Shown piece by piece: positions 1-64,000 of a stretch of 64,000 bases of DNA. The stretch is from NCBI RefSeq assembly GCF_030463565.1, contig NC_134656.1, positions 7,178,501 through 7,242,500 on the forward strand, read 5' to 3'. The stretch is from Pelecanus crispus. Lineage: Eukaryota > Chordata > Aves > Pelecaniformes > Pelecanidae. Position 1 is the first letter of the stretch; every line of letters starts with the position of its first letter. Under the pieces are notes generated by a model that was not told the origin of the DNA, did not search any database, and was given only the letters and a program-made list of their open reading frames with translations. The position numbers and the translations under genes are program-made.

Positions 1-3000
1 ACAGGTGCTTCAGGGGGGAAAAAACCAATAGTGAGAAAGCTGCAGTGAGCAGTAAGCTCAGGACATCTCTGAAAACTCAGTTAGTCGAATAGGGCACCGT
101 TAGAGTAATCAGCTTTTCGCTCATGGTGATAAACAGGAACTGACCTTACAAACTGACCTTACAAGCAGGCATGGCATTTTTTCCTCATAATTCTCCTTTG
201 ACAGCATTTCTGCTGTATTTCAGATAAGAATTGGCACATACAAATCAAAGACAATCTGCCTTACTAACCAAGGGAGGGAGAAGATTTGGAGACACTCCAG
301 CTGCAGTTATCGCTTAAATCTTTAGACTACCCAAAAGCAGAACCACTGAAAAAAAGAAAGCGGGGGAATTTGTACTTCTCAAGTCTCACAGAGCCATTAG
401 GTCAAGCCATATTTAGTGGGAGTAAGAGCAGCAAAAAGGTACAGGCTGAGATCCATTATTCTGTAGTTATGAAAAATAGAATAATTTGGAGGGGGTAAAC
501 ATGGTTACCTTGATGTCCTGTCCAGCTCCATAAACGGAGAAGTCTGATACGGGAATTACATTATTTAGGTCAATTACAGACTAATTCTCCTGCTTGCTTA
601 AAACCTCATTTTAAGAGCTATGACCAGATCTGTGGGACAATTAGTTAAGATGCCAAAATATGAATGTTGGGGAAGGACTTTTTTAAAATCAACCTCACAA
701 ACATGGCGTTTCGATCATTTAGCACGGGTTTAGCCTGGCTCTCCGCAGCTAGATTATAAATAGAGGATTGTAAACTATAACGCACAGAAACACCGTTGTG
801 TTACAATAAATTATTTAAAATTGGAGGTAGTGTTCTCCATCATGTAAGTGAGGGTTGTAGTGACTAAATTTAGGGGAAATACGGTAGAGGAACAAGACTC
901 CAGCTCTACAACTGCTTGCTTGGTCTTTGTGAAAGCTCTTAGCTCTCATCTGAAGAAAGGCAAGGAGGAGTGAACAGGGCTCCCCTTAGTGCTCTGTGAT
1001 ATGAGCCATCTCGCTGGCAGAGCCAGAAGAGACTTCCCGGAGTAGAAAGGGTAAAAGATAAGTACATGCCCTAGTGACTCCTCTGTAAACACCTTGAAAT
1101 CTTCCTGATCAAATGACACAGAGACAAAGCACAAATCTTACCCAGTATATAGCAAAAAGGAAACTCCCTGAACATCATATCTTACTCCCACTTTGAGAAC
1201 AAATTATTTTAAAGTACTTTCAGTCACAGTAAAGCAAGAAGGTGCCCTGTATATTGGGCAACAAATAAAGACGTGACAAGGCTTTTCTATCAGGTGAAAG
1301 CACACAGGCTTTGAGGGCTTTTGTTTTGTTTTATTGCTTTCAATCAGCTCCCTCAAAGACTTACAGTGGCTTTACCCAGCTGCTCAGAGGACAGCTGAGT
1401 ATGCCAGGAACTTTGCCAGTTGTCCCATAGGATGTACACGGGGCGGTCCGGAGCGCTGCGGTTCGTTCTGCACTCGCACGGGCTGTTCACCCCGAGCCTC
1501 CCCGCGCATCTGCGTACGGCTTGCGAGCACCGCGGGGCAGTTGGTGGAGTAACAGCTGTGACCTTGTGCAACAGGCAGCCCAGGCAAATCTGAACTTCTA
1601 AATAATAAGCGCAGGCTAGGGCTTTTTTGTTTTTTTTTTTTTTTTTGGCTTTTTTTTTTTTTCTTTCTCCGTTAGAGTAAACAAGGCTCAGGTATATGAA
1701 CTCATGAAATGACAGAGACACAGGAATAGCCAAGGAGCTCTTCTGTTGGGCCATTCATTCAGATAAAGAATAAGATGAAATCTGCAGCCTGATTTGCTGG
1801 CACAACATGGAAAATTGGTATCAATCTCGCATTCAATTTGCAAATGCCTTCTTTAGGGTTAGGAATGGGGAGAAATCAGATTACAGCGAGTGCAAAAGGG
1901 TCTTTTGTAGCTATTACTTAGTTTGAGCTTGTAATTATGGTGACTGTACACAAAGCCTGAATGTGCAGCTGCAGCGCTGAAAATTAGGTTTCAGGCACCA
2001 GAGATGCACCAAGTTTGCTTCCAGCACCCGTTTGCCACACAGAAGGAGCCAGCACCTCGGATTCCACAACTGGCCTTTTGGCACAGTGGGATGAAAGCTG
2101 GCCCACTGAGTCCCATAAATCAAATGATGATTAAATCATCCCAAAAGGCTATATAGTTCAGGGCTGAATTTCTTTCCTTTTCCTTTTTCAATGAACATTT
2201 CTAACGTGATTTCATACACGGAATAAAGAGCCACCCTGGGCTGAAGAGCTCAGGGGACTGAATAAAAACTTGTGCTTGAACTCCCTCCCCACCTGCTCTA
2301 TTTACTTCTTATTATAAAAGATTCCCCATTCATTCTATGCTGGAGAAAGCACAAGGTTTTGTGTGTTAAGACACTTGATGTAATGTTTAGTCAAAATGCA
2401 TTTTCCACTTACACGTTTCATTCGAACGTGCATCGCAAGGAGCAGGGAGAAAGAAGAGGCCAGGCCAGGCAGCTGTAATGGAAGCTGGGTTTGCAACTCC
2501 CCTCCGTAACTGGGGGGGCTGGTGGCTGCTCTCATCCCGTACACCCTCAGCAGCAGCAAAAACAGGCTGGGAGAGAAATTGATTCAGATCGCACAGCCAA
2601 ACCGTGTCGTCCAGCATGGCTACAGTAGGTGCTGCTACTTTGTGCGAGCATAGCGACAGCCCTGAGCAGCAGAAGGCAGAGGCAGCAGCACTCTGAGCTT
2701 GCTGAGCCACTGGAAATAGTAGAAACTAGACCAAAGGCAGCAACCACACAGCAAAGGGTGTTTTTTGGTTTGGTTTTTTTTTTTAATTACGAATCATCTT
2801 CCTGTGCAGATGGATGCAAAGACCCCACCCGTGCCCAGAGGACTCTGGATGGGTGCATGCTGTAGACCATCAGAGGAAGCTCTGTGTCTTCTTACTTTAA
2901 CTTTGGGGTAGGTTTGTAAATAATTTCTAGATTCTTCCAAACAAATGGTATATTCTTTACTCCCTGCCCTATTTTACAGCTGCTTTAAACTGTCAAAAGA

Positions 3001-3225
3001 AGTGAGGGACTACAGAATATAGAGACTCTCATCCGTTGCCCAGAGCAGCATTTCTCACATAATGCTATAAACTGTAGTACAATTGATGGGAGTTTCCCAA
3101 ACACCCTTTATTTGAATGGCTTTGCCGCAAATTCCACTGAAACGCTCAGGCCAATAGCCTTTATTATTTTCCTGCTCCCAATGATTGCTTTAATAATAAC
3201 ATTTGTTATTTTTACAGGTGCCTAC
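1..3225 (-). other. CASS4: CASS4 intron 2 (partial)
   Basis: This stretch follows the CASS4 exon 2 donor on the minus strand. I see no further CASS4 exon: no continuation of the YxxP-rich substrate domain with splice borders appears in any minus frame. It contains a T-rich simple repeat near 1627-1664 and an isolated CpG-rich patch at about 1437-1545. Confidence 0.7.
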
Positions 3226-6200
3226 CTGGTTTGTTGAGCTTTGGGTCCTTTCACTGCACAGCTGTGCAGCCAAGGCTGGTACCTGATACGTGCCTCGGGC
3301 AGGTAGGGTGGAGACCCTGGCTGGGGACTTAACCCACCCCTCCATCTTCTCGTAGGTGGACGACAACACGGGAGGCTTGGGGACGGAGGGGACCTGGTAG
3401 ATGTTTTGCTGGCCCGCCGGCGACTCTGCGGCGTCGCTGCGGGTGGCGGGAGGCAGCGGGACAGCCTGCGAGGCGGTGAGGAGCTGGAGGCGGTTAGCGG
3501 GGGCCAGGCCCTGCCTGCCGTGGAGGGAGCATTTCCACCAGCCCTCGCTGCCGATGACGTTTTGGTCCAGAACCGTCAGGATGTCTCCTTTGCGGAAGGC
3601 CAGCTCATCCGAGCACTCCGCTTTGTTATCATATAGTGCCTTCGCCAAGGTATTCTGGAGAGAGAAAACACATCGGCGTTGTGCTGTTACACCAGCAAAA
3701 ATCTTAATTAGTTTCTGGTCTGGTGTTTATCTCCACCGTAATTTCAATTTAATTCAAGTCCACCCATTTTCACATTAAACAACATTTCTCAGAGCGTTGG
3801 TTTCGGCAAGTCAAACGTTTGCAGCCTGTGTCTGCTATGCTCGGTGCAGTAAAGAAACAGATAATACTGCAAGATGTTTCTTCACCACCTTTTCCCCCCT
3901 GAGGCTCTTGAAGAGCACTGCTAACATTCATTACTTAGACTTACTACTTAAAAACACCCCTATATGAAAAATAGGTAGTTTTCCCCACTGGCATTCCGTG
4001 AATTTTTTGTCAGAAGCCACAGAGAAAATGCATCACCCATCCAAAAGTAAAACTCATGCCTTCCTACCTGCTACCCAGTTTATCTGAGGACTTCAACTGC
4101 ACATGAAAAAAGCTAATTATTTCTTCCCTGAAGGAAAAAAAACAACCAAACAACCCACCACAAAACACCCGACCTTGCTTATTTTCCTTTACACTTTTTC
4201 TTTCCTCAGAGCCTTATAAGAAAGGCCTCTCAGCAAAGCCAATGCTAAGGGGGTTAACGAGTGCCCGGTGGTAACACCGGTGGCAGAAACACCGCTGAAG
4301 CGCAGCGACGGGCTGCGGTACTTGTGAAGACCCAGACCCCAGCTAGCTGCGTCCTTGTCCACCCCAGACTAGAGAGCTGGATCCTGCTGATTCAGAGCAT
4401 CCCAGGCTAAAGATTCATGAGACACATTAGCTCAGGGAAAAAAATCCAACAGTGCACAGAGTGACACCAAACAAATCGCTCTGCTGGCTGGCAAGTCTTC
4501 ACAGCACGTTGGTGCATTTGTGAGCTTATGTCCAGGCAAGCACAGCTCAAACAGTGTCTGTGTTTCTCTCCATCACACGGACATCACCTGTAGCTGAATA
4601 CTTCTGTCTCCAGTATATCTTTCAGCATCTTCATAGAGTGCTCTTACTGTAATTTTATTTTAGACAGGAAGCCAAGGAAGAATAGAGCAAGCGACTTTCC
4701 TAAGATCACAGAAAATCTGTGAGACAGCAAATGTTCATATTTCCCAGCTTCTTCACCGCAGGGCAGCCCTACCTGTCTTGGCTGAAGCCTATACATTTCT
4801 GGCAGTCATGAGTGTGTAGTTCACCACATTTTATTTTTAGCATATTTGGGGCATTTGCTTACTCATTACAAGATGACAGTTAAAAGAATGAAAAGCAGTA
4901 GCAGCAGGTAGCTTTATTCACCTGAGGCATTTGTGCAAAGGGTAGCGAGAGCTGTGGACGTAGTGTTTTTCAGTACAAGATACCATTTGCTTTCAGCTTT
5001 AAAATGAGACCGACTGCTTCCTAGTCAGTGGGACACTGGCTGTGTTTCAGCATTAGTTCCTTATCAGAAAGTGCAAGTAATGTCCAAAGAGATAGTACCC
5101 AAATAGGAAACGTGATGCCTTGTATTTTTGTCCAGAGCATTTGCTGTAAAGCAACAGCTGGTTTGAAGTTGCAGCAGAAGAAAACCAATTTGTCAGCTCA
5201 GCTGATGAAAGTGGCCTGTTGTTAGCAGCACGCATTTCTTCGTCAGGGTGGCCATGAACAATGGCCTTTTTATGATACATGGGCTTGTCCATCAGCAGCT
5301 GCCAGAGATGGACAACAGTCCCATTTACCTTATGTCGTAGCCTGGTTAAAATAGTCTTCTTGCCTTGAACATGGGAGCCCACTTTCTATTTGGACAATGC
5401 CAAATGCTCTGAACCACCTGTGTTGAAGCCAGGCCTTCAGGAATCCCACCACAGAGTGCAGCCTGGGGTGGGTTTGGACTTCACACAATGTTGTTGTAAT
5501 TGTAAAAAAAAAAAAAAAAGGAAAACTGCCAACTTTTCCTATTATTCATCAGCCACACTTCTGGATCTGGGTTAACATTTGATCCCTTCTTGCTGGGCAC
5601 TGTACAGACATGCTGAAAGACAGACCCTCTTCTTCAGGCCTGAAGAGGATGGGCAGAGGGACACTCTCCCCCTTTTGCAAACAGGCAACTGAAATGTGAA
5701 GGGCCTTATCCAAGCGCACACAGGAAATCCGTGGCAGAGGCCGGAAGCCTGAACTCAGGAACTGAGCCCCTGTCTAGTGCATTAGACAGCAAGACCATCC
5801 TTCCTAGTTGCACCAACACAAATAAGAGGAAAATTTGGTTCACACTACGGTTTTAAAAGGCATCTAAATGTTGACATTTCCCCAGCTAATTCTTTCCTGT
5901 GGAAACAGCATACTAAACACATCATTGGGCCTAATTAATTAATCAATGTACGAAACTATGCAAGTCTACTTTCAAATCTCATTTGTTTTAGGGTAAATAT
6001 GCTGATTTTCACTAGGCCAGGGTTTGGCCTGTACACGTCGGTGAGAATTTCTGCAAATAATTACTGTAGACTGCAACCTAAGTTATGCAGAGCGAGGAGG
6101 TACTCTTCCCATCAGTGATACTTCAGCAGCAATAAAACGTGACTGCAGCAGGCATTAGCAGGAGAAATAATTCCAGCTATTGTCTCATCTCTTTCCCTAG

Positions 6201-9200
6201 ACATTGCTAGGTCTGCTTTGCTGCAAAACGAGTGAAGCGAGAGAACAGCCAGGTCAGTGAAAGCAACAAGGAGGTCTAAGCTCCATTTCAGCAGCAAAGG
6301 TATTCCACAGAAAGGTTGTCAAAACTCAACTGACCAACATTTCATTTGACAAAGTCAGATGAATATATATGGTGCCCCAAATATCTATTCAGGGGCACTG
6401 CCTCTGAATGAAAAGTTAGATTTTAAACTCATACCATGAAAGTCACAAACCTTTTCAACAGAGGGGTCTCTTCACTTGAAGCGCAGCACACATTCCTTTG
6501 GTTTTGCCAATAAAGCTGTGCAAACATCCAAGGGAGAGGAGCCCACAGCGAGATACCGATTCAAAGCAGAACACAGTGGGTCAGGTTTTGAAAGGTGGTC
6601 TCTGATTTGCGGAGCTCAAATTAGGGCACGTGGGCTCACATCTGTAGGCAACACGAATACCCAGGAACCTTTGAAAGCATCTCAATTGCAAGCCAAGCAG
6701 GGGATTCCAAAAAAATTGTAGGACACCTTGGAAAACCTGACCTAGCTAGAACAACAAATCCATTTATAGATCATCTCGTATTCCATCTGTAGGGTGGAAC
6801 CAAAATATTTAAGACCTTAAATAGAGAAGTGATGGAGACAGGCCCCAGTCTCCAGACTACAGAACTTGAAGAACTGGAACATTCTCAGACCTCTGCAGGT
6901 CAGCGGAGGTCTCAAACAGCAGCGGGAAAAAAGGAGAAGGGAGGAAGCAAAGGTTCTTCCACCTAAGGCAGTGCTAAATTAAATTTCAAGTTTCAGGACA
7001 CATGGTCATACTATAGAGTCAGAGCATGAATCTTTTCCATCCACTCTCAGTACTGCATAAGTGCACAGCAACATCATTCAATTTTTCATTATTTTCTTTC
7101 AGGACTACCAGCCCGTCACTGGTGTAATAGGCCAGCCACTGCTAGACATACGATTCCAGGTGACAGTGAAAGGCACTAGTGATTGAACTGCCTTGCAGCC
7201 CTTGGTGACATTTTTCAGTGCATTTTAAAAAGTGTAGAGAAACTTCAGGAGGTATTTTAATGAAGATTTCTTATCCTTTTGACTTGGAACTAGTCTCTGA
7301 AGGAATTTATGAAAGGTAGAAACACCAGTTGCTAATATATTCTGTGTTACATGTAATGAGCAAGCTACAGGAAGGTCACAGGCAAAACTCTTTCAAAAGA
7401 CAGCCTTTTGTTGCAATACAATATGAGGATGCAAAAAAACAAACCAAAACAACCCCAAAAAACCCCTGAAACTAAGAAACCAAACCACAACAAACTGAAC
7501 CACTAAGACAAAATAAAAATTCCCCGCCATCATCTTCCCTGAACAGACTCTTCTGTGTATTTTCAGTGCCCACAGCCTGGCAGAAAGTTGCAGCAGTACA
7601 TTGAAAAACCAATACAAGCAGCACCACGCCACTGAAGTAACTTCATTTCTGCTGAATTCTAATCTCCCTAAAAACACAGACAAGGAACATTTTCATAAGG
7701 TGTAAAAACAACAGGTCAGATGGGTCTGCCTTTATATATTGCTCCATGTTCTCCTTTGCTCCTCTATTTCATAGAATCATAGAATCGTTTAGGTTGGCAA
7801 AGACCTTTAAGATCATCCAGTCCAACTGTTAGCCCACACTACTAAGTCCACACTAAACCAATCAAGGGTAGACTAGGCTAAACCATGTCCCAGAGTGCCA
7901 CATCTACCCGTTTTTTGAACACTTCCAGGGATGGGGACTCCACCACCTCTCTGGGCAGCCTGTTCCCATGCTTGACCACCCTTTCCATAAAGAAATTTTT
8001 CCTAATTTCCAATCTAAACCTCCCCTGGCGCAGCTTGAGCCCATTTCCTCTCGTCCTATCGCTAACTACATGGGAGAAGAGCCCAGCACCCACCTCACTA
8101 CACCCTCCTTTCAGGTAGTTGTAGAGAGCGATAAGGTCTCTACAGGACTATTTACAGGACTATTAAGCCCCCTTTTTTCCTTGTTTCCTTTGCAAGCATT
8201 CTGGTCGCTCAGCCAGCCTCTCAGGATCTGATCACACCAGGGCTGGTGCAGAAGAGACCTGTGAAGCATTTCTTTTATGTAGTGTTATTGCCAAAAGAAT
8301 GTAGGCAATACTGTTCATATAAGCTCCATTAGTTTTTAAGGAGTCCCAGCTGTGGATTCAACAAATATAGAATCATAGAATTGTTTAGGTTGGAAAAGAC
8401 CTTTAAGATCACCAAGTCCAACCATTAAGCTAACACTACCAAGTCCACCACTAAACCAATTACAGGTAGAGTAATAATTAATTTCATGTTTCCTGGCTTG
8501 ATGGCTGGATTATGTTTTAATGAAATACTAGCCGAGGATGCTGAAACAGATGTTGAAGATCAGTCTAATACTGCTAAAACAAACTGTAACAAACCCACAG
8601 CAATGCCTAGCATCACAGGTGCTGATGTGTTTAGCTGTTTTACAGGATATACTTAAAAGTAAGCACTGAACTAGCTGGCTTCGGTACTGGAAAGCGCTGT
8701 AGTCCTGGCAGCGAAGAGCTTGCCATAGCTTAGCTGATTTTCTAGTGGAGTTTGAGGTGGTAGTGAATTCTACGGCGCTAGAACAAACCTGCTGAAGCCA
8801 CTAAGCTGGGTTAGTTATGAGAGCTAGATTGGTTATGTCCACGTTCCACTGAGATTAAACCCCTAGCAATACTCCCACGAGGAGGGTATGGCACTGAGTA
8901 AACCAAAGCACTGCGAGGCTGGGTAAGGAACCGCCACTCTCCTGTCTGCGCCCTGTCCCTTACCAGCATCCAGCCCACAGCCAGCTCTGCGGCGCAGCGT
9001 CCCGTGGGCTCCGTCTGCTCGTGTTAAGAAATAGAGTGAGTTATTGAGAAGCCACTGGATGCCAAAGCTGTTTCAATTTGCTTTCCAAAGAAATATCTGG
9101 GTTTCTTTTTTTTTTTGACGCTCTTTTAAGAGAACTCATCCCAGCCAATTGATTTGTGATCCCAGTAACAGTAGGAGCAATTTTACAGAGAAAAGTTACA

Positions 9201-12200
9201 GGAGGTTTATGGCAGGTGAGCGCTTGATCCGACAGCACAGATAGCCAAGGTCTACCAAGTCTACCTCCAGTTCTGCAGAGTGAGGTTCTTTGTAGTACAG
9301 GCTCTGGCTCATCTAATGTGGGACCATTTGTCAGAAATCAGGCCCTATCTACACTTTCAGCGGCCTAGGACAGATGTAAAGAATCACTGTGGCAGCCCCT
9401 TTCTATCATGTAAGCAGAAGCATCTCTGACCTGCCATTAACCATAAACAAATACCGCATTCCCAGGATCGCAGAGACCTTACAGGATGCTTAGCTAGGAG
9501 GAAGCTGTGCTTTGGGGCCAATGGCATCTGCATTTTTCCTTTATTACCAGAGGAGCGGAAGCTGTCTGTCTAACGCTATCATCCACAAAATGCCATCTAG
9601 GGCCAGCTGTGTATAGTTCTTCATTATTTTATGTGATCTCGTTAATGCGACCTTACAATAACCGACATGTAATAAGTACTAAAGCAACACGGATGAGATC
9701 AAAGTGGTTTTCCTTCTTTGACATTTGTTGCTCCTTCCCTGTCAGCAGCCCTGAAAAAAAATCTCCCAAGACAAAGAGCATCTTAAAAGCCAGTTCATCG
9801 CCCCACGAGAAAGCACCTCGGCAGGCAGTGCTGTTACTCTTCTCTCACTGAGCAGATTTTGACAAGACCATTACAGAGCACAGACCTAGGAACTGGAGGC
9901 TGCACCCTCTGCAACTTCTTCCCGAGACACTGTTCTCCCTCCTAGAGTCCGTGACCTCGTTAGAGCAATCCAAATTAGTCACAGATATTGAGCCAGCCAT
10001 ACTGAATGGATTTGCAGTATAAGACCTCCGGTAACACAGGTTCAGTTAACTTAGGTGTGAAGAAAAGTTCTTGTGTAGCTGGATGCGTGTCTCCTTTTAC
10101 TGGATAATAGATCAGATGTTAAGATAGTAATTCTCCCTACAAATCTGAATTTTTACGTCTTTATTGTTTGTGTATCCTTATCCAGCAACGCTCCCACTAC
10201 AAAACCTAACAGCCCTTGGGAGTCTTCAGAATGAAAGCTGTTAACTCATGTTTATTAATGAAGAAAGGGAAAATTTTAATTAAGGGTCAGTAAAGCTGAT
10301 AGTTGTACAATTCTATAATATGAAATTCTACAACCTCAAAATGGGAGTACTCACATAGACTGACATCTGTGCTCAATGTACACAATAAATGTCTGTGCCA
10401 AGGCAAAAAAAACCCCACTATCACTAGGATTTCCTGATCCCTTTCCTATCCCAGTCTCTATCCTCAGCCTACAGTACAATCAACAAGAAAAAAAACCCAC
10501 CCTCATAAAATATATGCAAATATTGCTAGAAAAGTCCTTCACAATTATCCAATAATAATTCGAGCATCTTCCCTGCAAGTCTGCCAAAATAATTGCTGTA
10601 CGCCTCCCTTCCCACTCAGTTTGTATTTGGAAACTCCACGTCAGTAGTAAGTACTATTTCATGTGATATATAGTTACTGCAGTACTTTGCAGCATTTCAA
10701 ATGAAAAAAAATACCAACCAAAAAAAATTTCATCTTTTGTCTTAAATTTACTTCTTAAAAAACCCTGTTGAAATAATCTAAAAAAAGACAGCTTTGATCA
10801 CAGGAGTGTCTTTTGTGGATGAAGATAACTATTTTTCAGCTGCATTTTGCACCAAAAAAAAAAAAAAAATCTGTAAGCACTTCTGCAGAAAAATGGGACT
10901 TAAAATATTTGAGGAGAAGGAAAAGATACAACTAAAGGCAGCAGATTGTGTTTGCTGAACAGTTATGTTCATGCATCAGTGACACCCTCTGACATGTTTA
11001 CAGAACTGTTTCCAGTTAATCTCTTCACCTCCGAACAAAGCTGAAGAAATAAACATTCTGAATGGTCAAATCAGTTCTTGATAAAATAAAGAGCAACCAG
11101 TTTTTAAACTTCAGGCAGAACCACTTGGACAGAAATTGTGCAGCTTCACATGAGTCAGTGATGTAGGGGTGGGAATTACAAGCTGGTTCTGTAAATTTTC
11201 CTCCAAACTCTCTTTTTTCCACAAGCGTAGTTAATCACATTCTAGCTGTGTTAAAACCAACAGAAGCCCCCACTGTTTTCAGTGTGATCAGGATTTCATT
11301 CCCATTCACAGCATTTTCACGTGTGGTCTCATGCCCAAGTTAAAGGAAAAATAAACTGCCATTTCCTGATATTTAAAAAAATGAATATGTATGCATTTCT
11401 GGGTTTTGATTCCTCCTACTATCCAAAGGTTTTTTTGCATATGCACTAAATTCATTAACTTTTTTGGCTTTTCTAAACCTTTTAGTATCTTCACTGTATT
11501 TCACTACAACATTTGTTCCCAAACATGGATTTAAAGATAAAGTTCTGATGAGCACAGGCTTTCTCCTTCTGCCTCCTACGCGACACACGCTTCACAGAGA
11601 CCCGCTAGAGCGGGGTCCTTGCTCTCCTTCCTCTGCCTGTCCAGGGAACGGGCGAGAAATTCCTAGCACAGGCTGTTGGGAGCACATTGCAAATTTTTCA
11701 TTTGCAGCGACTGCTGTATATTCTTCCTCCTGGGTGCACAAGCGTGACAGGACGCCGTCCCTGCGTCCCACCTGACGTGCGGCGGGGCTCCCGCGGGCTC
11801 CCCGGAGGTGGCAGGAGGCTGGGTGCTCTCCGATCGATAACGCAGCAGCAGCAGCACCCCAACTCCCAGAGGCTGCTGCTTCCTCCAGCTCCCTCGTTGC
11901 AGTCATCGGCGCCAAACCGTTAATGCTTTTTTTAAGACTACCTTCTTGGACAAAGCGTCATTTATCTGAAATTTTACTATTTCTCTGGAAAAGCGGCGGA
12001 TGGTGTTTCTCCCGCCCTAATCACTAGCGCGCATCACCGCTGCCGTGCGGCAGCTGCACCTCGCCCCTTCCCCTGCCATTAGCGGGGGGCACGCGGTGAC
12101 AGCGCAGACCCGGCCCCGGGTCCCAGCTGCCAGAGATCAGCTGTAACGCCAGGCTGAAAGGTTCACTTAGTTTCACAGCCAAAGAAATTGCGCTCAGCAC

Positions 12201-12958
12201 GAAGCAAGCTAATGCGAGGTGTCTGCACGCATGCTGTGCTGGAAGTCTGGGCAAAAACATTATCCTACAACTGTGAAAGGGATTTGATGCATCCACTTAT
12301 TCCCCCCTCCTCCCAGAGCAGAGCAGTATTTCCTAAAAATTAACACTACCACTTTCCTCTTTTGAGCTTTGGTTCTCCCTGCAAAGGCCACTGCAGGACG
12401 TGGTCAGTTGTTGCTCTGGAGTGCACAGACTTTCCCAGGCTCACCCAACTCATACTGAGATTACACGACATTTCTTCATCAAAAGTGACTCAAGTTGTCA
12501 AAACATTTCCATTACCTGTTTTCTAGTAACTGGCGTAAAAAATATCATCTCTCTTGAGATGATGCATAACTCAAGCGTTCATCATTTAAGCTCATTATTT
12601 CCAAGAAAATATGGAAAGCAAGGGGTATCCTAATGGGCAGCCGGGGTCATTCATGGTAACTTTTTTAAATAAGGCATATTGCTGCCTCATATGCATGGTA
12701 CAAAACCTCGCCCTTCTTAACCATACTGTTGTTCTTGAGAAGGCATTTTTTTCAGCTTAACTTTGGGTTGTATTTTAAAAATTAAGGCCACGTGCTCCGT
12801 TAGTAACGTGCAAACAAGATCAACAGCGTGCTTTGGAAAGCAACCCTGACAGATGCAGATTTTACGCTACATACGCTTCCGCTACAAATGAAATAAGCCA
12901 AGCCATTAAATTAACTGCAACGGACGTAAAATAACCCAGTACTTACATTGACCTTCAT
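3226..12958 (-). CDS. CASS4: Cas scaffolding protein family member 4, first two coding exons (partial gene)
   Basis: Adaptor of the p130Cas/NEDD9/EFS family that docks at focal adhesions and links Src/FAK-type kinases to Crk. Exon 1 coding part is 12947-12958 (Met-Lys-Val-Asn, then donor GTAAGT). Exon 2 is 3226-3654, with acceptor CAG at 3655-3657 and donor CAG|GTAGGC at its end. Both junctions are phase 0, giving [14 protein letters not shown], which parallels the start of BCAR1 and NEDD9 as I recall them. The SH3 domain covers about residues 6-65: ALYDN in place of the usual ALYDY, the [12 protein letters not shown] strand, the EGWWKC tryptophans, and [12 protein letters not shown]. It is followed by the start of the substrate region with two YQVP motifs (YxxP, Src phosphorylation/Crk SH2 sites). 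The window holds 147 residues; the four-helix and C-terminal parts lie beyond position 1. CASS4 is preferred over NEDD9 or BCAR1 because of the [12 protein letters not shown] wording and the synteny with CSTF1. No break is visible. Confidence 0.9.
4655..4735 (-). repeat. possible ancient MIR/CORE-SINE-like fragment
   Basis: The plus strand reads like the reverse of the MIR core: a tract resembling 'gaagccaaggaagaatagagcaag', then a 'gacttncctaagatcacag'-type tract, then 'gtgagacagcaa'. It is diverged and short, and recognition is by eye only. Confidence 0.35.
5596..5800 (-). repeat. ancient amniote SINE fragment (MIR/CORE-SINE-like)
   Basis: In reverse orientation this carries the succession typical of old amniote core-SINEs: 'gcactgtacagacatg' at the left, a stretch equivalent to 'aaactgaggcacag' near 5680, 'cacacaggaaatccgtggcag' near 5720, 'gaactcaggaactgagcccc' near 5750 and 'gtgcattagacagcaagacc' near 5780. 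This is the best preserved of several such fragments in the window. The class is recalled, not searched. Confidence 0.5.
7770..8140 (-). mobile_element. CR1 LINE, 5'-truncated 3' end
   Basis: The terminal CR1 signature (ATTCTATGATTCTATG type) is at 7770-7785 on the minus strand. Upstream of it on that strand, 7878-8093 encodes the C-terminal end of CR1 ORF2 ([38 protein letters not shown]). The copy is 5'-truncated near 8140, as most CR1 copies are, and is followed by a 12-base duplication (acaggactattt) near 8144-8165. Confidence 0.9.
8367..8527 (-). mobile_element. short CR1-tailed repeat unit with an unusual head, copy 1
   Basis: The minus strand has a CR1-like 3' tail (8367-8460: TTGGTTTAGTGGTGGACTTGG ending in the ATTCTATGATTCTAT signature). 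It is preceded by a roughly 46-base block at about 8479-8525 that does not resemble CR1 ORF2. The same head plus tail occurs at 45208-45366 on the plus strand; by eye the heads match at about 44 of 46 positions. It may be a CR1 subfamily with a distinct 3' UTR, or a SINE that borrowed a CR1 tail. Confidence 0.6.
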
Positions 12959-13102
12959 TTTGTTGTCTCCTATTTCCCTGTTACTCCATCGCCTAAGGAT
13001 GAGGACGTGCTCTCCCCCAGCCCTTCCTCTCCAAGCCCGGTCCAGCAAATGCCCGGCCTCCCTCCACCTCCTGCTGCCTTTGCTGGGCGCCCCAGCTATT
13101 GG
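12959..13102 (-). promoter_or_regulatory. CASS4: CASS4 5' leader and proximal promoter, with a two-codon upstream ORF
   Basis: On the minus strand this GC-rich stretch precedes the CASS4 start codon. A CCAAT box (ATTGG on plus, 13098-13102) lies about 140 bases upstream of the ATG. A short upstream ORF, ATG-GAG-TAA, occupies 12981-12989 in strong start context (G at -3 and G at +4), 22 bases before the main ATG at 12956-12958. No TATA box is visible. The transcription start is inferred to lie between the CCAAT box and the small ORF but cannot be fixed from sequence. Confidence 0.5.
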
Positions 13103-14189
13103 GAACGAAGGGAGCTAATTACGTAGCAAAATTATCTCCAGGGCGCAACTGGCCTGCAGCTGCTGACGCTGCCGAGGGCCGGGCGCAGGGCGCACGGATG
13201 CCCCTCCTGCAGGGACCCCCGGGGAAACGCCTCTCCTGCCTTGCAGCTGCGTCTTCACGGGAAGCTCAGGGCAGCGGGGATGAACCAGAAGGCCAGGATC
13301 GGATTTTAAAGCGTTTCTGCAGCATCGTTTTTTACTCCTGGCTCTTTGGACTTACAAGTGGTTTGATATACCCTGAAATTTTCACGTTCAGGTCTCTAGA
13401 AAACTGAACGGATCTCCTCTGTGGTTATGGAAATCACTGCAAAATAATCACGCTCTTCAGAGGCAGAAAACCTGAGGAGGAAAGCTAAACATTAACTATA
13501 GTGGAAGGATTTTGTTTCTTTGATTATTTTAAAAAGATCTTTATTAATTATTAAATAATAGTGTTATTTAACGTTACCCATAGTTGCCATTTGCTCAGCA
13601 GCAGCTCTGCCCAGGTGATGCCTACGCAAATGCAAAGGTTTTACGGCTTTGTACTTGTGAATATCTTGGAGTTTGCAAACTTTTACTGGTTTTGCCTTTG
13701 ATCACGCTGCCCTTTCTCTGGCAAGTCTTTTCCTTCCTCTTTCCATGGTAGCTTAAAGATTAAATTAGACACTCCCAACCCACAGTCATGTAACTAGAAA
13801 AGCAATGCATCTTGACTAGAAAATGCTGAATTGAAAATGCTTTCTCAACAAAATCTATACTTCTGGGCTTGGGCTAGGAGCAGGCAAACATTGTCCAAAT
13901 GGGAAAGAATTCCTGGCACAAAGCAGCTCATTGAATGCCTTTGGGGGTTTTCCTTTTTTTTTTTTTTTTTAATATTACAACCAGCAGTTTTACTAGTTTG
14001 AACACTCCATTTCCCACAGAAGATAAGGAACAGCTGTTCATTTACTACCCTGGAATTTCTCAGGTGCTACCAGCATTTGAAATGATCCGGATATTTCTGT
14101 AACAAGCAAGCAAGAAAGCCACAGCTTGTGGCCACGAGCCTACTTCCAAACGCAACTGGATGTTGTCTGGAATTAGTCCCAGACAGGAC

Positions 14190-14440
14190 CCCTGCCATGC
14201 CGGGGCAGGGACCCCCTCCGCAGCCCGTGGGTGACCCCCACTGGGGCAGGGACCCCCAGGGGACTGGGGCTGGGGGTGTCCTGCAGCGGGGCGGGGACGG
14301 AGGCACGGAGGAGCGGGGAAAAGGGGGCCGTGGTCACGGGGCGGCAGCAGCCGGAGCCATTTTCCCCCACCCCACCTGCTGTGCCGTCACCTCCGTGAGG
14401 GAACGGGGGCCGAGTGTACCCCGCAGAAAGCCAGGGCAAG
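14190..14440. promoter_or_regulatory. small CpG-rich island upstream of CASS4
   Basis: About 250 bases of GC-rich, CpG-containing sequence lie 1.2 kb upstream of the CASS4 micro-exon. It includes two copies of a ggggcagggacccc-type motif near 14203 and 14245. It could be an alternative CASS4 promoter or merely a GC-rich patch. No splice donor convincingly ties it to the gene. Confidence 0.3.
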
Positions 14441-17400
14441 CTGAGGCTAAGGGGCGGGAAGGTCTTTGCTTGAGTGCTTGCTTAATTGTTCATGGTTTAT
14501 TCTTTCTCAACCACCGGAATCAACGCTTAGAAGTTTGCGTTAACTGGCAATAAATTACATGAGGTGAAAATCCCTGGGTTGAGACCGTTTTGTCCATGAC
14601 AGAACTCAAATTTTACCTCTAAGGTTTCCCCAGGAAAGCCGGGCCAGTCCACCTCCGCCTGTCTGCATCACGGGAATAGCCCCGGATTTACTGTCTGAGG
14701 CCCAGGAAAACGGAGGCTTCATCATTCTCTCCAGTATTTCCTCTTGGCTATTTAAGTAGCTCAGTATGTTAGCTCTGGCAAATCCTATTTTGAAACACAT
14801 ATGTGCTCCCGGGCGTTTGAGGTGGAGACTGGGGGGGCGAGAGCAGGCACCCCAGAGCCACGGCGCTGCGCACGGGAGCGATTGCCCAAGCGCAGCCGGT
14901 CATGCTGACTGCGTTTAAATTGCACCGAGTTGCAACGTTTCGGGCGCAGGCTATGTCACAGGTGCGTATGCAGCAAGAAAGAAGTGACATCATTTCTCTG
15001 GCTGCGCTCGTATACTGAATTCATTTGCAGAAATGGTTTTCCTTGCGGAAGTGGAATAGTTGGGGGGAATAGTTGGGGCACAGCGATAATTGCAAAGCAT
15101 TACCTGTCCCGGTAAAGCCACTGATGGCTGGCACGTGGTGCTTCAAGGTGTCCAGATAGTAGAAAAAACACATCCTCAGTGTTTTTGTATTAAGTATAAT
15201 ATTCAAATGTTATACTAAACAGAACTGCTAGGGTAGTAGGAACCTTATAAACAGTTCATAAATTATATAGCAGAAATAAATTTGACTTTCAGTTGTTACT
15301 CAGCTGAATTTGACTGGGTGTGCTATGGGTGTGTCTAAAGATCTCACAGGAGAACAGGCAATCAGCTTGCTACCACTACATTTGTTTAGCCACTGGCAAC
15401 CCATTTAAGAAAACTGAAAATACCACTCCTAGAAATAAAAACTCTCCTCTCTGTGTAGAAATTAAAAATGTCCTGCATCAATTTCTGATGACTTAAAGTG
15501 AAAAATAGTCCTCTTATCTTTACATGCCTTAATGGAAAATTTTGAGTGCAGAAGAATGACTCATCGAGCTGGTACTGAGCTTTTTTCCCCCGCTGTATTT
15601 TGTATCAAATTTCCAGGAGCCAGTTTATTTACAGTACACACTGAGATCATAGTCAGGATGAAAATAATAATTCCATTACGCTGTTTATTAGACTTGCAGA
15701 CAGTAGGGCAATCAAGGCACTGACTTTGAATCAAGACTTCAGCATTCGCTAACCCTTATAGCTGCAGCAGGTTGCTTTATCTATGTAAAATTATACTAGA
15801 TGCAATATGAATACACAAATAAATATAAAAAAACTTATAAACTAGTTCCAGTCTTTCAAAAGAAACAAATACAGTACTTCAAAATTTCTCCTGTTTTGCA
15901 TGTAATGTAGGGGAATTCTCTATCGTGCACCAGGTCACCTGGACCGTCACTGAAAGTCTCTGCCAATGTAACCGTGTCTCAAATGTTACTACAGGATAGC
16001 AGCAAGCCAGCTCACACCTTCAAGTTATATTTATTATTTCACAAATGTGTTTATTCACACATATTTGCTCTTTGGCAATCCTACTTTATTCACAGTCCTC
16101 CCCAAGAAAACATTTCTTCCAGTTAATGATTTCGTCACAACAAAAAGCGCAGGGAGACGTTAGGTACATGGGCATCGTGAGGAGCCCTCCGTCCACCTCG
16201 AGGTGAGAATACCAAACATTTCCGACATCACCAAGCACCATGCTGAATTCAAACAGCAAACCCTACTCTAGGATCCTTTTTTCGTAATTGTTTATTGCTG
16301 TACCCAAAACAACAGACTTACCTTTGCAGTTCTGTTGATTCTGATGTTTTTATCCATTGTCGTCACTCACCAGCAGCGTCACGTTGAGCAATAGCGAATT
16401 ATGGCAGGATGAAGAGAATTCAGCTTTGCACAATCACCATGGGTGAGGAACTACGTCGCAAGAAAGCACATCTGACAGCTCTACCCCTAAAAGCATTTAG
16501 GAATTTGTAGAAAAGATTCTCATGAAAGATAATTTCTGTGACAACACAGAATGCGAAACAGAAGAAAGCTGTTAGTGTCTAAAAGCGAGAGAAAAAAGTC
16601 TGTCTGCAAGTGGAATTTTCCTTGATCTGTCACCAACTTGTCGCAATTAACCAGTCAGAAGTCTCACCCTGTTTCGCTACATGTTCCTGTATTTCCTCTT
16701 TCAGAACTGTAACGAACACAAGAATGCTACGTTCCACAAGGGGCTGCACAACGCTCCATAGAAATGACTGCCACAATCATATCCATTTGGGATTTCGAAG
16801 CCAACATTTTTCATGCCTTTCAAAGTTGTCTCTACTTTGAAGGCACCGGTAACAATTTTTTTGTTACAAAGGGGCTTTGCGAAGACCTTACGTGTTACCA
16901 TCCGTACCTGGGGGGTGAATGCCCTGTGGAAGCCTCCTCCTGGCTGCACCAAGGCTTGAACAGGAACACAAGGAAATCCACGGGCTTCGGCTCCTGTCCT
17001 GCAGCATCCCACTCAGCGAGTAGCGCAGTTGTGCTGCAGCACGTTTGAAGGGTCCCTTGCAGCCACACAGAGAACTTCCTAACCTGAACCACAATTATCT
17101 TAACTACTTTTCCTTTATTGCACTTCAGTTTTTCCTGGGATTCAGTCTCACAGGGCAGCCCTGCTGGAAGGATGGCCTCTGTGTCCAGGAAATGAGAAAT
17201 ACTGATCCCGGACCGGTCCCCCCTCTGAAGTAGAACGTTTGAAATCTGTTTCAATGGGTGGCAAGCAAGCCTAATTCCAGAAGCGGCCTTTTAGGACTTT
17301 CCCTAGGGCCGTGACAGTTACTGGCTGCCAAGTCAGCGTGCCAAGGAGTGCTGAACGCCGAAAGATACAAAACCATAATCATGGTTTCTCTCCGAAGTTG

Positions 17401-19646
17401 TTTTGCTTTCACGTTGGCACGGCTCATTGGCCTAATGCGTTAGCATTAACCTTGCCACGTTTCCACGCTAGCTTCTTCCGAGGAGAGGCAAGAACAGGTT
17501 ACATGCCAGATGGACACAGCGGACCTTCGAACAGGTGAAGGAGACTTTCTTGAGGCGGTGGTAAATCCCGAGTTTGCCTGTGCTTCTCTTGAGCGGAGCA
17601 GCTCGCTGGGATGGAGCTACCAAGAGGTGCAGACTGCGAAACTCGTGCAGGGCAAGCGGCCGCACTGAGGTTCTGATCGATCAAATACAGCTTCTAGGTG
17701 TGAAGCCTGACTCCAGCAGCAAGCACCATCACGTGAAGAAATGTTTACTTAGATGCTTCCAGACTTGCACAGTGAAAAGGTGTATTCCCCTTCAACCAAA
17801 TGCAGATCTAACAACTACGTGTGTACGCAACCTTGTCCTTTGAGACGCAGCTACGGCTCTTCGCTTCCACGTGTGCTTGTTCCGAACACTGCGCAGCAGC
17901 CTCGCCCCCTCATTCTCGTCCCCAATCAACCACCTTCAACTACCAGAGTGCCGCTGGGATGTGGTAGTACTCAACTACTTCGCTCCCAGGCTGCATTATC
18001 TACCTAAATAGGATGAGTTAAGTTTCTTCCAGCTCTTATTTCTCAAACGGAAACCCCCCAAACTTCCGGCCTCAAGCAAGATGATGTATCAATATGAAAA
18101 GAAAGAGGTGCTAACGTCAGGATGTTTTTGTGTTAACAGAATAAAACTCCTATTTCTATGCTGCAGTTGAAAGACCACAGAATTAAGGAAGCTTGAGGTG
18201 AAAACCTGCTGCTACCTTACCAACCACAGCAGTGGTTTAATACATAAAACACCAAGAGAGTGTTTTAAAAATAGAACAGCCCAAACACCAGTAGCAGATG
18301 TGTTAAAGAAGCTGTCCATAAGTAACAGAACTGAAACAAATGTGGCACTCCAAAAAAATCTGCAACTGCTATCAATTTAGCAGGCTGGCTGCAATAGCAG
18401 AGGGCTGCTGTCGCCGCGCGAGTAGAGCATGCGTTAGTAACGGTGTCAGGACTTCCCTTTTCCCTCCCACCAAGCTCTGGTTCTCCTTGTTGCTCCAACA
18501 AAAAAGCCACCAGAACTGCTATCTATCTCATGCCTCTCATGTTTCTAAAATTTTACAAACCTGAAGGGAGGCAGAGGAGGAGCGAAGAGGATTGCTAAGC
18601 CCAAGAAATATTTTGCGCAGCAGTAACTTTTAAGAGGAAAATTAAATTCCATTCTCTACCTGTTTTAAAAAACCACCCCTCATTCTATACTGTAAGTGTA
18701 TAGTTATGTCTCATTCAGATGTAACACAACAAATTGATCAAGCTTTAGCATGTCGCCAAAGACGTAGCTTTCCAATATTCAATTTCTCATATAGAAAACT
18801 AATACATTCCCTTTATATATTAAATAACTTTTTGAAAGGTAATCTTTATTTAAATACAGACAAAACCTGTACCCTCATCAGCCCTTGACAAGACACTTCA
18901 TCAGTGGAAATGGAAAGTTAATCCAGCAGTAAGAACAATCTTACATTTAAAAATCCTCATGAAAGCAAATGCTGGGCTTTTGACTAAAGGAAGCCTCCCG
19001 AATGTGAAGCTCAAGAGCACTGTAGAAGGATGCTTGAATGAACACATTTAAAACTTTGCACAGGCAACTATCTGTAAAAATAAGTAGTGAATTTTCAAAC
19101 TTACAGAAGGTTTAAGCACAGAGTTTCTTAATGCTCTGTACTTCTGCTGAGTAGGATGAGGTCTGGGAAACTCAGACTATTAGAGATAACAGGGAGAAGA
19201 AACAGCAAGTCTGGGTTTTTGAATAATAATAATAAAAAAGAATGTAATTCAAGTGCTGTGTAACAGACTTATAGAATTAAAATTCCTCAATAAAATGAAG
19301 CAAAGTGACATTTCTGAGGTACATATACAAAAATTAATATGCACAACAGTTTCTTTCTTTGAGAGGATACTAAAAGGTCGCTATGGCAAAATTATTCTCA
19401 TTTTCACATGCTGCAGCACTGTCACATTTTACAGTTGCAATGTGGATGCTCCTTGAAAAAACTATGAATTTACTTTGAGGTCCCACTTGTTAAGATAAAT
19501 TCAAAAGAAGACGAGATTTCAAGTCTGAGCTTTAATACCAGAACTAGAACACCATTTCTTGAATTTGTCTAAACAATTTAAAATCCTGTTTCAAATTCTT
19601 ATGGCACAAGACTGGCTCAGAATTGAAGGTCCACTTGGCCAATTTG

Positions 19647-19673
19647 AAAAAAAAAAAAAAAAAAAAAAAAAAA
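19647..19673. repeat. poly(A) run, 27 bases
   Basis: An uninterrupted run of A on the plus strand follows 'ccaatttg'. It may be the tail of an eroded retroelement or a simple repeat; no element body is recognisable upstream. Its length is likely unreliable in assembly. Confidence 0.8.
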
Positions 19674-19945
19674 TCCACCAAAAAAACCCGACTAAAAGAT
19701 ACAAAACAGAGCTTTACAAAGAACGAATCCGAACTGAAGGCAGCTTAAGGCTTCATTAAAGTATTTGCCAAGTTCTGCTGTTATTGTGTAATCCATTCTT
19801 TAAACAGACTTCAGTGGGATTGCACAGACGCAATGCAGAGCAAAACTGGCTCATACTGCCCAGTCTGAGCAAGACACAGTCACATTATCTTTCGTGGGAT
19901 TTAGAAAGACTGGAGAACAAGTTTAATCCTTCCTGCAAGGATCTT

Positions 19946-19951
19946 TTTATT
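19946..19951 (-). terminator. CSTF1: candidate CSTF1 poly(A) signal AATAAA
   Basis: TTTATT on plus is AATAAA on minus, about 240 bases after the CSTF1 stop codon. Sequence downstream on the minus strand is only mildly GU-rich, so this is one candidate. A second AATAAA lies at 18845-18850. Confidence 0.35.
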
Positions 19952-20192
19952 CTCCCCACACACTCCTTGAGTACAATTAGAGATGACTTACAAAAATTAA
20001 TGCCACACACACTAATAAAAAAAATTAGCGTGGGGCAAAACTTAGTTTCAGTATTTCGATATTTTTCTGCCACGTTTGACAGAATTAAAAAAACCAGACA
20101 CAGCACAGCTTTCATCTAGGCATCTGTTGGCAGTACAATCAATACAAGATGATATAATGAATCTGGATAATCGCTGTTTTATAAAGCTGTCC

Positions 20193-25852
<5,660 letters not shown>

Positions 25853-26169
25853 TTAAATAAAGCACATCCCGCTGAGTTTCAGTGCGGACACCAAATACTA
25901 CCATATTTTAGGTAAGATTCAGAAGCGTAGAAATAAAAAGAAAAAAAAAAAAGAAAAACCTGTTGCACTCGTTTGCTGTAGAAATTAAAATCTCGCCAAT
26001 AAACAGAACACGAGCTCTATTAAGGAGCAATAGAGAAGCCAGAAATAAGGCGGCATTAGTTAGCAAAACGCCTCTGTCAGGATCTTCCACTCAGCCCCGC
26101 CAGCAGCGGCGGACCCGGGCAGCAGGGAGGCGATTTAGGATCCAGCGTGCCGGGCGGTCAAGCGCCTCG

Positions 26170-26226
26170 CCACCCTCCCCTCCCCTCCCCTCCCCTCCCC
26201 TGCCCGCCCCAGCCCCAGCCCCAGCC
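26170..26226. repeat. C-rich simple repeat
   Basis: A (CCCCT)n tract about 26176-26200 runs into (CCCCAG)n about 26205-26226. It lies at the CSTF1 edge of the CpG island, between its first intron and the island core, and is a likely source of GC-rich sequencing error. Confidence 0.8.
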
Positions 26227-26547
26227 CGCTCCCTCCCCTTCATCCCGGGAGAGCGCATCCTCCCCGCGCCGCCGCCCGCCCGTACGCCCTCTCCCAGCGC
26301 CGGGCTGCGCGGCCGATAACCGGGGCCGGGGACCAATAACCGGGCCGGGAGGGGGCGTGGGGGAAAGAGACTGAATGAGGGCGGGGAGTGCTTAGCCGGG
26401 GCACTGCGGCCACAGAAAGCGGGCTTCGAGCGCCGCGGGGCGGGGGCGGCGAGCAGGCAGCCTCGGGCGGGAGCTGCGGCGGGCCAGACCCGGCCCCGGC
26501 AGCGGAGCCGAAAGCGAGGGAGAGCCCGGCGCGGCCCCGGTACCTAC

Positions 26548-26605
26548 CGACCCTTCCTTCTGCCTCCCTCGCTCTCCCCCTAAAATGGCGACCGGAGCCC
26601 TGAGC
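26548..26605 (-). other. CSTF1: likely non-coding first exon of CSTF1
   Basis: On minus, a GCCATTTT element (YY1-type, typically just downstream of a start site) at about 26582-26589 is followed by a purine-rich leader and a donor, TCG|GTAGGTACC, at 26548/26547. Splicing from here to the acceptor at 25793-25795 would give a 755-bp first intron. The 5' border is a guess. Other donors further upstream (27335, 27697, 28166) are alternatives. Confidence 0.45.
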
Positions 26606-26799
26606 GCATCGATTGGCGGCGGCGGCAGGGGAGGAGGCGGCGGCGGCGGCCGGGACCGAAGAATGCTCCTCCGCGAAGGCTGCTGCATCGAGCGCCCGCA
26701 AATCGATTGGAGGCGACTCTTGAGGGGAGAGAAGTGCCGCGTCACATGACCGTGACACCCCGCGCGCGCGCCGCCCGGGCTCCCGCGGTGTCACGTGAC
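26606..26799 (-). promoter_or_regulatory. CSTF1: CSTF1 proximal promoter: two CCAAT boxes and two E-box palindromes
   Basis: CCAAT on minus occurs at 26612-26616 and 26706-26710, each followed on that strand by the shared tail AATCGAT. Further upstream on minus lie GTCACATGAC (26741-26750) and the perfect palindrome GTCACGTGAC (26790-26799). The latter is the classic USF/TFE3/TFEB-type E-box. Assignment to CSTF1 is by orientation and distance. Confidence 0.55.
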
Positions 26800-27052
26800 G
26801 GGTGACGCGCCCAGGGAGCCCCCGCGCGGCGGGGAGGGGCGGGGGCGGGGGGCGCGGCGGGGCCGGGCCGGGCCGGGCCGGGGCGGGCGGAGCGGGGCGG
26901 GGCGGGGCGGGGCGGCGTCCGGGGGGCCCTGGCGCCCTTCCGGGCAGGCCGGGGCCTTGGCCGAGGCCGGCAGAGCCGCGCTCAGGGCGCGACGCGGGCG
27001 CAGGCCCCGCTGGGGGAGCAGCCGGGGGGCCGCGGGCTCTGCCAGGAGGGGC

Positions 27053-27072
27053 GGGGGGGGGGGGGGGGGGGG
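27053..27072. repeat. G homopolymer, 20 bases
   Basis: An uninterrupted G run inside the CpG island. Its length is uncertain in most assemblies, and it can form a G-quadruplex. Confidence 0.8.
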
Positions 27073-28459
27073 CGGGTGCTTTTGTGTCCCAGCTGCAAAG
27101 CTCCAAAACGCTGCTTCTGCTGAGACACCGGGATCCCAAACGCGGAGACGTGCGCGGGCTGCGAAATACCAAGTTGCTGGCGCTGCCGCTGGGCGCCGCA
27201 GGCCTCCCCCACGAATTCAGGCGCTCGGGCAGCGCCGGTCGCAAGCGCCTCACGGTGCCGGGCTGCGCGGTCTGTCAGCAGGCTGAGAGCCTGTCCCGAG
27301 AGCACACCACCACCCTCCCAAAAGCCCTACTCACGTCAGCCTCAAGAAACGGCAGTCGAAGTGGACGCGGGTCAAGGAGGGGGGATGCCATGCTACCCAT
27401 GCCCCGTGGCAGCTGACGTCTGTCACATGCTGCAGCCACACGACGACCTGACATCTTCTTTTTACCTATCCTGTATCACTTGTAAACACCAACACACACA
27501 AGAGGGTCGCCTTCGCACTTGTTTTCAGCACCGCAGAGACAGTTAAAAGTTGCCTTCGATCACGGTTCTTCAGAGGCCCAAAGTACCGAACCTAGTTTCG
27601 GCTGCCGCCTGTCACGCAGCGGCCGAGGTCCCCTCGCAGGCGGCAGCAACCGAGACGGCGCGGCAGCCTCGCCGCTCCCTTCACGCTGCTACTCACGGCT
27701 GCGCTCGCTGACGGGCCGCTGCCGGCGTCGTCCCGCGGCCGCTCGGCGTCTCCTCCAGAACCTGCGCGGCTTCGGAAGCTGCCCCGGGCTGCGGATGGCC
27801 GCCGGTGCGACGCGAGGGGCCCGCGGGCCGGCGACGGTAGCTGGGGCCGGCGGGGCCGAGGCGGGCGGCCGCTTCGCACTTGTCCTCAAGGGCCGGCGGC
27901 ACGTGGAGCGCTGCCCGGGGCCGCGCGTCGGGGCGAGCGCGAGGCAGAGGCCTGCTTCGCCCCCCTGCCCGTCCTCCCGCCGCTCGGGGCCGGAGCTGCC
28001 GCCCGCCGCGCCCGCCTCGCCGGCCGGACACAATGGCCCCCGGCCCCACTCGCGCTCGGCTCCACGCGAGGTGGCAGCACCGCCTCTCCCTCGGCCCGGG
28101 GCGGCGGGTGCGTGTGCGGAGGAGGAGAGGGAAGAGGCCGGTGCCTCGCAGGATGCGGGACTAACCTGGCGCCCTTCCCCCGCCGCCGGCGGCACGCTGC
28201 GAGGCCTCGGTGCCCGCGAGGAAGGGACGGTAGTTGTAGCGTTGCCACAGGTGGGTGGTCTGGGCGTACGCGGTTTGCGTAACGGAAGACCCGGCCAGGC
28301 AGAGACTTCGCGGGGAAAAGTGTGCGAGCGGGGCGCCGATCCACGCAGTTGGAGTACGGAAGGAGCCAGCGGCGGAGGGACGGTACGTAAAGTACGCATG
28401 TAGCGCAAACACCGCCCTGGGGGCGGGCGGGTTGGGCCGACCCGGGTTACGCAGCAGGC

Positions 28460-28660
28460 TGCCGTTGCGCATGCGCCCCAGAGGCTGGCGGCGACGAGGC
28501 TCGGCCTCGCAACGAGCGGAGCGTGCGGGCAGCCAATCGGCGGGCGGGCCGGTTGAAAAGGAGCCAATCAGCGGGCGCGGGCGGCGGGAGAGGGGCCAAT
28601 GGCGAGCGGCGGTGGTTTAAAGGGTATTTAAGGCAGGGCCGTTTGAATTCAAACAGCCGC
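28460..28660 (+). promoter_or_regulatory. AURKA: AURKA core promoter: NRF1 site, three phased CCAAT boxes, TATA-like box, CHR-type element
   Basis: In order on plus: TGCGCATGCGC (NRF1 type) at 28466-28476; CCAAT at 28533-28537, 28564-28568 and 28596-28600 (spacing 31 and 32 bases); TTTAAA at 28616-28621; TATTTAA at 28625-28631; and TTTGAATTCAAA at 28642-28653, which contains the CHR consensus TTTGAA. NF-Y boxes about 31-33 bases apart followed by a CHR are the known design of G2/M genes controlled by MuvB (DREAM in G1, B-MYB/FOXM1 later). The elements are seen in the sequence; the regulation is inferred from the family. Confidence 0.75.
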
Positions 28661-28687
28661 GGCGGCCGGAGGGAGCGGAGGCCGGGG
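28655..28687 (+). other. AURKA: likely non-coding first exon of AURKA
   Basis: A short GC-rich stretch directly after the CHR/TATA-like elements ends at donor GGG|GTGAGCGG (28688). It would splice over about 310 bases to the acceptor ttcgcag ending at 29000. The 5' border is inferred from the position of the TATA-like box. Confidence 0.45.
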
Positions 28688-28894
28688 GTGAGCGGGCGGC
28701 CGGGCTCCGCCGTGCGGGCGCGACCCGCAGGCAGGGCCGCGGCGGAGGGGCCCCTGCCCACCGGAGGCGCTGGCAGGGGTGGGCCCGGCCGGCGGGGGGC
28801 CGTGGGCGCAGGCCGGCGGTGGCGGCGGGGCAGGAGTGTGAGGCGGGGCGGTAGGCCCGGACCGGCCCTGCCTCGGGGCCTCCGGGCGTTCGAA

Positions 28895-28918
28895 GGGGGG
28901 GGGGGGGGGGGGGGGGGG
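28895..28918. repeat. G homopolymer, 24 bases, in AURKA intron 1
   Basis: An uninterrupted G run about 80 bases before the AURKA exon 2 acceptor. It can form a G-quadruplex in the nascent transcript, and its length is probably approximate. Confidence 0.8.
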
Positions 28919-29000
28919 AGGGGGATGCGTTTTGACGAAGAGCTCCTAGGCGTAGCGTTTTCTGTGGAAGTGACCCCTATTCTCCACGTCTCATTCGCAG

Positions 29001-29034
29001 GCTGAGCTATATGTGACTCTTCTCCTCGGGCACT
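29001..29034 (+). promoter_or_regulatory. AURKA: AURKA 5' leader segment with a start-stop upstream ORF
   Basis: This is the untranslated start of exon 2, after acceptor CAG at 28998-29000. It contains ATG-TGA at 29011-29016, a minimal start-stop element 24 bases before the AURKA ATG. Its context is weak (T at -3, T at +4), whereas the AURKA start is strong (A at -3, G at +4). Confidence 0.6.
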
Positions 29035-32000
29035 ATGGACAAGAATATGAAAGAGAACCATTCTGGGTACCCCGGTCGTGCTACGAAAGTAAGTGGCTTA
29101 CTAGGTTGGTGGGTGTATTTCTCCTGATCACGCGATAGCGACAGGCTTCAGACTAACTGCGCTAATTACTGTTAACTGTACTGAGTAACAAAAAAGGGGA
29201 AAACTGTCTTGAAGCAATGTTTTCTGTGTACAGGAAACAATTGCCGACTTTATCTTTCAGTAGCTTTCTCTTGGAGAGAACAGTGCCCAAGGCTTACTTC
29301 TTTTAATTGCTAGTATTGGTATTTCATACTTGAATTGGAAAATCCTCCTAATATTTTAAGTATAATCTAAGATCATTTAAAGAGAGAGCAAATGTGTAGG
29401 CAGCTTATTCCAGATATGGCTTCCAAAAGCAAGCATCCCATTAATGGCACTATTCTCATGCCTGTGCAGTACTCAAGATCACACTGATTATGTATTTTTG
29501 TATGTAGAAACACAGACATTTTTGTATTATTTTAAATTAACAACAAAGAGGTCTTGGTAAGGTTTCAGAATAGCATAAGCAGAACTTCTTTTTAATCAAG
29601 CTGTTGGTACATTATTTTCAGTGAACTGAACCAGAAAACTAAATAATATTTAGAGGAAGAAAGAAGTACAAACTGTTGCATAGGTATCATTAGAGGGCAA
29701 AAAATTGTGAGAAGCTAATCATTAGTATGTGAACTTAATTGTAGGCAAAGTACCCTAAACCAACTAAGAATTTCTTAAATATAAGCCTAAACTACCTTCC
29801 CTGACTAGAAGAAAAAGATTAAAAGCAGACAGCTGAACCGTACTAAATAAACTTGCTTTGTTCTGCTGAACTGCTGTTGCAGCGCAAGGTATGTCAAGAT
29901 GAAGAGTGTTAAATGGAGTAATTACTCAAAGTGGTCCATGTTTTTCTAGTAAGGATCCACTGTCTTACCGCCTTTGGCTGATATTTTTCAGATGTGTGTG
30001 AAAAAATTCTTCTGCTAGCTATAAATAAGCATGCTGTCGACAAGAAAAAGTTAGCAGTCTTCTACAATGTAGAAATTTGAGAATGTTTTCATTCTTAAAA
30101 TATAAGATCAGAACACCATAACATCTCTTGTTAATGTGCTTTGTGGTATTTCCTGCTCTACTGAATGGGGCCATAAAGGTTATAGTATGCTAGTCTACAA
30201 TTAATGTATAATTTTTCTTTTTAAAGATTGCTAATCCCATTGGGGATGGTCCGAAACGTGTCCCTGTGTCTCAGCATTCTGCCCAGAGCCGGTTTCTGAA
30301 CAGTGGAGTTCAAGCACAACGTGTTCTGTGTCCTTCAAACTTTGCCCAGCGAGTTCCCATACAATCACAAAAATCTGTACTGTCAAACCAAAAACTGTCT
30401 AATAACCAGACAACACAGCAACCCCGACCAAAGTTTCCGGTCCAACCAACTGCTAGGCCTCAGGTTCCAAGCAAGAGCAATGAAAAACCTCAACAGGCTC
30501 CAGTACCTGGTAATTCCGAAGATGACGTGCACGTATTTATATAGTTGTGACTCTTGGGATGCTTCTATTCTGTGAAGAGTGCAGTGCAGAAAACCCAAAG
30601 CTGATGTGGGACAGTCCTGTAGAGAAGTACCTGGTTGTGTCCAGAAACAGAACAGCAGCGTATACTGCAGCTTAGGTGTTACTGCACTATCTTTGTTGCC
30701 AGGATTACCTACTTAGAGCCCCTATGGGTGTTGAAAAATTTCCAGATGCTCACTAGTCAGCTGTGAATTAATGTAATTGGCACTCTGTATATCACAGTTT
30801 TTTCAGTATTCATGTTAATATCTTATACACAATAACACTTTTTTTGGGGGGGGGAAGCTTTTTTTTTTCATTTTTAAGAAATGAAATCTTAAAGAAAAAA
30901 GCTTTTAAAATTACATTTTGATAGCGCTGATAACTGCTATGCTGCTTTGCCAATAGTAAGCTACACTGGGTTCTTTAAAATGTCATTGAGTGTATTCTAA
31001 GAACTGTTGCAGATACTGCACAGAGGTTAGGTTTGTTCCCATGTGAATTTTTGTATGGTGTTCATGGGTCTGGTTCATAAAGTTGATCTACTTCTCTATA
31101 CATAGCAAAAAATTCTGAAGCAGAAAGCACCTCTAAACAGAAAAATGAAGAGACTGCTAAAAAGAAAAATGAAGAAACCAAAAAGTAAGTTGCATGCCTA
31201 AATTGTTGTAGCTAACTAAATCCTGTTGGATTAGGCTTGTCTTTAACTTCTAGGACTTCATGCTGTAACTAAGTTGCAGCTAAGCTGAAGGCTACTTGAG
31301 GCCCTTGCTTGTGGTGACCAATGGCCCTACACCTCACAGAGACAACATATGAAACTCTAGGAAAGTTTACTTTGACTTGATAATTCTCAGGAACAAGGAC
31401 TTCCTGTAATCTAAGGAGAACTTCTGGCTGAATGAGTAATAATAGCTCTTCCCATGAGAGAACACCGATAGCCACTGCTCCAGTCACAAGATGTACACTT
31501 GAAAACAAAGCCTCCTTCATGTGTGAGAGGCTGGAGCCTAACTAAGGATAAAGTTAGATTTGTAGCATGGCTGCCTTAAACAGTGTGGTTCTGACAGGCA
31601 CTAATAAGTATATCTGTATTAGGTGTACTGAAATAAGCCTGGCTTGGTATACAGTTTTGACTTTGTAGTAATGTGGTTGATGTTTGTACCTCCGTGTGTA
31701 AGTTTTAGGAAGGAAGAGGCTAGCTTTCAGAATTTTCTTTTGAAAAGTCTCAATGTGTATTTCATCATCTTGGTGGTGTTCTCTTAAAATCTATTCAGAT
31801 CATTACGTGTTTATTGAACAGGAACATATTCAATTGTAAACCTAGGAGTCAAAGCCCACACAAGTTATCTACCTTTTGTAACCATCTTTCCTCTGCAGAA
31901 GGCAATGGTCTCTTGATGATTTTGAAATTGGTCGTCCTCTGGGGAAAGGAAAATTTGGAAATGTATACCTGGCACGTGAAAAGCAGAGTAAATTTATCCT

Positions 32001-35000
32001 TGCACTGAAAGTGCTCTTTAAAACACAACTCGAGGAAGCCGGCGTAGAACATCAACTACGAAGAGAAGTTGAAATACAGTCTCATCTTAGGTAAAGTTTA
32101 GTGATTCTTTGTTTATTTGAACACAAAGCAGAGTAACCTTGTTTATGATAACATGCCCTGCTGAAGAAAAGAGAAGTTTCTTTTAAACATGTGAAATTGC
32201 TAGTTAGGATTCTTGACTTTCTGCACCAAGATTTAGCTTTGTCTAGCTTGCAATGAAGTAACATTTGGTACCAAATCTTCCTATTACAAAAAAAGCCCCC
32301 AACCTTGTTTGCTGCTTGGATTAACATGTGTAACTGCAATTTCTCAAGAGTCTGAGCTTGCTTCTGGTATTAGTTTCCTGGAAAGTAAGCCCAACTTGCT
32401 GAAGAAATTAGTTGTTTCACAAAAAGTATTTACACTTAAATTCCAAACCCCATAGGAATTGGCACCTTCAATGGTAATCTACTCTTGCAGCTGCTGTAGA
32501 AAGGCATGTTCAAGAAGATACGAATTAGCCAAACTCTTGGCTAGCTGCTTGCTTGTAGGGAGTCCAAGCTTCTGCTTTGATAAATACCATCTACCTGCTA
32601 TGAAGCTCTCTTAATGGGTGTGCTGTGTGCTGAAGTTCCTATGCTTGCCTTGAAAGGGTGGAGGCAGGAAAGGTAAATTATTAAAGTTATATGGACAAAT
32701 ACCTTGTTCAGGAGAATATTTAAATCTTTTTGCAGGCACCCCAACATTCTCAGACTATATGGCTACTTCCATGATGTTACAAGAGTCTACCTTATTCTAG
32801 AGTATGCACCTCGTGGAGAAGTCTACAAAGAACTTCAGAAGCTTACCAAGTTTGATGAGCAAAGAACTGCTACTGTAGGTTGTTCTAGCTGCTTATACAT
32901 TACTTAGTCTTTATATCTGGAATATCTATAGCATAAAGCTAGCTCTTCAGATAAAGTTCTGTATTCTGTTGTGTGAAGCTGAGATTCCTTAGATGCCAGT
33001 TCACTTGTGCACTTGTAACAAGGAGTAAGTTGGGGAGACAAATGACTGCACAGCACTGATGTAACAACATTCAGCACCGCTTAATACAGCAAGTACTTGG
33101 TCACTTCCAGCAGGGCCTGTATTGCCAGACTTCAAGGGCTTAAGGAATAATTGCTGTAACTTAAGCTACTAATTATGCCTAGAAAAGGCTATACTGTAGC
33201 CAGATAAGCCAGAGTGACAATGTTATACTTTAAAGATTTGTTCTCTTTCTAAATACAGTACATCACAGAACTAGCAGATGCCCTATCATACTGTCATTCA
33301 AAGAGTGTGATTCACCGAGACATCAAGCCGGAAAACTTGCTGCTTGGCTCAAATGGAGAGTTAAAAATTGCTGACTTTGGATGGTCTGTGCATGCTCCAT
33401 CTTCTAGGTGAGAATGCAATATATACCTTAGGCAGTGAAATACTTCTGCAGTGAAAATGTTAGCTTTCTTGTCACACTTAGAGTTGTGGAATGGAGGTAA
33501 ATGTGAACTTCCTAAAATATTGGGGGGGGTGGAATTTAAGAACTGGGCCACTGCAGCAGAGGTTGTAATAGTCAACTGGTGTAGCAGAGAGGGAGTGTTG
33601 CTATCCTGTCTTTTTCAACTTGTATAGTTCAAAACTTGCTGAACCTGAAACAAGTGAAGGCTGGTGTACTGTTGTGGGGTTATAGTGGTCCCCAGGATGA
33701 CAGACCAGCACTTGTGTTCAAACACACACTAGCAATATACTTAAGACATTTCCTTAATTAGTCTGAACTGCACCTAACAAAGGAAGACTATATTTGATCT
33801 AGTGAGTGGGATGAAAAAAGGAAGCATAAGACTGAATGCAGGGACCAAGATGCTTTAAAGCAAAAGTAGAAAACTTACTGCTGGAACTTCTTTATAGGTA
33901 TTCTGGTGGTGCTGAGTCTATCCAGGGTAGCCTGCACTGAGGTACAGATGATTGCCACCATTAGCTTCTATCTGCTCTTGAAATGGGTCTTAATAGTTGC
34001 CATAATCGGTAGATAATTAACTTAGACTTTTTTCAGGAGAACAACTCTCTGTGGGACACTTGACTACCTGCCTCCTGAAATGATTGAGGGAAGAACACAT
34101 GATGAAAAGGTGGATATTTGGAGCCTGGGAGTTCTGTGCTATGAATTCCTTGTAGGGAAGCCACCTTTTGAAGCAGAAACATACCAGGAAACCTACAGAG
34201 CTATTTCTAGGGTATGTGCCAACACTTATTTGGACTAGCTGAATTCTGCTGCCTTTTCAGTTCTGTTGTCTTATTGAAGCTTAACAAATGGTCATCTTGA
34301 AGGGCATGTATTATAACTAGAACTGTAGCAAGACAATGATATGCATAAAACTAGATCCCTAAAGCTGTCTGAAATGACTATAAGAGACCCTAAGATACCT
34401 TGCCTTACTACTTTGGTTCCACCCTGTTTCTGCCTGCATTTGAACTTCTACCTTTTTCATAAAGCAACTAATCTTTTCTTCATCTTTCCTAATTTATAAA
34501 ATGAATATTTAACATTCAAGGTGTTAGTAAAAATACATAAACTTAACTTTTACTGTTGCATACCCTAGAAAGGTTCCAGCAAACTCATCTTGTTTGAAGT
34601 ACATTGAGAAATACATTAGCTTAACTCCTACAAGCAGTGAGAACCTGGTTTTCTTCAGGATCATGATGAAATTACTTAATGTTGTCTCACTAGGCATAAG
34701 GTGCATAGCCCACAAGGCTGACACGCTTTCCTTTCTAGATGTGCCTTGGAAGGTAGAGCCGTCTCTAGTTTGGTTGATGCAAAAAGTTCTTTGGCAATAT
34801 CTTTAATGTCATTCCTTTTCCTTAGGTGGAATTCAAGTTTCCTCCATTTGTAACAGAAGGCGCGAGGGATTTAATTTCAAAGCTTCTGAAGCATAACCCA
34901 TTCCATCGACTGCCCCTGAAGGATGTACTACTTCATCCCTGGATTACAGCAAACTCTACAAAGATGCCCAACAGCAGAAAGAGTGATGTTGCTGCCTCAT

Positions 35001-35011
35001 CCAGAACATAG
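29035..35011 (+). CDS. AURKA: Aurora kinase A, complete coding region
   Basis: Ser/Thr kinase of centrosomes and spindle poles that drives mitotic entry and spindle assembly, activated by TPX2 and BORA (family knowledge). Coding exons: 29035-29088, 30227-30509, 31106-31184, 31899-32090, 32736-32874, 33259-33407, 34037-34211 and 34826-35011. All introns are GT-AG; the coding total is 1257 bases, 418 residues (human 403). The N-terminal region carries a KEN box (residues 6-8) and the A-box QRVLCPSN coded by exon 2 of the coding set, both mitotic degrons. Kinase domain: LGKGKFGNV loop (about 153-161), catalytic lysine K176 in [19 protein letters not shown], activation-loop RRTT with T302 equal to human T288 (constant offset of 14), GTLDYLPPE, and HPWITAN near the end. 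A C-terminal RxxL D-box (RLPL) is present. The protein is intact. AURKA rather than AURKB/C is supported by the N-terminal boxes, GWSVHAPSS, and the CSTF1 neighbour. Confidence 0.97.
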
Positions 35012-35545
35012 TCTTAGCCAGGGTAACCTCATGGGATCAATGAGAGGAGTCTTGTACTGTGACTACTGTAATGCTTACAATAGGAAAAGCAGGTCTTGAA
35101 ATCCAATGGCAATTGGAATGCAAATCTTTGCGTTGGCCGTCATATTAAAACTCTAATTGCAATGTAAAATTATTTGACATTTAGCTGAGGCTGTGGAATA
35201 CTTAATATACTTGAAATCCAGTTACATGTGGGCCAGGTTTGTTGATGTAAGTATTAAGCTGTTCAAGGCTCTTATGATGTGGTCTGTCCTGGTAATGGTT
35301 CATTGTTCCAACAACAAGAGGAAGTTGTTGTTCTAGCTTATTGAACAGTGCAATATCTGGAGATACCTGCCTCTTAACTTATTGGGCTGCTAAGGGTATC
35401 GTAACTGTGGTGTAATCTGAAACTGAGCGAGGTGAATGCATTTCTCCAAGTGTCCTAAAAATGATGTGTGCATTATTTTTCTCTCTGTCTTAAATGTGAG
35501 CACTCAACTTTTTTTAAATAAAGACTTGTTATAGACTGCCACCAG
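35012..35545 (+). terminator. AURKA: AURKA 3' UTR and poly(A) signal
   Basis: The untranslated tail after the TAG stop. A canonical AATAAA at 35517-35522 is followed by a T/G-containing stretch, so cleavage is expected near 35540. An ATTAAA near 35144 could give a shorter form. Confidence 0.7.
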
Positions 35546-36034
35546 CATGGTAAGGCTCCTTATGGCATTTATCACTTCCACTGGCTGTCTCTTAAGCACT
35601 TGTCTTTACCATCAGTACAGCTTGTCTCCTTGTCTATGATCACAAAATAATTCTACTTCCCACCTCTGTCAAAAAGGAAGCTGGTATAAAGTTCTTGCTC
35701 ACAGTGCTGGTACCACAAAGTAGATGCGATCACTGACTATTCTACAGTCACAACACAGGATTACAAGGTAAGTACCAAATGTGTTGCTACTTACCTTGTG
35801 CGTTTTCTACAACTGAAACCTAGGTTTGCTTCTTCCTTTTTTTTTTAAATGCAGTTATTTAAAGCACTCCTAAGAGAAAGGTCTGGAAAGTACTGTTATT
35901 GAACAGGATATGTAACAGGAACCAAGGTTAACATCTGGTGTTGTAAGACATTATTCCCTAAAATGGAGAAGGGTCAGGCTACTTGCCAAGAAAACATACA
36001 AACCAACTATTTTTCCAGTAAAACACTTCAAACA

Positions 36035-39000
36035 AACTAAGAGAAAGCAATTTATTGTATTTTCATTATAAGACTTTAAGGTCATCTTCACTATTTTACA
36101 AACCATTAAAAAAAAAAATCCTTTTACAAGCAAGGGTTCTAGAATTCAAAATATATTCTCAAATTAATTTAAAATATATTTTGTGAAAAACTTCATCTAA
36201 ACAAATTGCCAGTAGTCTATACAACCATATTTATCTTAAGTAATCTGAATTCTGGTCATAATTTAAGTGAAGGTCTGTTTTTTCACTGCAAGAAAATTTC
36301 TAGTTAGTGCTGGTGACTTGTACTAACTTTTAGGTGCGTTTGCTTTAAATGATTCCTGTTTTACAGAAAGATTTTTTTTTTAAAGAGAAAGCTTGAACAT
36401 TCCTTTTCTATCAACTTTAGGACAAAACATACTTATCAAAAATGACTGATTAAATGAAGAAAACAAGGATGCCTTGTGATTATTCTGGAATTATTTTGTT
36501 ATCCTTGGTAATAGAACACTGCTCCAAAGAGAGGACATGTAGAAGGAAAAAAAAAATCACACAAAGGCTTCTGTGAACAGGAAAGGTGGGGGGGGAAAGC
36601 CCAAGCACAACTTACTCTTAAGAAAGGCTGACTGCCCACTTGAAATGTAGAAGACTAGCTGTTCTAGAATGTACTAGGTCATAGAAAGATAGCAGTGTTG
36701 GTTGCATGTTGTCATACCATGGTAACCCTTCAACTGCTCTGTAGATAGGGCAGTTTTTACCTATCAAACACTCAGCAATAACCTTCCATCCTCGTAACAA
36801 ATAAAATAATCACACAGATTAGTCAAGGGTAAAGGCAGAGCTTCCTTGAGGGATGTGCTGGCTTGAAACTCATGCTCTAATCAGGGCTGGCTTGGAGAGC
36901 AGCACCCTGGACAAGCTACCAGCTTCAACAGCTGTGCTGCAAAGCTGGCATGAAACAGCAAAAATCCAGTTTTTTTTTTTTTTTAATAAGCAGCCTGTCA
37001 AAATGAACTTGACAGCCAATCCCCCTGCACACATGGGTACATGAAGCAGCAGAGCACTGGCTCCACATTTCACAAGGCAAGCGGCTGCGTGTGACAAGCT
37101 CTGTTAGTGACAGTTTACAGCTCCCACGGAAGCCGGCCACGCTGCAATGCCAAGTCTCAGTATGTTCCACTCCTAAGGCTGGTATTTTGAGCAGCGTTTA
37201 ACTATGTAATGCATCTTTACATACATGCCACATATGGCTATATTTGTATTATACATCAAGCTCTAGCATATGTACCTGCTTACTGCTGCAACTATTTATA
37301 TCTTAAGACTCTAAACCCTCCTTTGGGCTAACAGCACCAAGCTGTTGTCAAGGGGTTTGTTTTCAGGTGGCATTCACTACGATCAGCTTGCTTCCACAGG
37401 GCAGAGGAAGTCAACTACATCTTTTCCAGCTTTCCCTGTGTTGGAAAAACCTCTGATTAACCAAGGGGTAACAATAACACAGAGGTACAAGGATATATGC
37501 GGCTGTGACTCATTTTCCTTGAGCACAAACTGCTTGCTCACTTTTGAGCCTAAAGATCCTCAGAGCATCCAACCAGCCTACGGGTTGGACTTTCTGAGTA
37601 GGAAAGGAGTTAGGGTGCAATTTAATGTTATAGCTGAGTGGAGCTAATGGGTTGCTCAAAACAAAAAGAAATTACTTGCTCCTCCTTCCCTTCCTCAGCC
37701 AACTCTCATCCTAACCCCATGATTCCTTCCTCTCAATTCATGAAGCTTCAGAAAAAAAAAAAAAATTACTCTGATCACCAGGGTAATTTCCTGCTATTTG
37801 ACTTTGATCAGATTCCTGTATGAACACATCTGTGTCAGAGCTGCCTTGGGGTAAGTGTAAGCACAAAGACAGAAAAAGACAATGTAAAAAGAGCAGACCT
37901 GGAAGGAGGAACAGGTCCAAAAGACTGATAGAGCTGTCTCAAGCTATCTCACAGAAGCACAGTCCTAAGTCTGAAACCCAGGTTTACCACAGAATGTTAC
38001 ACTGACTACCTACTGGGTAGTTGGGATCTAGTCTTTAGGTTAACTGAAAGGTGGTATGTGAATATATGCATGTGCAACTACATTCTAATAGGAACAGTGT
38101 CCAAATACAGAAATGAAAAGTACCTCTAACTGGTACATTCAACAGTCTGTCAGACAAAAGCACAGGAATTGCTCTTGAGAAGCCATGAATTGTGACATCT
38201 GGACTTTGGGTGCAGACTTGAGTTTCATCCACAGGAGCAGAAAGCTGCTAGGGTTAGTTTTCAGATAAAAATGTGTCTCCAGTACAGCCAGATCTCAATG
38301 TATTAAAATCTGACAGATACCTTGCCTCTGACTTGATGATCTTTGGAATATGTTCACATAGGAGGTAATTCTGGTTACACTGATTTCAGTAGACTCAGGA
38401 TTCCTTCTGAGTCTATAGGCATAACAAAACTTTAAAAAGAAAGGACTCTAGTAAGGCCAGTTCCTAGCCTACAAATAAAGCACATTTTCAAACAATAAAA
38501 TCTTGAAACATGGAAGCACCACAAAGGAGCTGTAGTTTCAGAACAGTGCATTGCCTATTCTGGCTAAAACAATTATCACTGTGCAATAATTAAGCATACG
38601 GGTACTTCCACTTTAGTTAGCTCAGCATGTGTGTTGCATTGCAAGATGGGGGTCATAATATATGCCATTTATAACAAAAGAAACACCCACCTACCACCTT
38701 AGATTCCAATATATACACTTGCCAAAAGAACTATTCATATAGTAGGTTATTGTTTATTCCACAGACTACTAGGAAGAGAATCTTACTCTGTTTCCCAACT
38801 ACACAGTAATAAAGTAATGCTGACACTCTATTTTCACAAGAAAAAAACTAAGGCCCAAAAAGCTAGATTATAAAGACCCAGAACTGTGTGTTCTAAAGGG
38901 ACTGCTCATTGTCAAGCATTTATATTACCACTTGCAGTAGAAACCAGATACCATTTTAACAGATTTTTCTAAAGAAGAGGTGGCAAAAGGGAAAGAAGGA

Positions 39001-39168
39001 CAGCACTTTTCAGAGTGTAGTATTTACCTGAAAGAACAAGTAAGAAATGCAAGAGGAGGTCAGCATTAGCAGGAATCAAAGTAAATCTCTTTAAAGCAAT
39101 TTAGCAATCTGAAAAGCTACATGGATATACAGCATTTAAAAAACAGAGTAAAAACCAGTAAGAAATCA
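36035..39168 (-). other. FAM210B: probable FAM210B 3' UTR
   Basis: About 3.1 kb after the FAM210B stop codon on minus, with no other gene recognised. AATAAA on minus (TTTATT at 36051-36056) is followed on that strand by GT-rich sequence (near 35990-36035), a good poly(A) site arrangement. The 100-codon plus-strand open frame at 37345-37647 has no support. A MIR-like trace may lie around 38790-38890. The UTR length is inferred. Confidence 0.5.
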
Positions 39169-42100
39169 TCATGGATTTGGGGCAGGAGGTTTGAAGAAAC
39201 CAATCTTCCGGCAGTATCGGACAATAAATGGCACAGAAACTACAGTAATGGTGATTCGTACTGGAGCAAACAATTTGTGAATAGCATATGCCAACACAAA
39301 TGTGCTTGTACCAGCAGCCACTTTAGATTCCAATGATGATTCACTGAAACCAAGTTTGAGGAGAACTGCAGTCATATCCACACCACTGGGGAAAAAGAAA
39401 ACAAGATTTTTTAATTTATTTTAAGTTGCACGCTAAAGAATATAAAGTAAAAGTGCTATTTTTTCAGGGAATTTAACATGGCATACCTCCAGCTCTGGAA
39501 TTTATGTTTAAATCTAGATGTTGTTAAATAATAAAAACAATGCATTATTTCAGCAGTAACAGCTCAAGTTACTTCTGTAGCAACAACACATGCAATATTT
39601 TCAGATGCACATTTTTTTTTCTTAAATTGACAGGATCCCTGTGAAGTCAAGTATGTTCTTAGTTTTACAACTGTATAGCTGCAGCATGTGCATGGAGAAT
39701 ACTCAGCCCCATGCTCAACCTTCTGATAAAATAATCTATTTCTCTACTTTTGAATTTTAAAAACATTAGAAATTTATGAATTTGTGTTGGAAATTAGTCT
39801 TCCCAAAATTTACAATAAAGTCTATTCTGTGTCTTGATGAAATTTATCACATAAATATAAATCAACCCAAACCAAATAAAGTACCCGTTGTTAGGCGTAG
39901 AGTGTTCTAACAGGAGTACAAAGCTGTTAAAATGACAAGTATCTTACCTAAAATCTAGCAAGTGAAGGAAGCATTATGATCTCAAATAAGCGTTATCCGC
40001 CAAATCCATTAATATTTTAATTCGCTATAGACATAGCAGCTTTCACCAAGGTTCCCATGTTTGGAGTAATTTTCCAAAAGCAGTTGTTACTGTAACTTTT
40101 CCCCCTTCACTTGCCAGGGCAGTATCTTGTAACTGGTAGGTAAATCACACCTGAAGGAAAAATTTTCATTGTCCCCCTGTGCCACGACGTAGTAAATGAG
40201 AAAAATGAGGCATTCGCATATTCCCGCTGAAGTCAAGCGTAAGCAGCAGGGAATGTTTTGAGAAACAATGTGTTTCCCTACTTCTTTAGTTGAAATACCT
40301 CATATTCAACAGACATATCAGTAACTGATGCATTCCCACCAGAAGCCACATACACAATTTCCCACCTGACTCCTATACAGTTATCCAGTATTTTCTTTTT
40401 TAATCTAGTCCCATTTTAGCAGCTGTTGCCTTCTGCAGTTTCAACAGCAGAAACTGAGTTCAACACCCAGAAAAATAAATTTATCTCTAAGCTCCAGTAC
40501 TTTTGTATAGCTCTATCTGTACAGACCATGCTACTGTTTGAGAACAAAAGATATCTCTACAGAACAAAAACAAATTCTTTCATCTGCCTAGTTACTCTGA
40601 TGCAGTCTCTGCTGTTTTCACCTGCCCACCATGGACTGTGAGCCTATGCAAAAGTGACCATGTACATCTATCTTCTCTCATGCCTGTTGGGAGATTAGAT
40701 CCATTTATGGGTCCATCTATACTTCAAATTCAGAAGATTACTGTGTATAGATGGAACAGGCATAGAGTACATATCTCCTTCCAGAAATAAGCACAATGGT
40801 AAGATATTTTTCTTGGCTAAACCATTACCTAGAGGCTACAGACAACTGTACAAACCTCACCTTGACACAGCCAGGTAGAAGATTCCTAGAGATACTAATG
40901 AAATTCCAATATGGAATGAAACCCCTACAGCACCATATTCTTTAAAAACTTGTTTCAGTTGCTGGGATTTGTTGAGTTTCTTGTTTTCACCACTGGGATC
41001 CGTGGCTGCCTTTTGGGGGGATACACCTGCATCCTAAAAAGAAAACAATTAAAAGTGTTTATTAGCATTAAGCACAATATCATATTCTAGTCAGCTGAAC
41101 CAATCTGAAATAATGAAAGAAGTGACTTGCATACAGTGCTGTTCAGAACGCTTTGGGAAAAACAGTAACACATTTTTGCTTTTTCACATCAGGATAGCAG
41201 GTGCCTGTGGCAGAGCCCATGCAAGCTCCCTTTTCCCAACTATTCATATCAAAAGCATGCACTGAGCTTGGTGCAAGCTCTTACACAATTTCAGAATTCA
41301 AAAGAGTTATTAAAGTCTCAGTCTTCCATTTGATCCAAATGTGTGCTAAGGCACACCCACACAGTTGCTTGAGAGGTAAGACTGAGGTGCCAAAGAGATC
41401 TTTGCTTACACCCACTGCTCATCTCTATACAGTGAGTTCTTGTAACATCGCTTTTTGTTCAAGGGCTAAGCAGCTGACGGCACTGGAAGCCTGCATGATA
41501 CCAGACTGATGCTGGCTTACTAACAACTTACTGATAGGAGAGCTCCAACATTTAAGTTCCTATAAATCACCCTCTGTAGATCAGCTGAGAAAAGGAAGAA
41601 CTGGAAAACTGCTACTGTTGACAGCAACAAGCAATACAGCTGCCATGGTGTAGACAATAGCTACACAGACATGCCAGTGTCAGTGTAAATAGCCTAACTT
41701 CACTGAAAAGGTCTGTCATAGTAAAATTTATTGACAGCTTTTTATCTGGGTAAATTTAAAGTGCAGAACTTCATACTAAAAAAACCACCCCAAAGCAATC
41801 TGATAGTGCAATGCAGGCAAACAAGGGCGTATATGCTGCTAGTAATGATAGCCCTTGGATACCTCCTCATATTTGCCATAGAAGAAATACTAACTGGAGA
41901 AAGAAAACATTTCCACAAACACTTCAGGATTTTTCTCTAATTAGTGAGCAGTTGTCAGGAAGGATCAGAAGAGTCCTTTCTTTTCAGCTGAATTCAGCAG
42001 CAGTCGTGACACTATGACAGCCAGACTAAAGGCCACTGCTGCCCACAGGACAGGTACAGTTGCTGAGTGCCTGGCACCACTTTGTCCTACTGTAGATTGG

Positions 42101-44446
42101 TTTCAAGGCACACAAATTAGAAGAAAAATACTTCTGATTAATCCTTGGACTTGGCGAGACTGTAAATTAGGATACAAGACAGGGTCCTCTTACAACACTC
42201 ATGGTAGGATGAACTCGCTTTAATCAGTGATTTTAACCACCACACCACTGCCCCCAAACCCCCTATGTTTGCTGCTGTTTTTCTCTTTTTAATCATAATT
42301 TGTGTTACTTCATATTTCATTCTGAAAGGAAATCACACTGATCCATAAACATGTATTTAGGAAATTGTGTAGCTCAACTTATTCTGATTCTCGTATTTTT
42401 AAAATTTTCAGACATATTGGATAATGTTAGATTTTTTTTTTGGGCTCATGATCCAAAGCAGTATTTGAATAGAAATTGAAACTTGACTAAGAAAGAAAAA
42501 TGTCCAGTAGAAAAAGAAATCTTTTACTGCGTAAACTATGCAGTTTTAATACTAGAGGGTAAATGAGGAAAAAATGTTCATATATATATATTTTGAAGCC
42601 AGCTTGTTAAGCAAAAGAATGGATTCATAGTTAATCCAATTACTTTCAGCCACTGGAATTAGTTAGATTCCACACGTGGCTGCACTACATGGCTGCTACT
42701 TCACCATGTTTCAGAACTCATTCTCTTAATTTCATTATAGGAAAAGGGGTGGGGGTGGGGTGGGTGGGTGGAGAGAAGGGAAGAATGCTGTTTTAACTCC
42801 CAGTCTGTAAAATTTAAATACTGAGTTACTGAATGGAACTAGCTGAATAAACTGAACAAAATAGTCTCATAATACCTTCTGCCAAAAGCTGTCCTAACAA
42901 TTCAATCAACATCACATGCTCAGTCAAGAATACTCATTTATTCAACAGTGTGATTTTCTTAAAAGCCAAGCATGGTTTGAATGGTATTTTAAGATTTAAT
43001 AGTGTATAGTGAATTTTTCATACAAACAAAGATGATCATTGTCTATTTAAGGAGCCAAACATGAAGATTTTCTTCAGATAGCTGCCACAAAAACAGGAGC
43101 TGACAATCTCCAGAGATATGTAAGCCTCAGAGGAACTCTGGGTCTCACAGCTACGCTCCAAGATGGATCATCAGGACTGAAAAATAGCTTGTTCTCATCA
43201 TCCAAGTACATTTCAATTCAGTCATGCTCTCAGACTCACATACCAGGTAATTTCTGAATGGTATCGAAACAAAATGTTAAAAAAGTATGTCTTCAACAGA
43301 TATTATTTGCGCTATCCAGTGCAATCATGTCCTGAATAACATACAACTTAGGAAAGCAAGCTACCTATTATCCACATAATTCTGCTAGAAAGCCAATTTT
43401 ATTCCCATCATTTAGACAAAGATTCAGTTTCTGGATGAACTCGGGCATGAAAACAAATCTGAAACATCAGGTTATTCTTTGTAGTGAGGATACAGAATTT
43501 AACCTGAAAGTTGAGCTGTAGAAATTAAACTGTGAATGAGGCTTTGTATGGAAAGCTCACATTCACAATCTTGGCGCAAGCAGGTCCCGGTCTCCTACAG
43601 AAACCCCGCATAAACGTGATTTAATAATTTACTGCAGTGCAAAACCCAGTTACGTGTAAGGCCTTCATTTGCTTTTCTCCCTGAGTCAATTCAGACTTAA
43701 AACCAAAACAATGAATGGTACAAATTCATACAAATTTTTCCTTCCCACCTCCAGAAAACGAAGCGAATGCTGGAAGCCCGGTGAGGCACACGTTTGTGTT
43801 TTCTCTCTCGGGCAGCAGCAAGGCGCGGGCCCTCTCCGCAGCCCCGGGGCCAGCGTGCCAGCTGCTGCCGTCTTCAGGGGCTAAACCCCCCGGCGCTTTT
43901 AGAAAACCCCTTCACCACCGCCACCAGGAACAGCCGGGGTACTAAACCCCCCTTTTTTCATTTTTCATGACTCACCTGAAGCGCTCAAACTCTGCAGCCC
44001 ACTGGGAAAACACCCTCCCCACACACACCACCCCCCCCACCGCTGAGGCGGCGCAGGCCAGCTGAACCCCTAATCTTGAAAACACCCGCAAAAGCTGGAA
44101 AACGCTTCCAGGCCAGGACAACTTGTGCTTTGATCGGCGCTACGACCCGCTCCCCACCACGGCATCTCCCCCCAGAGGCGGGCCCTCAGCCCGCGCTGCC
44201 CCTCACGCAGCGCGGTGCCTCACGGGGGGGGGGGGGGGGGGCCTCCCACCCCCCCGCCATTACCTTGGCGGAGGTGCCGGCGGCGGATCGCAGCGTTACG
44301 AGGGGCAGCGGCGGGCTGAGCCCAGGCGGGGCCAGGCGGGGAGCGCAGCCCAAGGCGCGGGGGCCGGCGGGGAGGGGGTGGCGGGGCGGGGGGCTGCGCG
44401 GAACCGCCGGCGGCCGCAGCGGGCCCAGGCGCACCAGGCGGTACAT
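39169..44446 (-). CDS. FAM210B: FAM210B mitochondrial membrane protein (DUF1279 family), complete coding region
   Basis: Mitochondrial protein linked to energy metabolism and erythroid differentiation (family knowledge). Coding exons on minus: 44264-44446 (ATG 44444-44446), 40861-41033 and 39169-39385 (TGA). Borders are GT-AG and the total is 573 bases, 190 residues (human 192 as recalled). Residues 1-60 are rich in Arg, Pro and Leu with no acidic residues, fitting a cleavable mitochondrial targeting sequence. Then come the conserved SQQLKQVFKEYGAVGVSFHI helix, a first membrane segment (GISLVSLGIFYLAVSSGVD), a linker (LLKLGFSESSLESKVAAGTS), a second membrane segment (about TFVLAYAIHKLFAPVRITIT to VPFIVRY) and the tail GFFKPPAPNP. 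The start has G at -3. The protein is intact. Intron 2 (39386-40860) and intron 1 (41034-44263) show no other gene. Confidence 0.95.
44224..44241. repeat. G homopolymer, 18 bases, beside FAM210B exon 1
   Basis: An uninterrupted G run on plus (C in the FAM210B transcript), about 22 bases beyond the exon 1 donor. It is the third such run in a CpG island of this window, and its length is uncertain. Confidence 0.8.
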
Positions 44447-44660
44447 AGCGGCGGCGCAGCCCCAACTCTGAGCGCCGAGCGGGGCGGGCGGGCGGCCAGA
44501 CCTGACAAGCCGAACACCAGCCCCGCCCGCCGCCGGCCGCCCTCCGCCTTAAAGGGGCAGCGTCCTTTGGGACGCTGCCCCTTTAAGGCGGAGGGCGGCC
44601 GGCGGCGGGCGGGCTGGCCGGCGGCCATTTGAGGGAGGGCGGCTCCAGAGAAGGGGAGCC
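44447..44660 (-). promoter_or_regulatory. FAM210B: FAM210B CpG-island promoter
   Basis: GC-rich, CpG-dense DNA upstream of the FAM210B ATG; the island extends into exon 1 and intron 1 to about 43760. GGGGCGGG-type SP1 sites lie near 44480-44492. No TATA box is visible. It contains the 44-bp inverted repeat at 44522-44613 and a GGCCATTT (YY1-like) motif at about 44622-44630. Confidence 0.55.
44522..44613. repeat. perfect 44-bp inverted repeat with a 4-base loop
   Basis: Arms 44522-44565 and 44570-44613 were checked base by base and are fully complementary, separated by the loop TTTG (44566-44569). With one bulged base (44521) pairing continues for four more pairs (44517-44520 with 44614-44617). 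The arms contain CCTTAAAGGGGCAGCGTCC. The repeat lies 76-167 bases upstream of the FAM210B start codon. Confidence 0.95.
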
Positions 44661-44893
44661 AGCGCTGCGCGCTTTTCCTCTGAGGGAAAAAAAGTCTCTA
44701 AGAGCCCTGCCTTGCCATTTGGGACGGTGTAAACCAGGCCCCTGCCTTGGCTTGGCTGGCTAAACGCCCTCCAGCCCCTTTCTGGAGGGGGCTGTAGGAG
44801 AGTGACCGCAGCGGTTTTTCGGGGTGGCCTTCCAGGTAGCTCGCCAAGCGTGGAGAATTGCTTTTTTCAGTCCCCTCGGTGGTAAGGAAGGCT

Positions 44894-45200
44894 GAAAGGA
44901 GGGTGTAGCGAGGTGGGTGTTGGGCTCTTCTCTCACGTAGTTAGCGATAGGACGAGAGGAAATGGGCTCAAGCTGTGCCAGGGGAGGTTTAGATTGGATA
45001 TCAGGAAAAATTTCTTCACGGAAAGAGTGGTTAAGCATTGGAACAGGCTGCCCAGAGAGGTGGTGGAGTCACCATCCCTGGAAGTGTTCAAAAAACGGGT
45101 AGACGTGGCACTTTGGGACATGGTTTAGTGGGCATGGTAGTGTTGGGTTGATGGTTGGACTGGTGATCTTAGAGATCCTTTCCAACCTTAATGATTCCTA
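44894..45200 (+). mobile_element. CR1 LINE, 5'-truncated 3' end
   Basis: Plus-strand CR1 ORF2 C-terminus ([20 protein letters not shown] through [15 protein letters not shown], 44913-45128) followed by the CR1 3' UTR (ttgatggttggactggtgat) ending in a degenerate TGATTCCTA at about 45200. The copy is truncated at about 44894. Confidence 0.88.
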
Positions 45201-45207
45201 GTTTTTA

Positions 45208-45366
45208 CTTTCATTAAAAATAATCCAGCCACCAAGCCAGGAAACATGAAATTGCTGCTCTTCCCTTAATTGGTTTAGTGGTGGACTTGGTAGTGTAGGT
45301 TAATGGTTGGACTGGATGATCTTAAAGGTCTTTGCCAACCCAAATGATTCTATGATTCTACGATTT
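45208..45366 (+). mobile_element. short CR1-tailed repeat unit with an unusual head, copy 2
   Basis: Head block at about 45208-45253 (contains taatccagccaccaagccag) is nearly identical to the minus-strand block at 8479-8525. It is followed by a CR1 3' tail (attggtttagtggtggactt to the ATGATTCTATGATTCTACG end at about 45360). It directly follows another CR1 copy, so the two insertions lie side by side. Confidence 0.6.
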
Positions 45367-48300
45367 AGGCCTGTAAGTATGGAGAGGAGCTAACGCCTGT
45401 TGCTTTTCAGAGTTCTCCCAAAGTCTGCGTGTGCATTAAAGTGGAGAGGTGGTTAAAGTGTTGTTGTTGCTGCAGTTCTGGTGCACGGGCTCACAGTGCA
45501 GGCAGTATATTTAATTACTGACTTTATCTTGAAGAGCTCTAGTAATTTGCCAAGGCTTCATGGTACAGGGCAGAGTGCAAATGCAGAGCTTTTCTAGTCC
45601 CAAAGGGTTCATGGCATCCCTGAGACCAGAAGAAGCCTTCTAACAAACACCGAGAAGGTTTTGCATTTATAGCCTTGTTTCTATATTAAAACCACAACAG
45701 GAAAAGTAGGAAATAAAAATACCATCAAAGTATAACGTCACTGTAGGAGAGTTGCAGATACTGGAGGGGAGGGGTGGGGGAATATTCCTGGCAGGTGAAT
45801 CCCAGTGCCCTGGGAAGCTCTATTTCAACCATTAGGGCTTTGATCAATGGGAAGGATCTGTCCACATAGGGTAATTTTCAGGATCAATGCATGACCGTGG
45901 TGATTTCTAGACCTTTTGTGTTTCAGCCATTCAATGTTAGTGCTACTGAACGGGGTTTAATAACTGCAAGTTGACCGCTGCCCCGCAGAATGTCAAGGCT
46001 TTTCATAACTGCTGTCGCTGCAGCTTTCTGAAATGGTGGCTCCTTGCCATCGCAGCTCACTGCGGGGGGAGGGTGAATATTGCCTAACTATATTAATGTA
46101 CTGAAACGATGCATCTGAATGCTAAGCTCTGGCAATGTAATACTTCTCTTTTCCTAATTACTAAGCCCTTCCTCTTCAAGCACATTGTTGTTTTTACAGT
46201 GATGTAAGCATACAGGACTGAGTACAATAGGAGAACTGTGTCACATAAATAGGAGGTTTTCCCTCTGGAAAGCTTGCAGTTTAGGAGCACAAGCTGGAAC
46301 TGCACAGGACAACACTGAATGGCACAATGCTGAAACGGCATGGTGGGTGGCTCCCACTAAGTGCAATGCACCACAGAACAGATGGGTTTCAAGGAGTATC
46401 TTGGAGGAAGAGAGAGAGAGCGAGCTTTGCATGCATTAAAATAAAGTCTGTTCTGGGCATAACAAACAGCACTGTCAGTTCTAAGGTTTTACACTTCCTT
46501 TAGTTCTTGCTTCGTAAATCTAGTCTGTCTCTGAATGCTTCATAGAAGAATAGTTTCTTGGAACACAATTTCATATATTTATGATGTTCATGTATTTATT
46601 ATATTTATTACTGTTCCAAAGCAACCTGATAATGCGTTGCCTGTGACTATTTATACGGCAGCACCGCCTGAGTAGACAGATGATGTTAACATGGCAGTGC
46701 TCTAATCATAGCACACTACGATTTTGTCATTTTTTTCCTGAGTTATAAAAAATCCCAGGACTCACTCTGTAAAGGGATGTCAGTTAAGTTCTACCGGCAT
46801 GGAGCACCACTGGGCTCTGCATGTATACACTGGATACTTCCCTGCGTTTGTCTGGCAGACCCATTAGAGCCGTTGCACGGTAGAGAACACAGAGCTGCTC
46901 TCTTGTGGCATATGTGTTATGCTGCTGCTGGACGTCTAGAAATCCTAGGCAAGTGCAGAAAAGAGCAGGAGGTCAGTTAATGAGGCATAAAAGCATTAGG
47001 GTCGGCAGTTTTATATGTAGTGCTGTCTGCTGTCTCCAAAATCTCAGTGGGAGATTTTGCTTAGAAGCAGGAAGGAACAATACCATAAACATCAAATGAT
47101 GTATGCTCATTGAAATACAAGCAAACACCCGGGCTTAAGATACCCTAATGTGAAGATAGTTTACAAGACATTAGCTCCATCCTGCTCACTGTAACTAAGA
47201 CAAAGGGGAGAAGGTGCAACTTGTCAAAGACAGTTCAAGAAAATGCTTCCTCACAGACACACATTTGCGTTATCCTGGGTGTGCAGGTCCCTCTGTAATA
47301 TATGCAACAACATTTACTCTTTGTATGTCACTACATTTACCTCTCTTTGCCTGCAGTAGTAGGACTTGGGGCTATCTTGCATTTGCAGGTTCCATCAAGT
47401 TGTTATTTACTGCCCAAAATCTTCAGGCATTGCCAGGACACCTAGAATCTTACCTATAAACCTGGAAGTACAAGTAATCCTGATGGTGCAGCTGAAAGGC
47501 AACTTGACAAGTAAGAAGTTAAAGAAAAGGCTGATAAGCCTGAGAATTCACTTGCAATTTGTGTGGCTGTTGGGAGAACAAGACTTTAGGCCTAATAAAG
47601 GACTGCTTTGAACTTGTATTTCCTAGCTGTTAACACGCTAGATCCTGTGGGAGGATGTGACCTTGTATCCAGCAGAGTGGGTGCAATAGCACTGGAATGT
47701 GAAGGAGAGATTCACTTTTTGGTTACTGAATTTCTCTATTATATTCATACAGTGCATTTATCTTCCATGTACATAGAGGTGACTGCTATTGTTAGTGAGC
47801 AGGACTGACTAGCAATTTTCATTTTTCTAAAATTAACTCAAATTGTCCTATTGCTCTTTGAAATTACAATTTTTTCGATATGACAACTTTTCAAGTAGTA
47901 CCTTAATAATTTATCTTATATACATGTACTTCTTTCTCTGTCATTCATTTTCTCACAAGCACTCATGTATCAAAATGTTTTGGTATCTATACTAAATATA
48001 AACTGAAAAAATGCATGCTACAAAATGCTAAAATATTTACAGATCTCCAAAGTGTGTTCAGCAGTCCTGAAACAAGACCATGATGTGTCGAGATGTGAAC
48101 CCCAAATCCAGATGGCTTAGGGATCTCTTATTTAAAAATAGACTTAGATTGACGATGCACTTGATCTGCTGCATGTGTCCTGTTTGAACCACTGCTTCAT
48201 CTCTCAGCCTGTTGCTATGTAGATTTACTGTTATTTTCCTTTTGTAATTTTCCAACAGCCAGATAGTGCTTTTCTGGTTTTGTGTTATTCATGTTATTAT

Positions 48301-49615
48301 TGCATTGTTACTGCTTATCGTCAGTAAGAGTGAAGCTGGGAATTAAGATGAGAGATTGCCAAAGATGCAGTAAATAAAATGTCGCCAGAAGATGCATTTG
48401 GATTCCTGTGAGGCAGAGACTTTTCCATAATGACTGTTCTCCTATAATTTGTCAGAAATGTTTGTCATACTTTTATCAGAACATTTATAATGAAGTAGCA
48501 TAGGGGATACCCTTTATCAAGATATCTGTTATAAACCCCTTACATAACACTTTCCCTTCCACAATTTGACTTTTTAAAGTCAAAATCTCTCTTGTTTTTT
48601 TAGCACTGTAGGAACAGTGACAGAACTGACGTATGCTGTAACATGCAATTTCTGTAACTAGAAATCCATGTTGCAGAATTGTTCGATCTGTGGTTTGCCA
48701 AGGGTGCAAGCTAAGTACTGCCATTGATGCTGGCGGGACCCTGCAATGAGCTAGTTCAGGAATTAAGTTCATTTGTAAGGATAAATGCGATTAGTAATTC
48801 AGTAACAGCTTACTTTTAATAATGTCTTAGTCAAACTACAATGATGTTTTGATGATGGAGAAATCTTAGAAGTCTTCTAAGTTTTATAAATTCCGTGAGA
48901 GGAAATTCATTACACGTTTTTCAAATCATTTAATCTACAAATAATTTGGGGATCGTGAATGTGATAGTTCCAAAATGTAATGCCTTCTAATGGACAAGTA
49001 GGAATTGGTTCCTGTATGAGAGTGGGAGGCAATTGCTTATGCGTGATGGAAGCTGTATCATTTAGTATTATTACAAATGTAGTAATGCCATGTACATAAA
49101 TATAATGAAAGAAGTTGGGAACTGATCATGAACCTCATTCAGAAAAGAAGCTAAGGTAAAATTTTTTATATTATAGTAAATTAAGGGCATGGCATATGAA
49201 CTAGTTTTAAGTGGCCTAGTTCTTTAGTACATTGGCTTTTTCACATCATGTTCCAAGGGTGCTTAAATTATGAAGATTAGATAATGTGGGTAGTTGGTAA
49301 GATGAACATGAAGTAAAATGATATCAGGAAAGGAGTATCAGGAAATTTTATTTCCTTGAAATTAAAATTTGTATCTGCACAAACTATAATACAGTGCCCA
49401 TTTATTATTTGAGGAATCCATATGCAGTTTATAAACATATTTAGAAGGAAATGTCTGTGTCATGAATGCTTGAGTATGTACAGTTAGCTTTCAGGGACAT
49501 CTTCCTTCTCAAGCAAAACCAGTGGAGAATCATTAAAACTTAGTATCTTCTGTTCAGTGGGAGACCACTGCACTGCTAGGATACCTAAATCGAAAGGAAG
49601 CCAGCCCAGGTATTT
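45367..49615. other. intergenic DNA without a recognised gene
   Basis: AT-rich, ordinary intergenic sequence downstream of the FAM210B promoter. The longest open frames are under 100 codons and show no recognisable motif or flanking splice pattern. A purine-rich run (ggaggggaggggtggggg) lies near 45763. I see no RNA gene. Confidence 0.6.
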
Positions 49616-49619
49616 TTGT

Positions 49620-50698
49620 CTGTGAGAGGAATTTAGGGTGAGAAGTTTCCCCCATGTCCAATTGAGTCAACACCAGCCAGCTCCAAGACGGACCCGCTGC
49701 TGGCCAAGGCCAAGCCCATCAGCGATGGCGGCAGCGCCTCTGGGATAATGTATTTAAGAAGAGGGGAAAAAAAAACCCTGTGCAACTGCAGCCAGAGGAG
49801 CGAGAATATGCGAGAGGAACGGCCCTGCAGCCCCCAAGGTCAGTGCAGGAGGAGGGCAGGAGGGGCTCCAGGCGTGGAGCGGAGATTCCCCTGCACCCCT
49901 GGTGCAGCCCATGGCGAGGCAGCTGTGCCCCTGCACCCATGGAGGCCCCCGGGGAGCAGAGATCCCCCTGCACCCGGGGAGGAGCCCACGCCGGAGCAGG
50001 GGATGTGCCCCAAGGAGGCTGGGACCCCGGGGGAAGCCCACGCCGGAGCAGGCTCCTGGCAGGAGCTGTGGCCCCGTGGGGAGAGGAGCCCAGGCTGGAG
50101 CAGGTTTGCTGGCAGGAATTGGGACCCCGCGGGGGACCCAGGCTGGAGCAGGCTGCTCCTGAGGGGCTGCACCCTTGGAGGGGACCCACGCGGGAGCAGT
50201 TGGTGAAGAGCTGCACCCGTGGGAAGGAGCCATGCGGGAGCAGTTCATGGAGGGCTGTCTGCCGTGGGAGGGACCCCACGCTGGAGCAGGGGAGGAGTGT
50301 GAGGAGCCCTCCCCTGAGGAGGAAGGAGCGGCAGAGATGATGTGCGATGAACTGACCGCAACCCCCATTCCCCGTCCCCCTGCGCTGCTCGGGGGGAGGA
50401 GGGAGAGAAAATTGGGGGTGCAGTTGAACCCAGGAAGAAGGGAGGGGTGGGGGGAAGGTGTTTTTAAGATTTGGTTTTATTTCTCATTACCTTACTCTGA
50501 TTTGATTGGTAATAAATTAAACTAATTTCCCCAAGTTGAGTCTTTTGCCTGTGACAGTGATTGCCGAGTGATCTCTCCATGCCCTTTTCTTGACCCGTGA
50601 GCCTTTTGTTGTATTTTCTCTCCCCATCCAGCTGAGGAGGGGAGCAATGGAGCGGCTTTGGTGGGCACCTGGCATCCATCCAGGGTCAGCCCACCACA
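49620..50698 (+). mobile_element. fossil avian LTR (solo LTR-like, ERV class)
   Basis: Its sequence matches a family I recall as common in neoavian genomes (TguLTR5-like; the name is from memory). Parts on plus: U3-like start at about 49620 (5' border uncertain); TATA-like TATTTAAG near 49750; a GC-rich middle (about 49830-50330) made of roughly nine imperfect units of 40-65 bases, each with a GGAGCAG core; a poly(A) signal AATAAA near 50512; and a terminal block ending in CCACCACA at 50691-50698. No internal gag/pol/env region is present, so it is a solo remnant. It is not protein-coding despite long open frames in several registers. Age: moderate, probably tens of millions of years or less given its recognisability. 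Confidence 0.75.
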
Positions 50699-52658
50699 TG
50701 GCCTTTTTGCCCTGTCTCTGCACTGAGGACACACACGGCTTCATACAAGTCACTGGCTGCTCTCACCTGTCAGTAACTATTAACCTGGGTTACATTTGAA
50801 GCAACAATAATTGCTGTACCCACTGCTAGTTCCTTGAGACACTTTACCACGTACCCATTTGCAGTTTGGAAGACAGGCTTTAACATTTAACTCAAGTCAC
50901 CTTTTTTGGTATCCAGCAAAGTTTCCATTCCTTCTGTCTGTGAAGAAGTTACCATCATCTACCCTTAGACTGATATTTATTTTACAGTGAAGTGCAAACA
51001 GTTCATTCAGGTACCTGGGGTTTGGCATTTGGATAAGATTTCAGCTGGCTATTTAATTTATCATTCAGTGCAACCCATTCTGAGGAGAGGTGTCTGCTTT
51101 AGACCCGTACCTCTGGAAAAGAGCTATCAAACCTTTAAAATGGATGGAGTCAGGTAGTCCAGTGAAAGTGCGGTGTCTTGTGCTGATGAATGTAACACAG
51201 AGGGATGCAAAATTATGCTTTTCAGTGAATTCTTTTTAATGTCTGCTGCTATTAAAATGGGTAAAGTGGTATTTTGTGAAGTGAAAAATTGTGGGGCCGA
51301 ATTTGGAAGCTGAATGTTTAAACTGTTTTGCCTCGTCAAGCTGTTTTACACCTCTTCTGATTTCCACGGACTTTCAAATCTGCACAGACTCCTTTAGATT
51401 TATTTTTTGATTTGTCTCACTACTGTACTGATCATAATTTAGCTTCATGCGAACTTAGGAAAAATTAGGCAAGAGACGTGTTTTGTGTTTGTTTTTCTCA
51501 ATGTTCAGCAATTTCAAATTGTTTTCACAAATAAAAAAGCCAGTTGTCCTCTTCCCCTTCAGGCTTAAAAGCTATGTAAATAGTTGATAACATACTGTTG
51601 TAGCGGCCCACGACTCAGATTCTCAAGTGCAGATTTTCCTGCCCTTTGCTCCTTACCAATATTGCTATAAAGCAAATTGTCAGCCTATTTAGACGAAACA
51701 AGTAACAGTCAAGGCCAGATTCCCTCTTTTCTACCTCTCACTGCGTAATGCCATAATGGGATTCTGGCCAAACAGCTCAGTGCAAGGCAGTATTCAATCT
51801 GCGGTGTACTCAGAAAAGGCTGATGTGAATTACTAAACACAGTCATTAGCCCCTATTTGTATGAGGTTACTGGAAATTGTTCCCACATCTTTCAGGTGGT
51901 TGCGCTGCTGCTCTGGGACGCAGCCTTTCAAAGCGAGTGACGCACCCGATCTGTGCTCTTAATACATGCAAGTGAGTTTACTTTGCAGCTTTTCAATATA
52001 CACCTTTAGTTTGCCGAAGAGGTTTTGATGTGACTGATCATAAGGAAAAAAAACCTTCTGTGAACTTCCTTAAAAGCATGGTGAAAGAGGCCAAGCTGGT
52101 CCTTACTTCCTGCCTGCTCTACTGAGCCAGCACTCCGGAGCAGCGCAACAAGAGAGCCTTTTGCAGAAGGGTAGGTCCCCATGTTTGTACCTGATATCTG
52201 TTCTTGCGTCAGAAGAATTGTGTCAATAAGTTTCCTGAGACCAGAAGAGGAGCAGGTGCAAGAGGAGAGTGCCTTCGTTTGGTGTCTTCTGCTCTTTTTT
52301 TCAGCCAGAATTTGAGATACACCCAAAATCGTAACTACTTTGAATGACCAAACCTTAAATAATGATACTACTACTTGCAGTGATACGAGCATTAACAGAT
52401 GTATCTTACAATATGAGCCCATAGCTAGAGAGGGTTGTTGATTACAAACCACAGTCATAAGCAGTCTTATGGTCTGCTGACCTTTCTAGCAATCCCTAAC
52501 AATGGGGAATATTCTTTTAAAGCATCTAACCTATTGCTTATAAAAGGTTTATGTCATATTTTCAAGTGTCATTTGGTAAAGTAGGACCACTATGAATAGA
52601 GTCATTCTGTACAGGGTTGTCAACTTTGAGATCTTACAAAATGAAGAGCCGTTTCTTG

Positions 52659-52813
52659 GGCTCTGGGCATGTGATCACCCCGTTACTGGTTGTATTACTC
52701 ATGTCATGTTACTGTACCTGGTTCTGATCTTGCATTATGGTGGTGCCTGTTACGTGATCTCAGCAGGAGAAAAGAAAACAGCCTGTTCTTTGGCTCTGGG
52801 CATGTGATCACCC
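52659..52813. repeat. direct repeat, 22 identical bases, two copies
   Basis: The 22-base block running from ggctctgggcatgtg to atcaccc occurs at 52659-52680 and 52792-52813, 133 bases apart. Similarity is visible a few bases beyond each side (gtttcttg / gttcttt). Confidence 0.85.
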
Positions 52814-55800
52814 TGCAACTTGTCATGTTCTTCCTGTGCTAGCTGGCACAAGCACCCATCCATCATGAGTCAACAAGTGTGAACACAGATATTCTGTCTA
52901 TCTGAGTGAAGTCTTTTAACAGGTCTGGCAGCTGTTGCTTGAGAGCAGGAGTTGTAGGAACTTGTTTGGGACCAGAGTCCAATGTATAAAGACTTTCTTT
53001 GGCAAATTATCTGCATGAGCAAGAAGGCAGAATGGAGGGATGTTGCTTGTTCACTGATAGATATTCCTCCCCTGCCAAGCACATGCCTTACAAAGTTTAG
53101 TCAATGGATGGCACTGCTGAGTTTTCAGTCAGGCGAGTTTTGGGAGCTGGCTTGTGCAGTGCATTGATGACTCATTGTTCAGTTTAAGCCATGTCTGAAA
53201 ACTTGCTATTGCAAAGTGGTTACTTCAGTAGTAGTCATGCAGCCAGCTCCCCTGGAACAAAGAAGGAGTAGATGTTGTGGGCCATCGAGGAGCTCTATTA
53301 GGGAAACACCAGAGTCCCCAGCCAGTCCTCATTTATCACTCCCTAGTTCTCATTAGCAAAGAGGCTTGCTGTGCCTCATCCGGTGTGGGTACAGAAAACA
53401 GAGTGGGATTTTTTTCACTGAGAAGACCTACAGCACATTTTACTGATAGGAGCTCAACCTGCTTGGGCTCTGAGGTAACCAGGAGTCATGTAACAGTTCT
53501 GTGCTGAGCTAATGAGCTCTGCTGAGAAAAAGCTGTGCTATTTCAGGTCTGACGCCACGCTAATGTGGTTACCTGACTTCTAATAAAACTTGGAGCTGCT
53601 GCCAAGTATGAGCATATCTGCTGGGAATACGGACAGATATCGACTAAATTGCTGAATGTTTTTTTACTGCTGCAGAAGGTTCTTTACTTGTTCTTCAGAT
53701 GTGTATCCAGTTGCCCAAATACACTTTCAAGAACGACTGTAAAAATCTGGTACAGTAGCAAGTCTGAAGGAAGGAGGGCTCGGAAGGTATCCTCAGTACT
53801 AGGGAAAGAGGGAGGAAAGGCATTCTGCTGTATTACTTCCCATTATTCAGTATTTCTTATTAATAATAAGATATTCTTCATTATTTGTTATCCTGTGGGA
53901 TAGTACATGAGAATTCACTTATTATTCATGGATTTAGCAAGTTTATCTGTTTATTATAGACTACTCACTTGAGCTTACTGAGGCAAATTCTTAATTATGC
54001 TGTTGTAAACCCAGAGTTTGTAAAATGGGAGAGAAGAACAAGGAGATAATAGCAATGTGAATTTAATTGGGGAATCAGAAAGGAGAGCTGAAAAATTGAA
54101 AACGGTAAGGATCTTCGATGTTGTACAAATGTTATTAAGCATTCAAAGAAAAGAAGAAACAGAAAAAAATGAAAGAGGAAGGATAGCAGAAAAGCTGTCT
54201 ATGAACAGATCCTCTTATTCCAGAAGCCTGGATGAGTTTTAAAAAAATAACCTGATTCCAAAAGCTCCTAAGGAAACTCAACCTGGTAACACTCTTTGTT
54301 TAGTGTGAATAGTGTCACAACAGTATCAAACTGACATAAATCAAAGAGTGATCTGTGCCTTAAATACCAGTCTGCCATAACAGCAGACTCAGTCCTATGG
54401 AATCCCCAAGTGGTTTCTATAGCACATCATCCCCCAAATACTAGTAAGTCACTTGCCTTCTAAAAATACTTTCAGTATAGTTAAGAAAAATAATAAATTG
54501 GTAGACTATTTTGCTTCTAATTGGGGGTCAGACATAGTGAAGCTGTGAAAATCTGAAGGCTTTGCTAATAATCAGAAACAATCAGCATTCTGTGGTGCTA
54601 TCTGCTTTGTTCTTAGTTGCTTGTGAAGTGTCAGACTTTTAATGGATGCCACATGCACCACAGATAACCAAGAGACGATGGTTTGGGGAAGCTGTTCCAC
54701 TGCCGAAGTGGAACTGAATTTTGCTGGCCTGAAAATAAGGTATTTCTCATCTTTGGGGTTACAAAACCTAATTTTGCCCAGTATTAGAAAAGCCTTCAGC
54801 TGCCTCTGACAGAACTGCAGGCAAAGTAATTGTACCGGACAAAAAGATCTAACAATACAAATTGTCTGCTAAAAACTTCACTAGGTTAAGTAGTACTGTT
54901 TTGTACTGACTCATGAAGTAAATAAACATCAGTGTTTATCAATTGCTGGTAATGGTCCATAAGAATTCAGCTTTTTGATGCAGTCTTTGGGATTTGGAGT
55001 TGTTCCTGGGTAATGCTTGAACCCACAAATATTAGGCATGTGGTTGTAAGCAGTTTCCATGGGAATAGCATTAAAAGGTATGTAAAGAATGAAAGAAAAA
55101 TGAACACATCTTTTGTAGATTTTTATGCCAAAATAATTGATCCTAAAAGCTAGCGTGAAGCAGTTCACACACTGACACAATGGTACACAGAGGTGTTTAA
55201 TTCTGCTTTTGTTAGGGGTGAAGTATTTATAAGTACTTGTGACAGGCAAACACTGTGCAGACAGAAGTTATCTGAACATTTATAATTCCGCTCTATCTTC
55301 ACTTCATGTGCAGAGGAACTGCACTGATGAACACTTCAGTCTTTCCTAAACTAGTATTTAATTCTCAGCGAACAGAAGGAGCTCAGGCTTAGTTCAGATT
55401 ATTTCCTTCTTTTTTTTTTTTTTAATCAGAATAAAGTCAGGAATTTAGGAGGAAAAGAAAAGATGATCTCTTTGGTCTTTTTTTGAAGTTGAGGAGATGG
55501 CACAGGAGTAACAAACCAGGGCATTCAGCACTCACAGATACCTTAGAATAATAAACCAGCATGTAAGCCGACAGTGAACAAAAACAGGGAAACCAGCCTG
55601 TGCAGTCCTCCTGAGTAACGCTGCTTTTACAGTGGGTAACTGCAGGGTGCAAGGAAGGGAAAGAAGAGGTGGGAACAGCGGGCAGAATCGATTTGAGAAG
55701 CAGAATCTCGTTACAGGCTGCTAGGGAATAGTGGCTCACCGAAAATGCAAATGGTTAATTCAACAAGATCGGAAAAATGCCTTGTCAGTGTCATTTTGAA

Positions 55801-55873
55801 TTGGGTCACTGTTGCTCCGGTGTAATATCATCATCAGTGCTGGATATGATGAAACTAATAGAAACTAGGAATG

Positions 55874-55920
55874 TTAATTATGAACCAGGCCAGCCTGGTT
55901 AATTATGAACCAGGTCAGCT
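55874..55920. repeat. 25-bp tandem duplication
   Basis: The block beginning ttaattatgaaccaggcc (55874-55898) is repeated immediately (55899-55920) with one base change. Its centre, ccaggccagcctgg, is nearly self-complementary. Confidence 0.85.
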
Positions 55921-56393
55921 TTTGCTATGAGTGACAGCGTCATCCAGCTGCGATACCTGAATAGACTTTCTCACATACCGTTGGCAGACACTAATTTTTG
56001 GGAGCTGATAGATCCCAGATCAGTAACTTACCTAATACATTTTCTGAGCCACCAACAAGCAACTTTACACAAGTGAGATTGGAAAGAAATAGCCTTGAGT
56101 TTATGATACCTCATTCTCTTCCAGCTGTTTCCCTTGGAATAGGATGTTCTCCCCAGGCATCAGGGGGTGCAGCTCCAGGACTGCCCCTGCAGCGGTGCGG
56201 CTTGGGCTGCGCCCGGCGTCCGTGCGCCCAGCCATGCAAGCAGCATCTCCTGCCTGCTCCTTTGAACTGTTCTGCACTGAGCACCACCGTCAGGCTGGGT
56301 CTGGGCCAGGGAAAATTCACTCATTTCAGGAAGTTTCCTTTTTACGATGGAAGAAATATAAAAATGTGACCCTTGAAGCACATGCCAGCATTT

Positions 56394-57062
56394 CATAGAA
56401 TCATAGAATCGTTTAGGTTGGAAAAGACCTTTAAGATCATCCAGTCCAACCATTAACCCACACTACCAAGTCCACACTAAGCCAATCAAGGGTAGACTAG
56501 ACTAAACCATGTCCCAGAGTGCCACGTCTACCCGTTTTTTGAACACTTCCAGGGATGGGGACTCCACCACCTCTCTGGGCAGCCTGTTCCAATTCTTGAC
56601 CACCCTTTCTGTAAAGAAATTTTTCCTAATATCCAACCTAAACCTCCCCTGGCGCAGCTTGAGCACATTTCCTCTCGTCCTATCGCTAATTACGTGAGAG
56701 AAGAGCCCAACACCCACCTCACTACACCCTCCTTTCAGGTAGTTGTAGAGAGCGAGAAGGTCTCCCCTCATCCTCCTCTTCTCCAGGCTAAACAACCCCA
56801 GCTCCCTCAGCCGCTCCTCATAAGGCCTGTGCTCCGGACCCTTCACCAGCCTTGTTGCCCGTCTCTGAACACGCTCCAGCACCTCAATGTCTTTCTTGCG
56901 CTGAGGGGCCCAAAACTGGACACAGTATTCCAGGTGCGGCCTCACCAGCGCCGAGTACAGGGGGACAATCACCTCCCTGCTCCTGCTGGCCACACTATTC
57001 CTGATACAAGCCAGGATGCTGTTGGCCTTCTTGGCCACCTGGGCACACTGCTGGCTCATTCG
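56394..57062 (-). mobile_element. CR1 LINE, longest copy in the window, 5'-truncated
   Basis: The 3' CR1 signature (ATTCTATGATTCTATG) lies at 56395-56410 on minus. An open frame at 56502-57059 on minus, 185 codons, is the ORF2 C-terminal region after the reverse transcriptase: [87 protein letters not shown]. The frame is uninterrupted over the remaining part, suggesting a fairly young copy. It is truncated at about 57062. Confidence 0.95.
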
Positions 57063-60000
57063 CCTCGGTACGGGTTGCCAAACAGGGCAATTGGGGCCTG
57101 ACCTTGTGGCAAAGTCAGCATGTACTGCAAGAGATGCTTAAAAAACCTTCGGACTTTTCAGATCTTTATTTAGAGGAATGAGGAGATAGTTCACAGGATG
57201 TACTTCAGTGGACAATACCAATCAAATTGAAATTCTAAGCTGTATATTCATGCTCGGCAATAGATTATTTTTAAATGATGTAAAATGTTAGCTAGAAAAA
57301 TGGTTTCCATCTAGGTTAACAATAGGAGCTCTTGTATAAGCCACCAGAGCTTTAAAAAAATGCTTAAAAATAATTTCCTGAAATCTTCTAAATGGAACTG
57401 ACTGAAGATAAAATTTGGAATAATTTCCTCCAGAACCTCCATTATGTTTAACTTGTTGTTATCAACATCTGAATTGCATTTCTGAGGCACCAACCATATA
57501 TGCTCACAAATGTATTGCATGCTTTTATTTTTGTAGTTAGAAATGCTCCAAATGAAGGAAGGAACCTTTGTTATTAGGAAAAATACTGAATGGTAATTAA
57601 AAAACCTCACCTTGTCCAGGTTATTATTTCCTGCTGTAGACTACCAGGTGCCAACTTTATATTTTTCTTCTGCAGTTGGAACATTTGTATATTGGTAGGG
57701 TACAAGAATGTCCAGCAGGGAGGATATTCAACTTTCTGGAAATTTGTTGAAGATCATGGAACACTGCCAAATGTTTTTCTCTTCTAAATGTATAGCTGTA
57801 TATTTAATAAATGTTACCGAATTTGTAACATTACCATCCCCATATCTGCCTTAATATGAAGGGACCTGAAGGTTGCACATTGCCATGCTCAAAGGTTAAG
57901 ATCCTTGGCAACTAGAATACCAAACTAGATGAATAGCCTGTAATGAATACCGGGGTTTTTTTTTTGTGTGACTATGGGAAAAAGTCTGATTAACAGATTT
58001 GTCTTACGATTTCAAAAGGATTCAGATTTCTTCTTCACTTTCTTTCTTAAACCATAGTGTAAGACTACTGTGTGCTCTCAGGCAGATGTTTCATTGTACC
58101 TCAGAAGAATTTTGTGACTTTTTGCACATTTCTTAAAACAGATTAAAAAAGAATTATATTGGTGAGCAAGTACTTTATAGCAGTATTTGGGGCTCTGTAA
58201 AAACAGAAACAATACTTGTCCACTGTTGTAAAATATTTTTAACTTAGTTGCTTCCTCATTCATGTGAAATTTTCTTATTTAAAAAAACAAGTTGGCTTTA
58301 TAATGTGCACTCTGGGTTGTTTATAGTGCTGAGTTGCTTTCAACATGCTGCTTTAACGTGGGGATGTAGGACAGTTTCTTGCTGGCCAGCAGCTTCAGAG
58401 AGTTAATTCAATATGCAGATCCTGAACTTCAATGAAAGACTTATTATCTGGTAGTGGCTGAGCCTCAGGAGGCTGACTGTACCTTCAGGCTTTTGACTCA
58501 AGCTTCTATGGAAGGCAGCTGCCACTTTCATGCTGCGTTTTATCTGTTGAGGTCCTGGCTTAGTACATGCACACTCTTGTTACCATCAGCCCCAGAAGGT
58601 GAAGGAGAAAAACATCAATTTCCTTTCAAATTCACTTGGAGTTCAGTGCGAACTTTAGGAGATACAGTTGCTAAGGACCTAGAGGTGATTCATCCATTAT
58701 CGGATAATCTGTCTTTAGCTGAAATTATTTAAATACAGTGAATTGAAGACAAAACCCCCATCTCCTAGAACAGAGAGTACTTCTTGTAGAAATGAGCAAA
58801 GTATTTTAAGTTAATCGAACACTTTCAAAATTAAAAAAATCTGGCTGCTTTGGACTGCCTAGTGGAAGCAAAGCAGAAGGAAATCTGATTTACCATGGAT
58901 TTAGATGGGCTTTCCATCATCTTTGTTAACAGAGTGCAAAGCAGCAGGCTAAGGCTCTTATATCTGTTAGTTTTAACCTAACTTCTCTTCTTTTTGCCCT
59001 TCAAAAATAATAATTGTGGAATGAACATTTCTTGGACTTGTTTTAATGTTTAAAATGAGCAGATGCTCACCTAACATAGCTTGACATCTATTGATTTTAA
59101 ATTTTGTTTCTGTTTCATCAGTTGTATCCTGATTAAAATGGCATGGACCATCTTCTGATGTTCAATCTAAAACTTAACTTTTGTAAAATCTCTTGGGTTT
59201 TAATATTCAATAAACAAGAAGCAGAGAGAGCTAGTAGCCTGAGTGCTGAGGGCAGTTAGCAAAATCTGTGGACCGATGCAACAGCTTTAATTGGAAGTAA
59301 CTAGAATTTACGTGGCTTTGGGCCCTGACATTTATTTTCAAGGATTTCTCATTAATAAGATTTTTCTTTCTTTCCCTTTTGGCTTTAGATAGAAATGCTT
59401 TATTTAATGGATTCGTCAGCTTTCCCATTCTGTCAGAAATCAGACAAACAGCCACTCATTTAAGTGGTTTATGTGTTGATATTCTGTGCACCTAAAATAT
59501 CCAGAGGGAGGAAACAAGTTGAGTGTCTGATCCTGCAGCTCTCTTCACAGCAAAGCTCATATTAAATCCTAGCTTTTCCATGAAGAAGTCATAGTCTTAC
59601 AGAGTATTAATAAATAAATAATCTCTTTGTCTTACAGAGCTGATAGTAGTAATGAGAAGTTTCATATCTCACTTGATCTATCTGGATGAGAATGTAGCCT
59701 GGAAAGTGCTCTTAAAACTACTTCTACTTCCTAGCTTTACATACTGCTGAAGGTAACTCTTATTTATTTTTGTATTTATAAAGGAATACATTGATGAGAA
59801 ACTTTTATCAGCTTTTGGAAGAACCAGTGATTATTTTAATGCAATGCTTTTTTCCAGGAACTTGACATCTCTCTTCTTTACATATTCTGGATCTGAATCA
59901 CCCTCAATCTGAAGTTAAATATTACTGATTAATTCTCCCTTGTATCACTTGTAGATAATTTGTTTCTTTGTCTACTGTGTTTAATTTTCATCTTGCACTG

Positions 60001-63000
60001 ATGAAAACTTGCACTAGCTCTCTAAGGGTGACTACCCTGGTACCAAGCTAACATAAACAGAGGATTCTTCTCACTTCACATATTTGCTGTATTCTAATTT
60101 AAGCAGCCATAAAAGAACACACAAGGTGGGATATAACTGTCAAATGCTGACTCCCTGCATCCTCCACATCCATATTTTGTACCCTTCTTCCGTTTTCTGT
60201 GCTGCCTATACTTTTGTACCCTGTGATGACAAAACTGACCGTAGCAGGTTGCCACTTCTGGAAAAGTGGTTAAAAATCACTTGCGTGACTAACTAGAGGG
60301 AAATTTATGCCAGTGAGCCCTTGATTACCAGCCTGTCTGCACAAAACAACAGCCTCTTAATGCTGGGGCACACTGAGGTTTGCTGCCCTGGATGTGGCAG
60401 GGAAGAATCAGAAGAGGTTTTGAAGAGGGATCCTTCCCATGAAGAGAGACCAGCCCATGGCCATGGAGAGAGAAGGCAGGAAGGAACTTCACTAAACTTG
60501 AAACAATGACTGTTTCTTTGAATCGAGGGGTGAAGTTATCCTAAGAGATGAGGAGGAAAGAAGAAAGAAATAATCTCCGGATTTCTTCCATCCACCCTGA
60601 CCCCACCAACAGGGCTTTTTTTTTTTTTTTTGTAAGTATCTGTGATTTAAATAAAAAAAAAGCAACACACAACAAAACATCATACAAAACTTCTCAACTA
60701 CCCCCTTCTACTAAAACACCTGCTTTCTGCTGTTTCTTGCCCTTCCTAGGGCTGAGATTAACTGTGCAGCTGAAAACTTGGGGGAGATCTATGTGGCTTT
60801 GGGAATTTGGAGGGCTGAGTTGCAGAAGCATTCAGACTGGAGTCTGCTCAGGACAGTGCACTCGAGGGACCAGAAACCACGTCCAGGCTCTCCCCAGGCC
60901 ACACCAGGGCTGTTTTACAACAGCCAGGGGCTATCCAGAGAGGACTGAGTCAAGAGGTGGCAAGAGTGGGTGAAGAGAATAAAAACATAGCAGCTAAATT
61001 ACTCAGTGCTGCAGTCAGTATGCACACAGAACATCGGGCATCGTGTCATTTCAGTTATACAAATAACTCGGCAGTCCTTTAATGATATGATGTATTACCA
61101 TATAATTGCATAGCTAATTTGGCGGCAAGACTCAGTTAATTCCGTAATGTAGAGGTCTGCAAGATACACGAGTCTTTTATGTTGTGTTTCCCTCAGTTAA
61201 TCTGGAAGGCAGCCAGATAAACAACTTGTGATAATAATGGTGTAATTGTTCTCCGTCAAATCTTGGATGTTGGAAAGGAAAAGCCCAGCTTTCCTGTAGT
61301 GCAGCCAGACCCAGCTGTCACGCTCTTCTGTTCCACCAGGTGGAGAAGCTCACCAGCGTGACTGAGAGGGAAGGGAGGGAGGTGCTAAGCAAACTGTGCA
61401 AAACAAGACTGCTCCCCATCAAGAAACCCTTTGTTTTATTTTGAGCCCAAACCTGCCTTTTTTTTTTTTTTTTTAAAGAAAAATGAACCGATCAACAAAA
61501 GTTTTAAAGATAACATGTTATTTTCTAAGGGAGGAAGATGACTTTTAAATCCAAAGCAAGCACCGTTTCACAGCCCTCTCCCACAGTAACACTGCTTATT
61601 ACCAACACCTAATAGCCTTTCCCACCTATAATTCTGAAACCAGTTTTCAAAGATGGGTAAAATCTTTAACCCTCTTTTATAGATGGAGAAGCAAATAAAG
61701 ACTAAGCAACTTTCTTGAGGTACACTATAGATCCATAGTAAAGACAGTGAATCACCCCCTTTTGAGTTACAGCTGGTGAGACTAGAAACACCAGCACAGG
61801 AAAACTGACAAAAAAATCGTAATCCTGTATGCATCTACAGTGAGTGAAAACATGTATCATGAGCACTCCTCAAACTGAGATGCCTAATTTGATCCCCAGC
61901 TAGGTGACAGTACACTATTTGCTTTTGCTGTTTGAATTGTGGGCAGAGATTGTACACACTGCAAGAATGTCCTTTGAAAACTTTACCATGCTGTCTGATA
62001 AACCGGGTGGGGGCTGGAGGCTTATTGAAATTAAGGAATAAAGTCTTGGCTTTGTTGGTGAGATTGGGTGTTGAGCAGGGCAGCCCTACAGACGATCCAA
62101 TCCCAAAGTTACTCTGCATGTACAAGTGTGGGATTCTGGACGCTGGACTGAAGACATGAACATTGGCAGGAGCAGACAGACATGAGGTGTCTCTGGTTAT
62201 GTTAACCCTCCAACTGCAAGGGCAGGATCATTTGCAGCAAGCTTTTCTGAGCTGGCAGCACATGAAGCTGCCCGAATGCCAAGTGATCTAGCTATCCTAG
62301 CGCAGGGTCAGGGCTTATGAGCTAAAACCCAGCGTGAAGCTAGTGGGAGTGCTGTGCCAGCTCCGTACACAGAGCGTCTCTGTGAGCTATCTATTTGCAG
62401 TACGGCAGATCCTCAGGGCTCGGGGCAGCGCTCTCCGCAGGGAGCTTACAGGTTTATGAATCAAAGTTCTCTTCCAGGTTTCACTGTCTTGAGAGAAGTG
62501 CTTGACCTCAGTTATCGCAGTTTACTTAGCTGTAGGATATATTTTACTGTAACCACTTAGAGTAGTCCAGCTGGATAGTTTAAGGATTAAGTGACACATG
62601 AAGCAACAGATGATCCATAAGGATTTCTTCTTTTGAAGTATAATCCTGCCTTTTGATATAGGTTGGCCCAAACTTCGAAAGCATGGCTCTGGGAAACTGG
62701 ACCTTATCCCTACTCCTAGACTTTCTGAATGTGTCCCGTTTACTGAAGGTCTGAATCCCTTTAGCATCTATCAGCATTTTTGTCTGAATCTTGCCTTCTG
62801 CACAAATCTCAAGAACTGAGAACGTGACAGTTAGAGCATGATAGTCAGAGCATGATAGTTTCAGGTTGTATCAAGATGAACTCTGTACTTTCAATCTATT
62901 ATAATGTTTGATCTTTCTGACCCCAAATCAAAGCTATTTTCTGAAGCATTACCATGGTGATGCACAACACGGCGTATTGTCATTGCCAGTGCTTTTAGAG

Positions 63001-64000
63001 CTTTATTGAAATGCTTTTGAGCTGAAGAAAAAGATGTATATGAAATAATAGTACATTATGTTGGAGATTGACTTACAATGGGTTGCTATATAAAATATTT
63101 AATAGAATCTCTAAAATTATATCAAGACAAGTTACCAGAAAATTAAAAATACTGAAGTATATATAGCAGCAAACATAGACATTAGTGTGTGAGTACAACC
63201 AAGCCTCTCCTTCCAAATCACTGAAGGAAGAAATGTTTGCTAGCAAATTGAGTAATTGTTTCTGAAAATTGGCAGCTATCTAGTTTCTGGGTAAGCCTTC
63301 AGTATTACCTATTTCTAAGAAACTTCTCTGGATTCACAGAGCGCTTACTATTGTGAAGCTAATAGATATGTTTTTGATGAATACATTTTTCCATTTGAAT
63401 TGTGAGAGCAGTAACCTTTAGTCATACACAGAGAAGAACATTTCAATTCTAGGCTTAGTCCAGCAAAAGAGCTTGAGTCAGAATCTGATATGCCCTTGGC
63501 TTAATTATTTTTGAGGGTTTTTTTTCCCATTGTGATGAATCTCATGTGATGATCAGATTGTGAAGTTTATTTTATTTGTGTAGTAAATTCATCTTGGGTC
63601 TAACAAATTTATTTCTCCTCTGTTCTGCCCTGCTCTTTAAACATATGCAGCATTTCTTTCATTGCTTTTTAGAACACCCTTTGTAAACATGATATTCTGT
63701 AGATCTAATCCCATCTTCCCTGAAAACCAGCAACAGGTGTTTGATGTGAAATCCTGACCCTACTCAGGATTCAGCAGGAATCTTAAACCATTAGCAGGTA
63801 GTTCAGACTCCACTCAGTGCAAATGAGGGCCAAACCCCATTCATTTTCCTAGGTTAGGCAAGAGCCTTAAAGCTCTGTTGCTGAGATGTGCAAGAGTTGA
63901 CTGATCTCGCTTGAATCTGTGTGTCTGCTCTGACTTAGGCTGGTAAAAATGCAGTCAATGCTATATATTTTACCTTGTATATCATTAATTTTAACATATT
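57063..64000. other. intergenic DNA without a recognised gene
   Basis: AT-rich sequence. No open frame shows a recognisable domain or supported splice pattern. It contains T-runs near 60617-60631 and 61459-61474, a possible ancient SINE trace near 61655-61760, and a short duplication (agagcatgatagt) near 62834-62861. MC3R, which follows FAM210B in human, was not seen and may lie beyond the right edge. Confidence 0.55.
61655..61760 (-). repeat. possible ancient MIR-like fragment
   Basis: The plus strand reads 'ctcttttatagatggagaag' followed by a diverged 'aaagactaagcaactttctt' tract and 'atagtaaagacagtgaatca', resembling a reversed MIR core. It is weak and identified by eye. Confidence 0.3.

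Follow-up and report, generated by a model that had tools for sequence, protein, structure and literature searches.

A perfect 44-bp inverted repeat upstream of the presumed FAM210B start in Pelecanus crispus, probably left by one short-range template switch

Histories of RNA genes, in the passages of PMC8794818 that bear on this question, are consistent with template switching making perfect stems in one event. For great apes, the relevant part of PMC7954356 gives templated stretches with a median of 12 bases (MAD 4.5) and a maximum of 128, and states that perfect inverted repeats are often left behind. The hairpin described here shares with short-range template-switch hairpins, as these are set out in the portions of PMC8794818 on the four-point model and the MIR633-type origin, perfect reverse-complement arms, a short spacer, a presumed origin in one step and unlike outer flanks. 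It differs in lying in a GC-rich promoter and in its length, since an event of 44 bases is long against the median of 12 in that part of PMC7954356, yet inside the range reported there.

The hairpin was found in a stretch of 64,000 nucleotides from Pelecanus crispus, called here the window; all coordinates are positions in it. The left arm (44522-44565) and the right arm (44570-44613) are 44 nt each and 100% complementary, and they are separated by a 4-nt spacer, TTTG on the plus strand (44566-44569) and CAAA on the minus strand. Each arm holds 36 G or C among its 44 bases and 7 CpG. Outside the arms, the left run carries one unpaired C, beyond which pairing resumes between CCAG (44517-44520; the left outer extension with its unpaired C being 44517-44521) and CTGG (44614-44617), for a full stem of 48 pairs. 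The sequence-only reading, which had reported exactly complementary arms around a 4-base loop and four more pairs past one bulge, was thus correct to the base.

A repeat of this size is not expected by chance. With independent bases at the composition of 44181-44700, about 1e-15 perfect inverted repeats of 44 bp would be expected. A scan of the whole window for perfect arms of 12 or more with loops of 0-100 returned five inverted repeats, with arms of 44, 14, 12, 12 and 12 bases. In the surrounding 1,608 bases, with the palindrome removed, the longest arm is 9 bases at loops up to 20, and order-2 Markov simulations of the same palindrome-free sequence (n=300) reached a maximum of 12. A chance origin was rejected. 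The outer extension is another matter. At least four further pairs past one bulge or mismatch were obtained in 3.2% of 200,000 random flank pairs taken from 44181-44700 (palindrome included), so that these four pairs say little alone.

The hairpin lies beside the start of a gene read on the minus strand. The presumed ATG is at 44446, which places the arms 76-167 bases upstream of it, as had been proposed. The presumed coding part of exon 1 runs from that ATG to 44264 on the minus strand, followed by a donor read from the sequence as AAG/GTAATG. No Pfam family matched 44266-44446 in this presumed exon, and the FAM210A/B domain (PF06916) was matched by two downstream minus-strand frames, 40857-41033 (1.2e-10) and 39169-39420 (3.4e-15), which would contain exons 2 and 3. 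The earlier assignment to FAM210B is therefore upheld at the level of the FAM210 family; that the gene is FAM210B rather than FAM210A is our assumption from synteny. Other frames in the window matched a kinase domain (34026-34238), an SH3 domain (3190-3726) and WD40 repeats (21875-22477), and these would presumably, on the same synteny, fit AURKA, CASS4 and CSTF1; the frame 34826-35011 matched no domain family. FAM210B is a mitochondrial protein tied to haem synthesis.

The hairpin lies within the GC-rich, CpG-rich promoter or leader of this gene. The GC content is 0.81 and the CpG observed/expected ratio 0.80 in 44181-44522, with 0.79 and 0.98 in the hairpin itself (44523-44613), and to the right of it (44614-44760) the values drop to 0.63 and 0.49. 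Sequence near 44960-45200, which we take to be CR1-like, would suit an avian host. A few other features of the window were recorded. The plus strand has a run of 18 G at 44224-44241, just within presumed FAM210B intron 1 and some 20 bases beyond the donor of exon 1. The block 49876-50289, open in four frames, consists of three imperfect tandem arrays, GC-rich and with periods of 40, 52 and 44, and another array with a 19-base unit (3.3 copies, 95% matches) lies at 24166-24228. The minus-strand frame 56502-57137 (211 codons) presumably resembles the terminal part of a CR1 LINE reverse transcriptase; it gave no Pfam match at E 0.001.

Which arm came first can be judged only from the surroundings, because the arms differ from each other only by inversion. 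The GC skew is -0.28 in the left arm and +0.28 in the right arm. We compared these values with overlapping GC-rich 44-nt windows taken within 44242-44680 outside the palindrome, and the left-arm value was lower than all 261 of them (median +0.22, 11% negative). Composition models of order 0, 1 and 2, each trained on the two flanks together or on either one separately, favored the right arm as native in all nine combinations, by log-likelihood differences of 0.9 to 11.5 nats. A leave-one-out control at order 0 scored 66 of 71 flank windows as native and 5 the wrong way. The argument is weakened by two pieces in which the skew is nearly absent, 44422-44521 (0.01) and 44181-44299 (0.0), by flank limits that we chose ourselves, by the overlap of the compared windows and the negative skew of 11% of them, and by the 5 control windows that scored the wrong way. 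Taken together, this moderate evidence from strand composition points to the left arm as the probable inverted copy and to the right arm as the probable original sequence.

The reading that we prefer, at roughly two chances in three (about 0.66), is that the hairpin is a real, young and perfect inverted repeat produced during DNA synthesis by one short-range template switch. The nascent strand would first have copied one arm and the 4-base spacer, would then have taken the newly made (or complementary) strand as template and copied about 44 bases backwards, and would finally have rejoined the original template beyond the site. If the left arm is the insert on the plus strand, synthesis would have proceeded in the minus-strand direction. 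A switch with return is the best fit because it accounts for perfect 44-bp arms, a 4-nt loop, the composition of the arms and outer flanks that are unlike each other, two unlike flanks being what such an event leaves. The sequence-only reading had offered recent, maintained and artefactual origins side by side; these same four features favor the recent one, and an artefact appears less likely.

The perfection of the arms also sets a rough limit on age. If the neutral rate is set at 1, 2 or 3e-9 per site per year, values that are assumed rather than measured, the lack of any difference across 88 bases puts the 95% upper limit on age at 34, 17 or 11 million years, respectively. The event would be older if the arms had since been corrected against each other. 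If the copy initially reached 44517, one later single-base indel would be required to leave the unpaired C.

How the hairpin ends on its outer sides bears on two other origins, each of which we regard as unlikely. Sequencing, library preparation or assembly could have folded the sequence back on itself, in which case the second arm would be absent from the animal. Perfect identity around a tiny loop is the product expected of fold-back priming, and GC-rich promoters are hard to sequence, with the 18-G run in this case about 280 bases away. According to the excerpted portion of PMC13141652, inverted-repeat chimeric reads make up 0.18-7.33% of reads in ligation-based nanopore libraries; the chimera class is, however, defined there by pieces of >500 bp, not 44 bp. 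Past the arm, a plain fold-back of a read would run on into sequence complementary to the left flank. Beyond the 4-base extension, the sequence that follows the arms here is not the complement of the sequence that precedes them, which weakens the artefact reading. Each of the two flank pieces, 44480-44521 and 44614-44660, is unique within the window, so that two junctions would have had to be faked together, and the window contains no N. The other unlikely origin is an older quasi-palindrome whose arms were equalised by template switching, the outer bulge being the remnant of an old mismatch. It would likewise give perfect arms with a residual outer mismatch, and the four pairs that continue past the single bulge (chance 3.2%) hint at a quasi-palindrome that may have been present beforehand. 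The change from a near-perfect to a perfect inverted repeat is called the typical short-range template switch in the cited part of PMC7954356, and passages of PMC8794818 describe such correction as a means to restore stems. Correction requires, however, an older imperfect hairpin of this length, toward which only the 4-pair extension points, and that extension is only mildly unlikely by chance. No further similarity of the flanks rose above shuffled sequence: 19.8% of 2000 shuffles were as good beyond the bulge, and 96 of 1000 (9.6%) were as similar when the right flank was compared with the complement of the left over 40 bases. A wider quasi-palindrome past the bulge is thus unsupported.

An imported sequence or a selected one would also have to be considered. 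A copy of a short fold-back mobile element is suggested by the shape of the hairpin only, and we find it scarcely credible: no target-site duplication was seen (between the 22-23 bases beside one end and those beside the other, shared direct words reach 4 bases at most), and there is no second copy in the window, where exact matches outside the site extend to 12 bases at most, with the longest made of G and C only. A search limited to exact matches found none for 19 bases of one arm in viral, bacterial or archaeal contigs, leaving a viral or microbial source unsupported. We consider it highly improbable that the hairpin is a maintained functional element, either acting as a cruciform or hairpin within the promoter or leader or being transcribed and processed to small RNA. 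Its position in a promoter would suit such a role, as would the stability of the stem, which is predicted at -120.8 kcal/mol for the hairpin alone as RNA in the minus-strand sense (about -77 kcal/mol as a single-strand DNA hairpin). The fold z-scores against shuffles (-15.6 and -11.7) restate the perfect pairing and are no separate evidence. So strong a stem in a leader should, on the other hand, stop scanning. Models of miRNA do match, with E-values down to 8.3e-05, the best among the seven Rfam matches listed for 43900-45300 (six miRNA and one cis-regulatory, E up to 1). All seven fall far below the curated thresholds, and microRNA membership was rejected on this count. The hairpin is about as long as the mir-3127 and mir-2861 precursors in Rfam, and it scores below both thresholds (38.8 bits vs 82 for mir-3127 and 38.1 vs 89 for mir-2861). 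The miRNA matches involve both strands and five families with different names, a pattern expected of a long GC-rich stem, and we read them as due to stem shape and GC content. Among the FAM210B promoter papers listed by our literature search, no hairpin appeared in the titles or abstract openings. The portion of PMC7999016 cited here associates palindromes with longer and more identical arms and shorter spacers with a greater risk to genome stability, and some instability might be expected at this site.

If the hairpin arose by a template switch, it was probably tolerated rather than selected, with transcription starting inside or downstream of it. Such a start, which the sequence-only reading had thought probable, is plausible because the predicted stem is strong and because an out-of-frame upstream ATG is present at 44628 on the minus strand. 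From this ATG, a mechanically predicted frame of 110 codons (44296-44628, minus strand) runs through the hairpin and extends across the FAM210B start in a different reading frame. Leaders starting above 44628 would carry both the hairpin and the upstream ATG, and starts at or below 44521 would avoid both. Known motif patterns were scanned in 44430-44760. There were six matches to the initiator-like BBCABW, one of them at 44472 on the minus strand, and eight to the Sp1 core GGGCGG, two in each arm; those for NRF1, ETS, CCAAT, TATA, CRE, the TCT initiator, E-box, ZNF143, GATA and CTCF had no match in that interval. A suspected YY1-type motif just to the right of the hairpin did not match the consensus. 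These motif matches do not fix a start site, and none can be called from them. Very little weight is given to a model in which some FAM210B transcripts start upstream of 44617, with the hairpin forming their first part and acting as a switch. Transcripts carrying the hairpin could not be scanned and might feed small-RNA processing, and those starting at about 44470-44520 would make protein. If this were true, FAM210B would have gained an additional level of control at once, through one recent copying slip.

Under the template-switch origin that we favor, the hairpin is a known kind of mutation, unusually long and conspicuously placed, and function is not needed to explain it. Should the second arm prove to be an artefact, the locus would serve as a warning of falsely perfect hairpins in the GC-rich promoters of assemblies. 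If it is real, it would be a clean and potentially datable example, in a vertebrate promoter, of a template-switch hairpin that arose in one step and is unusually long. The site could also provide a natural test of promoter tolerance toward a strong cruciform-forming sequence, and of the rate at which the perfection of a hairpin decays or is restored.
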